From Eubacterium sp. (GTDB taxonomy: Bacteria > Bacillota > Clostridia > Oscillospirales > Acutalibacteraceae): a DNA stretch of 63,152 nucleotides. Below, piece after piece: positions 1 to 63,152 of the stretch. Location of the stretch: assembly GCA_017463985.1 (NCBI GenBank), contig JAFUEH010000012.1, positions 1 to 63,152 on the forward strand, in the 5' to 3' direction. The translations under genes were made by a program, and so were the position numbers. The notes under the pieces are model-generated. The model did not search any database. It was not told where the DNA came from and saw only the letters and a program-made list of their open reading frames with translations. Each line of letters begins with the position of its first letter. The stretch's first letter is position 1.

Positions 1-141
1 CAATTTCTACAACAATTACCGTATTCAATACAAAACAAAACTGACACCTCTTGAACAAAGATGTCAGTTCCTTGCTTAAATCTTAATATTCTATCTTGGT
101 GGCCCTTTTTGTGCTGTCTGCACAATCTGGGGCGGTTCAAA
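1..141. repeat. Left copy of a 141-bp terminal inverted repeat
   Basis: These 141 bases are the exact reverse complement of 63012-63152. Identity ends at the next base, although a looser similarity (AACAAAAGGCTG on the other strand) continues about 25 bp inward on both sides. The repeat contains a short hairpin (AACTGACA/TGTCAGTT) but no recognisable gene or transposase. A length of exactly 141 bp equals the largest default k-mer of a common metagenome assembler, so the contig probably ends where a dispersed repeat begins at both sides in opposite orientation. Confidence 0.9.
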
Positions 142-172
142 AACGTGAGACAGCCTTTTGTTGTAGAAGCAA

Positions 173-895
173 TCACTCATTATTGCCTTCTGAATGTAAT
201 TCGTCCAGGTAACCGGCGGTGATAATGCCCGATGGCAGTGCCACGATCGCCACACCGACAAAAGCAGACAGCATCGTAAACAGCCGTCCCACCTCCGAGA
301 CCGGCGTAATATCCCCATAGCCAACGCTGGTCAGCGAGATCGAAGCCCAATAAAGCGCATCAAAAAAGCTGTTAAAGGTATCCAGCTCAATATTGAACAT
401 GATCAAAGCGGTAAACACCACGTAGAACACCGCCATGGAAAACACTGCGCCAAGCGATTTTGACTGTTTTTTCAGCACCGACAACAGGCGCGTAATATTC
501 TTAGAATACCGAAAAACCTTAAAGCTGCGAAACACCTTAAATGTCCGGACAATGCGAAATAATCTCAGCACCTTGAAACCGGCATTGATCGGCACCAACG
601 AGGGCAATATCGACAGCAGATCCACCACGGCCATCGGCTGCACAGGATACAGAACAAACGATTTAACACCTTTGCCAAGCTTTTTGTCCGCCGTCCACAG
701 GCGCAATAAATAGTCCAATATAAACACCGTGACAGTTACCTTATCGATCACATTTAACACAGTATTTTCCTGCTTGATTGCCAAAGGTACCATGCTGGCA
801 ACGATACACACCAGCATCACGAAGTCATAGACTGTACTCAGCGTAGAGCCGTCTGCACCGGACGGCTCAATCATTTCATATAACCGACGACGCAT
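173..895 (-). CDS. Voltage-gated potassium channel (Kv-like, six-TM)
   Basis: A 240-residue integral membrane protein that should form a tetrameric K+ channel. Hydrophobic segments S1 to S6 are visible. S4 (about 108-129) carries eight basic residues spaced exactly every third position (K108, R111, R114, R117, K120, R123, K126, R129), the hallmark of a voltage sensor. The pore loop holds the selectivity filter TSVGYGD at 189-195, followed by S6. No cytoplasmic RCK/TrkA or cyclic-nucleotide domain is present. The start ATG at 895 has AAAGGAAG nine bases upstream and lies 20 bp inside the end of murF, so it is translated from the same operon. The family is clear; the physiological role is not visible. 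Confidence 0.9.
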   Translation of the reverse strand: MRRRLYEMIEPSGADGSTLSTVYDFVMLVCIVASMVPLAIKQENTVLNVIDKVTVTVFILDYLLRLWTADKKLGKGVKSFVLYPVQPMAVVDLLSILPSLVPINAGFKVLRLFRIVRTFKVFRSFKVFRYSKNITRLLSVLKKQSKSLGAVFSMAVFYVVFTALIMFNIELDTFNSFFDALYWASISLTSVGYGDITPVSEVGRLFTMLSAFVGVAIVALPSGIITAGYLDELHSEGNNE

Positions 896-2267
896 TTTGT
901 AAGACTTCCTTTATCATTTCATAAAACTGTTCCATCTTCATACCGCGAGAGCCCTTGATCAGGATCGCGTCGCCTTTCTTGACCGCACCGGCGCGAAGCG
1001 CCTCCTTCAAAGCGGTCTCCAATTCCGCGCGCTCCTCTTTTTTAAAAGCGCCTGCACAAGCCGGAAAGCCCTCAGCAAAGGCAACACAGTGTTCCCCGAT
1101 AAAGAACGCCCCGTCGATCCCGTAGCGCACACACATAGCGCCGAGCGCGCGATGCTCCTGCTCGCTGTATTCGCCTAGCTCCAGCATTTCACCAAGCACC
1201 GCCAGCTTACGGCCCCCCTTTGCGTGATCGCCCAGTGTTTCCAGCGCAACGCGGCAGGAGTCCGGACTGGCGTTATAATAATCCTTTACGAGCGTGACGC
1301 CCTGCACCATTTCCTCCTCCTGGCGCATACCGACAACGCGGTAGTCAGCAAGCGCAGCAAGCGCCTCCGCTACCGTGATACCGAAATACAGTCCGGTACG
1401 GATCGCTTCCAGCGCGTTGAGCACATTATAATTACCAAGCACCGGCAGCTGACCGTGAATCAGTTCGCCGTTATAAACCACATCAAAGGCAGTACTGCCG
1501 CCGCTGACCGTGATATTTTTCGCCTGCAGCGTCAGGCCGTCGCCGGTAATACCGATAAACGATTTTTCAAAAGCGCCGGTATCCGCACTTTTCAGCAGCG
1601 GATCATCACCGTTCAGGATCAGAAGGCCGTCCGGCTGCAGTCCCTCCAGTATTTCCAGCTTTGCTTTCAGAATATTTTCCTGTGAGCCGAGGTTGCCGAT
1701 ATGCGCCTTGCCAACGTTCGTGATCAGCGCCACCTCCGGCTTGGCGATGGCGGTCAGACGGCTGATCTCGCCAAAATGGTTCATACCCATTTCCAGAACC
1801 GCAATATCCACGTTGTCGTCCAGCTCCAGCACACTCTTGGGCAAGCCGATTTCGTTATTAAAATTCTTGGCGGTGGAATACACACGGTATTTGGCGGACA
1901 GCACCGTTGCGGTCATATCTCTGGTAGAGGTCTTGCCGTTACTGCCGGTGATACCGACCACCCGTACCGGCAGAAGAGAGCGGTAATATGCAGCCAGCTG
2001 CTGCAGTGCCGTCAGCGTGTCGTCCACCAGCAGCTGCGGCACCGTGCACGTCACCGGTCTTGCCACCACAACGGCAGCCGCGCCGTTATTCACCGCGACG
2101 TCAATATAGTCATGCGCGTCAAATTTTTCACCGGACAGGGCGATAAACAAATCGCCGGGCTGAATAGTCCTGGTATCGGTGCTGACGCCGGTGATCTGTC
2201 CGTCGGCATCGCCGCGGCACTCAGCGTTCAGCGCTTGTATAATTTCCTGTAATGCAATCGGTCTCAT
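876..2267 (-). CDS. murF: UDP-N-acetylmuramoyl-tripeptide--D-alanyl-D-alanine ligase
   Basis: MurF adds D-Ala-D-Ala to UDP-MurNAc-tripeptide in the cytoplasm, the last soluble step of peptidoglycan precursor synthesis. The 463-residue length is normal. An N-terminal substrate domain precedes the Mur-ligase ATP loop GITGSNGKTS (about 105-114), then the central domain with the conserved NFNNEIG and LEMGMNHFGEI stretches, and the C-terminal domain with KDYYNASPDS. The start ATG has GGAG five bases upstream and overlaps the end of the TagF-like gene by 4 bp. Its pairing with a teichoic-acid polymerase and a channel points to a cell-envelope operon. Confidence 0.95.
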   Translation of the reverse strand: MRPIALQEIIQALNAECRGDADGQITGVSTDTRTIQPGDLFIALSGEKFDAHDYIDVAVNNGAAAVVVARPVTCTVPQLLVDDTLTALQQLAAYYRSLLPVRVVGITGSNGKTSTRDMTATVLSAKYRVYSTAKNFNNEIGLPKSVLELDDNVDIAVLEMGMNHFGEISRLTAIAKPEVALITNVGKAHIGNLGSQENILKAKLEILEGLQPDGLLILNGDDPLLKSADTGAFEKSFIGITGDGLTLQAKNITVSGGSTAFDVVYNGELIHGQLPVLGNYNVLNALEAIRTGLYFGITVAEALAALADYRVVGMRQEEEMVQGVTLVKDYYNASPDSCRVALETLGDHAKGGRKLAVLGEMLELGEYSEQEHRALGAMCVRYGIDGAFFIGEHCVAFAEGFPACAGAFKKEERAELETALKEALRAGAVKKGDAILIKGSRGMKMEQFYEMIKEVLQNASSVI

Positions 2268-4846
2268 CGCGTCTCCTTATCATCCTTCAGTACTGCTTCT
2301 AAAATGCGCTTCGCATTGTTTTTATCATGATGCACAAAAAAGTGCTCTACCCGATCTATGTACGGATTGCGGCAATCGTTTTCGATCAATTTCGTTAACG
2401 CCTCCACCGCGCTGTCCAGCGTTTCGCACACCGGCCCGAAGCCCTCGGCAGCATAGTCAAAGCACTCGTCGTAGATCTGGTGCTGATAAAAATCCTCTTT
2501 ATCAAACTGTGTATACACGATCGGTTTTGACAGGTAAGCAAAATCAAATGCAATGGTAGAATAATCCGTCACCATCACAGACGATTCCGCAAACACCTTG
2601 TTGTAGTCCACAAAGCCGCTGTTCACCTGAAATACGTCGTTTTCCTCAAAATCACGTGCCTGTTCACGGAAGATCGGATGCAGACAAAACAGGCCGGTAT
2701 AGCCATGACGGCGCATCACCGCCAGCAGGCGTTCATCCTGCATCAGGCCGTTATAGAACTGATAGTATTCCGTCTCCTTAAAACCGTCGTAATATACACT
2801 GGAGGTTTTGTCATCATAGCAGTTTTTGTAAGCTCTTCTCCAGCTGGGAAGGATCAGCAGCTGCTTTTTCGTATCCTCATACAGCGCGTCAAAGCGCGCC
2901 ATGCCGGTCAGCACCACCTGCTCCGGCGCCAGGTTATAGGGACGGTCCAGAATATTTTTGCGTTCGCTGACGCCGGTAGTAAAGAAAATATGAATATTTT
3001 TATTGTATTCATTGAGCCACTTGCTGCAGTCACCGCAGTTGACGCCGTGATTCATAAAATAATAGCGGAAGCGGAACAGGTCAGCATAATAGCATTTATC
3101 CTTCCCAAAGGGATTGATTGTATGTTCACCGGCGCTGGAGGAGATGATTTTCTCACAGGCAAGGAAATACAGCGGATAATCCTCATCCTCAAAGAGCACC
3201 GTCTCACCGATTGAACGCAGGCGCTGCTTGACCTTTTCCTCTGCCTTCTCCCCGATCACGAATACAGGGCGAACGCCCTTTGGCCGATGCTCACAGATAT
3301 ACTTAAACAGCACCTCGCCGTTGTCACCGGCGTTATCGATCCGGTCAGAGATCAGCCAGATCCTGCCCTTGCGCTTATTCTTTTTCAAAAAAGCAGGCAA
3401 GCGCTCATAACGCAGGGCTGCCACGTCGTCCCGTCCAAGCTCCTGCAGCAGCGCCTTTGCTTCGCTGTCGCGCCGTTGCTGCGACAGGAAGGGCCATCGC
3501 GGTCGGTACACACGCACGGCGTCCTCCACACAGCGCAGGGCAAAATCACCGCGCTGTAGGTATGCCTTTTCAAACTGCCGTGCAGACACCACAAATTTGC
3601 CGTGGTTAATATAGAAGGTCTCCCGTCTGTCGTCCTTTACAAGATAGGGCTTCAGGCTCAGATTCGTTCCTTTTTTCGGCAGCAGCTCGCGGAGCTTTGC
3701 CTCATAATGCAGCAGTACGTAATAGTCCTGTTCCCCGTCGGCCAAAACGGTTTTTGAAACGCCGTAGCGCAGCTGCTTCGGGCGCAGTACCGTTTCACCG
3801 GCGGCAAATACCACCTCATCGGCGCATTGCCTCAGCCAGCTCGCCAGCAGCAGCTCCAACACCAAACGGCCGTCGTCTATTGCAGCCCGAACCAAGATCG
3901 CCAGCGAGGTATTCTCCTTACGCAGCGCCAGCAGATTCACACCCTTATATTGCAACTGACCGTCCTTCAGCGCCGTATTCGCAAACAGCTCCTCGCCGTA
4001 TTTTGCACGGGCTACCAGCTGCTTTGTGCGGATTGCCGTATGACGCGGATGACGGAACAGCACCGTATCGTCGATCTTCAGGAGCAGCGCGCGCACCGTT
4101 GCCGCATAATCGCTTTGCTCCCGTTCACTCAGCACCTGTAACGACGGCTCGCCGTCAAAGCGCCATAGCAGATCGAAGCCGAGGCACGACTGCACAAACG
4201 GCACCACCTCGCCGTACAGCTGCTCAGACAGCTGAAACAGCGCACGGTGGAAGCGCTCCGGCTCGGTCAGATAATAGGCCTTATCCGCCAGCTGCTGCGG
4301 CGGCACACGGTGGCTGTCCGCCATGCTGTAATATACTGCCTGATCGGTAACGCCGAGGCACAGCCGCTGTAACAGTACACTGTTGACGAACAGCATATCA
4401 GCGCCGTAAGGCAGCGTCTCATCGAACGAAAGCTTTGCTAACACACTGCGCCGCAGCACGGCGGAGGCCAACGCGGTCTGTACACAGAACAGCTCATTAC
4501 GCGCCGTTAAGTCGATCACGCGCTCACCCTTATTAAATATATAATCAACAATATGCGGTTGACCGGTCTGCTCCTTGATCTTCATTGCCAGCACGTCCAC
4601 GTCTTCGTGCGCCGTCATAAAAGCGCACGCCGCAGACAGCGCCCGATCACCGAACCGGTCTCCTTCATAGATAAAAGTGACGTAATCACCCTGCGCCTGT
4701 GACAGCGCCGCATTTTTCTTCTCCGGCAAAGCCGTCAAAAGCTGCACGCGCTCTGCGTCCAAGCCCTGATCAGACAGCAAGCTGTCGAAGGTAACCGCCG
4801 TCTTATTCTTTGTGATGTAAATCACGGTTATAAAGCAGGAAGCCAT
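2264..4846 (-). CDS. TagF-like CDP-glycerol:glycerophosphotransferase
   Basis: An 860-residue protein whose C-terminal half (about 490-850) is a CDP-glycerol glycerophosphotransferase domain, the polymerase fold that makes poly(glycerol-phosphate) teichoic or capsular polymers at the membrane. Visible landmarks are SSSAGEHTINPFG, FMNHGVN, LTGMARFD and MVTDYSTIAFDFAYLSKP, near the usual active-site His and nucleotide-binding region. The N-terminal part resembles a family-2 glycosyltransferase fold (YEGDRFGDRALSAA) but is divergent, so a two-domain polymer synthase is inferred. An ATG at 4852 also exists; 4846 is preferred because GAGGA then lies six bases upstream. Tightly coupled to MATE and murF genes. 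Confidence 0.85.
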   Translation of the reverse strand: MASCFITVIYITKNKTAVTFDSLLSDQGLDAERVQLLTALPEKKNAALSQAQGDYVTFIYEGDRFGDRALSAACAFMTAHEDVDVLAMKIKEQTGQPHIVDYIFNKGERVIDLTARNELFCVQTALASAVLRRSVLAKLSFDETLPYGADMLFVNSVLLQRLCLGVTDQAVYYSMADSHRVPPQQLADKAYYLTEPERFHRALFQLSEQLYGEVVPFVQSCLGFDLLWRFDGEPSLQVLSEREQSDYAATVRALLLKIDDTVLFRHPRHTAIRTKQLVARAKYGEELFANTALKDGQLQYKGVNLLALRKENTSLAILVRAAIDDGRLVLELLLASWLRQCADEVVFAAGETVLRPKQLRYGVSKTVLADGEQDYYVLLHYEAKLRELLPKKGTNLSLKPYLVKDDRRETFYINHGKFVVSARQFEKAYLQRGDFALRCVEDAVRVYRPRWPFLSQQRRDSEAKALLQELGRDDVAALRYERLPAFLKKNKRKGRIWLISDRIDNAGDNGEVLFKYICEHRPKGVRPVFVIGEKAEEKVKQRLRSIGETVLFEDEDYPLYFLACEKIISSSAGEHTINPFGKDKCYYADLFRFRYYFMNHGVNCGDCSKWLNEYNKNIHIFFTTGVSERKNILDRPYNLAPEQVVLTGMARFDALYEDTKKQLLILPSWRRAYKNCYDDKTSSVYYDGFKETEYYQFYNGLMQDERLLAVMRRHGYTGLFCLHPIFREQARDFEENDVFQVNSGFVDYNKVFAESSVMVTDYSTIAFDFAYLSKPIVYTQFDKEDFYQHQIYDECFDYAAEGFGPVCETLDSAVEALTKLIENDCRNPYIDRVEHFFVHHDKNNAKRILEAVLKDDKETR

Positions 4847-4848
4847 AC

Positions 4849-6210
4849 TCATTCCTCATTATCTATTTTTCTGTTTTTGACAATCAGACGAATTAAGAAG
4901 ATGGTACCGCGGAAGCAAAGCTCCGCACACATCGCGATCCACACACCCTGCAGCCCGTAACGGCCTGCCAGGAAAGCGGACAGCGGAATCCGCACGCCCC
5001 ACATACTCAGCAGGTTCATGCAGCTGGGGATAAAGGTATCGCCCGCGCCGCGGAAAACACCTGATGCCACAATCGAAGCCGCATACATCGGCTCAGCAAA
5101 CGCCTCGATCCGCAGCACCGCAACACCCAGTGCAGCGATCTCCGGCACCGGCGTCAACAGACGCATCATCACCGGCGCCAGCCCATACATCGCCGCACCG
5201 CTGACAGCCATCATCGCCATACCAAAAAAGGTCGTGATATAGGCCAGTCGGCGCTTCAGATCAAAACGCTTTGCGCCGATGCTTTGACCGATCACGGTCG
5301 TCGCCGCCGTGCCAATGCCGTAGCCGGGCATATAGCAGAGGCTCTCCGCCGTAATCGCCAGCGAATGTGCCGCCACAGCCACCGAGCCGAGCGGTGCAAC
5401 AATGCGCGTTGACATAATATAAGCCGAGCACATAATCACCTGCTCCGCCGCTACTGGCAAAGCAATTTTCACCGCTCTTTTCAGGGTGTTCTCCTCTTGG
5501 GAGCGCTTTTCTCCGCGCCGCAGGTGCAGCAACGGTGATCTCACGAGCAACGCTACCGCCATCGGCACCGCTGTCACCAGCTCAGCCGTCGCCGTTCCGA
5601 GCGCGGCACCGGTCACACCCAGCCCTAACCGATAGATGAACAGGTAGTTGAAGCCGACATTCAGCAAACACATCAGCGTTTCCAGAAAGCCCGGCGTTTT
5701 CATATTGCCGCTGCTTTGCAGCATACCGGCGGCAAAATTATTCAGTTGATTGAACGGCAGCGACAGTGCGAACACCAAGAAATAGCGGGAAGCATCCTGT
5801 AGCACGCCGCTCTCACCGCCAAGCCATACCGGCAGCCGCCGATGAATCGCCACACCGACCGCCATCAGCAGCGCACTGAACACAAGGGTGGCGAACAGAC
5901 CGCGCCGCATCACCGTCCTGGCACTGGCCGCGTCGTCGGCACCGATACGGTGTGAAACCTGCACGGAAAAGCCGACAGTGGCCGCAGAGATCAGACCGCC
6001 GAACAGCCAGGTGCTCGAGGATACCAAGCCGATCGCCGCCGAAGCGTTCGCCCCAAGCTTCCCCACCATGGAGGCGTCGACATATTCCATCAGGATGAAG
6101 GAAATCTGCGCCAGCACCGTCGGAATACTCAGCCGAACGGTCATTGCAATAAGATGAGAAAAGGACAATGCGTCTCCTTTTCTCATCATTTCAAGATAGT
6201 CTTTTTTCAT
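4849..6210 (-). CDS. MATE family efflux transporter
   Basis: A roughly 453-residue protein with about twelve hydrophobic helices arranged as two related halves, as in Na+/H+-coupled MATE exporters of drugs, cations or lipid-linked compounds. Typical features are IPTVLAQISFILMEYVDASM in the first half and ALPVAAEQVIM opening the second. The ATG at 6210 lacks a good ribosome binding site; a TTG about 45 bases downstream follows AAAAGGAGA and is an alternative start. It sits four bases after the upstream membrane-protein gene and overlaps or abuts the TagF-like gene. Given its envelope-synthesis neighbours, export of an envelope precursor or antibiotic is possible, but the substrate is unknown. 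Confidence 0.88.
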   Translation of the reverse strand: MKKDYLEMMRKGDALSFSHLIAMTVRLSIPTVLAQISFILMEYVDASMVGKLGANASAAIGLVSSSTWLFGGLISAATVGFSVQVSHRIGADDAASARTVMRRGLFATLVFSALLMAVGVAIHRRLPVWLGGESGVLQDASRYFLVFALSLPFNQLNNFAAGMLQSSGNMKTPGFLETLMCLLNVGFNYLFIYRLGLGVTGAALGTATAELVTAVPMAVALLVRSPLLHLRRGEKRSQEENTLKRAVKIALPVAAEQVIMCSAYIMSTRIVAPLGSVAVAAHSLAITAESLCYMPGYGIGTAATTVIGQSIGAKRFDLKRRLAYITTFFGMAMMAVSGAAMYGLAPVMMRLLTPVPEIAALGVAVLRIEAFAEPMYAASIVASGVFRGAGDTFIPSCMNLLSMWGVRIPLSAFLAGRYGLQGVWIAMCAELCFRGTIFLIRLIVKNRKIDNEE

Positions 6211-6216
6211 CAATGC

Positions 6217-7020
6217 TTATTGATCAAGCAGGGTTGTAAAGTTCGTCAGCGCCAGCAGCAGATACATCGCCCACATCGGCAAATTCTCGATCAGACCGTT
6301 CTTGCCGACAGTGACAAGCAGTACCAGCATCAGCAGCAAAATTGCCACAAAAACAACCGTCGCCGCCAGATATTTTTTATTCTTTGTACGGCATTGGTGC
6401 ACGAGCAGCATAATGATACCGGCCGCACCCAGCACCGCAAATACCAGCGCGGAGCTCCAGTGGGCCAAGCACTGCAACGTCGGCACCAGCTCCTCGCCGG
6501 CAGACGGAATATTCACCGTCACAAACAGCGCCGCACAGCCGATCGAGGTACACACCACGCCCACGATATTGCGGTATTCATATTTCCGGTACAGATACAT
6601 GACGTTGGTAAATACGGAAAGGCCTGCAAAGATCGCCCATCCCTTGAACAGCCACGGATAGTACAGACCCATCATGGAAGCCGTATATTCGATCGGGCTT
6701 TTCAGAAAGCCGTAGGCGGTGATGTAGGCACAGCCTGCGAGTAACGTTCCCAAGCAGAACAGCTTTTGCGTTTTTGTCTGCTGCTTGGCATACAGCAGCT
6801 TTTCCAGCAGGATCGGGTACGCTATCATCAGCAGCACAGAGCCGGCGACCCAGAACAGGTATACCGTTTTATCGGCATACATTTCACGCTCCAGCAGGGT
6901 ATTCTCCGGTGTATAGGTATCCCAGCGCATCCACACGCACATCCAGGCCGTGTATGCGACCGTCATGCCCCACCACAGGTATTGCAGCGCACGCGGCATT
7001 TTTGTCGTTTGCTTCTCCAT
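6217..7020 (-). CDS. Multi-pass membrane protein, function unknown
   Basis: About 267 residues with seven or so hydrophobic helices and no soluble domain. The first helix follows MPRALQYLWW, and later ones include YLFWVAGSVLLMIAYPIL, LFCLGTLLAGCAYITAYG and VVFVAILLLMLVLLVTV. The start ATG at 7020 is chosen because AGAGGA lies eight bases upstream; the frame is open to 7041. No family could be recognised by eye. It lies between the kinase-like and MATE genes in one minus-strand run and is probably co-transcribed with them. Confidence 0.75.
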   Translation of the reverse strand: MEKQTTKMPRALQYLWWGMTVAYTAWMCVWMRWDTYTPENTLLEREMYADKTVYLFWVAGSVLLMIAYPILLEKLLYAKQQTKTQKLFCLGTLLAGCAYITAYGFLKSPIEYTASMMGLYYPWLFKGWAIFAGLSVFTNVMYLYRKYEYRNIVGVVCTSIGCAALFVTVNIPSAGEELVPTLQCLAHWSSALVFAVLGAAGIIMLLVHQCRTKNKKYLAATVVFVAILLLMLVLLVTVGKNGLIENLPMWAMYLLLALTNFTTLLDQ

Positions 7021-7053
7021 TTTATCTATCCTCTTCATCACGCAAGCCGACGC

Positions 7054-7662
7054 TTACAGGTTTTCAATATAGTCGATGATGATCTCACAAATCTTTTCCT
7101 TCTCCATGCGGGAGGTAGAAAAGCACATCGTATAATTGTCTGCTCTGCCCCACTTACCGTCGAAGAAATAATTGTAATAGGAGGCGCGCTCACGGTCCTT
7201 GCGTTCAATATATTTGCGCAGCTGCTTTTCGTTCATGGTGCTGCCCTCACGCTCGGCCACACGCGTCATTCTGTCCTCCATGTCCGCGGCAATAAACACG
7301 CTGATAACGGTCTCCGCCTCATTATCCTCCAGTATCTTGTCCGCACGCCGGCCGACGATCACGCACGGACCTTTGTCCGCGGCGGACTGAATGACCTTGC
7401 GCTGCGCCTCAATGACCTTGCCGGAATTCACGGCGCTGTCGATCGCATACGGATCCATCACAACAGAAAACAGAAAGCTTCTGGTTGGCTTTTCATCAAA
7501 CAGATCAAAAATACCGTCCTCAATGCCCAGCTCTTTTGCCTCGGCGCGGAGCTTTTCGGAATCATAAAAATCAATGCCGAGCTTATCTGCGAGCATACGG
7601 CCGATTTCTCTGCCGCCGCTGGCAAACTGCCTGCCGATCGCAATAATATAATGGTCCTTCAT
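7054..7662 (-). CDS. Cytidylate kinase-like family protein
   Basis: A 202-residue P-loop protein. The N-terminus IIAIGRQFASGGREIG matches the nucleotide-binding loop of the cytidylate-kinase-like (Cytidylate_kin2) family common in Clostridia. GPCVIVGRRADKIL and a basic lid region with KYIERKDRERASYYNYFF follow. It is not the essential Cmk (whose loop is AIDGPAGAGKST), so the substrate is uncertain. AGGAAGGGTGATAAC precedes the ATG. It lies 13 bp after the LOG gene, so the two probably form the head of the operon. Confidence 0.85.
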   Translation of the reverse strand: MKDHYIIAIGRQFASGGREIGRMLADKLGIDFYDSEKLRAEAKELGIEDGIFDLFDEKPTRSFLFSVVMDPYAIDSAVNSGKVIEAQRKVIQSAADKGPCVIVGRRADKILEDNEAETVISVFIAADMEDRMTRVAEREGSTMNEKQLRKYIERKDRERASYYNYFFDGKWGRADNYTMCFSTSRMEKEKICEIIIDYIENL

Positions 7663-7675
7663 GTTATCACCCTTC

Positions 7676-8251
7676 CTATTTTAAATCGTGTACGGCAATG
7701 CCGTCAGTGTTATCGTTTTCCAGATATTGCGCCATCGCCTCTACGCTGTCAAACAGTCGGTAAAGCGCACGGCACTCCGGCTTGATGAATTCCGTGGCGA
7801 TCGCATATTCCATCGCCTCGTTCAGCTTATCGTAATAACCGTCAATATTGTAGAGCGCGATCGGTTTGCGGTGCCTCCCCAGCTGCTTCAACGTCAGCAC
7901 CTCAAAAAATTCCTCAAAGGTACCGGCGCCGCCCGGCGTGATGATAAAGGCGTCAGCTGCCTCCTCCATCACGGCTTTGCGTTCACGCATCGTTTCGGTA
8001 TAGGTCATCCTGTCGCAGTGCCAATCTACAAAATCCGAAAGCTCCTCTTTAAAGAACGTCGGAATCACACCGTGCGTTTTACCGCCGCCCTTTTTAAAGC
8101 CGCGTGCCGCCGCGCCCATAGAGCCGGTACAGCCGGAGCCGAACACCAGGTTATGACCGCGCTGCGCCAGGTATTCGCCCATCGCCTCCACCGCGCTGAT
8201 ATATTTTTCGTCGATCGTTTTACTGGCCGCGCCAAACACACACAGCTCCAT
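7676..8251 (-). CDS. LOG family protein (nucleotide 5'-monophosphate phosphoribohydrolase-like)
   Basis: A 191-residue Rossmann-fold protein with the LOG signature PGGAGTFEEFFE and the upstream GSGCTGSMGAAARG loop. Characterised members cleave cytokinin or purine riboside 5'-monophosphates to base plus ribose 5-phosphate; older annotations call them lysine decarboxylases. The conserved R and E of the catalytic motif are present. It is the first gene of the minus-strand run, with AAGGTG before its ATG and a promoter-like pair at 8282-8310. Confidence 0.88.
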   Translation of the reverse strand: MELCVFGAASKTIDEKYISAVEAMGEYLAQRGHNLVFGSGCTGSMGAAARGFKKGGGKTHGVIPTFFKEELSDFVDWHCDRMTYTETMRERKAVMEEAADAFIITPGGAGTFEEFFEVLTLKQLGRHRKPIALYNIDGYYDKLNEAMEYAIATEFIKPECRALYRLFDSVEAMAQYLENDNTDGIAVHDLK

Positions 8252-8281
8252 CGCATCACCTTCTTTAAAATATCTACTATT

Positions 8282-8310
8282 AGAATATCATTTTTTGTAA
8301 AATAAGTAAA
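8282..8310 (-). promoter_or_regulatory. Predicted sigma-A promoter of the LOG-murF operon
   Basis: Read on the minus strand, TTTACT (8310-8305) and TATTCT (8287-8282) are separated by 17 bp, about 30 bp upstream of the LOG start codon. It is back to back with the galT promoter. Confidence 0.5.
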
Positions 8311-8335
8311 GGGCTAAAATAACACTAAAAAAATA

Positions 8336-8364
8336 TTGAAATAGAAAGCCGTTTACTTTATAAT
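8336..8364 (+). promoter_or_regulatory. Predicted sigma-A promoter of galT
   Basis: TTGAAA (8336-8341) and a perfect TATAAT (8359-8364) with a 17-bp spacer. The ribosome binding site GGAGG (8384-8388) lies eight bases before the galT ATG. Confidence 0.75.
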
Positions 8365-8396
8365 ATATTCATTGATATGCTCCGGAGGATTTATTT

Positions 8397-9884
8397 ATGA
8401 ACATTTATGAGGCTGTCAAATCACTGGTGTGCTACGCCGAAAAGGAAGGACTGATTGCAGCAGAGGACAAGATCTATGCGATCAACAGCGTCTGTCAGGC
8501 ACTGGCTCTCCCCTCGTTTGAGGACTGTGCAGCTGACGAAGCCGCTTCTTTACAAGAGATTTTAAACAGCATTCTTGCTTATGCCGTCGAAAACGGTCTG
8601 TGCGAGGACAGCGTGGTTTACCGCGATCTGTTCGATACCAAGATCATGGGTCTGCTGACGCCGTGGCCGCGCGAGGTGATTCAACAATTCCGTACCGCCT
8701 ACGCGGAGTCTCCGCAGGCAGCGACAGAATATTATTATCATCTGGCCCGTAAAAGCGACTACATAAGAGAATACCGTATTCAGAACGACGTCAAGTGGAT
8801 CACCGAAACCGCTTACGGCGATATCGACATTACGATCAACCTTTCTAAGCCGGAAAAGGATCCGAAGGCCATCGCCGCCGCCCTCAAAATGAAGCAGAGC
8901 GCTTACCCGCAATGTCAGCTCTGTAAAGAAAACGAGGGTTATATGGGCCGCGTCAACCATCCGGCGCGCCAAAACCACCGTATTATTCCGATCTCACTCA
9001 GCGGCGAGGACTTCTTTTTGCAGTATTCGCCTTATGTTTACTACAATGAGCACTGCATCGTGTTCAACAGCGAGCACATTCCGATGGTGATCAACAAGAG
9101 CGCCTTTGAAAAGCTGCTGTCCTTTGTGGAGCTGTTCCCCCACTATTTTGTAGGCTCTAACGCCGATCTGCCGATCGTTGGCGGTTCAATCCTGACGCAC
9201 GAGCATTTTCAGGGCGGTCACTACGAATTCGCGATGGCCAAGGCGCCGGTGGAAACAGCCTTTACCTTTAAGGGCTTTGAGGATATCACGGCCGGTATCG
9301 TCAAATGGCCGATGAGTGTGATCCGCCTTTCCGGCACCGACAAGGCGCGCTTAGTGGCGCTGGCGGATAAAATACTGACTGCCTGGAGAGGCTACACCGA
9401 CGCGGAAGCCTTCATCTATGCCGAAACCGACGGCGAGCCGCACAACACCATCACCCCGATCGCCCGTATGCGCGACGGGAAGCTGGAGCTGGATCTGGTC
9501 CTGCGTAACAATATTACCACGGAGGAATGTCCGCTCGGTTTCTACCATCCGCATCCGGAATATCACCATATCAAAAAGGAAAACATCGGTCTGATCGAGG
9601 TAATGGGGCTGGCAGTCCTGCCCTCCCGTCTGAAGGAGGAGATCGCGGTGCTGGCGGACGCGCTGGTCAACGGTAAGGATATCACTGCCGACGAGCGTAT
9701 CGCTAAGCACGCAGCATGGGCAGAAATGATCAAGAACAACTATGAACTGACCGCCGACAACTGCGAGGACATTCTCAAAAAGGAGATCGGTATTGTATTT
9801 ACCGCCATCCTGGAGCAGTGCGGCGTATACGAACGCACGGAAGCCGGTAAGGCACAGTTCCTGCGGTTTATGGAAAGTGTGTAA
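8397..9884 (+). CDS. galT: UDP-glucose--hexose-1-phosphate uridylyltransferase, class II
   Basis: GalT exchanges UMP between UDP-glucose and galactose 1-phosphate in the Leloir pathway. At 495 residues it matches the long Firmicutes type (GalT class II). Diagnostic stretches are CQLCKENEGYMGRVNHPARQ, PYVYYNEHCIVFNSEHIPM, and GGSILTHEHFQGGHYEFAM, which should carry the active-site histidines. No galK or galE is adjacent; instead a PHP phosphatase follows after two bases. A strong promoter and GGAGG site support the start. Confidence 0.95.
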   Translation: MNIYEAVKSLVCYAEKEGLIAAEDKIYAINSVCQALALPSFEDCAADEAASLQEILNSILAYAVENGLCEDSVVYRDLFDTKIMGLLTPWPREVIQQFRTAYAESPQAATEYYYHLARKSDYIREYRIQNDVKWITETAYGDIDITINLSKPEKDPKAIAAALKMKQSAYPQCQLCKENEGYMGRVNHPARQNHRIIPISLSGEDFFLQYSPYVYYNEHCIVFNSEHIPMVINKSAFEKLLSFVELFPHYFVGSNADLPIVGGSILTHEHFQGGHYEFAMAKAPVETAFTFKGFEDITAGIVKWPMSVIRLSGTDKARLVALADKILTAWRGYTDAEAFIYAETDGEPHNTITPIARMRDGKLELDLVLRNNITTEECPLGFYHPHPEYHHIKKENIGLIEVMGLAVLPSRLKEEIAVLADALVNGKDITADERIAKHAAWAEMIKNNYELTADNCEDILKKEIGIVFTAILEQCGVYERTEAGKAQFLRFMESV

Positions 9885-9886
9885 CC

Positions 9887-10663
9887 ATGACGTTTAATCT
9901 TCACACCCACACCTATCGCTGCCATCACGCCCGCGGCACCGACGAGGAATACGTTTTGCGCGCAATTGAAAACGGCTACAAAACGATCGGCTTTTCCGAT
10001 CATGCGCCGTATATTTTCCCCGGTGATTATTACAGCACCTTCCGTATCGAGCGCAGCAGCGCGCAGGAATATGCAGACAGCGTCCGAGCGCTGCAGGAAA
10101 AGTACAAGGGCACGATCGATATCCGTCTCGGCTTTGAGGTGGAGTGGTATCCTGCGCTGATTCAGGAGGAGCTGGCCTATCTGAAAAGCTTTGGCTACGA
10201 TTACCTGCTGCTCGGTCAGCACCATGTTGACAACGAGTATGAGCCGTGGGAAAGCTATTCCGGCTCACCGACCGCGAGCCTGACGGTGCTGGACAAATAC
10301 ATTGACCAGGTGCTGGCGGCAGCGGACAGCGGCGAATTCGCCTATATTGCGCACCCCGACCTGATTCATTTTACGGGTAACCGCGATATTTATCTGCAAA
10401 AAATGGAAGCGATGCTGCAAACGCTGAAAACGCTGGATATACCGATCGAATTTAACTTCCTCGGCTTCACCGACAAGCGCCATTACCCTGCCGATGACTT
10501 TTGGCAGCTGGCTGCCGGCGTCGGCAACCGGGTCGTCATCGGGCTGGACGCACACCGTCCCGCCGTCTATGCCGACACGAAGCACCTATCAGAAATGAAG
10601 GCAAAGATCGCCTCGTTCGGTATCACACCGATTCAAAACGTCAACGAAATCCTGCAAAAATAA
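9887..10663 (+). CDS. PHP-domain phosphatase, HisJ-type histidinol-phosphatase family
   Basis: A 258-residue PHP-fold metallophosphatase. Metal ligands are visible in order: HTHTYRCHH near the N-terminus, FSDHAPY (about 37-43), GFEVEWYP, LLGQHHVDN, IAHPDL and GLDAHRP near the C-terminus. Characterised relatives remove phosphate from histidinol phosphate, but no his genes lie nearby, and the position two bases behind galT suggests a sugar-phosphate role could equally apply. Translation is probably coupled to galT. A strong terminator follows. Confidence 0.85.
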   Translation: MTFNLHTHTYRCHHARGTDEEYVLRAIENGYKTIGFSDHAPYIFPGDYYSTFRIERSSAQEYADSVRALQEKYKGTIDIRLGFEVEWYPALIQEELAYLKSFGYDYLLLGQHHVDNEYEPWESYSGSPTASLTVLDKYIDQVLAAADSGEFAYIAHPDLIHFTGNRDIYLQKMEAMLQTLKTLDIPIEFNFLGFTDKRHYPADDFWQLAAGVGNRVVIGLDAHRPAVYADTKHLSEMKAKIASFGITPIQNVNEILQK

Positions 10664-10672
10664 CAGCCCTCC

Positions 10673-10713
10673 AATAACCGAAGTCAAACCGATAAACGAC
10701 TTCGGTTATTTTT
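10673..10713 (+). terminator. Intrinsic terminator after galT-PHP operon
   Basis: AATAACCGAAGTC (10673-10685) pairs with GACTTCGGTTATT (10698-10710), followed by TTT, with a 12-nt loop. Confidence 0.85.
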
Positions 10714-10742
10714 GTGACCTTTTCGGCAGCTCATCGGTGTAT
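10713..10742 (+). promoter_or_regulatory. Possible ECF-type autoregulated promoter
   Basis: TGTGACC (10713-10719) and CGGTGTAT (10735-10742) are 15 bp apart and lie directly upstream of the ECF sigma gene. This resembles the split -35/-10 elements of self-activated ECF promoters (AAC-type -35, CGT-type -10). No housekeeping promoter is obvious here. Confidence 0.35.
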
Positions 10743-10764
10743 CTTAGTGAAAGGAGGCAACGAC

Positions 10765-11244
10765 GTGGAAGATCAAAGCTTTGATAAAATATACGAACAA
10801 TACGGAAAAATGTTATACAGAACCGCTTTTCTTTACCTCGGCAATGCCGACGACACCGAGGACATCCTGCAGGAGGTATTCATCAAGTACCTCACCGCGC
10901 GTCCGGAATTTAACGGTTCCGATCATGAGCGCGCATGGCTGCTATTGGTCACGCGCAATGCCTGCCGCAATTTTGTAAAGAAAAGCCGGAAAGGCAACGT
11001 CAGTCTGGAGGAATACGACGCACCGGCCTACAGCGCGGACAGGGACGAACGGCTCGACATACTCCGCAAGGTAACAGCCCTGCCGCCGAAGTACAAAGAG
11101 GTCATCATTCTGTTTTATTATAACGGGTTGACGATAGAGGAAATCGGCGCGCTGCTGGGGCTCTCGCGGTCTGCTGTCAAAATGAGGCTCAAGCGCGGTA
11201 AAGAAAAATTGAAAATCAGTCTGGAGGGATACGACCGTGAATAA
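10765..11244 (+). CDS. ECF-type RNA polymerase sigma factor
   Basis: A 159-residue sigma-70 family group 4 protein. Region 2 is visible as FDKIYEQYGKMLYRTAFLYL and the DDTEDILQEVF box; region 4 ends in a helix-turn-helix, LTIEEIGALLGLSRSAVK. The GTG at 10765 is chosen because AAAGGAGG ends seven bases before it; the frame is open further upstream but without a binding site. The next gene overlaps by 8 bp and encodes a one-TM protein, the usual layout of an ECF sigma factor with its membrane anti-sigma factor. Confidence 0.9.
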   Translation: MEDQSFDKIYEQYGKMLYRTAFLYLGNADDTEDILQEVFIKYLTARPEFNGSDHERAWLLLVTRNACRNFVKKSRKGNVSLEEYDAPAYSADRDERLDILRKVTALPPKYKEVIILFYYNGLTIEEIGALLGLSRSAVKMRLKRGKEKLKISLEGYDRE

Positions 11245-12250
11245 ACAAGCATTTCAGCAATTCGTGAACGAAAACATCAACCCTGATTTTTATATGGAGC
11301 AACGGCTGAAAGCCAAGGTGCTCAGCGCAGCGCCTGCACCAAGTAAAAAAAGAAACGCCAAACGGATTTGGCTGTCCGTCGCGTCAGGCGTACTGTGCCT
11401 TGCTTTGGCGTTCGGGATCTTTGGCTTTGCCAAGCAGAACAACAAAATTTTGCCCGGCAGCGTCATCATCGCCAGCGCTGACGCACCGGCCAGTATTGTG
11501 GAAACCGTCTACCGCTACGGCGTGGCTGTAGTGGATGTGCGCGGCAAAACCGAAGCGGAGGCCTCAAAGGAATGGGCCGCCAAGCGTCAGGTGCTTGATA
11601 GCGCGATCAATACGGACACGGTTAACAGCTCACTAGGCCACGGCAGCAACGGCACCGAAAACGTGTGGCTTTACGATGTGCAGGGTGACGATTTTGAAAT
11701 CTCGGTGGAGAACCCGGAGGACGTGCAGGAAATCCGTATGCACAACGAAAATCCGCTGCTTATCTTGCAATATCAGTTCCTTGACGGCGAATGGTCAGAG
11801 GAAGAATTATTCATGTCCACCGATGAAGCCGATGAGGATTATTGGACAGAAGTGGACACAGGCGACGAATGGTATATGCTGGGCAAAAACGGCGAAAAAA
11901 TGGATTGGGAGGAATTCAACCGACGCTGGAACGAAGCCCTGCATATCGGCCACGACCTCACGGCAGACGGCGAACGCTTTGCCCGTGCCAGGGCCGATGA
12001 AGCGGTTTCCGGCACCTCCAGCCAATTTGAGATTTACCTGTTGGCGGCGGACGACGTGTTGGGCGAAGGCGGTATCTGCGACGCCATCGAAGCCGATCCG
12101 GATTTTAAACTGACGGATATTCATGACGTCGTCACCTTTGAGGTCGAATTTAAAAACGGCGATGTCGCCACCAGCGTGGTGAATGTCGGCTTTAACGAGG
12201 ACGGCGTGATGATTGTATCGCTCGCCTCCTACGAATATGTCAAGGCATAA
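11237..12250 (+). CDS. Probable membrane-bound anti-sigma factor
   Basis: A 337-residue protein starting at GTG. A cytoplasmic N-terminus (about 1-50, NENINPDFYMEQRLKAKVL) is followed by one transmembrane helix (about 52-72, LSVASGVLCLALAFGIFGFA) and a large extracytoplasmic domain rich in acidic and aromatic residues. No zinc-binding HxxxCxxC motif is seen, so it is not a classical ZAS anti-sigma. The function is inferred from its overlap with the ECF sigma gene and from topology. The outer domain would be the sensor; its signal is unknown. Confidence 0.7.
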   Translation: MNKQAFQQFVNENINPDFYMEQRLKAKVLSAAPAPSKKRNAKRIWLSVASGVLCLALAFGIFGFAKQNNKILPGSVIIASADAPASIVETVYRYGVAVVDVRGKTEAEASKEWAAKRQVLDSAINTDTVNSSLGHGSNGTENVWLYDVQGDDFEISVENPEDVQEIRMHNENPLLILQYQFLDGEWSEEELFMSTDEADEDYWTEVDTGDEWYMLGKNGEKMDWEEFNRRWNEALHIGHDLTADGERFARARADEAVSGTSSQFEIYLLAADDVLGEGGICDAIEADPDFKLTDIHDVVTFEVEFKNGDVATSVVNVGFNEDGVMIVSLASYEYVKA

Positions 12251-12254
12251 AAAA

Positions 12255-12284
12255 AGGTTGTCTCACGAAAATGTGAGACAACCT
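12255..12284. terminator. Perfect 12-bp hairpin after the sigma/anti-sigma operon
   Basis: AGGTTGTCTCAC (12255-12266) and GTGAGACAACCT (12273-12284) are exact inverted repeats around a 6-nt loop. The GTCTCAC core recurs near 150 and in the hairpin at 47836-47870, so this belongs to a dispersed repeat family. It may also end transcription, although no T-run follows on the plus strand. Confidence 0.55.
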
Positions 12285-12640
12285 GAGACTGTCGAAAAAG
12301 CGCATAACCACGCCTCCTCAAAACAAATTCCGTTATCAAAACAGTTCGCGAGCAAACTGTTAACAATAACTACATTTGTTTATCGTCTCAGCGACGGTAC
12401 AAAGTATCCGTCGCTGTAAATAGACTTGACGACCACGGCAAATTATACAACGTCCCAACTATAATAAATGCCTTGCAAACATCGAGTTTGCAAGGCATTT
12501 GGCGTTTTCCGTCTTTTGCTCGGGGCAGTACATAAGTACAGCTCCCGCTCGCAAAAAACGAAATTCTGCATCTTTTTCAAAAGTCTCCAAGTGTGTCGAA
12601 ATTGATTATCTGACTTTTTCAACACACTGAACCTTTCACT
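12285..12640. other. Intergenic repeat-type region without a supported gene
   Basis: About 356 bp between the anti-sigma gene and nrdR. It contains a perfect 15-bp inverted repeat with a 5-nt loop (AAATGCCTTGCAAAC at 12466-12480, partner at 12486-12500) and the pairing segments GTCGAAAAAG near 12291 and CTTTTTCAAC near 12613 at its outer edges. The short frames inside it lack ribosome binding sites and family resemblance. The layout suggests a degenerate MITE-like or structured repeat. Confidence 0.5.
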
Positions 12641-12645
12641 TTTAT

Positions 12646-13095
12646 TTAGCTGTTTAACTTAGCAAGCTCCTCACGGAAGGACTCCGCACTGTCAAATTCT
12701 TTATAAACCGAAGCAAAGCGTACATACGCCACCTCGTCAATATCCTTGAGCTTTTCCATAATCAGCTCGCCGATCTTGGCAGAGGTCACTTCCCTGTCGA
12801 CAGACGCCTGCAGCGTGGATTCGATCTCGCTGATCTTTGTCTCCAGCTCTGCAACGGTAACGTGTCTTTTTTCACAGGCACGCAGCATACCCTTTAAGAT
12901 CTTGTTCCTGTCAAATACCTCACGGGACTTGTCCTTTTTGATGACAATAATCGGCACGTCCTCAATAATTTCATAAGTGGTAAAGCGCTTAGCGCACTGC
13001 AGGCATTCTCTTCTTCTGCGAATACGCTCATTCTCATCCGTCGGACGCGAGTCGATCACCTTGCTGTCTGTAAAACCACAAAACGGACATTTCAT
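12646..13095 (-). CDS. nrdR: Transcriptional repressor NrdR
   Basis: NrdR represses ribonucleotide reductase genes in response to the ATP/dATP balance. The 149-residue length is typical. Zinc ligands C3, C6, C31 and C34 are present (MKCPFC and ECLQC), with the DSRPT and RRRREC signatures between them. The ATP-cone domain follows from about residue 46 (VIKKDKSREVFDRNKIL). No nrd gene lies in the window, so it regulates elsewhere. A GAGGAGGAA ribosome binding site and a good promoter at 13154-13182 lie upstream. Confidence 0.96.
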   Translation of the reverse strand: MKCPFCGFTDSKVIDSRPTDENERIRRRRECLQCAKRFTTYEIIEDVPIIVIKKDKSREVFDRNKILKGMLRACEKRHVTVAELETKISEIESTLQASVDREVTSAKIGELIMEKLKDIDEVAYVRFASVYKEFDSAESFREELAKLNS

Positions 13096-13153
13096 AACAA
13101 TGTTCCTCCTCTTATCATTGGTTTTAAGCTAACATTTTTCGATGGCAAAAATA

Positions 13154-13182
13154 ATTATAACACAAGATATAGTAAAAGTCAA
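13154..13182 (-). promoter_or_regulatory. Predicted sigma-A promoter of nrdR
   Basis: On the minus strand TTGACT (13182-13177) and TATAAT (13159-13154) are spaced by 17 bp, about 58 bp before the nrdR start codon. Confidence 0.8.
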
Positions 13183-13212
13183 GTATTTTCACTTTACAAC
13201 AAGATATTGACA

Positions 13213-14103
13213 TTATCTGCTGTTTTGAAGCCGATGTTCCCTGTTGTTGTAGACGAACATCCAGACGGCCATCAGAATGATCACAAAATACCCCACAAGT
13301 GATAACCAATCCGGCACCTGATGACCCAAAAACAGATAGCCCTCGATCGCCGTAAAAATCACATTGGAATAATCGTATACAGAAATTTCTCTGCTCGGCG
13401 CATAAGAATAAGCCGCGGTGATACCGAACTGACCGCCGGCAGCACACAGGCCGACGAGCAGCAAATAGAGCAGCTGTCTGCCGGTCATCGGGTGATAGTT
13501 AAAAATCAGGTAAGGCGCCGTCACGACAACGGAAAAGGCGGAAAAGAAAAAGACAGTAAAGCGCCCGTTTTCGCCGCGGTTGGCCATAAGGCGCACCACG
13601 GTATAGGCGGCGCCGGCGCAGAAGCCGCCGGCAAAGCCGGCCAGCGACGGCAGCAGCTCGGTGTTGCCAAAGCTCGGCTTGATCACCAGCATGGCGCCAA
13701 GGAACGCGCCCACCACAGCGATCGCCTGCTTGGGCTTCACCTTTTCCTTGAGGAACAGCGCTGACAGCACCAGCGTAAAGAACGGCGACAGCTTGTTCAG
13801 CATCGCTGCATCCGCCGTGTGAGACAGATAAGTCGCAGCGTAAAAGTTGCCGAACACACCGATCAGTCCGGCCGTGGAACGCAGGAGATGAAACGGCAGC
13901 AGTCCCTTTGTCGGACGGAACGGCTCGCGGTGTTTGAGCAGCATTACCGTCGCAAAAAACAGCGCTACCAGATTGCGAAAGAATACCTTTTGCGGCATTG
14001 GCAGCTCGCCGGAAAGACGAATAAAGCTGCTCATACCCGAAAAGCTGAGCGCCGACAGTAAGATACAAATAATTCCTTTTGTTTTGTCAGATAATTTTTT
14101 CAT
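13213..14103 (-). CDS. EamA/DMT superfamily transporter
   Basis: A 296-residue protein with about ten hydrophobic helices in two EamA repeats: the first from GIICILLSALSFSGMSSFIRL, the second from LPSLAGFAGGFCAGAAYTVV. The length and the PFFTLVLSALFLKEK motif at the end of the first repeat are typical of drug/metabolite transporters exporting amino acids, nucleotides or sugars. The substrate cannot be assigned. The ATG at 14103 has no clear ribosome binding site. Confidence 0.85.
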   Translation of the reverse strand: MKKLSDKTKGIICILLSALSFSGMSSFIRLSGELPMPQKVFFRNLVALFFATVMLLKHREPFRPTKGLLPFHLLRSTAGLIGVFGNFYAATYLSHTADAAMLNKLSPFFTLVLSALFLKEKVKPKQAIAVVGAFLGAMLVIKPSFGNTELLPSLAGFAGGFCAGAAYTVVRLMANRGENGRFTVFFFSAFSVVVTAPYLIFNYHPMTGRQLLYLLLVGLCAAGGQFGITAAYSYAPSREISVYDYSNVIFTAIEGYLFLGHQVPDWLSLVGYFVIILMAVWMFVYNNREHRLQNSR

Positions 14104-14107
14104 AACA

Positions 14108-14135
14108 TAAAACGTCGGGCGGAGATGCTCCGCCC
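14108..14135 (-). terminator. Terminator after the isomerase gene
   Basis: Directly behind the isomerase stop codon, GGGCGGAG and CTCCGCCC (14117-14135) form an 8-bp stem with a 3-nt loop, followed on the minus strand by GACGTTTT. Confidence 0.6.
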
Positions 14136-14136
14136 T

Positions 14137-14922
14137 TTACTTCATCAATTCAAAAAACTGTTTACTGCGCGTCAGCTCCCGCGCCACATCATAGCCCTTA
14201 GAATAGATCTCGATCACATAGTCTCCCTGATAATCCGCAGCCTGCAAGGTCCTGAACAGGCGCGCAAAATCAAAGTTACCCCGCCCGGGCGGCATACAGT
14301 CAAATTCCGGCATTCGGTTATCAGAAAGATGCACGTGGGCAATGTCGTGCTTCATGGCCTCCAAAAATTCAAACGGATCATGACCGGCACGAAGCGACTG
14401 CTTCACGTCAAAGACCATCCGAAAATCGCTGCCGAGCGCCTCACGCATCTTTTGCATAAACGCAATATGCTGACTTTTGAACAGGTGTACGTTCTCCTGA
14501 CAGACGGTCACGCCCTCCTGCTTGCCGACCTCAATCAGCTTGGCAAAGCGCTCAAAATACAGCTCATCCGGCAGATCAATCTTGCGCTGCTCACGTGCGC
14601 CGTGAATCACCACGATCTTAGCCCCCAGCAGCGCTGCAGCATGACAGTGCTGCTGATACAGGCCGATATAATCGTTAAAACGGCGTTCGTATTCACCGAA
14701 AATGCACATGTTTTCGAGCGCTGAGGAAAACGGATGGACCGACAGCACCTTCACGCCTCGGTCATCCGCGGCTTTTTTCATCGCCTTTACAAAAGGCTCC
14801 TCCAGCTCGGATACCGTATTAAAAAATATTTCTGTTTTGGAAAAGCCTAAGTCCATCACCGCCTGCAGCGCCTTCTCCGTTTCCAGCGGATAAAAGCACG
14901 CGGTGGAAGCGCCTATGTTCAT
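14137..14922 (-). CDS. Sugar phosphate isomerase/epimerase (AP-endonuclease 2-type TIM barrel)
   Basis: A 261-residue protein of the xylose-isomerase-like TIM-barrel family. Metal-binding positions appear at KIVVIHGAR, VCQENVH, MVFDVKQS, HVHLSDNR and YVIEIYS, the usual E/D/H pattern of this fold. Members isomerise or epimerise sugars or cleave inositol derivatives, and the substrate cannot be read from sequence. Its start overlaps the end of the aminotransferase gene by 4 bp (ATGA), so the two are translationally coupled and probably share a pathway. Confidence 0.82.
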   Translation of the reverse strand: MNIGASTACFYPLETEKALQAVMDLGFSKTEIFFNTVSELEEPFVKAMKKAADDRGVKVLSVHPFSSALENMCIFGEYERRFNDYIGLYQQHCHAAALLGAKIVVIHGAREQRKIDLPDELYFERFAKLIEVGKQEGVTVCQENVHLFKSQHIAFMQKMREALGSDFRMVFDVKQSLRAGHDPFEFLEAMKHDIAHVHLSDNRMPEFDCMPPGRGNFDFARLFRTLQAADYQGDYVIEIYSKGYDVARELTRSKQFFELMK

Positions 14923-16190
14923 GCTGTTTGCTCACCCAATAGTTTTTCAATACAGGCCAGCTTCACGCTGACGCAAAGGATCTGCGCCGCCAGATCCAGC
15001 TCAGCAACCGGCGGCAGCGACGGCGCAATACGGATATTGCTGTCGTTCGGATCCAGTCCGTAGGGATAAGTAGCGCCGACGGTCGTCAGCGTCACGCCGG
15101 CCTCCTTGCAAAGCTCGCCGGTGCGCTTAGCACAGCCGTTCATCACATCAAGGCTGATAAAATAGCCGCCGCGCGGTTTGATCCAAGAGGCAATTTCCTT
15201 GCCGCCCAGCTCATTTTCCAGGTGCTCGAGCACCATTTCAAACTTCGGCCGGAGGATGGCAGCGTGCTTCTTCATGTGCGCTTTGATACCCTCCACGTCC
15301 TTAAAAAAGCGAACGTGACGGTGCTGATTCATTTTATCATAGCTGATCGTCTGACAGTTCAGGCGCTTTTTAATATCCGCAATATTTCTTTCACTGGCCG
15401 CCAACGCGGAAATACCGGCGCCGGGGAAGGTCATCTTAGAGGTAGAGCAAACCTCGATCACCATATCGTCATTACCGTGAAGCGGCAGTACGTCAAAAAT
15501 ATCCAGCAGGCGATCGCCCTCGTCATAGATCTCGTGAATACAATAGGCGTTATCCCAGATGATTCTGAAATCCTTTGCCGCCGGCTTCATCGAGCCGATC
15601 CGTGTCACAACAGCATCAGAATAAGTAATGCCCTGCGGATTAGAATATTTCGGCACGCAGAACATACCCTTCACGCTCTCGTCCTGAATCAGCGCCTCCA
15701 CCGCGTCCATATCCGGTCCTTCCATGGTCATCGGAACGCTGATCATTTCAATATTGAAATATTCTAAGATCGTAAAGTGCCTGTCATAGCCCGGCACAGG
15801 GCAAATGAACTTCACCTTCGGCAGCTTGCTCCACGGCGTAGAGCCGCACACGCCGTGCGAATAACACTGGGCAATATAGTCGAACATCAGCGACAGGCTG
15901 GCATTAGGACCAAGCAAAATATTTTCCGGTTCGACCTCCAGCAGGTCGGCAAACAGCTTTTTACAGCTCGGGATGCCGTCCAAAATGCCGTAATTTCGCA
16001 GGTCAATCCCGTCCTCTACGTAATCAGTATCATCGAGCAGCGCCATCGAAAGATCCAGCTGGTCCTTGCCCGGCTTACCGCGAGACATATCGAGCTTTAA
16101 GCCCATCGCCTTGTAAGCGTCATATCGTTCCTGAAGGGCTGTTTTTTCCGCAAGCAGCTCTTCTCTTGTCATGGTTGTATAAGCTGACAT
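14919..16190 (-). CDS. Class I/II PLP-dependent aminotransferase (AspAT / MocR-like family)
   Basis: A roughly 423-residue pyridoxal-phosphate enzyme of the family annotated as aspartate aminotransferase-like. LDMSRGKPGKDQLDLS near the N-terminus, GPNASLSLMFDYIAQ (cofactor phosphate region), the NPQGITYSD loop, WDNAYCIHEIYD (the Asp that contacts PLP) and CSTSKMTFPGAG (the Schiff-base Lys) are all visible. The ATG at 16190 is chosen over one 45 bases upstream because AGAGGGGGA lies seven bases before it. It heads a two-gene operon with the TIM-barrel gene. Confidence 0.88.
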   Translation of the reverse strand: MSAYTTMTREELLAEKTALQERYDAYKAMGLKLDMSRGKPGKDQLDLSMALLDDTDYVEDGIDLRNYGILDGIPSCKKLFADLLEVEPENILLGPNASLSLMFDYIAQCYSHGVCGSTPWSKLPKVKFICPVPGYDRHFTILEYFNIEMISVPMTMEGPDMDAVEALIQDESVKGMFCVPKYSNPQGITYSDAVVTRIGSMKPAAKDFRIIWDNAYCIHEIYDEGDRLLDIFDVLPLHGNDDMVIEVCSTSKMTFPGAGISALAASERNIADIKKRLNCQTISYDKMNQHRHVRFFKDVEGIKAHMKKHAAILRPKFEMVLEHLENELGGKEIASWIKPRGGYFISLDVMNGCAKRTGELCKEAGVTLTTVGATYPYGLDPNDSNIRIAPSLPPVAELDLAAQILCVSVKLACIEKLLGEQTA

Positions 16191-16267
16191 CAGTAATCCC
16201 CCTCTTTTTCTGTTTGATAACAGGTATTTTACCACATTAATGCGTTCAAGTCAAATAAATCTGACAC

Positions 16268-16296
16268 TTGCATATCACAGCAGAAATTTATATAAT
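16268..16296 (+). promoter_or_regulatory. Predicted sigma-A promoter of fumC
   Basis: TTGCAT (16268-16273) and TATAAT (16291-16296) with a 17-bp spacer, 36 bp upstream of the fumC ATG, which has its own GGAGG site. Confidence 0.75.
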
Positions 16297-16331
16297 AGCA
16301 TTATATTCTATGCAGCAACGGAGGAAATGGT

Positions 16332-17708
16332 ATGGAATACCGCACAGAACATGACTCAATGGGCGAGGTCAAAGTACCCGCTGACAAATACTGGGGCGCG
16401 CAGACGCAACGCTCACACGAAAACTTTTTGATCGGCGTCGGTCTGGAAACGATGCCGCGAGAGGTCATTCACGCCTTCGGCATTCTGAAAAAAGCGGCGG
16501 CGATCGCCAACCATCACTTACAGCCGGCACGGATGACCGCGGAAAAGCTGGCGGCAGTCACAGCAGCCTGCGACGAGGTGATCAGCGGCGCGCTGAACGC
16601 GCATTTTCCGCTGGTGGTATGGCAGACCGGCTCCGGCACGCAGTCCAACATGAACACGAACGAGGTCATTGCTAACCGCGGCAACGAGATCGCAGGCAAA
16701 GCGCTGCTGCATCCTAACGACGATATTAATATGAGCCAAAGCTCTAACGATACCTTCCCGACGGCGATGAGCATTGCCGCCGTACTCAGTATTGAGGACA
16801 GCGTGCTGCCGGCCATCGATCGCCTTGTCGCCACCTTCCGCCGGCTGGAGGCGGAAAACGAGGGGATCGTCAAGAGCGGCAGGACGCATCTGCAGGACGC
16901 CACACCGATCGCCTTTCCCCAGGAAATCAGCGGCTGGCGCACCAGCCTGGAGCGTGACAGACAGCTGCTGGAAGCGGCACTGCCGCCGCTCAGGGAGCTG
17001 GCGCTCGGCGGCACCGCTGTCGGCACCGGACTGAACGCCCCGCAAGGCTTCGATACCGAGGTGGCCAAAGCTGTCAGCGAGCTGACCGGCAAAGCTTTCG
17101 TCACAGCGCCGAACAAGTTCCATGCGCTGACGTCAAAGGACGAGCTGGTCTTTGCACACGGCGCGCTCAAGGCGCTGGCCGCGGATATGATGAAGATCGC
17201 TAACGACATTCGCTGGCTTGCCAGCGGGCCGCGGCTCGGGCTGGGAGAAATCAAAATTCCAGAAAACGAACCGGGCTCCTCTATCATGCCCGGCAAGGTC
17301 AATCCCACCCAGTGCGAGGCGGTAACCATGGTCGCCGTGCAGGTAATGGGTAACGACGCTGCCATCGGCTTTGCCGCCAGCCAAGGGAACTTTGAGCTGA
17401 ACGTCTTTATGCCGGTAACGGTCTACAACTTTTTACAGTCCGCCAGACTGCTGTCTGAGGCAATCGTATCCTTTGACAAAAACTGTGTCGCCGGTATCAA
17501 AGCCAATCGGGACAAAATGGCCGCTAACCTGCACAACTCACTGATGCTCGTCACGGCGCTCAACCCGTATATCGGCTACGAAAACGCAGCCAAGACCGCC
17601 AAGCTGGCTTACACAGAAAACATCTCCCTGCGCGAGGCGTGCCTCTCGCTGGGCTTGATGACAGCAGAACGGTTTGACGCGGCATTCCATCCGGAGGAAA
17701 TGATATAA
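16332..17708 (+). CDS. fumC: Fumarate hydratase class II
   Basis: Interconverts fumarate and L-malate; oxygen-stable, iron-free class. The 458-residue length is normal. Signatures are GSGTQSNMNTNEV (substrate Thr/Ser loop), SQSSNDTFPTAM, GRTHLQDATPI with the active-site His region, and the superfamily motif GSSIMPGKVNPTQCE. Argininosuccinate lyase and aspartase share the fold, but the N-terminal EHDSMGEVKVPADKYWGAQTQRS and the overall pattern fit FumC. Transcribed alone from its own promoter. Confidence 0.93.
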   Translation: MEYRTEHDSMGEVKVPADKYWGAQTQRSHENFLIGVGLETMPREVIHAFGILKKAAAIANHHLQPARMTAEKLAAVTAACDEVISGALNAHFPLVVWQTGSGTQSNMNTNEVIANRGNEIAGKALLHPNDDINMSQSSNDTFPTAMSIAAVLSIEDSVLPAIDRLVATFRRLEAENEGIVKSGRTHLQDATPIAFPQEISGWRTSLERDRQLLEAALPPLRELALGGTAVGTGLNAPQGFDTEVAKAVSELTGKAFVTAPNKFHALTSKDELVFAHGALKALAADMMKIANDIRWLASGPRLGLGEIKIPENEPGSSIMPGKVNPTQCEAVTMVAVQVMGNDAAIGFAASQGNFELNVFMPVTVYNFLQSARLLSEAIVSFDKNCVAGIKANRDKMAANLHNSLMLVTALNPYIGYENAAKTAKLAYTENISLREACLSLGLMTAERFDAAFHPEEMI

Positions 17709-17755
17709 CCGAACGGCGCTTCTTTAAGAATATTTACGGATCTGCAAAAAAACAG

Positions 17756-17784
17756 TTGAATTTTTAAAACGCTTGTGATAGAAT
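17756..17784 (+). promoter_or_regulatory. Predicted promoter of tRNA-Ala
   Basis: TTGAAT (17756-17761) and TAGAAT (17779-17784) with exactly 17 bp between, ending nine bases before the tRNA. Confidence 0.7.
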
Positions 17785-17793
17785 AGCGTTAAT

Positions 17794-17869
17794 GGGCCTG
17801 TAGCTCAGCTGGGAGAGTGCCGCGTTCGCAATGCGGAGGTCGAGGGTTCGAACCCCTTCAGGTCCACCA
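17794..17869 (+). tRNA. tRNA-Ala (anticodon CGC)
   Basis: A 76-nt cloverleaf with encoded 3' CCA. The acceptor stem GGGCCTG pairs with CAGGTCC and contains the G3-U70 wobble that is the main identity element of alanine tRNAs. The anticodon loop TTCGCAA gives CGC at positions 34-36, reading GCG. The T-loop GGTTCGAACCC is canonical. Independent promoter upstream and terminator hairpin downstream. Confidence 0.97.
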
Positions 17870-17897
17870 ACTAAATATCACATAAGTGATACAACAA

Positions 17898-17924
17898 AAT
17901 CCCTTGCTTGCAAGGGATTTTTGC
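17898..17924 (+). terminator. Terminator after tRNA-Ala
   Basis: AATCCCTTG and CAAGGGATT form a 9-bp stem with a CTTG loop, followed by TTT. Confidence 0.75.
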
Positions 17925-18021
17925 TATTTAAAAAGATAATTTTTAATTGGAGAAACAGAGCAACACCAAGTAATATGGGTTGCATTTTCGTATTAAACAT
18001 CAAAGCTATACGGCTTTGCCA

Positions 18022-18058
18022 AAAAACTCCGAGCGCCTAACGGGCACTCGGAGTTTTT
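18022..18058. terminator. Bidirectional terminator downstream of ptsI
   Basis: AAAAACTCCGAG (18022-18033) and CTCGGAGTTTTT (18047-18058) are exact inverted repeats flanked by A- and T-runs, able to stop transcripts in both directions. It lies 44 bp after the ptsI stop. Confidence 0.8.
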
Positions 18059-18101
18059 AATTTTCCGATGAAAAGCAATGCGCCGTGCGTTGCCAGCTTT
18101 T

Positions 18102-19655
18102 TCAGATACGGGTTGGAGGCAGCGTCCGGCGCATCTTGGCGATGGCGTGCGGCGGCACAGATACCGACGCAACGCCCTTCTCCGCCAGCAGGGACAGCCA
18201 TGCCTCATCCGCTGCCGCTTCGCCGCAAACGCCAACGGGGATACCGGTTTTTTTCGCGCTGTCGAGGGTCATCTCTACAGCACGCAGTACTGCCGGCCGG
18301 AACGGATCAAGCCAGCCGCTGACCGCTCTGTTACCGCGGTCGGCCGCCATCACATAGCCTGTCAGATCATTGGTGCCGACGGAAAAGAAGTCCGCCTCCC
18401 GCGCCAATAAGTCGGCAGTCAGTGCAGCTGACGGTGTTTCAATCATAACGCCCAGCGGTACTGTACGGTATGGCTGCTCCTCCTGTTCCAGCTCGGCGGC
18501 ACAGGTCTTGAGCAATCCCCTGACGGCTTGGACCTCCTCCGGCGTTGTCACCATCGGCAGCAGGAGCTTCACATTACCGTAGACAGCCGCGCGCAGCAGA
18601 GCACGCAGCTGTGTTTTGAATAACGCCGGATAGTCAAGGCAATACCGTATGCCGCGTCTGCCGAGCAGCGGATTATCCTCTTTTTCCGGCGGTAAACAGC
18701 CGATCGGCTTATCGCCGCCACAGTCCAGCGTACGAATAACGGTTTCCCGGTCCTGCATCAGCGCTGCCAGCGCCGCATAAACGGCCAACTGTGCTGCTTC
18801 TGTCGGCGGTCTTTCCTGCGCCATAAACAAAAGCTCCGTGCGGAACAGGCCAATCCCGTCGCCGCCGTTTTGCAATACGCTTTGCGCCTCTGTCACGCTG
18901 CCGACCGTTCCGTTGACGCGCACATTGCTGCCGCCTGCCGAGCTGATCTTTTCCGTATCCACGCCGCTACACGGTAACGGCTGAAGGAAAGCCGAATCCT
19001 GCGCGTTGGGTTGTACGGTCACCGTACCGCTGTCTCCGTCCACCAGCAGCAGTTCACCCTCCTGCACGGCACCGGCGATATCCTCCACACCAAACACAGC
19101 CGGTACGCCAAGGGCGCGCAAAAGGATCGCACTGTGGCACGCATAGCTGCCGTTTTCGCTGACGACAGCGGCAGGTCGTTGTCCCTGCAGACGGCAGAGC
19201 AACACCGGCGTCACCGTTTTTAGAACCAGCACAGCGCCGTTGATATGATCAGGAATACTGTGCGCTGACGGTGCTTGCAGCAGCTGCAGCAGGCTGTCGC
19301 GCAGTGCCGCTACCTCTGTACCTCCGTTGCCCGACAGCGCTGCACAAAACGGTGCAAAGGCCGCCTCGATCGCGCCTTCGGCAGTCGCACCGTCAGCCAG
19401 CGCGCCGGCAATAGCAGCGCGGAGGCTCGGATCGTTCAAAACTGCCAACTGTGCGCGGAGCACCGCCATCGCCTCCGGCGCTTCACGGTACGGTCCCACT
19501 GTGGAAAGCAACGCACGCAGACGTTCAACAGCACCGTCCAGGCGTTCCTGTTCCGACAGCGGTTGCGACCAATCAGGCGGCAGCGGCGTCTCCGTCATTA
19601 TCGGCACTGCCCTACCGACACCGCGGCCTGCGGAAACGCCTATCCCCTGCCACAT
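18102..19655 (-). CDS. ptsI: Phosphoenolpyruvate-protein phosphotransferase (PTS enzyme I), divergent
   Basis: Enzyme I takes phosphate from PEP and passes it to HPr. About 517 residues against a usual 570, the shortfall being in the N-terminal half. The phosphorylated His is kept in CHSAILLRALGVPAVFG (usually TSHSAIMARSLGIPAVVG). The PEP-binding FRTELLFM, RTLDCGGDKPI, FFSVGTNDLT and the Cys of GVCGEAA are all present; GTNDLTGY replaces GTNDLTQY. The ATG at 19655 is preferred because GGGGAG lies eight bases before it. It follows HPr and a fruK-like kinase without any enzyme II, so its sugar or regulatory target is elsewhere. Confidence 0.88.
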   Translation of the reverse strand: MWQGIGVSAGRGVGRAVPIMTETPLPPDWSQPLSEQERLDGAVERLRALLSTVGPYREAPEAMAVLRAQLAVLNDPSLRAAIAGALADGATAEGAIEAAFAPFCAALSGNGGTEVAALRDSLLQLLQAPSAHSIPDHINGAVLVLKTVTPVLLCRLQGQRPAAVVSENGSYACHSAILLRALGVPAVFGVEDIAGAVQEGELLLVDGDSGTVTVQPNAQDSAFLQPLPCSGVDTEKISSAGGSNVRVNGTVGSVTEAQSVLQNGGDGIGLFRTELLFMAQERPPTEAAQLAVYAALAALMQDRETVIRTLDCGGDKPIGCLPPEKEDNPLLGRRGIRYCLDYPALFKTQLRALLRAAVYGNVKLLLPMVTTPEEVQAVRGLLKTCAAELEQEEQPYRTVPLGVMIETPSAALTADLLAREADFFSVGTNDLTGYVMAADRGNRAVSGWLDPFRPAVLRAVEMTLDSAKKTGIPVGVCGEAAADEAWLSLLAEKGVASVSVPPHAIAKMRRTLPPTRI

Positions 19656-19657
19656 CG

Positions 19658-19924
19658 TCACATCTCCCCGAAACGGTCAGCGATCAGCGCCTCTGCCGCG
19701 CTGAGCATGGCTGTCTCTTCTTCTCCGCTACAGGTCAGCAGCACCTCAGCGCCGCCGGGGATGCCTCCGGTCATCAAGCTCAGAATACTCTTGGCATCCA
19801 GCTGCTTCCCGTGATAATGCACCGTCGCCTCCGCCGGAAACTGCGCCATCGTTTGCGACAATAACATAGCAGGGCGCAAATGCAGCCCTGCCTGATTTAG
19901 AATTTTCAACTGTTTAGAGACCAC
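19658..19924 (-). CDS. ptsH: Phosphocarrier protein HPr
   Basis: 88 residues. With the GTG at 19924 as start (AAGGA eight bases upstream), the phosphorylated histidine in AGLHLRPAM falls exactly at position 15 and the HPr-kinase site serine in DAKSILSL exactly at position 46, which supports this start over the ATG nine bases upstream. Both regulatory residues are therefore intact: His15 for transport and Ser46 for catabolite control through HPrK/CcpA. It overlaps fruK by 11 bp and is followed immediately by ptsI. Confidence 0.92.
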   Translation of the reverse strand: MVSKQLKILNQAGLHLRPAMLLSQTMAQFPAEATVHYHGKQLDAKSILSLMTGGIPGGAEVLLTCSGEEETAMLSAAEALIADRFGEM

Positions 19925-20849
19925 GCGATTCATCCTTTACTTGGTTATGTAGCTGACTGAAAGCGCGGTCGATCGCCTCCCGATCGGCAAGACCGTGCGA
20001 AAAAGCGGTAGCGTTCCCACAGGCGGTGCCCAGCCGCAAGGCGTACGCATAGTCCTGTGTTTTCAGATAACCTGCCAGGAAGCCGGCCACCATACTGTCG
20101 CCACAGCCGACCGTATTTACCGCTGTTCCGTCGGCGTTGCCGACGGTGTAGACATTACCTTGTTCCGTCAGCAGCAGTGCGCCATCCTCAGCACGTGATA
20201 CCAGCACATTCCGCGCGCCTTGTGCCTGCAAAAGCCTTGCACAGCGGAGCAATTCCGCCTCCGTCCGCAGGTTCTCGCCAAACAGCGCGCCAAGCTCATG
20301 ATGATTCGGCTTAATCAGGAACGGACGGTACGGCAAGGTGCGGCGGAGCACTTCGCCGCCGGTATCGACGGCAACGCGAACGTCCTTTCCCTGCAGATGC
20401 TTCAAAACCGTTTCGTAAATATCCGTTGGGAGCGAGGGCGGCACGGCACCGGCCAGCACCACGCTGTCGCCGTCCCGTACGTTGCAGAGCTTACCGAGCA
20501 ATGACTGTACCGCCGCTTCGTCCACCGCCGGTCCTTGTGCATTGAGCTCCAGCGGCGGCTGGGCTTTGAGCTTCACATTCACGCGCGTATTGCCCTGCGG
20601 CAGCATACAAAAGTCGCTTTGAATACCGTCCGCTGCCAGCATCACCGCCAGCTCTCTGCCGGTAAAGCCAGCCAAAAAGCCGAGCGCCGTCGTCGGTACG
20701 CCGATCGTTGTCAGCACCGCAGAAACATTGATCCCCTTACCGCCGTAGGTGAACCGTTCCGCTCTCACGCGGTTAATATCGTCAAAGCGCAGCGCCTCCC
20801 CCTGCAGCACATAATCCAGCGCCGGATTCAGCGTGACCGTGTAAATCAA
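19914..20849 (-). CDS. fruK: 1-phosphofructokinase (PfkB family)
   Basis: Phosphorylates fructose 1-phosphate (or a related hexose phosphate) to the 1,6-bisphosphate. The TTG at 20849 is preferred because GAGGAA lies nine bases upstream and it gives the family's usual N-terminus MIYTVTLNPALDY. PfkB motifs are GGKGINVS near residue 38 and the C-terminal GCGDSMVAGFLAGYL with the catalytic Asp. FruK normally sits beside the fructose permease FruA; here it is coupled to HPr and enzyme I instead. Tagatose-6-phosphate kinase (LacC) is the main alternative. Confidence 0.88.
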   Translation of the reverse strand: MIYTVTLNPALDYVLQGEALRFDDINRVRAERFTYGGKGINVSAVLTTIGVPTTALGFLAGFTGRELAVMLAADGIQSDFCMLPQGNTRVNVKLKAQPPLELNAQGPAVDEAAVQSLLGKLCNVRDGDSVVLAGAVPPSLPTDIYETVLKHLQGKDVRVAVDTGGEVLRRTLPYRPFLIKPNHHELGALFGENLRTEAELLRCARLLQAQGARNVLVSRAEDGALLLTEQGNVYTVGNADGTAVNTVGCGDSMVAGFLAGYLKTQDYAYALRLGTACGNATAFSHGLADREAIDRAFSQLHNQVKDESRGL

Positions 20850-20923
20850 CGCGCGCACTTCCTTCCTCTATAGTATCGGTAAAACTGCTATCATTATACG
20901 CCCTTCCGCTCCCGCGGTCAACC

Positions 20924-20973
20924 AAAAAAACAGCCGCCGCTTCCCTGCGAACGCGCAGCGCAAAACGGCGACC
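20924..20973 (-). terminator. Terminator after the leucine-rich-repeat gene
   Basis: On the minus strand, a G+C-rich stem (outer CGCCG/CGGCG, inner CTGCG/CGCAG) is followed by a run of seven T. Confidence 0.6.
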
Positions 20974-20984
20974 GTATATCCAGT

Positions 20985-22160
20985 CTAATATAAAATTCTT
21001 TTTTTCATCGAATGAGGCTGGATTTTTTTCAGGTTGGTGCAGCCCCCACAGATTTCATAGCCAACATTCACCCCAGGGTTACCGAACGTAATACTCCTCA
21101 AGCCGGTGCAGTGACTGAAAGCATAAGCCTCAATTTCCATCACATTTTCCGGTATGACCACGCTCGTCAGCCTCGTACATCCATCAAAAGCCCATGCTCC
21201 TATATACTCAAGGCTTTCCGGAAGAGTTATATTCATCAGACTTCGACAATCAAAAAATGCATGATCGCCAATTTGGGTAATACTGTTTGGCATAATAATA
21301 CTGGTAATGCTAGTATGATTTTTAAACGTACCAGCTTCAATTTCAGTAACGCTATCCGGTATCACAACACCGGTTATGTCGAATCCAGCAAATGCACCGG
21401 CTCTGATTTTTTTAACCCCGTTCGGGATCACCAGCTCTGTAATCAACTCTCCGTTAACATACAATTGACAACCGGAAGCTATCGGTATTTCCTGAAAACC
21501 GGCGTTTTCATTTTCACACCATGCTGCTAAATTACCAATATCAAGTTGTTGAATTTTTCCACACCCCTGAAATGCATGGTAAGGGGAGGCTTCTATTTTT
21601 GTTATGCTACCAGGTAAGGAAAGGCTGATTAAATTCTCACAACCTTTAAATGCATACCCACCTATACTTGTCTCACGAAGATAATGGGAATAACGGTGAG
21701 AGACTCTCACATTTTTCAAACTAGTACATCCTTTAAAAGCCCAGTCCAAGATATTGACGCAATCCGGAAGCACCACTGTGGTCAATGCAGTACAGCCTGC
21801 AAAAGCCCCCCACCCGATTTGTGTCACACTATCAGGGATGTTGACGCTCTTTAAACCGGTATGGCCTTTGAAAACCTCCACGCCGATGGCCGTAACATTG
21901 TCAGGAATCGTTACATCAGTAGCGGCGCCGGTATATTTTTTCAGCACGCCACCAACGATTTCAAAATCGTTATTGGCGCCGCCATAAACGTTGACGGTTG
22001 CACCGGCGCCGACCGTTACGTTATTCGTGATCTGATAGTTATTGATGGCTTGCTCCACCAAAACCTGTGAGTTACAGTACGGACAAACAGCTGATTTCCG
22101 GCTATCCTCTAACGTCAGGCTGCCGCCGCAGCTAGGGCACTTTGCAAGCATTAATGGCAT
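20985..22160 (-). CDS. Zinc-ribbon, BspA-type leucine-rich-repeat protein
   Basis: 391 residues with two parts. An N-terminal zinc ribbon (CPSC about 8-11, CPYC about 27-30) is followed by a hydrophilic linker and then a row of BspA/LRR_5 repeats of the form IPDSVTxIxxxAFxxCTxLxxVxIP from about residue 80 to the end. No signal peptide or membrane helix is seen, so unlike surface BspA proteins it should stay in the cytoplasm. Such modular proteins usually bind partners; the target is unknown. GGAGG lies eight bases before the ATG. The gene is visibly richer in A+T than its neighbours. Confidence 0.85.
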   Translation of the reverse strand: MPLMLAKCPSCGGSLTLEDSRKSAVCPYCNSQVLVEQAINNYQITNNVTVGAGATVNVYGGANNDFEIVGGVLKKYTGAATDVTIPDNVTAIGVEVFKGHTGLKSVNIPDSVTQIGWGAFAGCTALTTVVLPDCVNILDWAFKGCTSLKNVRVSHRYSHYLRETSIGGYAFKGCENLISLSLPGSITKIEASPYHAFQGCGKIQQLDIGNLAAWCENENAGFQEIPIASGCQLYVNGELITELVIPNGVKKIRAGAFAGFDITGVVIPDSVTEIEAGTFKNHTSITSIIMPNSITQIGDHAFFDCRSLMNITLPESLEYIGAWAFDGCTRLTSVVIPENVMEIEAYAFSHCTGLRSITFGNPGVNVGYEICGGCTNLKKIQPHSMKKRILY

Positions 22161-22325
22161 ATCCGCGTCCTCCTTATGCTAACAATGAATTTCATTACAA
22201 AGCCTTGTCGTTGTTATTGTAGCAAAAGCGCGCAAAGGTGTCAATCATCAGCTGTCAACACAGTCTAAGACAGAAGCATATTAATAGACTGATCTGTATG
22301 CATTTTTCCTATTCTACAGCGAAGA

Positions 22326-22354
22326 TTGACAAAGCCTGTCTATTATCTTATAAT
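22326..22354 (+). promoter_or_regulatory. Consensus sigma-A promoter of the hydrogenase operon
   Basis: TTGACA (22326-22331) and TATAAT (22349-22354), both perfect, with a 17-bp spacer. It implies high, largely constitutive expression. The leader of about 60 bases is A+G-rich. Confidence 0.88.
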
Positions 22355-22417
22355 GAAATTACCTTGGGAAGGGTATAGGAATATTTTCAGGAAAGGATAA
22401 GGAAAGGATTTAGGAAT

Positions 22418-24250
22418 ATGGCAAGACAAAAGATACAATCGGTGTCACGGGCAGAGGCAACGGTTGACCGGCTGTACGAGGAGCTCGGAAGCCGCGTCAA
22501 CGCTGTGTCTACTAACTCCTGCCCGATCGACGTAGCGCTTGGCTTTGTCCGTCTGTGCCACTCGCAGTCGTGCGGAAAATGCACGCCCTGTCGGGTCGGT
22601 TTAGGTCAACTGGCGACGCTGATCGAAAGCGTTTTGGACGGTGAAGCGACGCTGGAAACCATTGATTTAATTGAAAAAACAGCACGGTCTGTCTATCTTT
22701 CGGCTGACTGTGCGATCGGCTATGAAGCCGCCAACATGGTGCTGGTCAGCGTCAAGGGCTTCCGCGAGGACTTTGAAGCGCACGTGAATAACGGTAAATG
22801 TATGTGTCATTTTGACCGACCGGTTCCCTGCGTTACACGCTGTCCTGCGAACGTAGACATCCCCGGCTACATTGCGCTGGCGGCAGCCGGCAGGCCGGAG
22901 GACGCGGTGCGGCAGATCCGCAAGGACAATCCGTTCCCGACGGCGTGCGCGCTGATTTGTGAGCACCCGTGCGAGAATTACTGCCGTCGGCAGATGATCG
23001 ACGACCCGATCAACATCCGCGGCATCAAACGGTATGTGTGCGACAAGGCCGGTACCGTGCCTGCACCGTCATGTATGCCCACTACCGGTAAAAGGATTGC
23101 CATCATCGGCGGCGGTCCGAGCGGTCTTACCTGTGCTTATTACCTGCAGCTGATGGGACATCAGACCACCGTATTTGAAGAAAAGCAGCACCTTGGCGGT
23201 ATGCTGCGCTACGGCATCCCGAACTACCGCCTGCCGCGCACGCGTCTGCAGGAGGATATTGACTGTATCCTCTCCACCGGCGTAGAGGTAAGGCGCAATA
23301 CGCGCGTCGCCTCTGCCGAGGAGCTGAAGCAGCTGGCAGCCGAGTATGACGCGCTGTACATCGCGATCGGCGCACACAAGGACAAGAAGGTCGGTCTGGA
23401 AAACGAGGATGCGACCGGCGTGATTTCCGCCGTAGAGATGCTCAAGGCGATCGGTGACGGCGAGATACCCGATTATACCGGCAAGAAGGTCGTTGTCATC
23501 GGCGGCGGCAACGTCGCGATGGACTGCACCAGGACGGCCATCCGCGCCGGAGCGGACAAGGTGAGCGTGGTTTACAGAAGGCGCATTGCGGATATGACGG
23601 CGCTCGAGGAGGAGATCTTTGGCGCACAGGCAGAGGGCGCAGAGCTGTTGGAGCTGGTAGCCCCATCGCGCATCGAAAAGGGCGAGGACGGCAGCGTTCA
23701 GGGCTTATGGGTCAAGCAGCAGATGATCGGCGCTTTCCGCCGCGGCAGACCGGCACCGACGGATGCCGGTGAAGCGGAGGTGCTGATTCCCTGCGATATC
23801 CTCGTAGTGGCCATCGGTCAGGCCATTGACAGCGATCCGTTTGCTGAATACGGTCTGCCGCGCAGATGGGACCAGATCGACGCAGACGGCTTTGCGATGA
23901 TCGCCGGTATGGACGGCGTCTTTTCCGGCGGCGACTGTGCCACCGGTCCGGCGACGGTGATCAAGGCGATTGCTGCCGGCAAGGCAGCGGCGGCGAATAT
24001 CGATGAATATCTGGGCTTTAACCATATTATTGAGAGCGGCGTTGAGGTCCCCTCGGCACGCGTTTATGACCGTCAGCCCTGCGGCAGGGTCAATATGCGC
24101 GAAAAGGAAGCCGGCGAGCGCCGCGGCAGCTTTGAGCCGTTTGAGTACGGCATGAGCGACAAGGAAGCGATACAGGAGGCAAACCGCTGTCTGCGCTGCG
24201 ACCACTTCGGTTACGGCTGCTTTGAAGGAGGGAGGATTTTCAAATGGTAA
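22418..24250 (+). CDS. NuoF-type Fe-S / GltD-like NAD(P)-FAD oxidoreductase subunit
   Basis: A 610-residue fusion. Residues about 35-100 match only the C-terminal [4Fe-4S] part of NuoF/HydB (SCGKCTPCRVG, then SADCAIG); the FMN/NADH part of NuoF is absent. From about 128 it is the glutamate-synthase small-subunit module: cysteine pairs for two Fe-S clusters (VPCVTRCPANVDIP and ALICEHPCENYC), the FAD loop IIGGGPSGLTCAYYL near 229, and the second dinucleotide loop VIGGGNVAMDC. It should pass electrons between NAD(P)H and the hydrogenase encoded next. Its last 7 bp overlap hydA. In hydrogenase classification this partner defines the glutamate-synthase-linked group A2. Confidence 0.88.
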   Translation: MARQKIQSVSRAEATVDRLYEELGSRVNAVSTNSCPIDVALGFVRLCHSQSCGKCTPCRVGLGQLATLIESVLDGEATLETIDLIEKTARSVYLSADCAIGYEAANMVLVSVKGFREDFEAHVNNGKCMCHFDRPVPCVTRCPANVDIPGYIALAAAGRPEDAVRQIRKDNPFPTACALICEHPCENYCRRQMIDDPINIRGIKRYVCDKAGTVPAPSCMPTTGKRIAIIGGGPSGLTCAYYLQLMGHQTTVFEEKQHLGGMLRYGIPNYRLPRTRLQEDIDCILSTGVEVRRNTRVASAEELKQLAAEYDALYIAIGAHKDKKVGLENEDATGVISAVEMLKAIGDGEIPDYTGKKVVVIGGGNVAMDCTRTAIRAGADKVSVVYRRRIADMTALEEEIFGAQAEGAELLELVAPSRIEKGEDGSVQGLWVKQQMIGAFRRGRPAPTDAGEAEVLIPCDILVVAIGQAIDSDPFAEYGLPRRWDQIDADGFAMIAGMDGVFSGGDCATGPATVIKAIAAGKAAAANIDEYLGFNHIIESGVEVPSARVYDRQPCGRVNMREKEAGERRGSFEPFEYGMSDKEAIQEANRCLRCDHFGYGCFEGGRIFKW

Positions 24251-25968
24251 ACGTCACCATCAACGGCAAACCGATCGCTGTGGAAAAGGGCACCACCATT
24301 TTGGACGCTGCTACCGCAAACGGCATTATGATCCCCACTCTCTGCTTTTTAAAGGATATTAACGAGATCGGCGCTTGCCGTATCTGCGTCGTAGAAATTG
24401 AAGGCATGGAGCGTCTGGCCGCCGCCTGCAACAACACCGTTGAGGAGGGTATGGTGATCTATACCAACTCTCCGAAGGTCATGGCGTCGCGTAAGTCTAC
24501 GCTGGAGCTTATTTTATCCGAGCACGAATATTCCTGCGCTACCTGCACCCGCTGCGGCAACTGCCGCCTGCAGGCGTTAGCAGAGGAATTTGGCCTTTCC
24601 ACGGATATTTACAAAAAGAAAGTCAGAAAAATCAAGTGGAACCGTGATTTTCCGCTCATTCGTGATAACGAGAAATGTATTAAATGTATGCGCTGTATCC
24701 AGGTTTGTAACAAGGTACAGGCGCTGGGTATTTGGGACGTCTGCGGCACCGGCGCACGCACGACCGTCGACGTAAAGGGCGGACTGCCGATTGATCAGGC
24801 AGACTGTGCTGTCTGCGGTCAATGCATCACCCACTGCCCTGTCGGCGCTTTACACGAGCGCGACGACAAAAACAAGCTGTACAGCGCGCTGGCAGATCCT
24901 GATACCGTTAAGATCGTGCAGGTGGCGCCGGCTGTCAGAGCCGCCTGGGGCGAGGAGCTTGGTCTTGCGCCGGAGGACGCCACCATGGAAAAAATGGGCG
25001 AAGCCCTGCGGCAGATCGGCTTTGATTATGTTTTTGACACGAATTTCTCAGCTGACCTGACCATTATGGAGGAAGGCAGCGAATTTCTGCACCGGCTCAG
25101 CGATAAAGCGCATTACACCTTCCCGATGTTCACGTCCTGCTGTCCGGGCTGGGTACGCTTTATACGCACGCAGTATCCCGATATGGTGCCACAGCTTTCC
25201 ACCGCCAAAAGTCCGCAGCAGATGTTCGGCGCGGTGGTCAAGAGCTATTTGGCTGAAAAGCTCGGCAAGGATCCAAAGGATATTTACAGCGTTTCTGTCA
25301 TGCCCTGCATCGCCAAAAAGGCAGAAGCCGCCTACGAAAATATGGGCAGCGAGGAACGCGGTCAGGACGTAGACCTCGTGTTGACCACTCGCGAGCTGAT
25401 CAAGCTGATCAAGGCAGCTAACATCAATGTTGCCGCGCTGGAGGATAAGCCGCTCGACGATCCGCTTTGCGACGGAACCGGTGCTGCCGTCATCTTTGGC
25501 ACTACCGGCGGCGTCATGGAGGCGGCGCTGCGCTCCGCTTATTACCTGGCAACGGGCAAGAATCCTGATCCGGATGCCTTCCGCGCGGTACGCGGCTATC
25601 ATAAGGGCTGGAACGAAGCGGCGTTTGACATAGAAGGCACGACGGTACGCTGTGCGGTGGCCAGCGGACTGGCCAATACCAAGTCCCTGCTGGAGGCGCT
25701 GCGCAAGGGAGAGGTTGCCTACGATTTTGTAGAGATTATGGCGTGTCCCGGCGGCTGTGCCGGCGGCGGCGGTCAACCGATCCACCCCTACGAGGCCTTT
25801 GAGACGCGCGGCGAACACCTGCGTCAGCTGGACGTTGCGAACCCGATCCGCTTTTCTCATGAAAATCCGCAGGTGCAGACACTGTACAAGGAATACTTAA
25901 CGGCACCGCTCGGTGACATGGCGCATCATCTGCTCCACACCGATCACGAGGGCTGGAAATTAAAATAA
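24244..25968 (+). CDS. hydA: [FeFe]-hydrogenase, monomeric catalytic subunit
   Basis: Reversibly reduces protons to H2 in the cytoplasm, disposing of fermentation electrons. 574 residues. In order: a [2Fe-2S] ferredoxin domain (C34, C45, C48, C62), a His-ligated [4Fe-4S] (H94, C98, C101, C107), two [4Fe-4S] clusters (C145-C155 and C188-C198), then the H-cluster domain with TSCCPGW (297-303), MPCIAKK (353-359) and MACPGGCAGGGGQP (499-512). All H-cluster cysteines are present, so it should be active if HydEFG maturases exist elsewhere; none are in this window. It is translated in overlap with the GltD-like gene. Confidence 0.95.
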   Translation: MVNVTINGKPIAVEKGTTILDAATANGIMIPTLCFLKDINEIGACRICVVEIEGMERLAAACNNTVEEGMVIYTNSPKVMASRKSTLELILSEHEYSCATCTRCGNCRLQALAEEFGLSTDIYKKKVRKIKWNRDFPLIRDNEKCIKCMRCIQVCNKVQALGIWDVCGTGARTTVDVKGGLPIDQADCAVCGQCITHCPVGALHERDDKNKLYSALADPDTVKIVQVAPAVRAAWGEELGLAPEDATMEKMGEALRQIGFDYVFDTNFSADLTIMEEGSEFLHRLSDKAHYTFPMFTSCCPGWVRFIRTQYPDMVPQLSTAKSPQQMFGAVVKSYLAEKLGKDPKDIYSVSVMPCIAKKAEAAYENMGSEERGQDVDLVLTTRELIKLIKAANINVAALEDKPLDDPLCDGTGAAVIFGTTGGVMEAALRSAYYLATGKNPDPDAFRAVRGYHKGWNEAAFDIEGTTVRCAVASGLANTKSLLEALRKGEVAYDFVEIMACPGGCAGGGGQPIHPYEAFETRGEHLRQLDVANPIRFSHENPQVQTLYKEYLTAPLGDMAHHLLHTDHEGWKLK

Positions 25969-25979
25969 TAATTTCAACA

Positions 25980-26011
25980 AAAAATGCTTCCGCAAAAGCG
26001 GAAGCATTTTT
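25980..26011. terminator. Strong bidirectional terminator between hydA and the SDR gene
   Basis: AAAAATGCTTCCGC (25980-25993) and its exact complement (25998-26011) form a 14-bp stem with an AAAA loop, serving the convergent hydA and SDR genes. Confidence 0.92.
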
Positions 26012-26039
26012 ATGTGATTTGTTTTTGAACATTCTCAGC

Positions 26040-26810
26040 TTACATGCAAGTGTAGCCGCCGTCAACCGCCAGGTTGGTGCCGGTTACGTAGCTGGAAGCC
26101 TTAGAAGCAAAGAACAGGGCTGCAGAATCCAGCTCGCCCTCTTCGCCGTAGCGCTCCATCGGGATCATGGTTCTTGCATTCTGCTGGAAGAAATCGGAAT
26201 TCAGGGTCTCTCTGGTTAAATCGGTGTAGAAATAGCCCGGGCAGATCGAGTTAACGGTAATACCGTATTTACCCCACTCAGCAGCCAGCGCACGGGTAAG
26301 GTTCACCACGCCGCCCTTAGCAGCATGATACGGTGCAGAACCGGCGATCTTATTGCCGACAAGACCGTACATAGAAGCGATATTGATCACTCTGCCGTAC
26401 TTGGCAGGAATCATCGCCTGCTTCGCAACCGCTCTGGCAACTCTGAAGGAACCGAACAGGTCGATATTGCACTCATTGCCAAACTGCTCGTCAGTGATAT
26501 CCTCCGCCGGAGCAACAGCGCCGGTGCCGGCATTGTTGATCAGAATATCAATACGGCCAAAATGCTCGAGCGCCTTCGCAACCGTTTCGTTCACCGCGTC
26601 GGTATCGGTGATATCGCACTTGAGGGCTAACGTCTCAACGCCGTATTCCGCAGCAATTTCCTTAGCAACCTCTTCCAGCTTGTCCTGACGTCTTGCGATC
26701 GCCACGATGTTACAGCCCTGGCTGGCAAGCGCCTTCGCCATCTGTACGCCGAGACCGCCGGAGCAGCCTGTTACAAGGGCAACCTGACCCTTTAAATCAA
26801 AATAGTTCAT
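26040..26810 (-). CDS. Short-chain dehydrogenase/reductase (SDR)
   Basis: 256 residues of the classical SDR family. The NAD(P) loop TGCSGGLG lies near the N-terminus, NNAG near the middle, and the catalytic Tyr and Lys in YHAAKGG with a Ser upstream in INIASMYG. The C-terminal AVDGGYTCM is typical. It resembles gluconate 5-dehydrogenase and FabG-type enzymes; the substrate cannot be assigned. No adjacent uronate or gluconate genes are seen. AAGGAG precedes the ATG and the gene appears to stand alone. Confidence 0.88.
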   Translation of the reverse strand: MNYFDLKGQVALVTGCSGGLGVQMAKALASQGCNIVAIARRQDKLEEVAKEIAAEYGVETLALKCDITDTDAVNETVAKALEHFGRIDILINNAGTGAVAPAEDITDEQFGNECNIDLFGSFRVARAVAKQAMIPAKYGRVINIASMYGLVGNKIAGSAPYHAAKGGVVNLTRALAAEWGKYGITVNSICPGYFYTDLTRETLNSDFFQQNARTMIPMERYGEEGELDSAALFFASKASSYVTGTNLAVDGGYTCM

Positions 26811-26950
26811 GTCTTTTTCTCCTTTTTTATTTTCTCTGCAATTTTCAGCGATTTTATTATATCAATTTTCACGGAGTACGTCAACAAAAAGATTTTAAGC
26901 ATAAGGGATGCGAAACCGACAGCGCAAGATCGAATATAAAACCAACTGCA

Positions 26951-26987
26951 CAACAAAATGAGCCGTTTAAAACAGCTCATTTTGTTG
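26951..26987 (-). terminator. Terminator overlapping the methyltransferase stop codon
   Basis: CAACAAAATGAGC (26951-26963) and its exact complement (26975-26987) make a 13-bp stem with an 11-nt loop. The stop codon at 26977-26979 lies inside the stem. Confidence 0.65.
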
Positions 26988-27564
26988 CGGATACAATATA
27001 GATCTCTTCGGTAACGTGACTGGTAATCTTACAAAAGCCGCAGTCAGAGAGCAGCGCCTCCAAGGTTTGCGGCGGCATCATACCGCGCGACACGGCGCTC
27101 GCCTCCTGTGCATGGTGGGAGTCCAGCGCACGGATACCTCTGTCATGCGCCACCGTTACGGTACCGCCCGTCTTAACCGCGCCGTAAAGATTGCGCAGCA
27201 GTACCTCCGGCCGGCAAAAATGCGGAAAGGCATTGTATACCATACAGCGATCGTACACCGCGTCAAAGGCAGCCTCCTCCGCGTCGGCGCAGCGCACCTT
27301 GATCCGGCTGTTATTGCCGTATTTTTCGCGACAACGGGCAACCATTTCCGGCGCGATGTCTACGCCGTCGATCCGGCTGACACCGCGCGCCAAATAAAAA
27401 TGAAACAGCACGCCGGTGCCGCAGGCGATATCCAGCACAGCATCGTTCTCACTAACGCCCGCCGCATCGAATATTTGCGCAATTTTTTCCGGCGCCAGCT
27501 CCAACATGGCGTCCCAACCGGCAGCGCGCTCATCAAAAAAGCGAATGATTTCCTGCTTATTCAT
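26977..27564 (-). CDS. Class I SAM-dependent methyltransferase
   Basis: About 195 residues. The SAM-binding motif I VLDIACGTGVLFHFYL is followed by IDGVDIAPEMV (motif II acidic residue) and DRCMVYNAFPHF (motif IV region). The ATG at 27564 is preferred because it overlaps the end of the transporter gene by 8 bp and gives the usual MNKQEIIRFFDERAAGWD start; the frame is open 39 bases further. The substrate is unknown. Coupling to an ECF-transporter S component suggests it modifies, or is needed with, the imported compound. Confidence 0.85.
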   Translation of the reverse strand: MNKQEIIRFFDERAAGWDAMLELAPEKIAQIFDAAGVSENDAVLDIACGTGVLFHFYLARGVSRIDGVDIAPEMVARCREKYGNNSRIKVRCADAEEAAFDAVYDRCMVYNAFPHFCRPEVLLRNLYGAVKTGGTVTVAHDRGIRALDSHHAQEASAVSRGMMPPQTLEALLSDCGFCKITSHVTEEIYIVSATK

Positions 27565-28129
27565 GCGACACTTCTTTCTTGGCAGGATAACGCGGCGGCA
27601 CAAGGCCTGCTTTCACCAGCGCAAAAATCAAGGTAGGGATCACTGCCAGGTGGATCACAATACCCGGCAGACAGGTCACGAAGGAAGCGGTCGCCCAATC
27701 CAGAAGGGAGAACTGTCCTCTGGAAAAGATCAGCGCCTTGCTCACGCCGGAGAGCACCCTGCCGGCCAGCATGGCCGTCACCAGGCTGATATACAGATCG
27801 GCATAGATGTTTTTGGTGTACACCGCCTTCATCATCAACGATGCAACGACCCCGTAAACTGCCAGCTCCAGCATCATGGAAGGCAGCATCGCCGTCGGCG
27901 GCATACCAGTCAAGAGTGAGGACAGCAGCGGGCCAAGCAGACCGCACAGCAGGCCGTACTGCCAGCCGCAAACCAGTCCGCAGATCAGCACGGGAATATG
28001 CATCGGGCAGATCACCTTTCCGCCGTCCGGCACCGCATGGAACGCCATCGGCAGTACCACGCAGAGCGCAATACACAGACCGGTAAACACCGGCATATAG
28101 ACTTTTTTATTAGCAGTTACGTTACTCAT
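27557..28129 (-). CDS. ECF transporter S (substrate-binding) component
   Basis: 190 residues with about six hydrophobic helices. The segment CPMHIPVLICGLVCGWQYG and the AxxxA-like small-residue stretch of the first helices match a clostridial ECF S-component subgroup. S components bind a vitamin or metal and use the shared EcfAA'T module, which is not encoded here. The substrate is not identifiable. AGAGGAG precedes the ATG. The promoter at 28159-28187 is abutted by a G/C-tract palindrome resembling metal-sensor operators. Confidence 0.82.
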   Translation of the reverse strand: MSNVTANKKVYMPVFTGLCIALCVVLPMAFHAVPDGGKVICPMHIPVLICGLVCGWQYGLLCGLLGPLLSSLLTGMPPTAMLPSMMLELAVYGVVASLMMKAVYTKNIYADLYISLVTAMLAGRVLSGVSKALIFSRGQFSLLDWATASFVTCLPGIVIHLAVIPTLIFALVKAGLVPPRYPAKKEVSHE

Positions 28130-28158
28130 AAGCGTCTCCTCTATTGTTTTCTAAACGA

Positions 28159-28187
28159 ATTATAGCATTGTCGAAAACGCTCTACAA
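28159..28187 (-). promoter_or_regulatory. Predicted promoter of the ECF-S/methyltransferase operon
   Basis: On the minus strand TTGTAG (28187-28182) and TATAAT (28164-28159) are 17 bp apart, about 30 bp before the transporter start. Confidence 0.7.
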
Positions 28188-28188
28188 C

Positions 28189-28200
28189 CCCCCTAGGGGG
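28189..28200. promoter_or_regulatory. G/C-tract palindrome, possible CsoR/RcnR-type operator
   Basis: CCCCCTAGGGGG is a perfect 12-bp palindrome lying one base upstream of the -35 element. G-tract palindromes of this form with flanking A/T are typical binding sites of CsoR/RcnR/FrmR (DUF156) repressors. It may instead be an accident of the adjacent terminator region. Confidence 0.4.
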
Positions 28201-28201
28201 A

Positions 28202-28231
28202 TAAAAATCCGGCTCAGTCGCCTGAGCCGGA
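28202..28231 (-). terminator. Terminator of the SPFH-TPM operon
   Basis: On the minus strand TCCGGCTCAG and CTGAGCCGGA form a perfect 10-bp stem with a 4-nt loop followed by TTTTT. Confidence 0.9.
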
Positions 28232-28248
28232 AGTGGTATGGAATCCAA

Positions 28249-29571
28249 TCAGAAGCTTCTGCCTCCGCCGCCGTGGCTGGTGCCCGAGGAGCCCGTGTGG
28301 GTAGAGCTGCCGCCGGAGGAGGATTCTGTTTCAATTCTTCTCTGTGTAACGTTGTTGTACATAAAGTTTTCATACGCGCCGGTCAGCTGCAGCGAACCGT
28401 TCACCAGGTAATCGGAAGCGCTCGCCTTGCTGCGTACCGCCTTTTCATAGTCGCCCTTGATCTTCTTCATGATGATAAAGCCGACGACCAGACCGATCAG
28501 CAGCGAAATCGCGATGCCCTTGATAATTTGACCAGCCGTTTTTTTGGCACGCGGCAGGTTGCCGACATCATAAGGCGTACCCTCCTTCGCCTGCGTCACG
28601 AATTTATCCACGTTGTCCGCATAGCTGTTGAAGGCGCCCTTCCAATTATCTTTACGCGCATAAGTATAGATCTCGTCATTGATGTAGTCAATGCCGGCGT
28701 CCGTCAGCGCTTTTTCGCCGAAGCCGGTAGTAGACAGGTGCATATAACGGTTTGACATATCAAACAGCAAGAGACAGCCGTCATGGTTCGCTCCGTAGCC
28801 GTAGCCGTTATAATCGTAATAATCGTCTGCATACGCCTCCGCCGATTTGCCCTGCAGGTCATCCGTCGTAACGATCACGACATCAAACTGCTGTCTTTCG
28901 CTGATCTCGCGCAGCTTTTCCTCCAGATTTTCCGCGTCAGCGGCATCCAGTAAGCCGGCGTAATCGACAATATGACGGAAATATTCCGAGCTCGGCTCCG
29001 GCGTTGTCAGCGCATTGCTGTTCTCCGTCGCCCCGTCAGCAGCTGCCGCCGTGGTTGCCTCAGCCGTGAGTGCCGCAACCGTCTGATCCGGCGCCTCATA
29101 GCTGCCGCCCATCGTGTGCGCATTCAGGTCTGTCAGTACATTGCTGAGGAAGGTGATCGCCGCCATATCGAACTGGCCGGCGTTTTCATACTCCTCACAG
29201 GCCTCGAACAGCGACTGCACGCCGGTCGTGCCGTACACCTCATCCACACTGCCGTCCCACACGATATAGGCATCGTTGGCCGTGCAGGTGTAAACGATAT
29301 AATCATCGCTGATTTGGTCGAGTAATTCCTCCGCAACGCTTTCAAAATACTGCTGTGCACTATCGGTACCGACAGCGTCGTTATTCAGCAGATAGACAGC
29401 GTCCACGCCGTAAGCGTCATAGATACTGTTCGCTAAGGTGGAGACCGTCTGCAGCGCCTCTGTGTCCCCTACCTCGCCGTATCTTCCGTACCAGGTTTCG
29501 GTAGCAAAGACCGGCATGGCCATCGCCAGCAGGAGCGCCAGGGTGGTTAAAAATACAACTATCTTTTTCAT
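28249..29571 (-). CDS. TPM-domain membrane protein (YdjH-like)
   Basis: About 440 residues. A signal peptide (KKIVVFLTTLALLLAMAMP) leads into a first extracytoplasmic region, then a TPM domain (about 210-345: VDYAGLLDAADAENLEEKL, VVIVTTDDLQGKSAE, CLLLFDMSNRYMHLSTTGFG). A transmembrane helix near 365 is followed by a cytoplasmic tail ending in a Gly/Ser-rich stretch, THTGSSGTSHGGGGRSF. TPM proteins accompany SPFH/PspA envelope-stress systems. GGGGG lies seven bases before the ATG at 29571. Last gene of a four-gene operon. Confidence 0.85.
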   Translation of the reverse strand: MKKIVVFLTTLALLLAMAMPVFATETWYGRYGEVGDTEALQTVSTLANSIYDAYGVDAVYLLNNDAVGTDSAQQYFESVAEELLDQISDDYIVYTCTANDAYIVWDGSVDEVYGTTGVQSLFEACEEYENAGQFDMAAITFLSNVLTDLNAHTMGGSYEAPDQTVAALTAEATTAAAADGATENSNALTTPEPSSEYFRHIVDYAGLLDAADAENLEEKLREISERQQFDVVIVTTDDLQGKSAEAYADDYYDYNGYGYGANHDGCLLLFDMSNRYMHLSTTGFGEKALTDAGIDYINDEIYTYARKDNWKGAFNSYADNVDKFVTQAKEGTPYDVGNLPRAKKTAGQIIKGIAISLLIGLVVGFIIMKKIKGDYEKAVRSKASASDYLVNGSLQLTGAYENFMYNNVTQRRIETESSSGGSSTHTGSSGTSHGGGGRSF

Positions 29572-29583
29572 CACGGCACCCCC

Positions 29584-30699
29584 TTAGAATAAGTTCAGCA
29601 GCAAGCCGCCGACCGCATACACCACAGCCGCCACACCGGCGGATACGCCGAGGAACAACCGTGTAAGCTTACCCTTATCCACCGGCAGATTACCGATAAA
29701 CTTACCCGTCTGACCGTTCATGGCAAAGGTGTATTTCTGTCCCTTATAATCGGTGTTCAGCAGCCAAACCGGATACAGCGCATATTTTGAAACACCGTTC
29801 AGCAGCTGCACACTGCTGAATTTCGGCGTCAGGGTCGTGAAGCCCTGCACTGTGCCCTGTAAGGTTTCCTCAGCGCTGTTCTTAATGCGTTCGTTCGCAC
29901 GCGGAATAGAAGCCTGCATATCCACATCGTATTTATCAGCCAAATAACCTGCCAGGTAGGCTGTCTGGAAATTCACAGCTTCACCAAAATTGAACGGCTC
30001 AATGCTTTCCATCAGGTCATCCGGCATCTTCGTGGAGCCGTCCACCGGAATATTGGCAAACGCCATATTGCCCTGGCGGTAAATATCATAGTAGCTGGTT
30101 TCCGTATATTCGTACTTACTGTCCTTCCAGGTTCTGACCCGGGTGCCTTCGTAGGAGACCGCAGCGTTGATGTTGGAATCAAACAGCCAATACGGCACGT
30201 AAATACCCTTGATCTCCTCCAGCTTGTTTTCGCTCTTAAAGCTATTCGGTGCAAATTTTTTAGACGCCACATAGCTTTTCAGCTTTTCCTTCGCTGCGTT
30301 TTTATCCAGCTTAAACGGAATCACGTAATCCGGCTTGAGCATACCGGACAGCCTGCCGCTCATCACCACGGGATTGCCGCAGTAAGGGCAGGATGTGGCC
30401 GCTGTATTTTGGTCACCGACGATTTCGCCGCCGCAGGACTTACAGACGAATACGGACATATTGGCGTCCTCGCCGTTCCAATCCTGACCGGCATCGGCAT
30501 TCCAGTCGAACTGGTCGCCCTGCTGGGCCGGTGCTGCGCCCATATCCGGCTGCTGGTTATTGAGCGCCTCATCCTTCTGCGCCAGCTCAGCCATCTCGTA
30601 CTGTGAGCCGCAGTAAGGACAAAGCATTTTTTGTGAGGCAGTGTCAAATTCCAGCGCACCGCCGCACGCAGGACATTTATAATCAAGTAAATCTGCCAT
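29584..30699 (-). CDS. TFIIB-type zinc-ribbon membrane protein (YdjG-like)
   Basis: About 371 residues. Two zinc ribbons lie in the N-terminal third (CPACGG...CPYCGS near 8-33 and CKSCGG...CPYCGN near 90-115). The conserved globular part follows, with KPDYVIPFKLDKNAAKEKL, IKGIYVPYWLFD and LYPVWLLNTDYKGQKYTFAMNGQTG. One transmembrane helix ends the protein. In Bacillus subtilis the homologous YdjG sits in the pspA-ydjGHI operon. The ATG at 30699 has GAGG seven bases upstream; ten bases separate it from the TPM gene. Confidence 0.85.
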   Translation of the reverse strand: MADLLDYKCPACGGALEFDTASQKMLCPYCGSQYEMAELAQKDEALNNQQPDMGAAPAQQGDQFDWNADAGQDWNGEDANMSVFVCKSCGGEIVGDQNTAATSCPYCGNPVVMSGRLSGMLKPDYVIPFKLDKNAAKEKLKSYVASKKFAPNSFKSENKLEEIKGIYVPYWLFDSNINAAVSYEGTRVRTWKDSKYEYTETSYYDIYRQGNMAFANIPVDGSTKMPDDLMESIEPFNFGEAVNFQTAYLAGYLADKYDVDMQASIPRANERIKNSAEETLQGTVQGFTTLTPKFSSVQLLNGVSKYALYPVWLLNTDYKGQKYTFAMNGQTGKFIGNLPVDKGKLTRLFLGVSAGVAAVVYAVGGLLLNLF

Positions 30700-30727
30700 A
30701 ATCAATCCTCATTTCAATTATTCAGGA

Positions 30728-30750
30728 AACGGGCGGACAAGCCGCCCGTT
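30728..30750 (-). terminator. Intra-operon hairpin, possible attenuator
   Basis: AACGGGCGG and CCGCCCGTT (9-bp stem, 5-nt loop) lie just after the DUF4428-like gene. Only a short T-run follows, so partial termination or mRNA processing is more likely than full termination. Confidence 0.4.
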
Positions 30751-30756
30751 CGGTTC

Positions 30757-31710
30757 TTATGCCTTCGGTGTGCCGCAGTTCTGGCAGAAATTGGTCGTGT
30801 TCGTCGCGCCGCAGTTCGGGCATAGCCACTGACCGCCGTTCATCGGCTGCTGGTTGCCTGGCTGCTGGTAACCGCCGTTTACCGGCTGCTGATAGCCCTG
30901 CTGCTGGTAACCACCGTTCATCGGCTGCTGGTAGCCCTGTTGCTGATAGCCGCCGTTCATCGGCTGCTGGTAGCCCTGCTGCTGGTAGCCGCCGTTCATT
31001 GGCTGCTGGTAGCCCTGCTGCTGATAGCCGCCGTTCATCGGCTGCTGGTAGCCCTGCTGCTGGTAACCCATGCCGCCCATCGGCTGCTGATAACCCATGC
31101 CGCCGCCCATCGGGCTGCCGCCGAGCGCCATGACGATCTCGTTCGCCATCTGCTCCAGCCGTCTGTATTCCTCAGAATAACGGCTGTTCGGCTTATTCAT
31201 GGAGCTGCTCAGATCAAAATGGATCTCACTGAAATACGGGCTGTTGACGTTAATGAAAATCTTAAAGTCATAAGTATAGTCATAGCGAGGCGGATTGTAG
31301 GAGCGACGGTTGCCCTGTGAATCCTTCATGTACTGCTCAGTGCGGTTTTCCTCTACCTCGTAGCGTACATTGGTAACCTGCGCAATATCGATAATGTCCG
31401 CATTTTCCGCACGGAAATCGCTCTTTTTGCTGACAACGAACTTGCGCTGTGAGTCATCAATGATCACCTTTGTGCCGTTACCGCCGAGCGTTCTGGTGGC
31501 GTTAAAGTGCGCCAGATTTTGCCTGTTTTGCTCTCTGTAGTTGATCTGCTGACGGATCTCGTCCACCGTTGAGCGCTTTCTCTCGCTGAAGAAGGGAGAG
31601 AGCTTCTTGGTGCAGTCGGAGCAGATCGTGCCGTCCTCTACCTTTCTGGAGCCAAGCATACCTACAGACTTACCGCAGATCGCACATTCTTTTTTATCAA
31701 AAAGTCCCAT
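30757..31710 (-). CDS. DUF4428-like zinc protein with Gln/Gly/Tyr repeats and C-terminal zinc ribbon
   Basis: 317 residues. The N-terminal treble-clef (ECAICGKSV...ICSDCTKKLS, about 8-38) resembles DUF4428. A middle beta-rich domain (about 75-190) looks like a short PH/bPH-type fold (KVIIDDSQRKFVVSKKS, FKIFINVNSPYFSEIHF). Residues about 214-278 are five tandem copies of a 13-residue MGYQQQGYQQPMN-like unit. A C-terminal zinc ribbon, CPNCGATNTTNFCQNCG, ends it. No signal peptide. GGAGG precedes the ATG. It lies between the SPFH and zinc-ribbon genes, probably as an adaptor of the same complex. Confidence 0.8.
   Translation of the reverse strand: MGLFDKKECAICGKSVGMLGSRKVEDGTICSDCTKKLSPFFSERKRSTVDEIRQQINYREQNRQNLAHFNATRTLGGNGTKVIIDDSQRKFVVSKKSDFRAENADIIDIAQVTNVRYEVEENRTEQYMKDSQGNRRSYNPPRYDYTYDFKIFINVNSPYFSEIHFDLSSSMNKPNSRYSEEYRRLEQMANEIVMALGGSPMGGGMGYQQPMGGMGYQQQGYQQPMNGGYQQQGYQQPMNGGYQQQGYQQPMNGGYQQQGYQQPMNGGYQQQGYQQPVNGGYQQPGNQQPMNGGQWLCPNCGATNTTNFCQNCGTPKA
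30877..31071. repeat. Five in-frame 39-bp tandem repeats
   Basis: Five consecutive 39-bp units encode the Gln/Gly/Tyr-rich linker of the DUF4428-like protein. Units are nearly identical at the DNA level with a few synonymous changes and one Met-to-Val change, so recent expansion or homogenisation is likely. They are coding and contiguous, not CRISPR. Confidence 0.9.
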
Positions 31711-31756
31711 ATTATTTCCTCCCGATTAGGTCATACATTATCGTTGATCGGTAAAA

Positions 31757-33169
31757 TTATTGGATGTCGCCCTCGTTAAACGGATCACCGCAATGCGGGC
31801 AGAATTTCGGCGGATTATGCGGATCATCCGGCATCCAGCCGCACTTGTCACATCTGTAAAGCGGAGCACCTGCCGGCTTTGGGCTGCCGCAGTTCATGCA
31901 GAACTTGCCCTGATTCGTGGTGCCGCACTGTGCACACTGCCAGCCTGCTGCGCCTGCCGCCGGTGCGGGCTGCGGCTCCGGCTTCTTGCTGCCGCAATTC
32001 GGGCAGAAGTTGCCGCTTACCTGCGTGCCGCACTGACAGGTCCAACCGCCTGCTGCCGGTGCTGCCGGCTGCTGCGGTGCCTGCTGAGGCGCTTGCTGAT
32101 ACCCCTGTTGCGGTGCCTGCTGGTAGCCCTGCTGCGGTGCCTGCTGCTGTTGCTGCTGACCCATAGCGAACAGGTTCTGTGCATTCATGCCGCCCATACC
32201 GCCGGCGTTCATGGCCATGCCCATGCCGATAAAGCCGTTCATCGCGCCGCCCTGGTTGGAGGCTGCGGCTTTCATTGCGTCCGCCTGTGCGCCGACGAGC
32301 GTTGCGCCTGCCATGGTCGGATCTCTCATGATTGCGGTTCTCTGCGCCTGCTTGATCATCTCTGCATCCTCTTCCGGCAGGGTGATCGGGTTCAGGGCGA
32401 TCGAAACCACGCTGAGGCCTCTGAGCTCGCTCCACTTGGCGGTGAGCGCTTCGTTCATGGCCGACTCCAGCTCCGTGGTGTGGCTGATGATCTGGTTCGG
32501 TCTGATCTCCAGGTCGCTGAGCTTGGCAAAGGCCGGCGCCAGCGCAGAAATAAATTCCGTCTTGAGCGTCGTATCCAGCTCTTCTCTTCTGTAATCCTGC
32601 TCCACGTTGCCTGCCAGGAAGGTGTAGAACTTCAGCGGATCGGTGATCTTGTAGGAATACACACCGCTGCAGCGGATCGACACGTCGATGTCAAGACCGA
32701 TGTTTCTGTCGACCACACGGAACGGGATCGGGTTCGGCGTACCGAACTTGTTGTCGATCAATTCCTTCGTGTTGAAATAGTACACACGCTGGTCCTTCGC
32801 CGTATCGCCGCCGAAGGTGAAACGCTTGCCGATCGTCGCAAAGGTCTGTTTAATGCCTTCGCCGAGGCCGCCGTAGAAGATGGAAGGCTCGGTGGAGGTG
32901 TCGTAAATGAATTCACCCGGCTCAGCGCAAACGTCAACGACCTTGCCCTGCTCCACGATGATCATACACTGTCCGTCAGCGACCGCAATAATCGAGCCGT
33001 TGGAAATGATGTTGTCATTACCCTTGGTGTTGGAGCTTCTGCCGGTGGTTCTTTTCTGACCCTTGGTCATCAGAACGCTCTTGTCAATGCTTTCACAATA
33101 GAAAAATTCTCTCCACTGATCGGCGAGTGCACCGCCTGCTGCGCCAACTGCTGCTTTAATAAGTCCCAT
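31757..33169 (-). CDS. SPFH-domain protein with C-terminal zinc ribbons (YdjI-like)
   Basis: 470 residues. The N-terminal GLIKAAVGAAGGALADQWRE and the following SPFH/band-7-like domain (to about 300) match the YdjI family (annotated as virion core protein-like) that scaffolds membrane microdomains. A Met/Gln-rich linker (GYQQAPQQ repeats, about 335-370) joins three C-terminal zinc ribbons (CQCGTQV...CPNCG, CAQCGTT...CMNCG, CDKCGWM...CPHCG). AAAGGAG precedes the ATG. First gene of the operon with the DUF4428-like, zinc-ribbon and TPM proteins; it would recruit the others to the membrane. Confidence 0.88.
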   Translation of the reverse strand: MGLIKAAVGAAGGALADQWREFFYCESIDKSVLMTKGQKRTTGRSSNTKGNDNIISNGSIIAVADGQCMIIVEQGKVVDVCAEPGEFIYDTSTEPSIFYGGLGEGIKQTFATIGKRFTFGGDTAKDQRVYYFNTKELIDNKFGTPNPIPFRVVDRNIGLDIDVSIRCSGVYSYKITDPLKFYTFLAGNVEQDYRREELDTTLKTEFISALAPAFAKLSDLEIRPNQIISHTTELESAMNEALTAKWSELRGLSVVSIALNPITLPEEDAEMIKQAQRTAIMRDPTMAGATLVGAQADAMKAAASNQGGAMNGFIGMGMAMNAGGMGGMNAQNLFAMGQQQQQQAPQQGYQQAPQQGYQQAPQQAPQQPAAPAAGGWTCQCGTQVSGNFCPNCGSKKPEPQPAPAAGAAGWQCAQCGTTNQGKFCMNCGSPKPAGAPLYRCDKCGWMPDDPHNPPKFCPHCGDPFNEGDIQ

Positions 33170-33204
33170 AAATTTACTCCTTTAAATAAAATTTTTGCAA
33201 TTCT

Positions 33205-33233
33205 ATTATATTACAGAAAGGCGTTGTTTTCAA
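33205..33233 (-). promoter_or_regulatory. Predicted promoter of the SPFH-TPM operon
   Basis: On the minus strand TTGAAA (33233-33228) and TATAAT (33210-33205) with a 17-bp spacer, directly after the upstream lipoprotein gene and about 36 bp before the SPFH start. Confidence 0.78.
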
Positions 33234-33236
33234 CCT

Positions 33237-34301
33237 TTATTCTCTGAAATTGTCAGGATTGATATCCGCGCCGTTCAGCAGCTCGGTCACCATGTCCGCA
33301 AAGATCTGATAGTTAGCCGTATCCTCCACAAACGCCTTGTTACCGTCAACATCCAGATCATGGTTGCGGTACATATAGAATTCATAATACAGACCGTTGA
33401 TCTCTGTGTACAGCTCGCACTCCACATTCGGGAAGCGGTTGATCATGTGTGCGTAGTAGGTATAGTCGCCGGAGGTTACCTCGGTATAATCCTCGGTATT
33501 CTCTTTTCTGCTGTTATAAACCGAATCGGTAGTGGTGCCTTCCGCATAGATTTTATACGGAATGCCGTCCGCCTCGTAGGTACCGACAACCAGCATATCG
33601 TTCATCCGCAGCGTCTGCGACAGCTCCACGCTCTGACCGGCGATCGTAGCCGGCGTCACATACCCGATCGTGTTGGAGGAATCCATCAGCTTGCCGTCCT
33701 TTACCAAACCGTTCTCGCTGAGCAGCTCAAAGGTGGTGTAGGTTTCGATCGCTTTGAGCACCTCGGCCCACTGCTCTGCTGTCAGGTCATCGTTCACATA
33801 GTATACGTCCACGTTCACGGTCGCATAACCGTCCATAAACGGAATGAAAATATCGTATTCTACCTCTGCGCCAGAGGAGGGCTCAGCCGTATGCTTGCAG
33901 GTCTCCAGCCCGTTCAGCTCGATCGTCTCTACCGTACCGCTGGACTTGCCGAAGGCGTATTCCTTACCGTCCTCCGTCGTCACAGAGGCGAAAACACGCA
34001 TATAATAGCACTTGTACTCAGCGGCGTTCGTATAGACCGTGTAGGTATGGCGGTTCTCTCGCTCAGATTTTTCTTCCATCTTTTCATACGTCGGGAACGC
34101 TGTAGAAAAGCGCGTGCCGTAGAAGGTGTCGTCGAAGGTGATCTGCTCGTAGCCGTCCGGAAGCTCCGCCACAGGCGCAGCCGTCGTCTCTGCTGCGTTG
34201 CTCGGGTCGTCGCCGTCGCCGGTATTTTTAGAGCAGCCGGCCAGCAGCACCGTGCCAAGCACAAACAGCATTACTAAGATAACAGATAAAAACTTTTTCA
34301 T
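33237..34301 (-). CDS. Lipoprotein, function unknown
   Basis: About 354 residues. MKKFLSVILVMLFVLGTVLLAGC is a clear lipoprotein signal with the lipobox LLAGC, so the mature protein is anchored outside the membrane. A low-complexity spacer rich in Asp, Ala and Thr follows, then a mixed alpha/beta body without recognisable domains. The ATG at 34301 is preferred (AAAGGAG eight bases upstream); two more starts lie 3 and 18 bases further. Thirty-three bases separate it from the upstream small gene, so the two are probably co-transcribed. Confidence 0.8.
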   Translation of the reverse strand: MKKFLSVILVMLFVLGTVLLAGCSKNTGDGDDPSNAAETTAAPVAELPDGYEQITFDDTFYGTRFSTAFPTYEKMEEKSERENRHTYTVYTNAAEYKCYYMRVFASVTTEDGKEYAFGKSSGTVETIELNGLETCKHTAEPSSGAEVEYDIFIPFMDGYATVNVDVYYVNDDLTAEQWAEVLKAIETYTTFELLSENGLVKDGKLMDSSNTIGYVTPATIAGQSVELSQTLRMNDMLVVGTYEADGIPYKIYAEGTTTDSVYNSRKENTEDYTEVTSGDYTYYAHMINRFPNVECELYTEINGLYYEFYMYRNHDLDVDGNKAFVEDTANYQIFADMVTELLNGADINPDNFRE

Positions 34302-34334
34302 CATCAAAACTCCTTTCAATATTCACGGTGGAGC

Positions 34335-34874
34335 TTATGCCCACGGGTTTGTACTTTCGGGCGGTCGGATGTCAGCCAGGAGGAACTGCTCCCACAGATA
34401 CCACTTGCCGTCCTTCCCTAAACGCAGCTGTACATACCGCGGACTGTCGGCGCCGCCGGAGGTGATATACAGCTTTGCATAATTCTCTTCATTATAGGAA
34501 TACGGATTTTCGCTGACGCGCACGGTATATGGCGTGGCAGGCTCGTAATCGTTCTGCGGCGTTGCGCCGTTAAAGTAGGAACGCGGCACGTAGTCCTTAT
34601 CCATAAAGCGGTCGCGGATGAACTGCTTGTCGTAAGTCGAAAGCGGACGCGGTCCTTTCAGATAGTCCAACATCGCCAAAGAAAGCTCCTTGTTCTTTGG
34701 GTAATAGCACAGCGCCAGCACCGTCAGCGCCGCTGTGTCAAAGGGCGTGGCCATCGCGGCCTGCGGAAGCGCCTTAAACCCTTCCAGGTCTGACGGCATA
34801 GCGGCAAACACGATGTCGCGCACGCCGTTACCGGCCGGTGCAGGCGTGGTCGGTACATTGTCTAAAAATCCCAT
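34335..34874 (-). CDS. Conserved protein of the DUF6935-like type
   Basis: 179 residues, soluble. Conserved-looking stretches are ATPFDTAALTVLALCYYP, LDYLKGPRPLSTYDKQFIRDR and KDYVPRSYFNGATPQNDY, ending LLADIRPPESTNPWA. This pattern recurs in uncharacterised clostridial proteins that I associate with DUF6935, but the exact family number is from memory. AAAGGAG precedes the ATG. It lies next to the lipoprotein and near the SPFH/zinc-ribbon operon, a combination that suggests a shared role. Confidence 0.7.
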   Translation of the reverse strand: MGFLDNVPTTPAPAGNGVRDIVFAAMPSDLEGFKALPQAAMATPFDTAALTVLALCYYPKNKELSLAMLDYLKGPRPLSTYDKQFIRDRFMDKDYVPRSYFNGATPQNDYEPATPYTVRVSENPYSYNEENYAKLYITSGGADSPRYVQLRLGKDGKWYLWEQFLLADIRPPESTNPWA

Positions 34875-34886
34875 AAAATCTCTCCT

Positions 34887-35354
34887 TTACCGATTTTTTA
34901 CTGTTTTCAGTCCCATCAGCATTTCATAAAATTCAAACAGCAGACCGCGGCTGTCCTCCGGCAGCTCCATCGTGTTATCGATGCGGCTCTCGCGTTGCGG
35001 CGTTTTGAAATACAGACTGGTGACCGGCGCGTCGAGCGCCATTTCTTTTTTCGGAGGCAGCGCTTCCCACTGCTCGATACCGTGCAGACGGTAAGCCTCA
35101 CTGACCTTTTCAGCTTCCGCCAGCGGCGGAAAAAAGCGCGAACGGCTTTCCTTTGCATTCGGTTCACGGCGCTCACGGATGTTCAGCTCTGCGCCGCTCT
35201 GCCGTATCGCCAGCGTGATCTCGAGCAGCCCGTCTTCCATGCCGCCGAAAACAGCATAGCGGCAAAAGAAGCAGTCGTCCGGCAAAGGCTCACAGGCCGC
35301 TTTCTTGCCGGCAAACAGATTTTTGATCCATTTTCCGATCGCACTCACCTCCAC
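34887..35354 (-). CDS. Hypothetical protein
   Basis: About 155 residues, soluble, no recognised family. The start is uncertain. The GTG at 35354 has no binding site, while GGAGG sits right in front of a second GTG. The codon at ideal spacing after GGAGG is ATC, a rare but possible start. Twelve bases separate it from the following DUF6935-like gene, so it probably heads the small operon of lipoprotein and DUF6935-like protein. Confidence 0.6.
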   Translation of the reverse strand: MEVSAIGKWIKNLFAGKKAACEPLPDDCFFCRYAVFGGMEDGLLEITLAIRQSGAELNIRERREPNAKESRSRFFPPLAEAEKVSEAYRLHGIEQWEALPPKKEMALDAPVTSLYFKTPQRESRIDNTMELPEDSRGLLFEFYEMLMGLKTVKNR

Positions 35355-35450
35355 TCTGCCTTATCATGCAAGTTTATTATAAATCAAAAAAATCCCGTTG
35401 TAATCATCACAAGTGATAGTTTTGAGCAAAAAAATCAAAAAAATTTGCAA

Positions 35451-35475
35451 AAAAACGCCCCAAAAGGGTGTTTTT
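35451..35475. terminator. Terminator after the response-regulator gene
   Basis: AAAAACGCCC and GGGTGTTTTT form a 10-bp stem with one G-T pair and a CAAAA loop, flanked by A- and T-runs. Confidence 0.75.
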
Positions 35476-35515
35476 CCCGTTTGCGACGTTTTTGTGTTTC
35501 GTTTACGTTTTATTT

Positions 35516-36154
35516 TCACACTAAGCTTTCGTGACTGATCGCCAGCCCGATGACCCGCGCCTTGATCGCCAGCTCGGTACGGCTGCGGTAGCCGGTTTTA
35601 TCCAGCATCGTTCTGACGTGCTTCTTTACCGTATTTTCCGATATGCCGAGCTGCTGCGCCACCTCGGCGTTGGACGCGCCGGTCGTGATGATCCGCAGCA
35701 CCTCCAGCTCCCGTTCCGACAGATCTGCGCTGCTGGCGAGCCCCAGCCGAACGGCAGGCGCCGAGGTCGGATACACTGACTCCCCTGCCACCGTTCTGTC
35801 CATTACCTCCAGCAGGGTCTGCTCCTCTGTTTCCTTGAACCAAAAGCTGTCCACACCAATGCTTTTCGCACGCGTGATCCAGGAGCGCTCCGGCATGGAG
35901 GTCACGGCAATAATTTTGATGTCAGGATACAGCTTTTTAATGCGCTCAGCGGTATCCAGCCCGTTGGAGCCGTCGTTCATCAGGATATCCATCAATACGA
36001 GATCTACTTTATTTTTGAGCAGATACACCTCAACCACCGACGCACTCGTCACCGAAAACGCCAGCTCATAGCGATCGGAGGACCGCACATACATCTCAAA
36101 CAGCTGGCGTGAGATCGACTGATCGTCCACGATCATCACCTTGGTTTTTTCCAT
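35516..36154 (-). CDS. NarL/LuxR-family response regulator
   Basis: 212 residues. Receiver domain (1-120) with the acidic pair in MIVDDQ, the phosphorylated Asp in DLVLMDILMND, the Thr switch in IAVTSM and the Lys in WFKE. The C-terminal LuxR helix-turn-helix (about 148-205) has SERELEVLRIITTGASNAEV and SENTVKKHVRTML. Nine bases after the kinase gene, so the two form a pair. Target genes are unknown. Confidence 0.93.
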   Translation of the reverse strand: MEKTKVMIVDDQSISRQLFEMYVRSSDRYELAFSVTSASVVEVYLLKNKVDLVLMDILMNDGSNGLDTAERIKKLYPDIKIIAVTSMPERSWITRAKSIGVDSFWFKETEEQTLLEVMDRTVAGESVYPTSAPAVRLGLASSADLSERELEVLRIITTGASNAEVAQQLGISENTVKKHVRTMLDKTGYRSRTELAIKARVIGLAISHESLV

Positions 36155-36162
36155 TGCTCTCC

Positions 36163-37440
36163 CTACTTTCTGAGCTTAATACGCAGCAGGAAACGCGGCT
36201 GCGCTATCACTTCCATCATGCCGCCGTACAGCTCCACACTGGTTCTGAGATTACGCAGGCCGCCTTTCTCCTTGATCGGCTTTTTCGGCTGCCTGCCGTT
36301 ATTGGTCAGTTCTACGACGATAATGCCGTCCTGCTCCGTCAGCCGCACGTTCAGCTCGCTGCCGTCAGCATGCTTTACCGTGTTCGTCAGACATTCGTTG
36401 ATCGCTTGCGCCACCAACCGGTTCAGCCGCGGCTCTTGCGGGATTTCGCCGTCGATACGCAGCGTCACATCCACTGCCTTCGCCGCCTTATACAGCGTTT
36501 CCAGCCGGTCCTCGCTGTCGTTAGAGACCGCCTCGCGCTTCAATACCGAAACCGTAAACTGCCACAGTGCCACCAGCGCCTCCCGGTCCGCTGACGGCTG
36601 CGAAAGATACGCGCGCAGTGCCAGCAGCGATCGGCCCACGTCGTCGTGCAGCTTTACCTTCGCCGCCAAGATCTCGCGCTCGCGGATCATTTCATCCATA
36701 TTGCGGTCATACGCCTTGAGCTGACGGTTCACCTCCTGCAGGTGCCGGTTACGGATATCCAGCTCGCGGCTCTTGGTATATTGCTCCGTCACCTCGTAAG
36801 CGATCATTTCGTTGATTTTTTTATCGTTAACCTGCAGGCTGCCGAGATAAAAGCTCCACACGCTGCCGTCGGAAAGGTGCAAAAACGTCTCGCCGCCGAG
36901 CGTGGTGAGATTACAGCCGTCGCGCAGCTTGCCGGCGCGGATCTTCTCCAGCACCGACACAGTATCCATCAGCGGTTCTCCCAGCGCTTCCTGACAGATA
37001 TTCTGCATTTTTGTATTCACCAGCAGTGCTAAGCCGTCCTCTGTGCTGAAACAGATGCCGTCAGGCAGCATATCCAGCCCCTCCAGTATTGCGTTGGGCG
37101 TCAGGGCTTCATTCGATACACGCCGTACACGCACAGCCAGCAGCACGGTCGCCGCCGTTAAAACAGCCGTCAATATCACGACAGCCGCCGTCGGTATTTG
37201 CGCCAGCAGCGATTGCTCCGCTGGCGGCAGCGGCAGACGAAAGTAATAGCCGTGCAGGCCGCCAATCATCAGCAGCAGGCTGCACAATGTCACCGCAAAC
37301 AGCGGCACAAACACGGCCCAAAACCACTTGCCGATTTTCACGCTGACAGCATACACCAACAGGTACAGCTGCAGTGTTGAAGCCAGCAGCAGCAACGTCG
37401 CCAGCACCTGATAATACAATAATGACATCGTGCTCATCAT
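36163..37440 (-). CDS. Sensor histidine kinase, HisKA_3/NarX-type core
   Basis: 425 residues. Three or so N-terminal transmembrane helices, a PAS-like middle region (about 105-225), then the dimerisation helix with the phospho-accepting His in KLHDDVGRSLLALRAYL. The HATPase domain carries the N-box NECLTNTVKHADGSE and a G-box region EKGGLRNLRTSVELYGG. Its ATG overlaps the stop of the upstream kinase-like gene by 4 bp, with GGGAGG nine bases upstream. It should phosphorylate the adjacent regulator. Confidence 0.9.
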   Translation of the reverse strand: MMSTMSLLYYQVLATLLLLASTLQLYLLVYAVSVKIGKWFWAVFVPLFAVTLCSLLLMIGGLHGYYFRLPLPPAEQSLLAQIPTAAVVILTAVLTAATVLLAVRVRRVSNEALTPNAILEGLDMLPDGICFSTEDGLALLVNTKMQNICQEALGEPLMDTVSVLEKIRAGKLRDGCNLTTLGGETFLHLSDGSVWSFYLGSLQVNDKKINEMIAYEVTEQYTKSRELDIRNRHLQEVNRQLKAYDRNMDEMIREREILAAKVKLHDDVGRSLLALRAYLSQPSADREALVALWQFTVSVLKREAVSNDSEDRLETLYKAAKAVDVTLRIDGEIPQEPRLNRLVAQAINECLTNTVKHADGSELNVRLTEQDGIIVVELTNNGRQPKKPIKEKGGLRNLRTSVELYGGMMEVIAQPRFLLRIKLRK

Positions 37441-39116
37441 GCGCCGTCACCTCCCGGTAAAAGAACGGTGATATAACTGACGCCGTCGTTCAGCTCCGCT
37501 GTCAGCTTGCCGCCAAGCGAGGCCACTGCCGCGGCGTAAGGTGCCGCTTCCGGCAGCGCCGAGGGGGCGCTGATCTCCATATAAAACCGCAGCATACCGT
37601 CCTGTATCTGCAGCAGCGTCAGCACGGCCAAGGCGCCGGGCAAGGCCTGCTCCAGCGCATTTTCAAACAGCTCATACAGCAGTAACGCCACCCGACCGTC
37701 GACCGTATAGCCCTGCTCGGTTTCACAAAAGCAGTCGATATCCAGCAGCTTGACATACTCCAGCGATTCCGCCATCGCAATGCCCAGCTCGTCAAGGTCA
37801 ATTTTTTCGCTGCTGTCCGTCAGCAGCAGCAGGTTGGAATACCGCTTGATGAAAGCGCTGAGCACCGCGGCCTGCTTCATCGTAAAGCGAAAGGCCTCTT
37901 CCTCCTCGGGCAGCGTCTCGAGCATGGCCTGTACCTTCTCGAGCTGCGGCCGGATCTGTCTGGCAATACGGTCATACAGCTCATTCTGCTGTGCCGTTGT
38001 CCGCCGGCTTTCCTCCAGGGCGTTCGCCGCGTCCAGCAAGGCGTTTTCTTCAATCAGGTAGTCCTCCGTATCGGACAGCTCACGGTTCAGCCGCAGGATT
38101 TTGCTGATGTCCTCCAGCCAGTAAAAATAACCGCCCTTGATTTTATAGCTTTTTAGCAGCAGACTGCCGTCCTGCAGCGGCACCGGCGTGCGCTGCGCCT
38201 GCTGAACCTGATGCGGCGACGGTACCAGCTCTCGGATCGGATTCAGGACGACGCGGTAGGCGTTATCCGTCAGCCCCGCTTTGATGGTGGAAGCCGCAAA
38301 GAAATCCTGATAATGCGAATTCGTCGGGATCAGGTGCGCCAGCGCCAGGCTTTCCCAAAACAGCATCGCGCCAAGGCACACCAGCTCCGGCATCTTATAA
38401 ACGCGGAGGATCACATAATGCGCCGCATTGCCCCCTGCATAATTTGCCCAGTAAAAAAGGCAGAGCGCGATCACCAGCAGCGGCATCCAGCTATACTTGA
38501 CGAACCGGCGTCTTACGCCCACCTTAAACACTGCTATCAGGATCGCCAATATGCTGACGAAAAAGAAACCTGCCACGGCGTAGTAGACCGGACCGTAGGC
38601 ATAATCGCCGTTCCAGTGCAATAAATCAGGCTGGAACGCAAACGCCAGCTGGTGCAGGTCGTTGGTAACGACAAGGCCCATCATCACTAAGACCGGCAGC
38701 AGCAGCCAATACCACCGGCGGGAGGTCATATATGTCTCACTCTTGCCGAGGTACAGCACCGACAGGAACATGATCAACGGCATCAGCAGCAGCGGCACGT
38801 AATACCAATACCAAAGCTGACGGTCAATAAAGGTATTTTTCAGCGTCAGCTCATATTTAATGGCGCGCAGCAGCGTCCACACGATCATCAGCACTGCAAA
38901 AAAGGTCATATTCCGCCGCACCTCGTGCTGGATAAAGCGCCGCCGGATGCTGAACATCCAAACGGTGAACAACAGGATATACAAAAGCGAGGAAAGCGCC
39001 TGCGAACCGGGGATGCCGATCCTGTCGCCCGTCAGATGAATCACGCCGCAGGCAGCCACGACGCCGATCATCACAAGATACAAATAGGCTTCTGACAGCC
39101 ATTGTCTGAGCTTCAT
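37437..39116 (-). CDS. 7TM sensor with degenerate kinase-like C-terminus
   Basis: 559 residues. Seven or eight N-terminal helices (to about 250) resemble the histidine-kinase 7TM sensor module. A short PAS-like linker and coiled coil follow (ENALLDAANALEESRRTTAQQ), then an ATPase-like region with an N-box remnant LLYELFENALEQALPG. No phospho-accepting His with a DHp pattern and no clear glycine-rich G box are seen. It may therefore act as an input partner for the complete kinase encoded next rather than as a kinase itself. First gene of the three-gene operon. Confidence 0.78.
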   Translation of the reverse strand: MKLRQWLSEAYLYLVMIGVVAACGVIHLTGDRIGIPGSQALSSLLYILLFTVWMFSIRRRFIQHEVRRNMTFFAVLMIVWTLLRAIKYELTLKNTFIDRQLWYWYYVPLLLMPLIMFLSVLYLGKSETYMTSRRWYWLLLPVLVMMGLVVTNDLHQLAFAFQPDLLHWNGDYAYGPVYYAVAGFFFVSILAILIAVFKVGVRRRFVKYSWMPLLVIALCLFYWANYAGGNAAHYVILRVYKMPELVCLGAMLFWESLALAHLIPTNSHYQDFFAASTIKAGLTDNAYRVVLNPIRELVPSPHQVQQAQRTPVPLQDGSLLLKSYKIKGGYFYWLEDISKILRLNRELSDTEDYLIEENALLDAANALEESRRTTAQQNELYDRIARQIRPQLEKVQAMLETLPEEEEAFRFTMKQAAVLSAFIKRYSNLLLLTDSSEKIDLDELGIAMAESLEYVKLLDIDCFCETEQGYTVDGRVALLLYELFENALEQALPGALAVLTLLQIQDGMLRFYMEISAPSALPEAAPYAAAVASLGGKLTAELNDGVSYITVLLPGGDGA

Positions 39117-39173
39117 CGCACCGCCTCCTTTCCTCTCTAACTTAATAATAGCTTAAGCCATGTCCAAAATCAA

Positions 39174-39212
39174 GAAGAAAACGCCGGCCGCTCCCATAGC
39201 AGGAACGGCCGG
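39174..39212 (-). terminator. Terminator after the lysoplasmalogenase gene
   Basis: CCGGCCGCTCC (39184-39194) pairs with GGAACGGCCGG (39202-39212) with one wobble; GTTTTCTT follows on the minus strand. Confidence 0.75.
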
Positions 39213-39240
39213 AACGTATGATTGCCATCTTTAAGCTAAT

Positions 39241-39972
39241 TTACATTAAGGTGATCGTAAAGCCAAAGAGCATCTGCGCGGCATAATAGGTGATCAGCGT
39301 GACCAGCCGCAGCGGCAGCTTGCCGAAGCGCTTGTTGTCCGCAAATTTCAGCGCGAGCGTGGAATCAGAGATCATAAACAGCAACGGCGCCGTCACCAGC
39401 ACCACCTGCATCACCGGATGCCCGACGAAGCCGAACAGGGCAAGCGTGATGGACTGCGCGCCCATCGCAGACAGCCCCATAGCATAAATCAAAAACGGAA
39501 CCGCCAGCTTGCCGAGCTTGACGCGTATCAGCGTTTTGACGACAATGGCTGTCGCCAGAATGATCGCCCAGGCAATCAGGAATACTTTCCGATCGAACGC
39601 GCCTTTTGCGTGCAGCTCCTTCACAAAGGCAATGATATAGATGATATGCCCTGCCAAGAATGCCGCCGCGCCGATCACGGTACAGATAATATTATTGCGC
39701 CGTTCGTGCGCATCCTGCTTAATATACGGCTCAAGCGATAACAGCGCGTCACCGATCATGCCGAGCACCAGCGCGATCACAATCAGCTTGCCGTATGCCT
39801 TTGCCTCGCTCATCGTCAGCGCAATCACGCCGTTCGCCACAAATATACCGGAGGCCAGCATTTTCAGCCAAAACGCTTTTTTCGTCACATAAGGATGCGC
39901 CGCCACCGTGTACCAGCTGCCGACGAGAATATCGATCACAAACAGGACGGAAAAAAGATAAATGCCTGTCAT
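39241..39972 (-). CDS. Lysoplasmalogenase family membrane protein (YhhN/TMEM86)
   Basis: 243 residues with about eight hydrophobic helices. The conserved GMIGDALLSLEP and FMISDSTLALKF segments, each with an Asp inside a helix, match the YhhN/TMEM86 family, whose animal members hydrolyse the vinyl-ether bond of lysoplasmalogens. Anaerobic Clostridia make plasmalogens, so a lipid-turnover role is plausible. AGAGGTGATTATTT precedes the ATG; stands alone. Confidence 0.82.
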   Translation of the reverse strand: MTGIYLFSVLFVIDILVGSWYTVAAHPYVTKKAFWLKMLASGIFVANGVIALTMSEAKAYGKLIVIALVLGMIGDALLSLEPYIKQDAHERRNNIICTVIGAAAFLAGHIIYIIAFVKELHAKGAFDRKVFLIAWAIILATAIVVKTLIRVKLGKLAVPFLIYAMGLSAMGAQSITLALFGFVGHPVMQVVLVTAPLLFMISDSTLALKFADNKRFGKLPLRLVTLITYYAAQMLFGFTITLM

Positions 39973-40033
39973 AAATAATCACCTCTCGTCTATTATATCA
40001 CAAAATAGCGAATTTGTCATTCATTTTTTAAAA

Positions 40034-40068
40034 ATAAAAAGCCCCGCCGCTGAAAGCCGCAGCGAGGC
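40034..40068 (-). terminator. Terminator after the DUF3990 gene
   Basis: GCCCCGCCGC (40041-40050) pairs with GCAGCGAGGC (40059-40068) with two wobble pairs; a TTTTTATTTTT-like run follows on the minus strand. Confidence 0.7.
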
Positions 40069-40072
40069 ATGA

Positions 40073-40630
40073 TTATTCACCAACAATCGCTTGCAGAATC
40101 TCTGCAAACTGCTCCTGATAAGCAGCTTCTTCTTTTCGTACAGCATCGCGATATGATTCTATCTCGGCACTGCTGATAATCATGGACGAAGCAAACGTAA
40201 GTGCTTCTGCCGCTTTTTCTGTTTTGATGACAACCTGCGTATACAGCGGGCCGGTTGTCAGGATCTCCAACGCCTGTTCGCTTGTCAAAAATCCGCTTGT
40301 GGTGATACCGAACAGATCATAGATCGTATCATTTGCAATAGGACCGATGATAACGTCATACTCTCGGAGCGCATCTTTTCTCCCGTTCCGGTTGCTGAAG
40401 ATATAGTTAAACCATTCTCCGTCACGGGAAAAGGATTTGACACGCAAGCCGTCTGTTTGCAATTCATACGAGTTGATATATGTGTCCAAGCCCTTCCGCA
40501 TTCTCGCCCAGCGGCGCATAAATGCCGAATCAGGCGACAAATAGAAGCCCTGTCCGAAATCCGCATTTTCTCGGCCGTGATGAACATCAGGCTTGCGTAT
40601 TTCCTCAAATCCGGTATGGTATAGCTTCAT
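40073..40630 (-). CDS. DUF3990 protein (possible ADP-ribosyltransferase-like fold)
   Basis: About 185 residues. KLYHTGFEEIRKPDVHHGREN, then DFGQGFYLSPDSAFMRRWA matches DUF3990, a family related by profile to ADP-ribosylating folds and often found in toxin-antitoxin or phage-associated loci. The invariant YH near the start and the FGQGFY loop are present. Two ATGs nine bases apart both have AAGG-type sites; the second gives the usual MKLYH start. No antitoxin-like partner is adjacent; a short broken fragment lies upstream. Confidence 0.72.
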   Translation of the reverse strand: MKLYHTGFEEIRKPDVHHGRENADFGQGFYLSPDSAFMRRWARMRKGLDTYINSYELQTDGLRVKSFSRDGEWFNYIFSNRNGRKDALREYDVIIGPIANDTIYDLFGITTSGFLTSEQALEILTTGPLYTQVVIKTEKAAEALTFASSMIISSAEIESYRDAVRKEEAAYQEQFAEILQAIVGE

Positions 40631-40682
40631 TTTTCTCATCCTTTTCCTATCATTATTATTAAGCTGATTTCAATATGACTGT

Positions 40683-40793
40683 CTACCCATCAAAGAATTT
40701 CTTCGGAGCCGGTTTCACGCCATTCTTCGGAACGGCAACAGAAATAACGGCGCGAACAATACGTCCGTCATCGACGGCGCTGTCATCATTGTT
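40683..40793 (-). pseudogene. 36-residue orphan C-terminal fragment
   Basis: An open stretch closed by a stop at 40794-40796 encodes NNDDSAVDDGRIVRAV followed by ISVAVPKNGVKPAPKKFFDG. It has no start codon or ribosome binding site but reads like the tail of a real protein. The parent family was not recognised. It lies in a zone with other gene remnants. Confidence 0.4.
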
Positions 40794-40820
40794 TTACGCT
40801 ATCATGAAGCAAACCTTGCT

Positions 40821-41270
40821 TTATCGCTTGAAGGAATAAATCTCTTCGCCCTCAAACGTCTCCCCTGTCGGAGCAAAACCAAAGCCCGTGTAAAGCTTAA
40901 CCGCTCTTTGATTATCCTGCTCCAAGGTAAGCAAGATCCTGTCCGTTTTATAGGCTGTCATCATTTCGTCAACGATGACAGGCAGAGCCCGTTTTCCGTA
41001 TCCCTTCCCCTGATAATCAATATCTATCATATATCTGCAGAAGAGCGGTGCTTTCTTAACCTCCCACCAGCCGTAAAAGGCAAAACCGATGACCGTATCA
41101 TCGTCCATGATCAGCCTGCTTTTCCACTCAGGCTCATAAACGGACTGGACGATAGAAAAAGCCGCACTGCTCACCCATTCCTCATCCAAAGGGCATTTTC
41201 TTTCGGGATCGGTGGTAACGAAGGTGGCCTGTCGCCAATTTTCACGCGTTATATCCTCTAAGTGAATCAT
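40821..41270 (-). CDS. GNAT-family N-acetyltransferase (diamine/spermidine-type)
   Basis: About 149 residues. The acetyl-CoA motif YQGKGYGKRAL near the middle, LTLEQDNQRAVKLYTGFGF and the closing TGETFEGEEIYSF match polyamine acetyltransferases of the Bltd/PaiA-like type. The ATG at 41270 is preferred because GGAG lies nine bases upstream and gives MIHLEDITRENW; an ATG 15 bases further upstream lies next to the 118-bp repeat. The exact acceptor is uncertain. Confidence 0.82.
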   Translation of the reverse strand: MIHLEDITRENWRQATFVTTDPERKCPLDEEWVSSAAFSIVQSVYEPEWKSRLIMDDDTVIGFAFYGWWEVKKAPLFCRYMIDIDYQGKGYGKRALPVIVDEMMTAYKTDRILLTLEQDNQRAVKLYTGFGFAPTGETFEGEEIYSFKR

Positions 41271-41301
41271 CAATCCATTCTCCATAATCCTTTTTTCTAT
41301 G

Positions 41302-41419
41302 CAGACAGACCGTCGCAGCAGTAGCTGCCGACCAATCAGCCTTCGCCTTGCGGCTCGTCTTCTTGGGGCATCCTTGCATGGGTAGTGTTAGCCGTTCTGT
41401 CCTTCGCTTCGCTTTGACA
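41302..41419. repeat. 118-bp direct repeat, copy A
   Basis: Identical at 116 of 118 positions to 42231-42348, same orientation. On the minus strand each copy starts at the codons for a SKRSEGQNG-stop tail; a second frame reads LTLPMQGCPKKTSRKAKADW across most of it. In copy A the preceding codons read HIEVVSVLSK, and DMFPRTG is encoded in another frame at 41476-41496. Both recall the C-terminus of RlmD-type methyltransferases (DMFPFTKHVETVVLMSR in the intact gene at 44034). Confidence 0.9.
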
Positions 41420-41570
41420 GTACGGACACCACCTCAATATGGCTCGACACCTTGATATTGATGTCACTTAAGCCTGCCTGTTCGCGGAAACATATCCAGC
41501 GAAAATAACTACTGTTTGTGCTGTAATCATTGTCGCATCAGTACCGTAAACTTGAATTTCGTTGAAAAGC

Positions 41571-41927
41571 CTATCCTCTTAAACTTTCCAATTCACTTAA
41601 CGAAAGTTTTTTTACTAAAACACTGTCTTCCTTTGAATCAAGAGCATATTTTTCAATATTTCTTAATGCAACAAAATAATCTACATCTCCAATGATGGCA
41701 TCTTTAGTTGTGCTGACAAGAACCAATTTCCACTCAGTTAGAACTTTACCCTCTACCCGATATTCATTTTGTGGTAATTTAGGCAAAACCGTTTCTGTTC
41801 CTTCTGTCAATGCAAATGCGCCAAAAGGTGTGCCGTCAGGTTTACCATAAAATTTAGGAGTAGCGGTATATGCGTTGCTCCAATCCGTTGTTCCTTTTTT
41901 TCCTTTAAACTTATCGAATAATCCCAT
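41571..41927 (-). CDS. Small hypothetical protein
   Basis: 118 residues starting MGLFDKFKGKKGTTDWSNA, with AAGGAG six bases before the ATG. Soluble, no recognised family; the MGLFDKxK start is shared with many small clostridial proteins, including the DUF4428-like protein in this window. It lies between the two copies of the 118-bp repeat, so it could be lost or duplicated by recombination between them. Confidence 0.65.
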   Translation of the reverse strand: MGLFDKFKGKKGTTDWSNAYTATPKFYGKPDGTPFGAFALTEGTETVLPKLPQNEYRVEGKVLTEWKLVLVSTTKDAIIGDVDYFVALRNIEKYALDSKEDSVLVKKLSLSELESLRG

Positions 41928-41948
41928 GTTAATCTCCTTCAAAATCAT

Positions 41949-42496
41949 AAATTATCTCCGACATCCAATCCGGCAACTCAACTCACCGCTGACATCTAAA
42001 TCGACCACTCAATCGCTGTTATCTAAACCGAGGTCTAAACTATACCGCCGATCTTCGGAAAAATCCGGTTGCCGTGTTCCCACGAACTGCGAGAGCTTAG
42101 GCGCGAGGATAGACGTCGTGCCCTGAAAGTGGCTTAAATCAAGGCTTTTTCACACCTTAATCCTTAATGCGATAAGTGATGCCCCAAGAGCGCAGCGATT
42201 GGCTGGCAGAACTTATGCCTTGGCAGACAACAGACAGACCGTCTCAGCAGTAGCTGCCGACCAATCTGCCTTCGCCTTGCGGCTCGTCTTCTTGGGGCAT
42301 CCTTGCATGGGTAGTGTTAGCCGTTCTGTCCTTCGCTTCGCTTTGACATCAGGCAGACAGTTTCAATGTGCCTTGGGACGTGCCGATTGATGTCAACGGT
42401 TGCCGATTTTTACAGTTTAGAATTTGTCAACAAAAACCGCTATGAGGGAATTTGTCCAAGGCTATGCAATGGCCGCTAAACCAGAAGTTGCCACAT
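41949..42496. other. Non-coding zone with gene remnants and repeat copy B
   Basis: About 550 bp without an intact gene. It holds repeat copy B (42231-42348). A 30-codon minus-strand fragment (42317-42409) ends HIETVCLMSKRSEGQNG, like an RlmD tail without its body. Nothing else recognisable was found in 41949-42220. Confidence 0.6.
42231..42348. repeat. 118-bp direct repeat, copy B
   Basis: Second copy, 929 bp from copy A, differing at two positions. Its minus-strand long frame runs on to ATAETVCLLSAKA and a stop. It is preceded by VDINRHVPRHIETVCLMSK, again ending in the SKRSEGQNG tail. Confidence 0.9.
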
Positions 42497-43100
42497 TCAA
42501 TTGTTGTTAAATCGCTGGTCCTGATACAGTTCGTTCGTCATGAGCTCGCCTGTTTCCTTAGTAAATGCCTTGCTGGCATTTTCGTCACCTTGAAAGAGCC
42601 TATATTATCGGTATCTATCTTCTGGTAGAAAAAACTGTTGCTGTCATCGTTGCATTTAAGCAGATAGTTCAAACTCATATCTGCCGAGAACCCGCTCCAG
42701 GAATATTCTTCCTCGTTACCGATCACGATAAAACACCAACTTGCGTAATGCTCAAACACCGCTCTGTATTTTGATCCTTTGACCCCTGTGCCATTGCTCA
42801 TCACAATCACGGGGTATTTTTTATCAGCGGAGGCGAGCTCATCGGGATAATATATCTCGTATTTTTTATAGTTTTCTAAAACCTTCACCTCTGTATAGGC
42901 AACTGCATATTTTCCGTTTTTCAGATAGGTCGCTTCTATATTGCCGCCCATCTTAACCGTTTCTGTATAGTTCTTCGGGACGGAAGGCTTGAGAATATTA
43001 ATAACAATAATCCAATCAATGAAACAATCACCACGCCAAACACAATCAGCATTATCTTTACGCCTTTATGTCTCTCCATGAACTTTTGTTTTTTATCCAT
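42497..43100 (-). pseudogene. Broken membrane-anchored alpha/beta-hydrolase-like gene
   Basis: The start ATG at 43100 follows AAGGATATCGTG and encodes a membrane anchor, KIMLIVFGVVIVSLIGLLLL. The reading frame is lost near 42990: the homologous continuation KPSVPKNYTETVKMGGNIE is in another frame. The second part (YPVIVMSNGTGVKGSKYRAVFEHYASWGF-like region, actually YASWCFIVIG) ends at DNIGSF near 42600. There a third frame gives GDENASKAFTKETGELM and the natural stop at 42497. One frameshift plus an internal deletion, which removed the active-site region, would explain this. Confidence 0.7.
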
Positions 43101-43133
43101 CACGATATCCTTCAATCTTCCATAAATACCTGA

Positions 43134-43976
43134 TTAACAGAACATTTGCAGAATACTATCTGCAATCTCTCTGCAGCGGTTTTCCAGCGCGAAATGTCCA
43201 CTGTTCACCGGTACAATCTTTGCATCAGGTAAATCCTTCCTGAACGCCTCTGCTCCAGCCCAAATGAATGATGGATCATCTTTGCCCCAGATAGCCAACA
43301 GTTTTGGCTGATAATCCCGCAAATATTTCTGGAAGGTCGGATACAGCTTTACATTATTCTGATAATCAAATATTAGATCCGACTGTTTTTCTGCATAGTC
43401 GGGGATTACTGATGCATAATATAAATCCAATGAATACCCATCCGGAGAAACAGAGCCATCCTCAGTACCGAAAGTGTATTGGCCAATCACAGTTTCCTTA
43501 GCAAATGCACTCTTATATTGTTCCCTTAATTCGATAGTAGGATTCTCCCAGTATTCAGCACGAGCTTCCCATTTCTTGCCGAGCCCTTCCTCGTAGACAT
43601 TACCGTTCTGGCTAACGATACCGAGAATTCTGTTTGGATGTTTCATTGCTATCCTGAATCCTATCGGAGCACCATAATCAAATACATACATATAGAACTT
43701 TTCAACATTAAGTGCGTCAAGAAAGGCATCCATTATCTCCGCTATATGATCGAAAGTGTAAGAGAATGTCTCCCTTGCAGGGCTCTCACTCTGACCAAAA
43801 CCCGGATAGTCCGGTGCAATCAGGTGAAACTTATCCTCTAGCATCGGTATCAGATCACGGAACATATGTGATGCTGACGGAAAGCCGTGAAATAGCACCA
43901 TTGTCGGATTCGATGCATCTCCACTTTCTCTATAAAAGATTTCAACCTCATTTACATTAAGTTTATTGTATTTCAT
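43134..43976 (-). CDS. Alpha/beta hydrolase with Asp nucleophile (dehalogenase/epoxide-hydrolase-like)
   Basis: 280 residues. The oxyanion motif LFHGFPSASHMFRDLIP, the nucleophile elbow YVFDYGAPIGFR with Asp in place of Ser, an acid region LLAIWGKDDPSF and a final catalytic His in NSGHFALENRC are visible. The Asp nucleophile places it with haloalkane dehalogenases and epoxide hydrolases; the true substrate is unknown. AAGGAAAC precedes the ATG. The sequence is A+T-richer than the envelope genes, in keeping with the accessory zone. Confidence 0.85.
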   Translation of the reverse strand: MKYNKLNVNEVEIFYRESGDASNPTMVLFHGFPSASHMFRDLIPMLEDKFHLIAPDYPGFGQSESPARETFSYTFDHIAEIMDAFLDALNVEKFYMYVFDYGAPIGFRIAMKHPNRILGIVSQNGNVYEEGLGKKWEARAEYWENPTIELREQYKSAFAKETVIGQYTFGTEDGSVSPDGYSLDLYYASVIPDYAEKQSDLIFDYQNNVKLYPTFQKYLRDYQPKLLAIWGKDDPSFIWAGAEAFRKDLPDAKIVPVNSGHFALENRCREIADSILQMFC

Positions 43977-44033
43977 GTTTCCTTTTCCTTTGACAAATCT
44001 CGATTTTACTTACTGAAAACCTTCCGTGCAGGC

Positions 44034-45176
44034 TCACACCCGTGACATCAGAACGACTGTTTCCACATGCTTCGTGAAGGGGAACATATCAAAGCCGCGG
44101 ATCGTTTCGGCACGGTAGCTGTGCTGCGTCAGGTAGTCCAGATCGCGTGCGAGCGTCACCGGATTACAGGAGATATAGACGACCTTTTCCGGTGCCAGGC
44201 GGCATACGGCCTTCAAAAACTTCACCGTCGCACCGGCACGCGGCGGGTCCATCAGCAGCACGTCCGGTGTCTCCCCGTCCTGCGCCAGCGCCGTCAGGTA
44301 CTCCCCTGCGTCACCGCACTGAAAGCGGATGTTGCTCACGCCGTTCAGACGGGCGTTGGCGACCGCGTCACGCACGGCATCGCGGTTCAGCTCCACGCCG
44401 ATCACCTGTTTCGCTTTTTCCGCCGCAATGATGCCGATCGTGCCGGTACCGCAATAGGCGTCAAACAGCGTTTCGCTGCCGGTCAGCTGCGCTGCGTCGA
44501 TCGCCGCGCGGTACAGCCGTTCACACTGCACCGGATTCACCTGATAAAACGAGGCCGGCGAAATACGGAAGCGACAGCCGCACAGCACATCCTCGATCGT
44601 CCCCTTGCCGTAAAGCACGCGGCTCTGCTCGCCTAAAATCAAATTGGTTTCATAAGGGTTGATATGCTGCACCACGGTGGTGATTTCCGGATGCTCCCGA
44701 CAGAGCGCCTTGACGAAATGATTCCGTGACGGCAGCTGCGAGGACAGTGTTACCAGCACCACCATGATCTCACCGGTCGCAAAGCCGCGGCGCACCAGCA
44801 CGTGCCGCAGCACACCGGTATGATAGCGCATATCGTACGGCTTGATCTTAAAGCTGTCGGCCAGACGGCGCACCGTCTGTACAATGCGGTCGCACTGTAC
44901 ATCCTCGATCATACAGCTGTCAACCGGTACGATTTTTTGCGTCGTGCTCTGGAACACACCGGCCGCACACCGGCGGTGCTTATAATCCCAATAAAACGCT
45001 GCCTGAACCTTGTTGCGGTAATGCGTTGGCTCCTCCATACCGACGATCGGCTGCACCGGCGCATAACCGGACAGCATCCCCTCCAGCTTTCGTTGCTTAT
45101 ACTGCAGCTGCTGCTCATACGTCAGGTTTTGCAGCTGGCAGCCGCCGCATTTTTTATAAACCTTACACTGTTCCAT
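44034..45176 (-). CDS. rlmD: 23S rRNA (uracil-5-)-methyltransferase, RlmD/RlmCD (RumA) type
   Basis: 380 residues. N-terminal [4Fe-4S] cysteines CKVYKKCGGC with a further Cys downstream. The SAM site is FDAYCGTGTIGIIAA, followed by LLMDPPRAG and the catalytic Cys in VVYISCNPVTLARDL. It ends FTKHVETVVLMSRV. The N-terminal TRAM domain of longer homologues is missing, a common short form. AAGGAG precedes the ATG. Fragments resembling its C-terminus lie 2 kb away beside the 118-bp repeats; rumA-type 3' ends are known insertion sites of integrative elements in streptococci. Confidence 0.92.
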   Translation of the reverse strand: MEQCKVYKKCGGCQLQNLTYEQQLQYKQRKLEGMLSGYAPVQPIVGMEEPTHYRNKVQAAFYWDYKHRRCAAGVFQSTTQKIVPVDSCMIEDVQCDRIVQTVRRLADSFKIKPYDMRYHTGVLRHVLVRRGFATGEIMVVLVTLSSQLPSRNHFVKALCREHPEITTVVQHINPYETNLILGEQSRVLYGKGTIEDVLCGCRFRISPASFYQVNPVQCERLYRAAIDAAQLTGSETLFDAYCGTGTIGIIAAEKAKQVIGVELNRDAVRDAVANARLNGVSNIRFQCGDAGEYLTALAQDGETPDVLLMDPPRAGATVKFLKAVCRLAPEKVVYISCNPVTLARDLDYLTQHSYRAETIRGFDMFPFTKHVETVVLMSRV

Positions 45177-45203
45177 AGCTTCTCCTTACCGCAGCAATGA
45201 CGG

Positions 45204-47663
45204 TTAATAAACGACGATAAAGATCACCCCACCATCGCCGTCCAGGAAGGCGTTCAGATGACCGCCGTCATCTGATTCATACTTGTAAATCGTAATATCG
45301 GTGCCGTTATACTGGGCAATGTTGTCCAACCCGATCTTCTCCAGCAGGAGCAGCCCCAGCTCACCGATTTCAATCTTGTAGGACTGCTGTGTTTTCGGCT
45401 CAGAATATACTCTGCGTATAAATGTTCCGTCGCTGAGGCCGGATATGTACGAGCGGTTATATACCTCGTCGCCGGTGATCAGCGCTCCCTTCACCACGCC
45501 GTTATCCATAAAATAGATCGCGCCGTCCGAGAAGCACTGCAGATCATACTGCCCGTCGAACGGGAGAAAGTCCATCAAGCTTTGTACGTCATAGTTGATC
45601 TTATTCACAATACCGTCGATCGTCGACTGGAGGAACCGATCCTTCAGCTTTCCGACCAAGTACGAATTGCCGGTATCCTTCTTGCGCTGATAAAACGCGT
45701 CCTTCAGCTGCTGCTCGGTATAGGCGTCACCGATCTGTACGCCGCCGAAGTCACACTCGCTCAGAGAGAACGGAACCGGCTCCGGAAATTGGAAGTACAC
45801 ATCTTCAAACAGCGTATTCTGGTAACCGAATTCACCGATATCCATAGAAAAGCTGCTTGTACCGATCTTCAAGCCGACATCCGCACGCAGTGTCACCTGC
45901 GTTCGTCCCTGCAAAAAGTAGGTAAACGACGCGTCCTTTAGTGCAAAATCCTTGATCGGATGGTATAAGGTACTGGATAGCTCCAGGTCGCCGCTGGTGG
46001 CAAATTCTACGTCAAATACATCGATTGCCAGCTTCGCCGGAATTATGGCGCAGATGCAAAGACCGATGTCCACGCCAATACCGACGGTAATATCGGCGTT
46101 ACCCTTGACGGCAAAATCGAGGTCCGGACTGTCCACATCGCCGGTGGCGTCCGGCTCGCCCAGAACAGGATTCGGGTATTTTGAATTTTTCAGCTGCAGG
46201 TAGAGCTGGTTATTCTCGTCGCGGTCAAGGCGCATAAAGCCGGATTCACTCAGCTCCACCGAGGCCTCCAACTCGCCGTAAACCGTCACGCACAGCTGGA
46301 TCAGAATACCAAAGCTGACCTTGCTGGCCTTGTTCCGCGCATTTTTGATAGTCGACCCCTCACAGCCGATAATAAAGGCACCGAGCGCAAAGCGCCCCGG
46401 CTCCAGGTCAGAGGTGTCTTTAATATCGACAATGCCGAACTTCCCGACATCCTTATTCGCCCACGGCAGGCTAAAGTCGCCGCCGCCCGTATACTTTACG
46501 GAGATCTTTTGGTCGCAGATAAATCCGATATCGAACACATTAGCGGAGGGATTATTTTTATCGTAATGCAGATTGGGGCGAATGGCAGGGTCAGTCAGCG
46601 TCAGCTTAGCGCTGATTTCGCTTTTCTCTTTGCCGTGCTTTGACATATCGACTGTGCTTTGATCATCCTTCTGCGTCGTCGTCTGACTGTCCTGATCGCT
46701 ATCGCTCCCGTCGTCACCGTCATCATCGTCGTCCTTCGTCAGGTCGCGGGTATACTTAATGGAAATTTCTTTGCCGATCAGCTGATAGCCCGCCAGCTGT
46801 GACTGCTTTTTCGTTCCCTTATAGTTATAATCAATGCTATTTTTATCAAAAAAGGTGATCTTGCTGTCATTGCCGATGCCGGCAGCGGCAGAACGGACGT
46901 CGGTCGGAACATAGTTATCCAGCGTCACACCCTCCTCCGGAATAAAGGCCACCTGCGTGGGCGTCACACCGTCCGGTGAAATATCGATCCGGTCAAAGAC
47001 CTCCTCCAGCGTCGGCACAGTAAAGGACACATACGTGCTGCCGATCGCCGTCACCTTGCCGCTGAAGCCCATCACAAAGGTCGGCAGCTTGGCGTTTTCT
47101 TCCGGCGGAACAACAAACAGATCGCCCTCCGAAAGATCGGCAAAAAAGTCAGGCAACTGTTTATATAAAATAGTGTAGATGCCGTCCTGCTCGGCGTAAT
47201 AAATATCCTCTACGTTCTTTTCGAGGTCCTCATCCTCGGCAACAACAGCAGCGTCGTTAAAAACGATCTCACTGCTCGTTTGACCGGTCGCGGAGACCGT
47301 CGCCAGCTTAGAGGAGCCGTTCTCACCGATCATCAGCACCGACGTCACCACGATCGCTACCACGCACAGGCAGGCAACGGCCGCCACGAGGATCTTCCGC
47401 AGCTTGCCGTTATTGCCGCCGGGCAGCGACGGGCGCGGGCGTTGACTTTTTTCACGGTTCCCTTTTCCGCGCTTTTCCTTCCCGTTTGCAGCAGGCTGTG
47501 ACGGCGCGGCAGCACCCATCCCGAACGGCGCTGTCGGGTCGAACGGCGCGGCAAAATTCGGCGCGGCCGGTGCAGCCGGCGCACTTTCGTTTTGCCGATG
47601 GCAATAAGGACATTCGTTTAAGCTTTCATCATACATCAGGCCGCAGCCGGTACAAATTTTCAT
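45204..47663 (-). CDS. Large zinc-ribbon membrane protein, function unknown
   Basis: 819 residues. A cytoplasmic zinc ribbon at the very start (CTGCGLMYDESLNECPYCH), a Pro/Ala- then Lys/Arg-rich linker, one transmembrane helix (about 89-112, ILVAAVACLCVVAIVVTSVLM) and a large extracytoplasmic part. The latter has beta-rich segments and an acidic low-complexity stretch (KDDDDDGDDGSDSDQD, near 310-330). No catalytic motif is seen. The single zinc ribbon plus TM layout recurs in clostridial membrane-stress proteins such as those at 28-33 kb. AAGGGGAG precedes the ATG; 27 bp from rlmD. Confidence 0.7.
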   Translation of the reverse strand: MKICTGCGLMYDESLNECPYCHRQNESAPAAPAAPNFAAPFDPTAPFGMGAAAPSQPAANGKEKRGKGNREKSQRPRPSLPGGNNGKLRKILVAAVACLCVVAIVVTSVLMIGENGSSKLATVSATGQTSSEIVFNDAAVVAEDEDLEKNVEDIYYAEQDGIYTILYKQLPDFFADLSEGDLFVVPPEENAKLPTFVMGFSGKVTAIGSTYVSFTVPTLEEVFDRIDISPDGVTPTQVAFIPEEGVTLDNYVPTDVRSAAAGIGNDSKITFFDKNSIDYNYKGTKKQSQLAGYQLIGKEISIKYTRDLTKDDDDDGDDGSDSDQDSQTTTQKDDQSTVDMSKHGKEKSEISAKLTLTDPAIRPNLHYDKNNPSANVFDIGFICDQKISVKYTGGGDFSLPWANKDVGKFGIVDIKDTSDLEPGRFALGAFIIGCEGSTIKNARNKASKVSFGILIQLCVTVYGELEASVELSESGFMRLDRDENNQLYLQLKNSKYPNPVLGEPDATGDVDSPDLDFAVKGNADITVGIGVDIGLCICAIIPAKLAIDVFDVEFATSGDLELSSTLYHPIKDFALKDASFTYFLQGRTQVTLRADVGLKIGTSSFSMDIGEFGYQNTLFEDVYFQFPEPVPFSLSECDFGGVQIGDAYTEQQLKDAFYQRKKDTGNSYLVGKLKDRFLQSTIDGIVNKINYDVQSLMDFLPFDGQYDLQCFSDGAIYFMDNGVVKGALITGDEVYNRSYISGLSDGTFIRRVYSEPKTQQSYKIEIGELGLLLLEKIGLDNIAQYNGTDITIYKYESDDGGHLNAFLDGDGGVIFIVVY

Positions 47664-47771
47664 ACGCTTTTCTCCCCTTGGACAAATTCTATCAAAAGTG
47701 TATCATATCCGCCGTGGTATGTCAATTTTCCTTTTCTCGCCGGTAACACAAAAATCGCATCTCCTACGGTT

Positions 47772-47807
47772 ATAGGTCAAGCCGGGAGCGGCATAAGATA
47801 TAGCGGT
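47772..47807. repeat. Left 36-bp direct repeat of the island (attL candidate)
   Basis: ATAGGTCAAGCCGG, G in this copy, then AGCGGCATAAGATATAGCGGT. It is the same as 56131-56166 apart from that one base. It lies between the zinc-ribbon gene and the island's last terminator. Confidence 0.8.
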
Positions 47808-47835
47808 CAAAAAAGGCTCATTTCACAAAACAAAA

Positions 47836-47870
47836 GGCAAAAATGTAAGAGCCCGTCTCACATTTTTGCC
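47836..47870 (-). terminator. Terminator at the left end of the island operon
   Basis: GGCAAAAATGT and ACATTTTTGCC form an 11-bp stem extended by three more pairs; TTTTG follows on the minus strand. The GTCTCAC core of the dispersed hairpin family is inside. Confidence 0.7.
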
Positions 47871-47909
47871 ACACAGATGATTATGTATTCACTTTTGTTT
47901 AGCCAGCGC

Positions 47910-48224
47910 TTATTTGAATTGGCCGACCTTGCTGTTATTGATGACTGCCGCTTTTCTGGACAAGCTTTTATCGACATTCTGATAGCTTCTTGCAGCGTTA
48001 TTACACACATTCTGAATACTGTTGATTCTGTTTTTAATATCATTCAGATTATTATAAACATTATTCAATCTGCCGGTAATATTGGCTCTCTGCTTAATTT
48101 GATTATCCAGCGTATTGTTAACATTATTCACCTTGTCCCTTGCACTTTGAACGCTCTGCTTAGCGGAATCACACCTTCCTGACGCATTCAAAACCGAAGA
48201 ACAATTAATCTTTGTACTTCCCAT
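47910..48224 (-). CDS. Small helical protein, possible Esx-like partner
   Basis: 104 residues, almost wholly alpha-helical with Asn/Ser-rich heptads (VQSARDKVNNVNNTLDNQIK, LNNVYNNLNDIKNRINSIQN). It has the size and two-helix layout of WXG100/LXG-chaperone proteins but no WxG turn. Last gene of the island. A role as a small secreted or chaperone protein of the type VII system is inferred from size, helicity and context only. Confidence 0.6.
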   Translation of the reverse strand: MGSTKINCSSVLNASGRCDSAKQSVQSARDKVNNVNNTLDNQIKQRANITGRLNNVYNNLNDIKNRINSIQNVCNNAARSYQNVDKSLSRKAAVINNSKVGQFK

Positions 48225-48236
48225 AACCGCCCACCA

Positions 48237-48551
48237 TTAAACTCTCGGCTGTCCGCAATTTGGGCAAAATCTCTCGTTTGCCGGATATTGATGTGCACAC
48301 TTAGTACAGAATACAACACCACCGTTTTGCGGAGCAGGATTAGCATTTCGCGGAGTAAGATTAGCATTTTGCGGAGCAGGGTTGACATTTCGCGTTTCCG
48401 GTACAGGCGGTGCAGTGACTACCTGCTGTTGATTGGAATATCCCTTTTCCGCTTTACCACTTGACTTTTTTAATGTCATAATTAAATTAAAAACAGAGAC
48501 TGCAATTAAAATAGCCAGTAAAACATAGATAATGATAAATTCTATATACAT
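48237..48551 (-). CDS. Membrane protein with C-terminal zinc ribbon
   Basis: 104 residues: a transmembrane helix at the start (IEFIIIYVLLAILIAVSVFNLIM), a linker with repeats of the type NPAPQNANLTPRNANPAPQN, and a zinc ribbon, FCTKCAHQYPANERFCPNCG, at the end. GAGGTG precedes the ATG. It lies 12 bp before the small helical gene in the island operon. The partner bound by the zinc ribbon is unknown. Confidence 0.7.
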   Translation of the reverse strand: MYIEFIIIYVLLAILIAVSVFNLIMTLKKSSGKAEKGYSNQQQVVTAPPVPETRNVNPAPQNANLTPRNANPAPQNGGVVFCTKCAHQYPANERFCPNCGQPRV

Positions 48552-48603
48552 ATTTACACCTCAGCTCTCATCCAAGGGACTTGCGCCCCTTGGATGTTAT
48601 TAT

Positions 48604-50231
48604 TTACTCTTCGTCGTCCTTTTCCTTCTTCTTTTTCAGGATGATGAACAACACGATACCGCCAACAACCAATACAATACCTGCTAAGGTCGGATAAAAG
48701 GCATACGGATTGTTAACAAATCTGATGAACCAATTATTAGATACCAGCAAGTTATCTGCTTTCAACGCAAAATCAGCCGTTTCAGTGCCGTTTCCGGCTT
48801 TGTCGCCTACCTTAATCACCAGCGACTTCTTGGAATTGCTCGCCGGCAATGTAAACGTTACCTGATATGCAGTATTATCGTCCGTAGTTGTGATATCTGT
48901 TTCCTGATCAATTTTTACCGCATCGCCGTCATATTGAACAGAGAGCGTACTCAAATCGACCGCATCCAGGCGGTAACTGCTTATGATCGCGGTCACCGTA
49001 GCAGTTTTGCCGTCGGTGCTGAAGGCGTCGTCCTCGATTTCACATGGATTAGAAACAATCTCCTTATGCGTATTATCTTTGAATTTTTCATTCTGAAGCG
49101 AAGCGTTCATATCCGCAGTCGGTGGAGCAGTAAGCACAACAAATTTCAAGATTTTGCGTGTTTCCTCAGGGTAGTTTTCCACTGCTTCGTTGTTGAGGTT
49201 GGTATTCTTAGCCTCATCATGCGTCGTAGCCAGAATTTCATAGACGCCCTGTTGATTAAACAGATCATCATTCAGCAGTAGATACTTATATTCCTTTACT
49301 GCATACGCGTCCTTTTCCGGATCAGGCTCTATCACCAGATAGTCCTTATCCTTTTCCAGCTCAATTCGCTGTTGATCATGCTGCGATTCATTCACATAAT
49401 CTAAAAGCAGCGTTGTCTCTTTAGTATCGATAAAATCGCAGTTGATCTCCGTAAACAATGCGCTATCCTTATCATCTTTGTCAACATCTTTTTTGACAAA
49501 GGGCTTGCACGAACGTTAATTGCCGCAGTGTCCTTCTCATCGTCGATCGTGACATCAACGGTGTTATCTTCAGAAGGCTGCTCTCCGTCAATCGTTACAG
49601 TACCGTCATTTTCGATCGTGACAACAATCGTCTGTACCTTCAGCGCTAATACCAGCGCTGTCTCAGCTGTTTCATCGCCGGCAGTAACCGTCACAGACGC
49701 CGGTGCATAGTTTTTAGCAGTCGCTGAAACGGTGTAGTTTTTCCCTTCCACACCGTCGAACGAATAGGAAAGGTCTTTGACCGTAACTGCGGTTTCTTCC
49801 CCGTCACACTCAGCAGTAACTGTAACTGCATTCTTATCCGCTTCTGCTACGCCGCTGATCGTACCACTAACGGTCACGATGCGGTCAAGGTGAATTTCAG
49901 TACCGGTGGATTCTTCGCCAATCACGAGGTTTTTACTACCGTCTGCATATCCGTCTTTATTTACGGTAAGCGTATAGTCACCGATCGGAACATCCGTGAA
50001 AGCTACCTCACCGGCCGTATCGGTCTTTTCTGTCGTACCGTTCAGCTCTACCGATGCATTTTCAATGGGGTTTTCCTCTTTGTCCAACACGGTCACAACA
50101 TAGCTAGCCACCGTTTCTCCCTCTGCGTATACCACAGAGGAAGTGTGAATCGGCAATACTGAAAGCATCAGTATCATGGCCATCACAAGGGATATGAGTT
50201 TCTTTGAGACCACTTTAACATTTTCCATCAT
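48604..50231 (-). CDS. Exported surface protein split by a -1 frame change (candidate recoding)
   Basis: Frame 0 (from ATG 50231, GGAG seven bases upstream) encodes a signal peptide, a carboxypeptidase-regulatory-like domain (YVVTVLDKEENPIENASVEL) and a second beta domain, and stops at 49401. The -1 frame continues from about 49488 to 48604 with more domains and a C-terminal membrane anchor (LAGIVLVVGGIVLFIIL, then KKKKEKDDEE). The two frames meet at A-AAA-AAG (49494-49488), read in frame 0 as TCA AAA AAG. A -1 slip there gives a continuous product of about 542 residues. The alternative is loss of one A from a seven-A run. Confidence 0.7.
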
Positions 50232-50682
50232 TCTTTTTCTCCTCTAAATCTTTACTGTGAATATATTTAAAAACTTTGCCGTTCAGCGCCAAATGCATCT
50301 GAAGCGCAAAAGTCATTGCCGATAATACCATCGTCTGTGCCGTCACACTGCTATTTCTGCTTAAAAACACCACAAACAACACAACACTGACAATGAGTCC
50401 GGCATCTGCCACAACGGCCGGCAGCGCTGAAAAGAAACGTACAGGATTGAGCATACCCGTTATCTTTTTATCCTTTTTCAGGCGTCGGAACAAATACAGC
50501 TTGATGATCCATCCAATCAACAGGCTTAACCAAAACAAGGCAGACGAAAGATAAGAAATTAGTATCACCGTTTTGCTTTCGCTTCGGTAATCGGTAATCA
50601 AGGAAAAAATGATCGATAAGGAAGCAAACAGCATCAGCGCCATGGATATATCATCCAACAATCTCAGCTTACCGTATCTCAT
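50215..50682 (-). CDS. Four-TM membrane protein, function unknown
   Basis: 155 residues with four hydrophobic helices (ALMLFASLSIIFSLI, VILISYLSSALFWLSLLIGW, LPAVVADAGLIVSVVLFVV, MVLSAMTFALQMHLAL) and a basic cytoplasmic loop, LFRRLKKDKK. Its ATG overlaps the previous gene by 4 bp and its end overlaps the next by 17 bp, so translation is coupled across three genes. It may be a membrane component of the type VII locus, but it matches none of EsaA, EssA or EssB by eye. Confidence 0.65.
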   Translation of the reverse strand: MRYGKLRLLDDISMALMLFASLSIIFSLITDYRSESKTVILISYLSSALFWLSLLIGWIIKLYLFRRLKKDKKITGMLNPVRFFSALPAVVADAGLIVSVVLFVVFLSRNSSVTAQTMVLSAMTFALQMHLALNGKVFKYIHSKDLEEKKNDGKC

Positions 50683-51476
50683 TCAATTACCTCGTCTGTG
50701 TTAATGAAGGTTTCCTCCTCCACAATATCAAAAGAAACATTCGTCGCTGCCTGTTCAGACAAAACGGTCGTCCCTGCTGCCTCCTCTTGCAATACAGAAG
50801 TCGCTCCAACATCCTCGGAAAGAACATCCGTTGCCGCCTCGTCCATTGACAAAACATCAGTAACAATCTCATCATCGCTCAGCACATCTGTTGCCGCTTC
50901 ACTATAGCCATCGTTGTTGAGCACATCTGTTGCCGCTTCGCTATAGCCGTCGCTGTTCAGGACGTCCGTCGGCATTTCAGAAATAGCATCACTCAAAACA
51001 TCGGTGTCTGCTTCCGTGTCATACACAGAAGCCTGCGCTCTTTGTGTAGCTCCGCCGCTGAGCTTGTCCGTTAAATTAATGCTGTCTAAAGAAGTAGTAC
51101 CGTCAGAGGCAACGGCTTTAGAGGTGCTTTTAAAGGTTTGCACCGGCTCACCGGGCGGCATAGATCGGGAGATTTTTCCGGTACCCCTTGTAAGGTTATG
51201 GGATTTATGCGCCTCCCTTTGCATCTCCGCACGTGCCTGTGTACTATCGATCATACTGTCGATCGCAGCGTTATGATTAGACCGCGGCTTTTTAACACCA
51301 TAGCTCATATTCGTCGTTTGATTACGGATTTGCTCAATTTGCTTTTGAGCCGTTTTACCGCTTAAATCACCGATAACAGCAGCAATATCGTTGGTGAAGA
51401 ATACGGTGATGCTGACGGCTAAAAACGCAAAGGCAAATACAAAAAATACTAGCGCAAGGATTTGAAATACCGACAT
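50679..51476 (-). CDS. Single-TM protein with eight TxVL repeats
   Basis: 265 residues. An N-terminal transmembrane helix (ILALVFFVFAFAFLAVSITVFF) is followed by a hydrophilic, probably disordered cytoplasmic tail. From about residue 150 it carries eight spaced copies of a Thr-x-Val-Leu motif in acidic context: TDVLS, TDVLN, TDVLN, TDVLS, TDVLS, TDVLS, TSVLQ and TTVLS. This resembles the phosphothreonine motif that FHA domains bind in GarA/OdhI-type proteins. EssC proteins of type VII systems carry FHA domains at their N-terminus. GGAGGTG precedes the ATG. Confidence 0.7.
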   Translation of the reverse strand: MSVFQILALVFFVFAFAFLAVSITVFFTNDIAAVIGDLSGKTAQKQIEQIRNQTTNMSYGVKKPRSNHNAAIDSMIDSTQARAEMQREAHKSHNLTRGTGKISRSMPPGEPVQTFKSTSKAVASDGTTSLDSINLTDKLSGGATQRAQASVYDTEADTDVLSDAISEMPTDVLNSDGYSEAATDVLNNDGYSEAATDVLSDDEIVTDVLSMDEAATDVLSEDVGATSVLQEEAAGTTVLSEQAATNVSFDIVEEETFINTDEVIE

Positions 51477-51478
51477 TA

Positions 51479-52006
51479 TTAATCACCTCCGTACTCACTA
51501 TTTATTTGTGTTTCCAGCATAGCTTTCCATTCATTAAGATTTTTTTGTTCCTCTTGTAATAATCCTGAAATGTCGTCCAGCTTCACAATATTTAAGATCT
51601 CACTCTTTGTGTAATTTTGCTTATGCAGATAAGCAACCACATTTTTCTGTCTTAAAACATAGAGGGCAGCTTGATAGACATTATACTTTAGGTTATTGTC
51701 AGTACCGTCATGCGCGATCGCAATACTTGATTCAAATGCCTGCATTGATTCTGCAAATTCTTTGGCATTATTATCTTTTAGCCAAATATTAACTTTATTA
51801 TTGAATGAAATAATATTGTACATCAATTGTGCAGTTTCACGGTCAGGATTTTCGTTTTCCGTAGCCTTCTCCAACCACGGTTCTGCCAATGATATTCTGG
51901 TGGTATCGGAATCAGGATAAATATACAAATAGAAACGTGCAATCTGATAAGATAACGACGAGTATTTGTCCGGCGGCATTTTTTTCCGGATTTCCTCATT
52001 TCCCAT
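51479..52006 (-). CDS. Soluble helical protein, function unknown
   Basis: About 175 residues, strongly helical with a TPR-like spacing (YSSLSYQIARFYLYIYPDSD, LAEPWLEKATEN), no signal peptide. The ATG at 52006 is preferred: AAAAGGCAG lies nine bases upstream and it overlaps the lipoprotein stop by 11 bp. A longer frame to 52102 would overlap that gene by over 100 bp. Two bases separate it from the TxVL gene. Unknown component of the island's system. Confidence 0.62.
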   Translation of the reverse strand: MGNEEIRKKMPPDKYSSLSYQIARFYLYIYPDSDTTRISLAEPWLEKATENENPDRETAQLMYNIISFNNKVNIWLKDNNAKEFAESMQAFESSIAIAHDGTDNNLKYNVYQAALYVLRQKNVVAYLHKQNYTKSEILNIVKLDDISGLLQEEQKNLNEWKAMLETQINSEYGGD

Positions 52007-52451
52007 CGACATCTGCCTTTTTTGCATTTTGATTGGCTTCTTTTTTGGACGACAATAAACCGTTTTCGATAGCACACGCAATAATTTCGTCTTCCGTTGC
52101 ACTGTCGTTGTCCAACAGTGTTGACGCTCTTACAATTGTTTCAGCAATAAAGCCTTTCTTCGCCTTAAAATCTTCATAGAAGTAGGGAGAATCCTGATGA
52201 TCTAAGACGCCCCATTCATAGCTGGATTGAACATAAGAAAAAATGGGGTTATCTGATTTTATGTCGCGAAAATAATTAGCATCACTTTGGTATTCATCTA
52301 AGCCCATCTTTTCGGCTAAAGCCGTAATCCATGCGCCACGCGTTAAAGCGCCGTCATTAGTATTTGATGAACAGCCGGAAAAGCCTACAGAAATACTGCA
52401 TAACAGCGAAATTGTTACGATGATAGCGACTATTTTTCTAAAACATTTCAT
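51996..52451 (-). CDS. Lipoprotein with SLH-like domain
   Basis: 151 residues. Signal sequence IVAIIVTISLLCSISVGFSGC has a lipobox ending in FSGC. The mature part has an S-layer-homology-like pattern (RGAWITALAEKMGL, YFRDIKSDNPIFSYVQSS, KKGFIAETIVRAS). It is probably anchored to the outer leaflet. AGGGGAG precedes the ATG. First gene after the WXG100 group, likely a surface component of the locus. Confidence 0.7.
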   Translation of the reverse strand: MKCFRKIVAIIVTISLLCSISVGFSGCSSNTNDGALTRGAWITALAEKMGLDEYQSDANYFRDIKSDNPIFSYVQSSYEWGVLDHQDSPYFYEDFKAKKGFIAETIVRASTLLDNDSATEDEIIACAIENGLLSSKKEANQNAKKADVDGK

Positions 52452-52527
52452 TGGTTTCTCCCCTTATATAATATTGTATAATGTATATGTAAAACACCGT
52501 TATCGGCATATTGTTTTCTAGTCAAGT

Positions 52528-52553
52528 GGCAATGCGGCTATTGCCGCATTGCC
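52528..52553. terminator. Hairpin after the WXG100 genes
   Basis: GGCAATGCGGC and GCCGCATTGCC form an 11-bp stem with a TATT loop. T-run lies only on the plus-strand side. On the coding (minus) strand it may instead protect the abundant WXG100 mRNA or reduce read-through to the lipoprotein gene. Confidence 0.5.
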
Positions 52554-52560
52554 TTTTTGT

Positions 52561-52893
52561 TTAAGCAAAATCTGCTAAAGCAGATGAATCAATTTGCTGA
52601 GTAGCATTACTCTTTATAGTGTCTTCTGTCGTATCATATCTTGTAACAGTATTTTCAATAAAGCTAACGTAACCCTGTACAGCCTCTTTATATGCAGTAT
52701 ATGTTTTGTTATAAAACAAATCCATCTGTTCCTTTGCTTGGTTAGCTGCATCGCCGGTCCAAGTGGAACCTACAAGTGAAGTAATCTGCTTGTATATAGC
52801 GTCTAATACAGATGATAACGTATCGTTCTGTGTAGCAATGACGCCCTTAGCAGCGGTTAATTCGCTTGTTGTCATTTTCAAGTTGCCAGCCAT
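52561..52893 (-). CDS. WXG100-family protein 3
   Basis: 110 residues in the two-helix hairpin layout. The turn is STWTGDAAN (WxG) and the C-terminal export motif YxxxD/E is present in RYDTTED. It differs more from the other two than they do from each other. GGAGGTG precedes the ATG. Such proteins are secreted as dimers by the EssC ATPase; here that ATPase is truncated, so export would need a copy elsewhere. Confidence 0.88.
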   Translation of the reverse strand: MAGNLKMTTSELTAAKGVIATQNDTLSSVLDAIYKQITSLVGSTWTGDAANQAKEQMDLFYNKTYTAYKEAVQGYVSFIENTVTRYDTTEDTIKSNATQQIDSSALADFA

Positions 52894-52918
52894 TTATTTC
52901 ACCTCCGTTTTCTTGAAA

Positions 52919-53224
52919 TTATCTTGCCAGCTTCTGAGCTTCTGCTTTCGTATCAGTTTCTGCCTGCTTGTAGTCCTTTGATGCTTTCTCTAAGAATGCA
53001 ACCAGCTTCTCGAAAAACGTATCCATCGCTTCAAAGTCATTTTTGAATGTAATGACACGATCATGGAATTCCTGATTATCATCGCCCTCCCAAGCAGCGT
53101 CAATTTTGGTAAATTGATTAAACACCGCCTGATACGCTGTTTTATAATCGTCAGCTTTATTTCTAATTGTGCTGACAGCGGTATCAATTTCACCGGTGTT
53201 AACCTTTAATCCGTTTGCAGCCAT
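52919..53224 (-). CDS. WXG100-family protein 2
   Basis: 101 residues. WxG turn in IDAAWEGDDNQEFHDRVITF, YxxxE signal in DYKQAETDTK, C-terminal LAR. Closely related to the neighbouring WXG100 protein (IDAAWDGDDHQEFYERVITF), so the pair arose by tandem duplication and may heterodimerise. AGGAGGTG precedes the ATG. Confidence 0.9.
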   Translation of the reverse strand: MAANGLKVNTGEIDTAVSTIRNKADDYKTAYQAVFNQFTKIDAAWEGDDNQEFHDRVITFKNDFEAMDTFFEKLVAFLEKASKDYKQAETDTKAEAQKLAR

Positions 53225-53290
53225 TTTTTCACCTCCTTCTCGTTAAAATTAATTAATATAGATAAAAACCCAATTAATTGTCACGTAACA

Positions 53291-53593
53291 TTATCGTGCC
53301 AGCTTATTGGCGGCTTTTTCTGTAGCAGACTCTGTCGCAAGGTAAGCCTTTGCACTTAATTTCAGATGCGTCGACACTCTGGTAAAGAAGGATGTCATAT
53401 TAAGGAAGTCTTTTTCAAACGTTATTACGCGCTCATAAAACTCCTGATGATCGTCGCCATCCCACGCTGCATCAATGCTTTTGAAGGAATTGAAAACCGC
53501 CTTATAAGCACCGGTATACTCATCATTTAAACGATCAATTTCACCGGCAATGCGTTCCATCTCGCTCGATGATGTTGTCATAGAATTTGCCAT
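53291..53593 (-). CDS. WXG100-family protein 1
   Basis: 100 residues with the WxG turn AAWDGDDHQ, a YxxxE signal in AYLATESATEK and C-terminal KLAR. First of three WXG100 genes. AAAGGAGGAG precedes the ATG; 13 bp after the YukD-like gene. Confidence 0.9.
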   Translation of the reverse strand: MANSMTTSSSEMERIAGEIDRLNDEYTGAYKAVFNSFKSIDAAWDGDDHQEFYERVITFEKDFLNMTSFFTRVSTHLKLSAKAYLATESATEKAANKLAR

Positions 53594-53606
53594 AAGCTCC
53601 TCCTTT

Positions 53607-53858
53607 TTAAATAATCATTAGTTTTGAACCGTTTTTGACGCCGAGCTCGGTTGCGGTAAAATTCAGGTTGATAATATCCCCTGTACGACGGTCGCACAGG
53701 ACAGCGGTATCATCCGGGAGATACCGTCCGTCCTCCGACTCGGCGATTGCCTTTTTGATCAGCTCGAGGACTTTATACATCTGAACCGATCTAGGTATTT
53801 TCATTTCATATCTGTTTCCGGAGGCGGGAACATATACTTCAATAATGATTTTGTTCAT
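53607..53858 (-). CDS. YukD/EsaB-like ubiquitin-fold protein
   Basis: 83 residues beginning NKIIIEVYVPASGNRYEMKIP and ending VKNGSKLMII, the beta-grasp pattern of the YukD (EsaB) family that regulates type VII secretion. No C-terminal di-glycine. GGAGGAAGT precedes the ATG, which overlaps the EssC fragment by 4 bp. Confidence 0.88.
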   Translation of the reverse strand: MNKIIIEVYVPASGNRYEMKIPRSVQMYKVLELIKKAIAESEDGRYLPDDTAVLCDRRTGDIINLNFTATELGVKNGSKLMII

Positions 53859-54736
53859 ACTTCCTCCTCCGTTGTGAGTAATTTCGTCAGCGTCGGCTTG
53901 CCGCGGCTGAGCAGATAACCAAAGTCATTTCCGATTTCTTCATAAAAGCTGTTGCTGTGCTTATTCGCCTTCAAGCTGTATTGGTCTGCAAAGCCGTCGC
54001 CAACAAACAAGCCCTCATTGGCCTTAATATGCGCTTTATACCATTCGGTATAAGAATTCGCTGCATAATATGACTGGCCTTCAAAGAAAAGGAAGTGCAC
54101 CTTGTACATAGCCTTGCCCTTTTGCAGCATCGCAAACAGCCGTTCCTTCGCTTTGTCACCCAAGCGGTTGGTGAGCTTTTCAATACCAATCACCACAATA
54201 AAGCGCTGTTCAAACTGATCCAAGAAGGATTCATCCATATTAGCGGCCTTGTAGCCATTATTACGAGCCAACACATCCTCAAAGATTTCATCAACAGCCG
54301 CATCAAAATCAGCTGTAATTACCTGAGAATGAAGCTCAGCGTTCTTACACCAGCCCTCACAATCGAAAATCTGAACGCGACACTGTTCCAGCAAATCTAC
54401 TGCTTTCACAAATTCTCCGACAAAAGGCTCTAACACAAACGAATCATTGGCCATGATCGGATAGATATACTTGTTCTTCATGTCGATGGAAACCGGCTTC
54501 ACTGAACGCTTATCAATACCTACCGGCACCGTCAGCTCGCCTACCGCCTCGCGCAGATCGTCGAGCTTCACGAAATCAGGAAGGACAGGAATCCTTCTGG
54601 CATGAGACGTTGATCCGGCATCAGTCTCAGCACAGTAAGCTCTGATGAACTCATACTGATCCGCACAGTCATGACAATACGCAGTCTGGAATTCATATAC
54701 CTTGCCAAGCTGGATGATACTGATTAAGCCTCTGCC
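53855..54736 (-). pseudogene. C-terminal remnant of the type VII ATPase EssC/YukBA
   Basis: The frame is open from 54736 (a TAG lies just upstream) to 53855, about 293 residues against well over 1,000 for a complete EssC. GRGLISIIQLGKVYEFQTAY and RRIPVLPDFVKLDDL match the region entering the third ATPase domain. The domain that follows (VPVGIDKRSVKPVSIDMKNK) has no Walker A glycine-lysine loop, as is usual for the degenerate last domain. FHA, transmembrane and the first two ATPase domains are gone. The GTG at 54571 could start a 238-residue product, but it has no good ribosome binding site. Confidence 0.8.
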
Positions 54737-55407
54737 CTATTGTTGTACACATCCTGCAAACACACTGCTAGCTTTCTGGGAATTGGAATATCCCGCCAAG
54801 ACGATTTTGTTTTTGGCGTGTCAATGACGTATTCCGTTTTTCCGTCATTATTAATGCGCGATACGGTCGCATCAATATGAAGGATTCGCCTTTTGAAGTC
54901 TACATTTTTCCATTCTAATGCACAGATTTCGCCAATCCTTAATCCGGTATATAAAGCCAGAAGAATACCAAGACCGGTTTCGTCAATGTTGTTCGTTAAG
55001 TACTCTGTGAGTTTACGATAGTCTGCCCGACTCAATAAGTGAAAGCTAGGATTGATTGCAGACGGTTTATAGATAGGATTTTTCAAATCAGCACACCAAT
55101 TTTCATTTGCTGCAAAATGTAAGGCAGAGCTGATAATCAGTGACATTGTACTGACATAGGATGGTGCCAACGGTGTATGATGATCAATGCTTCCGGACCG
55201 TAGCTTATCGTTCAAAAAACTGTTTATTTGCATCGCATTTAAGTCGCTGAGAAAACAGTCGCCCAAATTGGGAGTAATATGTTTTTGGATAATATAGTTG
55301 TATTTGTCATAAGTTGTATGCTTGATCCTCACTCGATTTGATGTCAGCCACATTTCCAGTGCATCTGCGAAAGTCATCCGTTCGGTACATACATTCTTGG
55401 TTACCAT
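54724..55407 (-). pseudogene. Tyrosine recombinase/integrase, C-terminally truncated
   Basis: 227 residues from ATG 55407 (AAAGGAG eight bases upstream). The SAM-like core-binding domain (about 10-105) and the first half of the catalytic domain with TGLRIGEICALEW (catalytic Arg) are present. The protein stops after IPIPRKLAVCLQDVYNN, before the HxxR and Tyr motifs. Its last four codons, RAEA, are read from EssC DNA in another frame, so the gene was cut and joined to essC. It cannot be catalytically active alone. Confidence 0.85.
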
Positions 55408-55585
55408 AGCGATTCTCCTTTTTTTGATATGATTTAGCGCTTTAATACATAAAATTACAAATTTTGACAAATTGTGTAGAATATCTTGATTTTTATTTTG
55501 AATTAGATATAATAATTATGAATAATTTTGTGTAGAAGTATTAGTTCTACGAAATATTTTACTTTGTTTTTTATTAAAAGTGAAT

Positions 55586-55620
55586 AAACCCTCAGTTTGA
55601 ATAATTCAAACTGAGGGTTT
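55586..55620. terminator. Perfect bidirectional terminator after the XRE gene
   Basis: AAACCCTCAGTTTGAA (55586-55601) and its exact complement (55605-55620) with a TAA loop, flanked by A- and T-runs. Confidence 0.92.
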
Positions 55621-55624
55621 GTTT

Positions 55625-55939
55625 CTATATATTGTTTTGTTCAAGAATGTCTTTAACTGCTTTTATGATATCACAAACGATCTTTCGTTGCCGTTCTGTA
55701 GTATCTGCAAATAAGTCAACGTGCTTCTCTTGACCGACAAGCAAATTGTCCATTCCCACTTCCAGTGCATTGGCGATGGATATCAGCGCAGACAGACTGG
55801 CTTGTTTTTTGGCATTTTCAATATATCCGATATAAACTGCTGACAGATCTGACCTTTCTGCCAGCTCCGCTTGTGTCATCCCCTTAGCGTTACGTATGGC
55901 TTTGATGTTCTTTCCTATTTTTTTATAATTCGCTTCCAA
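55625..55939 (-). CDS. XRE-family transcriptional regulator
   Basis: 104 residues starting at TTG (AAAAGGAG ten bases upstream). Helix-turn-helix at about 8-63: IGKNIKAIRNAKGMTQAELAE, then SDLSAVYIGYIENAKKQASL. A short helical C-terminus follows. Located beside the integrase remnant at the right end of the island, it probably controls the element or its secretion genes. Confidence 0.88.
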   Translation of the reverse strand: MEANYKKIGKNIKAIRNAKGMTQAELAERSDLSAVYIGYIENAKKQASLSALISIANALEVGMDNLLVGQEKHVDLFADTTERQRKIVCDIIKAVKDILEQNNI

Positions 55940-56130
55940 ATGTGTTCTCTCCTTTTTGTAATGCTAACCTCAACAATACCGAAAAGAACATAGATAATGC
56001 AAGATAATACCGTTATTTCAACGAAAATCTCATGATTGCGGCAAGCTAATCTGGCAAGGAATGGAGAATCAATAAGTATAATATTTGTAATCACAAGTAA
56101 AACAAAGCACTAAAACGCGTCATATTGTGC

Positions 56131-56166
56131 ATAGGTCAAGCCGGCAGCGGCATAAGATATAGCGGT
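56131..56166. repeat. Right 36-bp direct repeat of the island (attR candidate)
   Basis: Same as the left repeat except one C for G. It ends within the extended Shine-Dalgarno region (GGTGAT, 56164-56169) of sigK. The segment also contains CATAAGATA, which fits a mother-cell sigma -10 element, but this would place the start site almost on the start codon. Confidence 0.8.
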
Positions 56167-56173
56167 GATGAAA

Positions 56174-56857
56174 ATGATCTCAGCTTTACTGACCCTGCTC
56201 GGCACGAATCTGTTGCTGCTGATACTGCACATTCAAAACTACTCCTCCTTCCCAAAGCCGCTTTCCGCCAAGCAAGAGCGTGAATACCTGGAGCGTATGG
56301 CAGGCGGCGACACACAGGCACGCGACATTTTGATCGAACGGAACCTGCGCCTCGTGTCGCACATCGTGAAGAAATATTACTCCAAAACCAACGACGCCGA
56401 CGAGCTGATCTCGATCGGCACCATCGGGCTGATCAAGGGCATTGACTCGTTCGATTACACCAAGGGCACCAAGCTGGCCACCTACGCTTCGCGCTGTATT
56501 GAAAACGAGCTGCTGATGCACTTTCGCTCGCTGAAAAAGGAGAGCGGCGATGTGCTGATGGGCGACGCGGTAGACACGGACAGCGACGGTAATCCGCTCA
56601 CGGTAGAGGACACCCTTGCCGATGAGCACGACCTGGCCGAGGCTTATGAAAAAAAGGCGCAGTGGGCGCAGGTCAAGCGCTATATTGAAACGATGCCGAA
56701 CGAACGTGACCGGACCGTTCTCATTCTGCGCTACGGCCTGAACAATCAAAAGCCGCTCACCCAGCGCGAGGTGGCGGCAAAGCTCGGCATCAGCCGGTCG
56801 TATATTTCCAGAATCGAAACAAGGCTTCTCAAGGACATCCGCGACCGCTTTCAGTAA
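56174..56857 (+). CDS. sigK: Sporulation sigma factor, SigK type with pro-sequence
   Basis: 227 residues. The hydrophobic N-terminus MISALLTLLGTNLLLLILH is the pro-sequence of pro-sigma-K, followed by IQNYSSFPKPLS and the conserved YLERMAGGDTQARDILIERN. Region 2 has ISIGTIGLIKGIDSF and YASRCIENELLMHFR; region 4 ends with the helix-turn-helix REVAAKLGISRSYISRIE. Sigma-K drives late mother-cell genes of sporulation. The coding region is uninterrupted, unlike B. subtilis where skin splits it. The ATG at 56174 is favoured by GGTGAT just upstream; a GTG (56165) and an ATG (56168) precede it. Sigma-E is the main alternative. Confidence 0.88.
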   Translation: MISALLTLLGTNLLLLILHIQNYSSFPKPLSAKQEREYLERMAGGDTQARDILIERNLRLVSHIVKKYYSKTNDADELISIGTIGLIKGIDSFDYTKGTKLATYASRCIENELLMHFRSLKKESGDVLMGDAVDTDSDGNPLTVEDTLADEHDLAEAYEKKAQWAQVKRYIETMPNERDRTVLILRYGLNNQKPLTQREVAAKLGISRSYISRIETRLLKDIRDRFQ

Positions 56858-56884
56858 TCAGGAATATAGGGCATAAAGAAAAAG

Positions 56885-56910
56885 CAGAGCAAGGAACGCA
56901 CCTTGCTCTG
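56885..56910. terminator. Bidirectional terminator after sigK
   Basis: CAGAGCAAGG and CCTTGCTCTG form a 10-bp stem with a 6-nt loop, with TTGTGTTTT on one side and CTTTTTCTTT on the other, serving convergent sigK and flavin reductase genes. Confidence 0.85.
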
Positions 56911-56922
56911 TTGTGTTTTCAG

Positions 56923-57492
56923 TTAGTCCATCAATGATTTGCCGGAGCTCCACGCCTGGCCGACCTGTTCACCGGTAACATAATATCCGGCCTTGAACTG
57001 GTCAAACATCAGCAGTCCTGCCTTTTCGATGGCGATCCGGCCCTTTTCGTCCAGCACCGACTCATCGGCAGAAACATTGACGATCTTGCCGATAATGCTA
57101 TAAACATGCTCCGTATCCACGATCTCCGCCAGCTCACATTCCATCGTGATGGGGAATTCCTCAATGATCGGCGCGTTCACACGCTCGCTCTTGGTGGCCG
57201 TCAGACCGGAGCGCGCAAACTTATCGGCCATCGTATTGCCGGAAGCGATACCGAAAAAGTCGGCTTCCTTGATATGGCTGACATCGGCAAGGCTGACGGT
57301 AAACGCCTTGTTCAGCTTAATGTTCTTCACCGTCTTATGGGTTTCTGTCAGCGCCAGCGTGATCTTATCCATATCGCAGATCATGCCCCACGCAGCATTC
57401 ATCACATCCACTACGCCGTTTTCATCATACGTCGCGATCATCAACACCGGCATCGGATAAACCGCCGGCTTCACACCTAAATCTTTTCTCAT
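56923..57492 (-). CDS. Flavin reductase family protein
   Basis: About 189 residues of the FMN-binding split-barrel fold. YPMPVLMIATYDENG near the start, MNAAWGMICDMDKITLAL, VSLADVSHIKEADFFGIASG and the Ile/Met-rich core are typical. Members reduce flavin with NAD(P)H or carry FMN in electron transfer. The ATG at 57492 has AAAGGAGG nine bases upstream; the frame is open 39 bases further. Stands alone between two terminators or promoters. Confidence 0.87.
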   Translation of the reverse strand: MRKDLGVKPAVYPMPVLMIATYDENGVVDVMNAAWGMICDMDKITLALTETHKTVKNIKLNKAFTVSLADVSHIKEADFFGIASGNTMADKFARSGLTATKSERVNAPIIEEFPITMECELAEIVDTEHVYSIIGKIVNVSADESVLDEKGRIAIEKAGLLMFDQFKAGYYVTGEQVGQAWSSGKSLMD

Positions 57493-57557
57493 GTCAGGTG
57501 ACCTCCTTTTTTTGCCATTATTATACCACACCTGTCAAGAGGGCCGATCGCACGGCC

Positions 57558-59273
57558 TTACAACGCCTGCTGTAAGCGCAGCATCTTCGCAAAGGTGCCG
57601 TCCTGTGCCGCCAGCTCCTGCGGCGTTCCCTGCTCCTCTGCCCTGCCGTCCTTAATCACCACGATCTTATCCGCCGCGGCTACCGTCCGCATACGGTGGG
57701 CAATGATCAGCACCGTTTTATCCTTGATCAGTCGGGAGAGGGCTGTTTGAATCAAGGTTTCGTTCTCCGTATCCAGCGAGGCGGTCGCTTCGTCCAGCAA
57801 AATAATCGGTGCATCCTTCAGGAAGGCGCGTGCAATGGAAATACGCTGCCGCTCACCGCCCGACAGCAGCGCGCCGTTTTCACCGATCGGCGTCTGGTAC
57901 CCCTGCGGCAGCCGCGCAGCAAACTCATCGACGTTGGCCAGCTTCGCCGCTGCCAGTACCTCCTCATCCGTCGCGTCACGCCTGCCGACGCGAATATTTT
58001 CCATAATGCTGTTGTCAAACAGAGTGACATCCTGAAATACGATCGAAAACTGACGCAGCAGCGCTTCCGGATCAACGGCGGACACATTCACGCCGCCGAC
58101 GGTGATTTTGCCGCTTGTCGCGTCCCAAAAGCGTGCCGCCAAGCGCGAGACCGTGGTTTTTCCGCCGCCGCTCGGACCGACGAGCGCCGTCACCTCGCCC
58201 TGCTTTGCAGTAAACGAAACATCCTCCAGCACCTGCTCGCCGTTTTGATAAGCAAACGCAACGTGATCGAACACGATATCACAGCCCTCCGGCTGAAAAT
58301 CGCTCGTGCCCGTCTGCTTTTCCACGCCGTTCATTTCCTTGGTACGGTCGATGTTCACCTGTACGGCGTTCATGGAACCGAGGTAGATCAGCGTACCGCT
58401 CATCGGCTCATAGAGACGTGACACCACCAGCAGGAACATAAAGAACGTCAGCAGGCTCAGACTGCCCTGTACCAGCAGCGCGGCGCCGACCAGCGCGGTC
58501 GTAGCAATCCCCACCTTTAAAAGCAGCTGCGCCGGTACCACATACGCCGCAACGCCAAGCTCTGCGCGCATGGACTCCTTCTCATACCGATCGGCTGTTT
58601 TCAAAAAGCCGGCAAGATAGCTGTTTTCGGCATTGTTGCTTTTCAAATCCTTTGAGGCTTCGATATATTCCTGCAGCCCGTCCTCCAGCGCGACCTTGGT
58701 TTTGGTTTTTCGGTCGTTAAAGCGCATCTGCGCTTTCTTAGATAACCCGACGGTCAAAAGCGAGATTGGCAGCACCCACAGCGCGGCAAGCGCCATGCGC
58801 ACGTCAAAGAAAAACAGGGAGACCGCGATCAGCACCGTAGAAAAAACGGAACCGTAAAACTGCGGCACCTCGTGCGAAAAAGAGTGCTCGATTGCCGTAC
58901 AGTCACCGAGCAGCGTATTCGTCAGATCGGACAGATCCTTTTTGCCAAAAAAAGCAAGCGGCAGCCGACGCAGCGTTTCCGCCAAGGTGATACGACGCGC
59001 CGTCGACTCCTTATAGGTCAAGAAGAAGGTGGCGTTATACTTCCAAAGCTGGGTGGCATATATCACCAAAAAAGCGACCAAAATGCCGGCGCCGTAAAAC
59101 AGCACGCGTTCCTTGCGCAGCGTGCCGCCGAGCAGATCACCCACCATGTAGTAGAGCAGTCCGACCGGTAACATCAGTGCCAGGTCAGCCAGCGTGCAGG
59201 CAATGACAGCCTGTATAAAATCCTTCGCGCCCTGCTCCGTCAGCGCAAAGCGGTTCATCAGTTTTTTCACCAT
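57558..59273 (-). CDS. ABC transporter, fused permease/ATPase, half 2
   Basis: About 571 residues: six N-terminal helices, then an ATPase domain with Walker A GPSGGGKTTVSRL, Q-loop FSIVFQDVTLFD, signature LSGGERQRISIARA, Walker B IILLDEATASLD and H-loop IIAHRM. All motifs are intact. Pairs with the next upstream gene as a heterodimer. The ATG at 59273 is preferred (AGG eight bases upstream) over a GTG that overlaps the partner gene. Confidence 0.92.
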   Translation of the reverse strand: MVKKLMNRFALTEQGAKDFIQAVIACTLADLALMLPVGLLYYMVGDLLGGTLRKERVLFYGAGILVAFLVIYATQLWKYNATFFLTYKESTARRITLAETLRRLPLAFFGKKDLSDLTNTLLGDCTAIEHSFSHEVPQFYGSVFSTVLIAVSLFFFDVRMALAALWVLPISLLTVGLSKKAQMRFNDRKTKTKVALEDGLQEYIEASKDLKSNNAENSYLAGFLKTADRYEKESMRAELGVAAYVVPAQLLLKVGIATTALVGAALLVQGSLSLLTFFMFLLVVSRLYEPMSGTLIYLGSMNAVQVNIDRTKEMNGVEKQTGTSDFQPEGCDIVFDHVAFAYQNGEQVLEDVSFTAKQGEVTALVGPSGGGKTTVSRLAARFWDATSGKITVGGVNVSAVDPEALLRQFSIVFQDVTLFDNSIMENIRVGRRDATDEEVLAAAKLANVDEFAARLPQGYQTPIGENGALLSGGERQRISIARAFLKDAPIILLDEATASLDTENETLIQTALSRLIKDKTVLIIAHRMRTVAAADKIVVIKDGRAEEQGTPQELAAQDGTFAKMLRLQQAL

Positions 59274-59274
59274 A

Positions 59275-61050
59275 CTATGCACCTACCTTCCAGGCAACGG
59301 CCTTGTTATAATTTTCCCATAAAGCGGCATAGAGTCCGTCAGCAGCCAGCAGCTCGCTATGCGTTCCCTGCTCTGCCACACGGCCACTGTCGAGTACGAC
59401 AATACGGTCAGCGTCCTTCACGGTAGAAAGACGGTGCGCGATCATGATCACGGTTTTATCCTTCGCCAGCTCGCGGAAGGCTTTTTGCACCAGCACCTCA
59501 TTCTCCGGATCGGCAAAGGCGGTAGCCTCGTCCAAAATCAGCACCGGCGCATTTTTCAGGATCGCCCGCGCGATCGCCAGCCGCTGCTGTTCGCCGCCGG
59601 AAAGGTAAACGCCCTTTGTGCCGATCACCGTATCCATGCCGTCCGGCAGCTTGGCAATAATATCGTCGCACTGCGCGCGGTGCAGTGCGTCCTTCACGGC
59701 TTCGTCATCGGCGTCCGGTCTCGCAAGACAGATGTTATCGTAAACCGAAGCCTTCAGCAGCCGGCTGTCCTGGAACACATAAGACACGGTATTCATCAGG
59801 TCCTCCTGCCGCAGTTCCTTTACGTTCACGCCGCCAATGCACACCGTACCGCTCCCGGTATCCCAAAAGCGGGCAATCAGGCCGGCAGCCGTCGTTTTAC
59901 CGCCGCCGCTCGGACCGACGAGCGCCAGCAGCTTGCCGCTCTGCGCGGTAAAGGAAACACCGCACAGCGCCTCGGTTTCACTGTTTGGATAGCGAAAATG
60001 CACCTCGTCAAGGGTCACCGTATAGTCTGTCGGCACCGCACTGCTTTCCGGCTCGCTGAGCGGCTGTACCGCCAGCACGCTGTCGACGCGCTGCAAGGCG
60101 TCCGCAACCGTCATGCCGCCCTCGCTCATGAACATGATCTTGGCCATCGTGGTAGTGATCACCGGCGTGATAATAACATAGAAAATAAAGTTTAGAATAA
60201 TGTCCTGTGTGACGGCCGTTCCCTTGGTGAAGATCAGCACCAGCGCCAGCAAAAAGGCAAAGGTGCTGTTGATAAACAGCTGAAAGAACAGCATCGGCTG
60301 ACGGCAGCGTTTGGTATACGCCATACAGAATTTGCCGTAATCCTCGATGGTCTGCTTAAAGCGCGAAAAGGAATGTACCGTCTGTCCGAAGGTCTTGACC
60401 ACCGGAATACCGCGCACATATTCCACCGCGTTATTATTCATCTCCTCCAGCGCATTATTGTAAAGCGCCATATCCTTTTGCATCTGCGGCCCGATCATTT
60501 TCATCATGGCAGCAAACGCCAGCACGATCGGGATCAGACAGACCAGCCCGTAGCGCCAGTCATAAAAGAACATGATCACCAGCATCCCGAGCGGCGTCGC
60601 GAGCGCGGCGGCCATATCGGGCAGGTTGTGCGCCAAATAGCCCTCTGCCGCAGCCGAGGAGTCGTTAATGATCTTGCGCAGCCGGCCGCTCCCGAAATCA
60701 TCGCTGAAATGCACCGGCAACTTCTCAATATGCCCCACCAGCGCCTTGCGGATATTACCGGCAATGCGAAACGCCGCCTTGTGCGAGCACATCAGCCCGG
60801 CAAAATACAGCAGCATCGACACCAGTGCCAGGACGACCGCCCACACGCCGTTTTGTACAATATGCTTTGCGGCGGCAAAATCAGGCGCTACCGCGATCGC
60901 CTCCTGTATCATCCGATAGATCATGATCAGCGGCAGCAGCGCCACCAATGAGCTGATAAAGGACAGCGCCATCGACAGATAGATCAGCCCCTTGTGGCCG
61001 CCGGCGTACTGTAGCAACCGCTGCAGATCGGACGGTTTTTTCTCTTTCAT
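59275..61050 (-). CDS. ABC transporter, fused permease/ATPase, half 1 (IrtA/YbtP-like)
   Basis: 591 residues with six helices and an ATPase: Walker A GPSGGGKTTAAGL, signature LSGGEQQRLAIARA, Walker B VLILDEATAFADPENEV, H-loop IMIAHRLSTV. The DEATAFADPE stretch is typical of the IrtAB/YbtPQ branch, several of which handle iron-siderophore import. Together with the neighbouring flavodoxin, DUF3793 and repeated palindromic operators, a role in metal or heme/siderophore traffic is inferred. GGGGAGGT precedes the ATG. Confidence 0.9.
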   Translation of the reverse strand: MKEKKPSDLQRLLQYAGGHKGLIYLSMALSFISSLVALLPLIMIYRMIQEAIAVAPDFAAAKHIVQNGVWAVVLALVSMLLYFAGLMCSHKAAFRIAGNIRKALVGHIEKLPVHFSDDFGSGRLRKIINDSSAAAEGYLAHNLPDMAAALATPLGMLVIMFFYDWRYGLVCLIPIVLAFAAMMKMIGPQMQKDMALYNNALEEMNNNAVEYVRGIPVVKTFGQTVHSFSRFKQTIEDYGKFCMAYTKRCRQPMLFFQLFINSTFAFLLALVLIFTKGTAVTQDIILNFIFYVIITPVITTTMAKIMFMSEGGMTVADALQRVDSVLAVQPLSEPESSAVPTDYTVTLDEVHFRYPNSETEALCGVSFTAQSGKLLALVGPSGGGKTTAAGLIARFWDTGSGTVCIGGVNVKELRQEDLMNTVSYVFQDSRLLKASVYDNICLARPDADDEAVKDALHRAQCDDIIAKLPDGMDTVIGTKGVYLSGGEQQRLAIARAILKNAPVLILDEATAFADPENEVLVQKAFRELAKDKTVIMIAHRLSTVKDADRIVVLDSGRVAEQGTHSELLAADGLYAALWENYNKAVAWKVGA

Positions 61051-61088
61051 AGTTACCTCCCCTTGCTTCCGCAGCCGTTGCTACGGAA

Positions 61089-61113
61089 AATAGCTTCCTG
61101 TTACAGGAGCTAT
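61089..61113 (-). terminator. Hairpin between DUF3793 and ABC genes
   Basis: On the minus strand ATAGCTCCTG and CAGGAAGCTAT pair with one bulge and are followed by TTTTCC. A weak terminator or attenuator that would lower ABC expression relative to flavodoxin. Confidence 0.4.
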
Positions 61114-61133
61114 GTGTTTCGTTCTATCGCGTT

Positions 61134-61694
61134 TTATCCCACGTTCACCGTCAGCTGCAGAATGTCTCTGCTGCCGCTGGCATAAAGACGGGAATAAACC
61201 TCACGGCATTTTTTAAATCGGTTAAACATTTTCACAGCCTCGCACTCGTTGCAGTATACCTTCCAGCAGCCGGTGCACAGGCTGTTAGCGCCGGCGTTAT
61301 CAATAAAGCCGCGCACATCCGCCAACGGATAGCTCAGAAAGATACCGATCTCGTGCGGAAAGCCGTCCTGCTCCGCCAGCCGCTGCTGCAGGGTACACAG
61401 CGCGCCGTCCACGTCGGTACGGTCATAGCCATATTCATGCAGGAATTCCTGCACGCCGGGCTGCTGCAGATCGCGCGCCAGCCGTTTTTTGCGGCAGACA
61501 TAGATCAGGGCAAGGCCATCGCTCTCGCGCAGCACCAGCAGTGATACGCCCTTTTCGTCAAACAGCTCGTTCCAGGCGGCAACGGCAGCCTGCAGACCGG
61601 CTTCGCTTTCGTAGCGGCAGGTGAACATATTGGCTGTTTTCAGGGACGCCAGCGTCGGTGAACAGTGCGCAATCAAATACTTATCGAGTGTCAT
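61134..61694 (-). CDS. DUF3793 family protein
   Basis: 186 residues. HCSPTLASLKTANMFTCRY, HEIGIFLSYPLADVRGFI and CTGCWKVYCNECEAVKMFNRFKKCREVYSRL match DUF3793, an uncharacterised clostridial family that often accompanies flavodoxin and metal transport genes. Several conserved Cys and His residues suggest metal or heme handling, which is inference. AAGGAG precedes the ATG; nine bases after flavodoxin. Confidence 0.82.
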   Translation of the reverse strand: MTLDKYLIAHCSPTLASLKTANMFTCRYESEAGLQAAVAAWNELFDEKGVSLLVLRESDGLALIYVCRKKRLARDLQQPGVQEFLHEYGYDRTDVDGALCTLQQRLAEQDGFPHEIGIFLSYPLADVRGFIDNAGANSLCTGCWKVYCNECEAVKMFNRFKKCREVYSRLYASGSRDILQLTVNVG

Positions 61695-61703
61695 GGCCGC
61701 TCC

Positions 61704-62138
61704 TTATGCTACTAATGCGCCGCCGAGGGCATTGCACTTTTCGATCGCCTCGTCATCCGGCGCTTCGTTCGCGATCACGCCGTCCGCCGCCAAGCGGATA
61801 CCGGCCGCCTCACATTCCTCCTGCCAGGTACGCATCCATTCGCCGTCGCCCCAGCCGTAGGAGCCGAACAGCGCAACGCGCTTATCCGCCAAAGCGGCCT
61901 TCATTTCGTCAAACAGCGGACGGAATTCTGTATCCTCCAGCTCCTCTACGCCCATAGACGGGCAGCCCAGTGCGATCGCGTCAAAGTCCGCGGTCATGTC
62001 GGCGGTAAATTCGGCCGATGTATAGAGACTTACCTCCGCACCTGCCGCTCGGGCACCGTCCGCTACGGCGTTCGCCATTGCCTCTGTATTACCCGTTGCG
62101 CTCCAATAAACAACTGCTGCTTTCATATCATTCACCAT
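61704..62138 (-). CDS. Flavodoxin, short-chain
   Basis: 144 residues. The FMN phosphate loop YWSATGNTEAMA near the start and the isoalloxazine-flanking LGCPSMGVEELED and FGSYGWGDGEWM are clear. Flavodoxin replaces ferredoxin when iron is scarce, and its promoter carries the palindromes described at 62141-62191. Starts at 62138 (AAAGG seven bases upstream, inside palindrome 1) or at 62126, which gives the family's usual MKAAVVYW. Confidence 0.93.
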   Translation of the reverse strand: MVNDMKAAVVYWSATGNTEAMANAVADGARAAGAEVSLYTSAEFTADMTADFDAIALGCPSMGVEELEDTEFRPLFDEMKAALADKRVALFGSYGWGDGEWMRTWQEECEAAGIRLAADGVIANEAPDDEAIEKCNALGGALVA

Positions 62139-62140
62139 GA

Positions 62141-62156
62141 GTTAGCCTTTGCTAAC
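62141..62156. promoter_or_regulatory. Operator palindrome 1
   Basis: GTTAGC-CTTT-GCTAAC, overlapping the ribosome binding site of flavodoxin; the match extends by one A/T on each side. Confidence 0.75.
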
Positions 62157-62175
62157 TTCCTTTCCAAAATTATTA

Positions 62176-62191
62176 GTTAGCCTTCGCTAAC
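62176..62191. promoter_or_regulatory. Operator palindrome 2
   Basis: GTTAGC-CTTC-GCTAAC, lying just downstream of the flavodoxin -10 element at the expected transcription start. Confidence 0.8.
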
Positions 62192-62198
62192 CATCTTT

Positions 62199-62226
62199 AT
62201 TATACAACAAAATTGAAAAAAGTCAA
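62199..62226 (-). promoter_or_regulatory. Predicted promoter of the flavodoxin-DUF3793-ABC operon
   Basis: On the minus strand TTGACT (62226-62221) and TATAAT (62204-62199) with a 16-bp spacer. Confidence 0.8.
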
Positions 62227-62235
62227 CTGTTTTTA

Positions 62236-62264
62236 TTGACAAGTTAGCGAAAGCTAACTATAAT
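62236..62264 (+). promoter_or_regulatory. Consensus promoter of the ATC-hydrolase gene
   Basis: TTGACA (62236-62241) and TATAAT (62259-62264), both perfect, 17 bp apart. Palindrome 3 fills the spacer almost exactly. Confidence 0.9.
62243..62258. promoter_or_regulatory. Operator palindrome 3
   Basis: GTTAGC-GAAA-GCTAAC occupies 16 of the 17 spacer bases between the -35 and -10 of the plus-strand promoter, so a bound protein would exclude RNA polymerase. Confidence 0.85.
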
Positions 62265-62304
62265 ATTTTTGTGCAATGTAGAAAAAATTAAGGAGTGATC
62301 CATC

Positions 62305-62946
62305 GTGCAATATAAAGGCATTTACTGGACGGTATTCAGTCCACTGATCAAAAAGAGCATTACCGCGCGCTATTCCGCTGCGCTGGCCGAAAAAGCCATC
62401 AAAAACGGCAAAGCGGCCTACCGCGGCCTGCTGTCGCGCGCCGATGAGCTGGGGCCCGGCAACCCGATGGCCATGAACGCTTATTTCGCTTACGTATTTG
62501 CGGCAGCCTGGCTCGGTACAGACAAGGAGATCACGCCGGAGGGGATGGGCGAGGTCATGACCGACGTGCTGACCTCTCCCCTGTTAAAGACCTTCTTTGG
62601 CATGACGGATATTAATTCCAAGAGCGGCGCCACAAAATGGTACCGCGATATGAAGAAATACGAGACCTGGTACGACAAAAACAAGGACGCCTATCCGGTC
62701 AACTGGGTCGTGCATTTTGACGAAGCGGTGCACCGCGACGGGAGCTACTATCGCTTCACGCGCTGTCCGATCTGCGAATTCTGTAAGCGCGAGGGGATCG
62801 AGGAGCTGATGCCCTCCCTGTGTGCGACGGACGAGGTGATGTTCCGTCTGCAGCACGGCGTGCTTCACCGTCAGCACACACTGGCGCGCGGTGAAGGCGA
62901 ATGTGACTACTGGATCGTCGGCGATCAGGTAAAAGATCCGCAATAA
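62305..62946 (+). CDS. L-2-amino-thiazoline-4-carboxylic acid hydrolase family protein
   Basis: 213 residues from GTG (AAGGAG nine bases upstream). The C-terminal part, FTRCPICEFCKREGIEELMP followed by LCATDEVMFRLQHG and a final RGEGECDYW, matches the ATC-hydrolase family, named for an enzyme that opens a thiazoline ring to make cysteine. The CxxC plus His pattern suggests a bound metal. In Clostridia, members often lie in metal-regulated loci, and here it shares operators with flavodoxin. Actual substrate unknown; thiazoline rings also occur in siderophores. Confidence 0.82.
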   Translation: MQYKGIYWTVFSPLIKKSITARYSAALAEKAIKNGKAAYRGLLSRADELGPGNPMAMNAYFAYVFAAAWLGTDKEITPEGMGEVMTDVLTSPLLKTFFGMTDINSKSGATKWYRDMKKYETWYDKNKDAYPVNWVVHFDEAVHRDGSYYRFTRCPICEFCKREGIEELMPSLCATDEVMFRLQHGVLHRQHTLARGEGECDYWIVGDQVKDPQ

Positions 62947-63011
62947 ATATGACGTAATCAACATTATCTTATGATACAATCGTATTATCCGTAACAAAAG
63001 GCTGCCACCCG

Positions 63012-63152
63012 TTTGAACCGCCCCAGATTGTGCAGACAGCACAAAAAGGGCCACCAAGATAGAATATTAAGATTTAAGCAAGGAACTGACATCTTTGTTC
63101 AAGAGGTGTCAGTTTTGTTTTGTATTGAATACGGTAATTGTTGTAGAAATTG
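63012..63152. repeat. Right copy of the 141-bp terminal inverted repeat
   Basis: Exact reverse complement of 1-141. It follows the ATC-hydrolase gene after 65 bp of unremarkable DNA. Confidence 0.9.

Follow-up and report, generated by a model that had tools for sequence, protein, structure and literature searches.

The window, a 63,152-nt stretch of DNA, holds an island of GC content 0.416 (0.531 in the rest of the window) directly upstream of sigK (Table 1). Direct repeats of 36 bp, identical at 35/36 bases, stand at both island boundaries, as an earlier note had described around an A+T-richer segment; by our own estimate, the chance of a 35/36 repeat pair in 63 kb is <1e-10. Pattern search (≤3 mismatches) placed the repeat at only two sites in the 2.58-Mb genome and in 0/197 other genomes, and the exact repeat was not found in the viral contigs searched. 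With only two sites in the genome, a dispersed repeat, which would have undone the earlier reading, was rejected. Inverted core arms were also rejected as weak: imperfect 13-bp arms, with the single mismatch between the repeat copies near their center, match at 9/13 and were reached by 1.2% of shuffles, and shorter arms were reached by 15 to 28% of shuffles.

Island proteins were identified with Pfam and NCBIfam profiles, which bore out the recombinase, XRE and WXG100/YukD/EssC-type genes reported earlier, some of them below cut-off. WXG100 proteins A and B (2/3) passed the Pfam cut-off, and all three fell below that of NCBIfam TIGR03930. The surface-type protein gene, split over two overlapping open reading frames (ORFs; 49401 to 50231, with an odd tail, and 48604 to 49458), is a probable frameshifted pseudogene. 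ORF 51996 to 52451 is similar to the beginning of a 792-aa ORF (31% over 86 aa) in the island of congener G007. The sigK coding region is whole, as the earlier note had it, in one 230-aa ORF above the NF004471 cut-off (TIGR02846, 271.7 bits; cut-off, 298.65).

Table 1. Features of the island and its flanks (window coordinates)
Feature	Position	Strand	Remarks
Left chromosomal flank	44034..47663	-	trmA-like methyltransferase and 819-aa protein
trmA-like methyltransferase	44034..45176	-	Left flank; five congeners likewise have trmA near sigK
819-aa protein	45204..47663	-	Zinc-ribbon-like N-terminus by eye; without Pfam match
Left 36-bp direct repeat	47772..47807	+	Presumed attL core; apparent second copy of sigK core promoter
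Island	47808..56130	.	Putative remnant of type VII-carrying integrative element; GC difference, composition profile
104-aa coiled-coil/WXG100-like protein	47910..48224	-	Weak, below cut-off; PF06013 E 0.014 among other coiled-coil families
104-aa protein	48237..48551	-	Begins with hydrophobic residues (by eye); zinc ribbon at C-terminus; PF13240
Surface-type protein gene	48604..50231	-	Carboxypeptidase-regulatory/Ig-like repeats; weak LPXTG-like end below cut-off
155-aa hydrophobic protein	50215..50682	-	No family above its cut-off
265-aa protein	50679..51476	-	N-terminal hydrophobic stretch (by eye), repeats; 31% to homologue in G068 type VII locus
Two overlapping ORFs	51479..52451	-	51479 to 52102 and 51996 to 52451; without Pfam match
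WXG100 protein A	52561..52893	-	PF06013, 41.5 bits; 65% to G007
WXG100 protein B	52919..53224	-	PF06013, 36.2 bits; 60% to G007
WXG100 protein C	53291..53593	-	PF06013, 24.5 bits, below cut-off 27.3; 52% to G007
YukD-like protein	53607..53858	-	PF08817, 23.3 bits, below cut-off 27; 78% to G007
EssC C-terminal remnant	53855..54739	-	~290 of ~1520 residues; TIGR03928 positions 1068 to 1293 of 1296
Tyrosine integrase remnant	54724..55470	-	PF00589 positions 26 to 86 of 172 only
XRE-family regulator	55625..55939	-	PF01381
Right 36-bp repeat	56131..56166	+	Presumed attR core; apparent sigK core promoter
sigK, intact	56165..56857	+	230 aa from GTG 56165; likely start ATG 56174

The 36-bp repeat and the sigK promoter

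The repeat appears to be the core promoter of sigK, with a sigma-E-like -35 element (ATA, 56131 to 56133 in the right copy), 17 bp, a -10 element (CATAAGAT, 56151 to 56158), and the first Shine-Dalgarno bases, since the 3' end of the right repeat falls within the Shine-Dalgarno sequence (GGT/GAT, with the slash at the boundary). Seven bases separate the repeat from ATG 56174, which agrees with the 8 bp given earlier if counted to the A. According to PMC3789822, sigma-E and sigma-K promoters of Clostridioides difficile have a common -10 but distinct -35 elements (ATA versus AC), a 16- to 18-bp spacing is called classical, and CATATAAT occurs in one sigK promoter, read there as of sigma-K type.

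The repeat occupies a promoter position conserved upstream of sigK in congeners. Counts were made on congeneric sigK loci with at least 60 nt upstream (54, after 2/56 shorter loci were dropped). GTGAT stands at the place equivalent to that in the window in 44/54 and is absent from it in 10/54. Congeners with GTGAT have a -10-like CATAnnAT at a fixed distance (T at -7 in 42/44; no -10 by the scripted rule in 3/44), and only 19/44 have ATA at 14 to 18 bp. A promoter profile built from the 44 loci, omitting the 10 without GTGAT at that place, gave the left repeat 10.3 (rank 6) and the right repeat 10.0 (rank 8) in a ranking of all positions of the window, both strands included, and is by itself unspecific because five unrelated positions outscore both copies.

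The insertion appears to have duplicated the promoter, of which sigK keeps one copy, and each copy is presumably active. The earlier note, in which the coincidence of repeat and promoter was absent, took the promoter region of sigK to be displaced; this is not supported, as the -35, the -10, and the start of the Shine-Dalgarno sequence lie inside the repeat, so that sigK would keep its core promoter and excision would regenerate an identical one, altering only DNA upstream of the -35.

That upstream DNA could nonetheless matter. Beyond 56131 it is island DNA with one SpoIIID-like box (9/10) at -67, scored against a SpoIIID consensus. A passive effect, in which new DNA beyond the -35 creates or eliminates binding sites for an activator (e.g., SpoIIID) and so alters the strength or timing of sigK without excision, is possible though doubtful: a second 9/10 box at -33 lies within the repeat and is retained, and such boxes were not significantly enriched upstream of congeneric sigK (19/53 versus 15.1 ± 2.8 in shuffles), for which reason the box was rejected as a conserved part of the promoter. 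In favor of such an effect, SpoIIID controls sigK in C. difficile, according to PMC3789822.

Truncation of the integrase and EssC

The integrase remnant sits 0.7 kb from the right repeat, and its 3' end meets the EssC remnant; both are truncated, which the earlier note did not mention. Aligned with integrases of 365 and 370 aa, the remnant is without a counterpart of their N-terminal region and catalytic C-terminus, and the missing ends were not found in the window. The EssC piece (45.4 bits; cut-off, 778.4) scores below cut-off because it is a fragment, and aligns to residues 1238 to 1523 of the G007 EssC. The missing 1237 residues were not found elsewhere in the genome (41 contigs, rated 97% complete), where two other EssC matches, in frames of 890 and 647 aa, hit ATPase regions of FtsK/SpoIIIE type. 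Because the greater part of EssC could not be located in the genome, a functional type VII system was rejected. To judge from these truncations, the island is an internal-deletion remnant, and both autonomous excision and type VII secretion by it are unlikely; mobility and secretion have presumably been lost.

Two alternatives bear on this decay. An assembly artefact at the integrase-EssC junction, behind which the true island would be intact, is quite improbable: the 41-contig state of the assembly leaves room for it, but the failure to find the remaining EssC in a nearly complete genome speaks against it, as do the integrase C-terminal regions found elsewhere, which belong to other, separate integrase frames, and the separate frame break in the surface protein. 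We consider it very unlikely that another integrase of the genome mobilizes the island in trans by acting on the retained repeats. Long-frame integrases of the same family do occur at C32:151210-152304 (39%, 404-aa frame) and C31:58457-59539 (34%, 405-aa frame), and the repeats are still 35/36 identical; against this, the genome has no further copy of the 36-bp site, and cognate recombination sites are usually specific to one integrase.

Relatives and a model of origin

In congener G007, an HTH_3 regulator, integrase (365 aa), EssC (1524 aa), YukD, and three WXG100 genes are intact and in the same order as in the island. In five congeners (G033, G009, G086, G099, and G080), trmA-corA-sigK is uninterrupted and without the island. 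No match to integrase, EssC, YukD, or serine recombinase was found at any of 56 congeneric sigK loci, of which 51 had at least 1390 nt upstream covered, so that a more distant element would be missed; a 28-aa match of the island XRE protein in L064 falls inside the sigK match itself. An exact empty 36-bp site in a near relative was not found among the 197 other genomes (≤3 mismatches), the five trmA-corA-sigK congeners included. Taken literally, this is the second of the two findings that the earlier note named as refuting, but the relatives compared are distant (whole congeneric sigK matches, 61 to 72% identical) and have a homologous sigK promoter where the right repeat stands in the window.

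Some EssC match occurred in 157/196 other genomes, with the EssC cut-off passed in only 22; among the matches listed, those below cut-off have one ATPase region only, mostly in frames of ~800 to 900 aa, and look like SpoIIIE/FtsK. A search for integrase relatives found one distant match (29%) in named genomes, from a MAG of Clostridiaceae; viral contigs gave none. No convincing att repeats of related elements were found in G007, G068, G077, and G078.

In 13/79 congeners, sigK is split, half, or duplicated-half, and skin-type elements occur in the same genus. Those elements interrupt sigK close to codon 115; each of the four resolved has a large serine recombinase (PF00239/PF07508 proteins in those of G078, G092, and G097). 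In G078, such an element encloses a full EssC locus that has a tyrosine integrase of its own, which physically links the type VII genes of this congener to rearrangement of sigK. That the island itself is skin-like, its excision in sporulation rejoining sigK to DNA near 47.7 kb and so timing expression, is highly improbable despite its position beside sigK, its direct repeats, and these congeneric elements, given a whole sigK, a core promoter inside the repeat, and a tyrosine-type recombinase without its catalytic half where the congeneric elements interrupt the gene and the resolved ones use serine recombinases.

Very probably, an element that carried a type VIIb operon and encoded a tyrosine integrase inserted at the sigK core promoter as attB, duplicated the promoter, and later decayed to a fixed, non-secreting remnant. 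The repeats, their fit to the promoter position conserved at sigK, the truncated genes, the colinear intact counterpart, and the uninterrupted neighborhood in relatives, all seen at sequence level, are consistent with this origin. The element, its attP bearing the same 36 bp, would have entered by site-specific recombination, presumably by the island's own integrase and with the repeats as att cores, leaving one full promoter at each end; sigK would thereby have retained an entire sigma-E-type promoter, much as a tRNA is restored by the elements that target it. Loss of the integrase ends and of the first four fifths of EssC would then have fixed the island in place. The earlier note proposed excision now or ancestrally: ancestral integration is plausible, and therefore ancestral excision also, whereas a present timed excision is not supported, the recombinase being of tyrosine type rather than the large serine type of skin and without its catalytic C-terminus.

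If true, an att site formed by a developmental sigma factor's core promoter would let a mobile element enter a control region at little cost, because it brings the promoter along. The island and the skin-type elements of the same genus make sigK a repeated landing zone. We suggest only tentatively that the genus holds two independent ties between type VII loci and sigK: the self-restoring promoter att site here, and the G078 locus, which would be cut from the mother-cell chromosome in sporulation and kept in the spore. G078 gives skin a secretion cargo, whose developmental loss or retention would become testable.

Comparison with known systems

Searches of open-access literature found no report, among the titles and starts of abstracts listed, of a type VII island at sigK or of a link between type VII and skin. 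Like type VIIb loci (ess/yuk), the island has an EssC C-terminus and YukD-like and WXG100 proteins; unlike them, it has only the last fifth of EssC, with no other EssC found in the genome. Skin of Bacillus subtilis and C. difficile (PMC5025042) is, as the island presumably was, a mobile element at sigK of a spore-forming bacterium, bounded on each side by a recombination site. Skin, however, splits the coding region and is excised by a large serine recombinase, whereas here the gene is uninterrupted, the proposed site is the promoter, and the tyrosine integrase is broken; among the island ORFs tested, no large serine recombinase was found, only the integrase remnant. The island was rejected as a skin or sigK-intervening element on sigK coding continuity and recombinase class.

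TnGBS-type elements likewise prefer promoter regions but use a DDE transposase and insert upstream of sigma-A promoters, and no promoter within a long att core was noted in PMC3942029, unlike the arrangement proposed here. According to PMC4129442, the SpyCI islands of mutL and those at the promoter of uvrA likewise bear an integrase and lie at a host gene, at its promoter or 5' end, and SpyCIM5, whose integrase is defective, is similarly fixed in place, with continued expression of the gene downstream. SpyCI when integrated interrupts mutL expression; the island instead would carry the promoter inside the duplicated att core.

The repeats and the sigK promoter

The assembly is 2.58 Mb long (41 contigs), with the window forming the entire contig C10 (63,152 bases). 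As the earlier note had claimed, two 36-bp direct repeats, with a single-base difference, enclose A+T-richer DNA (GC content, 41.6% versus 53.1% in the remaining window), and the composition profile locates the GC shift at about the repeats. The 36-bp sequence has exactly two copies in the 2.58-Mb assembly (pattern search, ≤3 mismatches), so it is not the dispersed repeat against which that note had proposed a check, and at the same threshold it was absent from a further 197 genomes, of which 79 are congeners. The only tRNA gene in the window is 30 kb distant.

DNA upstream of sigK was taken from 56 congeneric loci; the analysis used the 54 that extend 60 nt or more ahead of the gene. GTGAT stands at the window-equivalent place in 44 of the 54; among these, G-GTGAT is invariant, followed in nearly all by GAAAATG, and preceded at a fixed distance by a −10-like box (C in 24, A in 30, T in 28, A in 34 ... 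T in 42 of 44). There the window carries GCATAAGATATAGCGGTGATGAAAATG, and the right repeat includes everything through GGT, with ATA at the repeat's left edge, 17 bp before CATAAGAT. In the retrieved parts of a Clostridioides difficile study (PMC3789822), −35 motifs are ATA for sigma-E and AC for sigma-K, a 16- to 18-bp spacing is termed classical, and CATATAAT is the −10 of one of two sigK promoters, assigned to sigma-K; the −10 is very similar for both factors and so cannot separate them alone. Among congeners the −35 varies more than the −10, with ATA at 14- to 18-bp spacing in just 19/44 (16 at 16 bp, one at 17).

Under a congeneric promoter profile the repeat copies score 10.3 and 10.0, ranking 6 and 8 among all window positions, both strands counted (top score, 11.9), and within the congeners' leave-one-out range (−2.8 to 20.4); this profile is not specific by itself, and the location immediately ahead of sigK carries more weight. 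We infer from the sequence that the 36-bp repeat is the whole sigK core promoter and that either copy may be active. Because the repeat would hold the core promoter, sigK has not lost it, contrary to the displaced promoter region of the earlier note; versus the empty state, only DNA upstream of the −35 is changed. The left repeat would form a second sigma-E-like promoter, directed rightward, antisense to the island genes.

Features of the island, its flanks and compared loci (island genes all oriented leftward)
Feature	Coordinates	Place	Basis
Left repeat	47772-47807		
Smaller hydrophobic, surface-type, zinc-ribbon proteins		left of WXG100 genes	
Surface-type protein gene	48604-50231		
Three WXG100 proteins		left of YukD-like gene	profile match
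YukD-like protein		left of EssC C-terminus	profile match
EssC C-terminus		left of integrase remnant	profile match
Integrase-EssC junction	about 54740		
Tyrosine integrase remnant		left of XRE regulator	profile match
XRE regulator		rightmost island gene	Pfam/NCBIfam profile
Right repeat	56131-56166		
sigK, complete		directly after right repeat	family profiles
G078 skin-type element	within C1:99000-134000 (L104-L105)	splits sigK	
G024 skin-type element	C11 (L059-L061)		
G007 FeoB-type ORF	C59 (L056 4630-6033)	ends at start of intact type VII island	

Probable decay of the integrase and EssC

Family profiles bore out the recombinase, XRE regulator, WXG100/YukD/EssC-type genes and whole sigK coding region expected from the sequence, with integrase and EssC as remnants. 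The congener G007 has the same gene order (HTH_3 protein, 365-aa integrase, 1524-aa EssC, YukD and three WXG100 proteins), with identities to the island of 78% (YukD), 62% (EssC) and 52-65% (WXG100); its 467-aa FeoB-type ORF is possibly a different integration target. In G068, another congener, an integrase lies beside a complete EssC in different orientation, with an HTH_3 protein in between.

The island integrase aligns just to the middle of the G007 and G068 integrases, and its match to PF00589 is confined to positions 26-86 of 172. Nothing in it corresponds to the homologues' N-terminal region, which we take to be a DNA-binding arm, or to their catalytic C-terminal region, and neither was found elsewhere within the window. 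Its end joins the EssC frame, which begins at residue 1238-1239 of 1524; misassembly of this junction is unlikely. Searching the genome with G007 EssC did not find the rest, returning two further partial matches (frames of 890 and 647 aa) that look like FtsK/SpoIIIE by sequence. The genome encodes further integrases of the same family elsewhere, and rescue of the island by one of them in trans is conceivable but unlikely. The surface-type protein gene (carboxypeptidase-regulatory/Ig-like repeats) lies in two overlapping frames and seems broken by a frame change.

sigK loci in congeners

Five congeners (G033, G009, G086, G099 and G080) have trmA, a CorA gene (assigned by Pfam in G033) and sigK without the island; the window likewise has trmA on the left, then an 819-aa protein in place of CorA. 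In the comparison of sigK with and without the insert that the earlier note proposed, these five show an uninterrupted neighbourhood, and the 36-mer is missing (≤3 mismatches) from all congeners, including those five. No match to integrases, EssC, YukD or large serine recombinase was found in 56 congeneric sigK loci (51 covered for at least 1390 nt upstream), so among the genomes compared the insertion was seen solely in that of the window.

Past recombination at the sigK promoter is inferred. Most likely, a tyrosine-integrase element with an attP matching 36 bp of the promoter recombined there, and the core passed to each end would have restored the promoter. Elements that target tRNA genes restore them likewise. 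Mobility and secretion functions would have decayed after insertion.

A search for SigK in 79 congeners found the match broken near residue 115 in 13 and a single match, counted as a locus, in 56 (including two with one internal stop, one truncated at the end of a contig and another spanning residues 1-198).

State of sigK in the remaining congeners
State	Genomes
Two separate halves	G014, G022, G023, G024, G030, G034, G078, G079, G092, G097
5' half only	G088, G089
Almost continuous (residues 1-113 then 122-230, stop reported inside); extra 3' half ~40 kb off, same contig	G031 C30 (L098-L099)
Damaged match	G064, G071
SigE-like paralogue only	G003, G010, G035, G076, G085
No match at E 1e-25	G091, G095, G100

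In G031 a skin element may have been lost imprecisely or duplicated. In G024, G078, G092 and G097 both halves share a contig, and a large serine recombinase (Pfam; for G024, 94% similarity) lies just before the 3' half; by likeness to skin, these elements would excise. In the G078 element (28.7 kb), EssC scores 1197.5 bits and exceeds the family cut-off; the element also has YukD and two WXG100 proteins that pass the Pfam cut-off, besides a complete tyrosine integrase sharing 59% identity with the G007 enzyme. Kinase-like proteins were also noted in it by eye. The G024 element (34 kb) has unlike interior cargo; the two have common ends (recombinase 94% identical), with no DNA similarity found across the type VII part, and the type VII genes are therefore variable cargo, in one of four resolved elements. 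EssC exceeds the family cut-off in just 22/196 genomes, so its locus is accessory DNA. In this genus, sigK may be a repeated landing zone for mobile elements.

Comparison with known elements

The island was rejected as a skin element, as two tested skin features were absent. It fits a tyrosine-integrase integrative element save for its broken enzyme and for an exact empty site, which no congener showed. None of the elements described in the parts of the literature consulted has a sporulation promoter as its duplicated att core. The recombinase arrangement of the four congeneric elements matches that described for C. difficile skin in the retrieved part of PMC5025042. TnGBS-type elements insert upstream of promoters, according to the portion of PMC3942029 retrieved. 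The nearest precedents are islands located at gene promoters or 5' ends; in the retrieved portion of PMC4129442 these are the SpyCI islands at mutL, among them SpyCIM5, whose integrase is dead, and others at the uvrA promoter.
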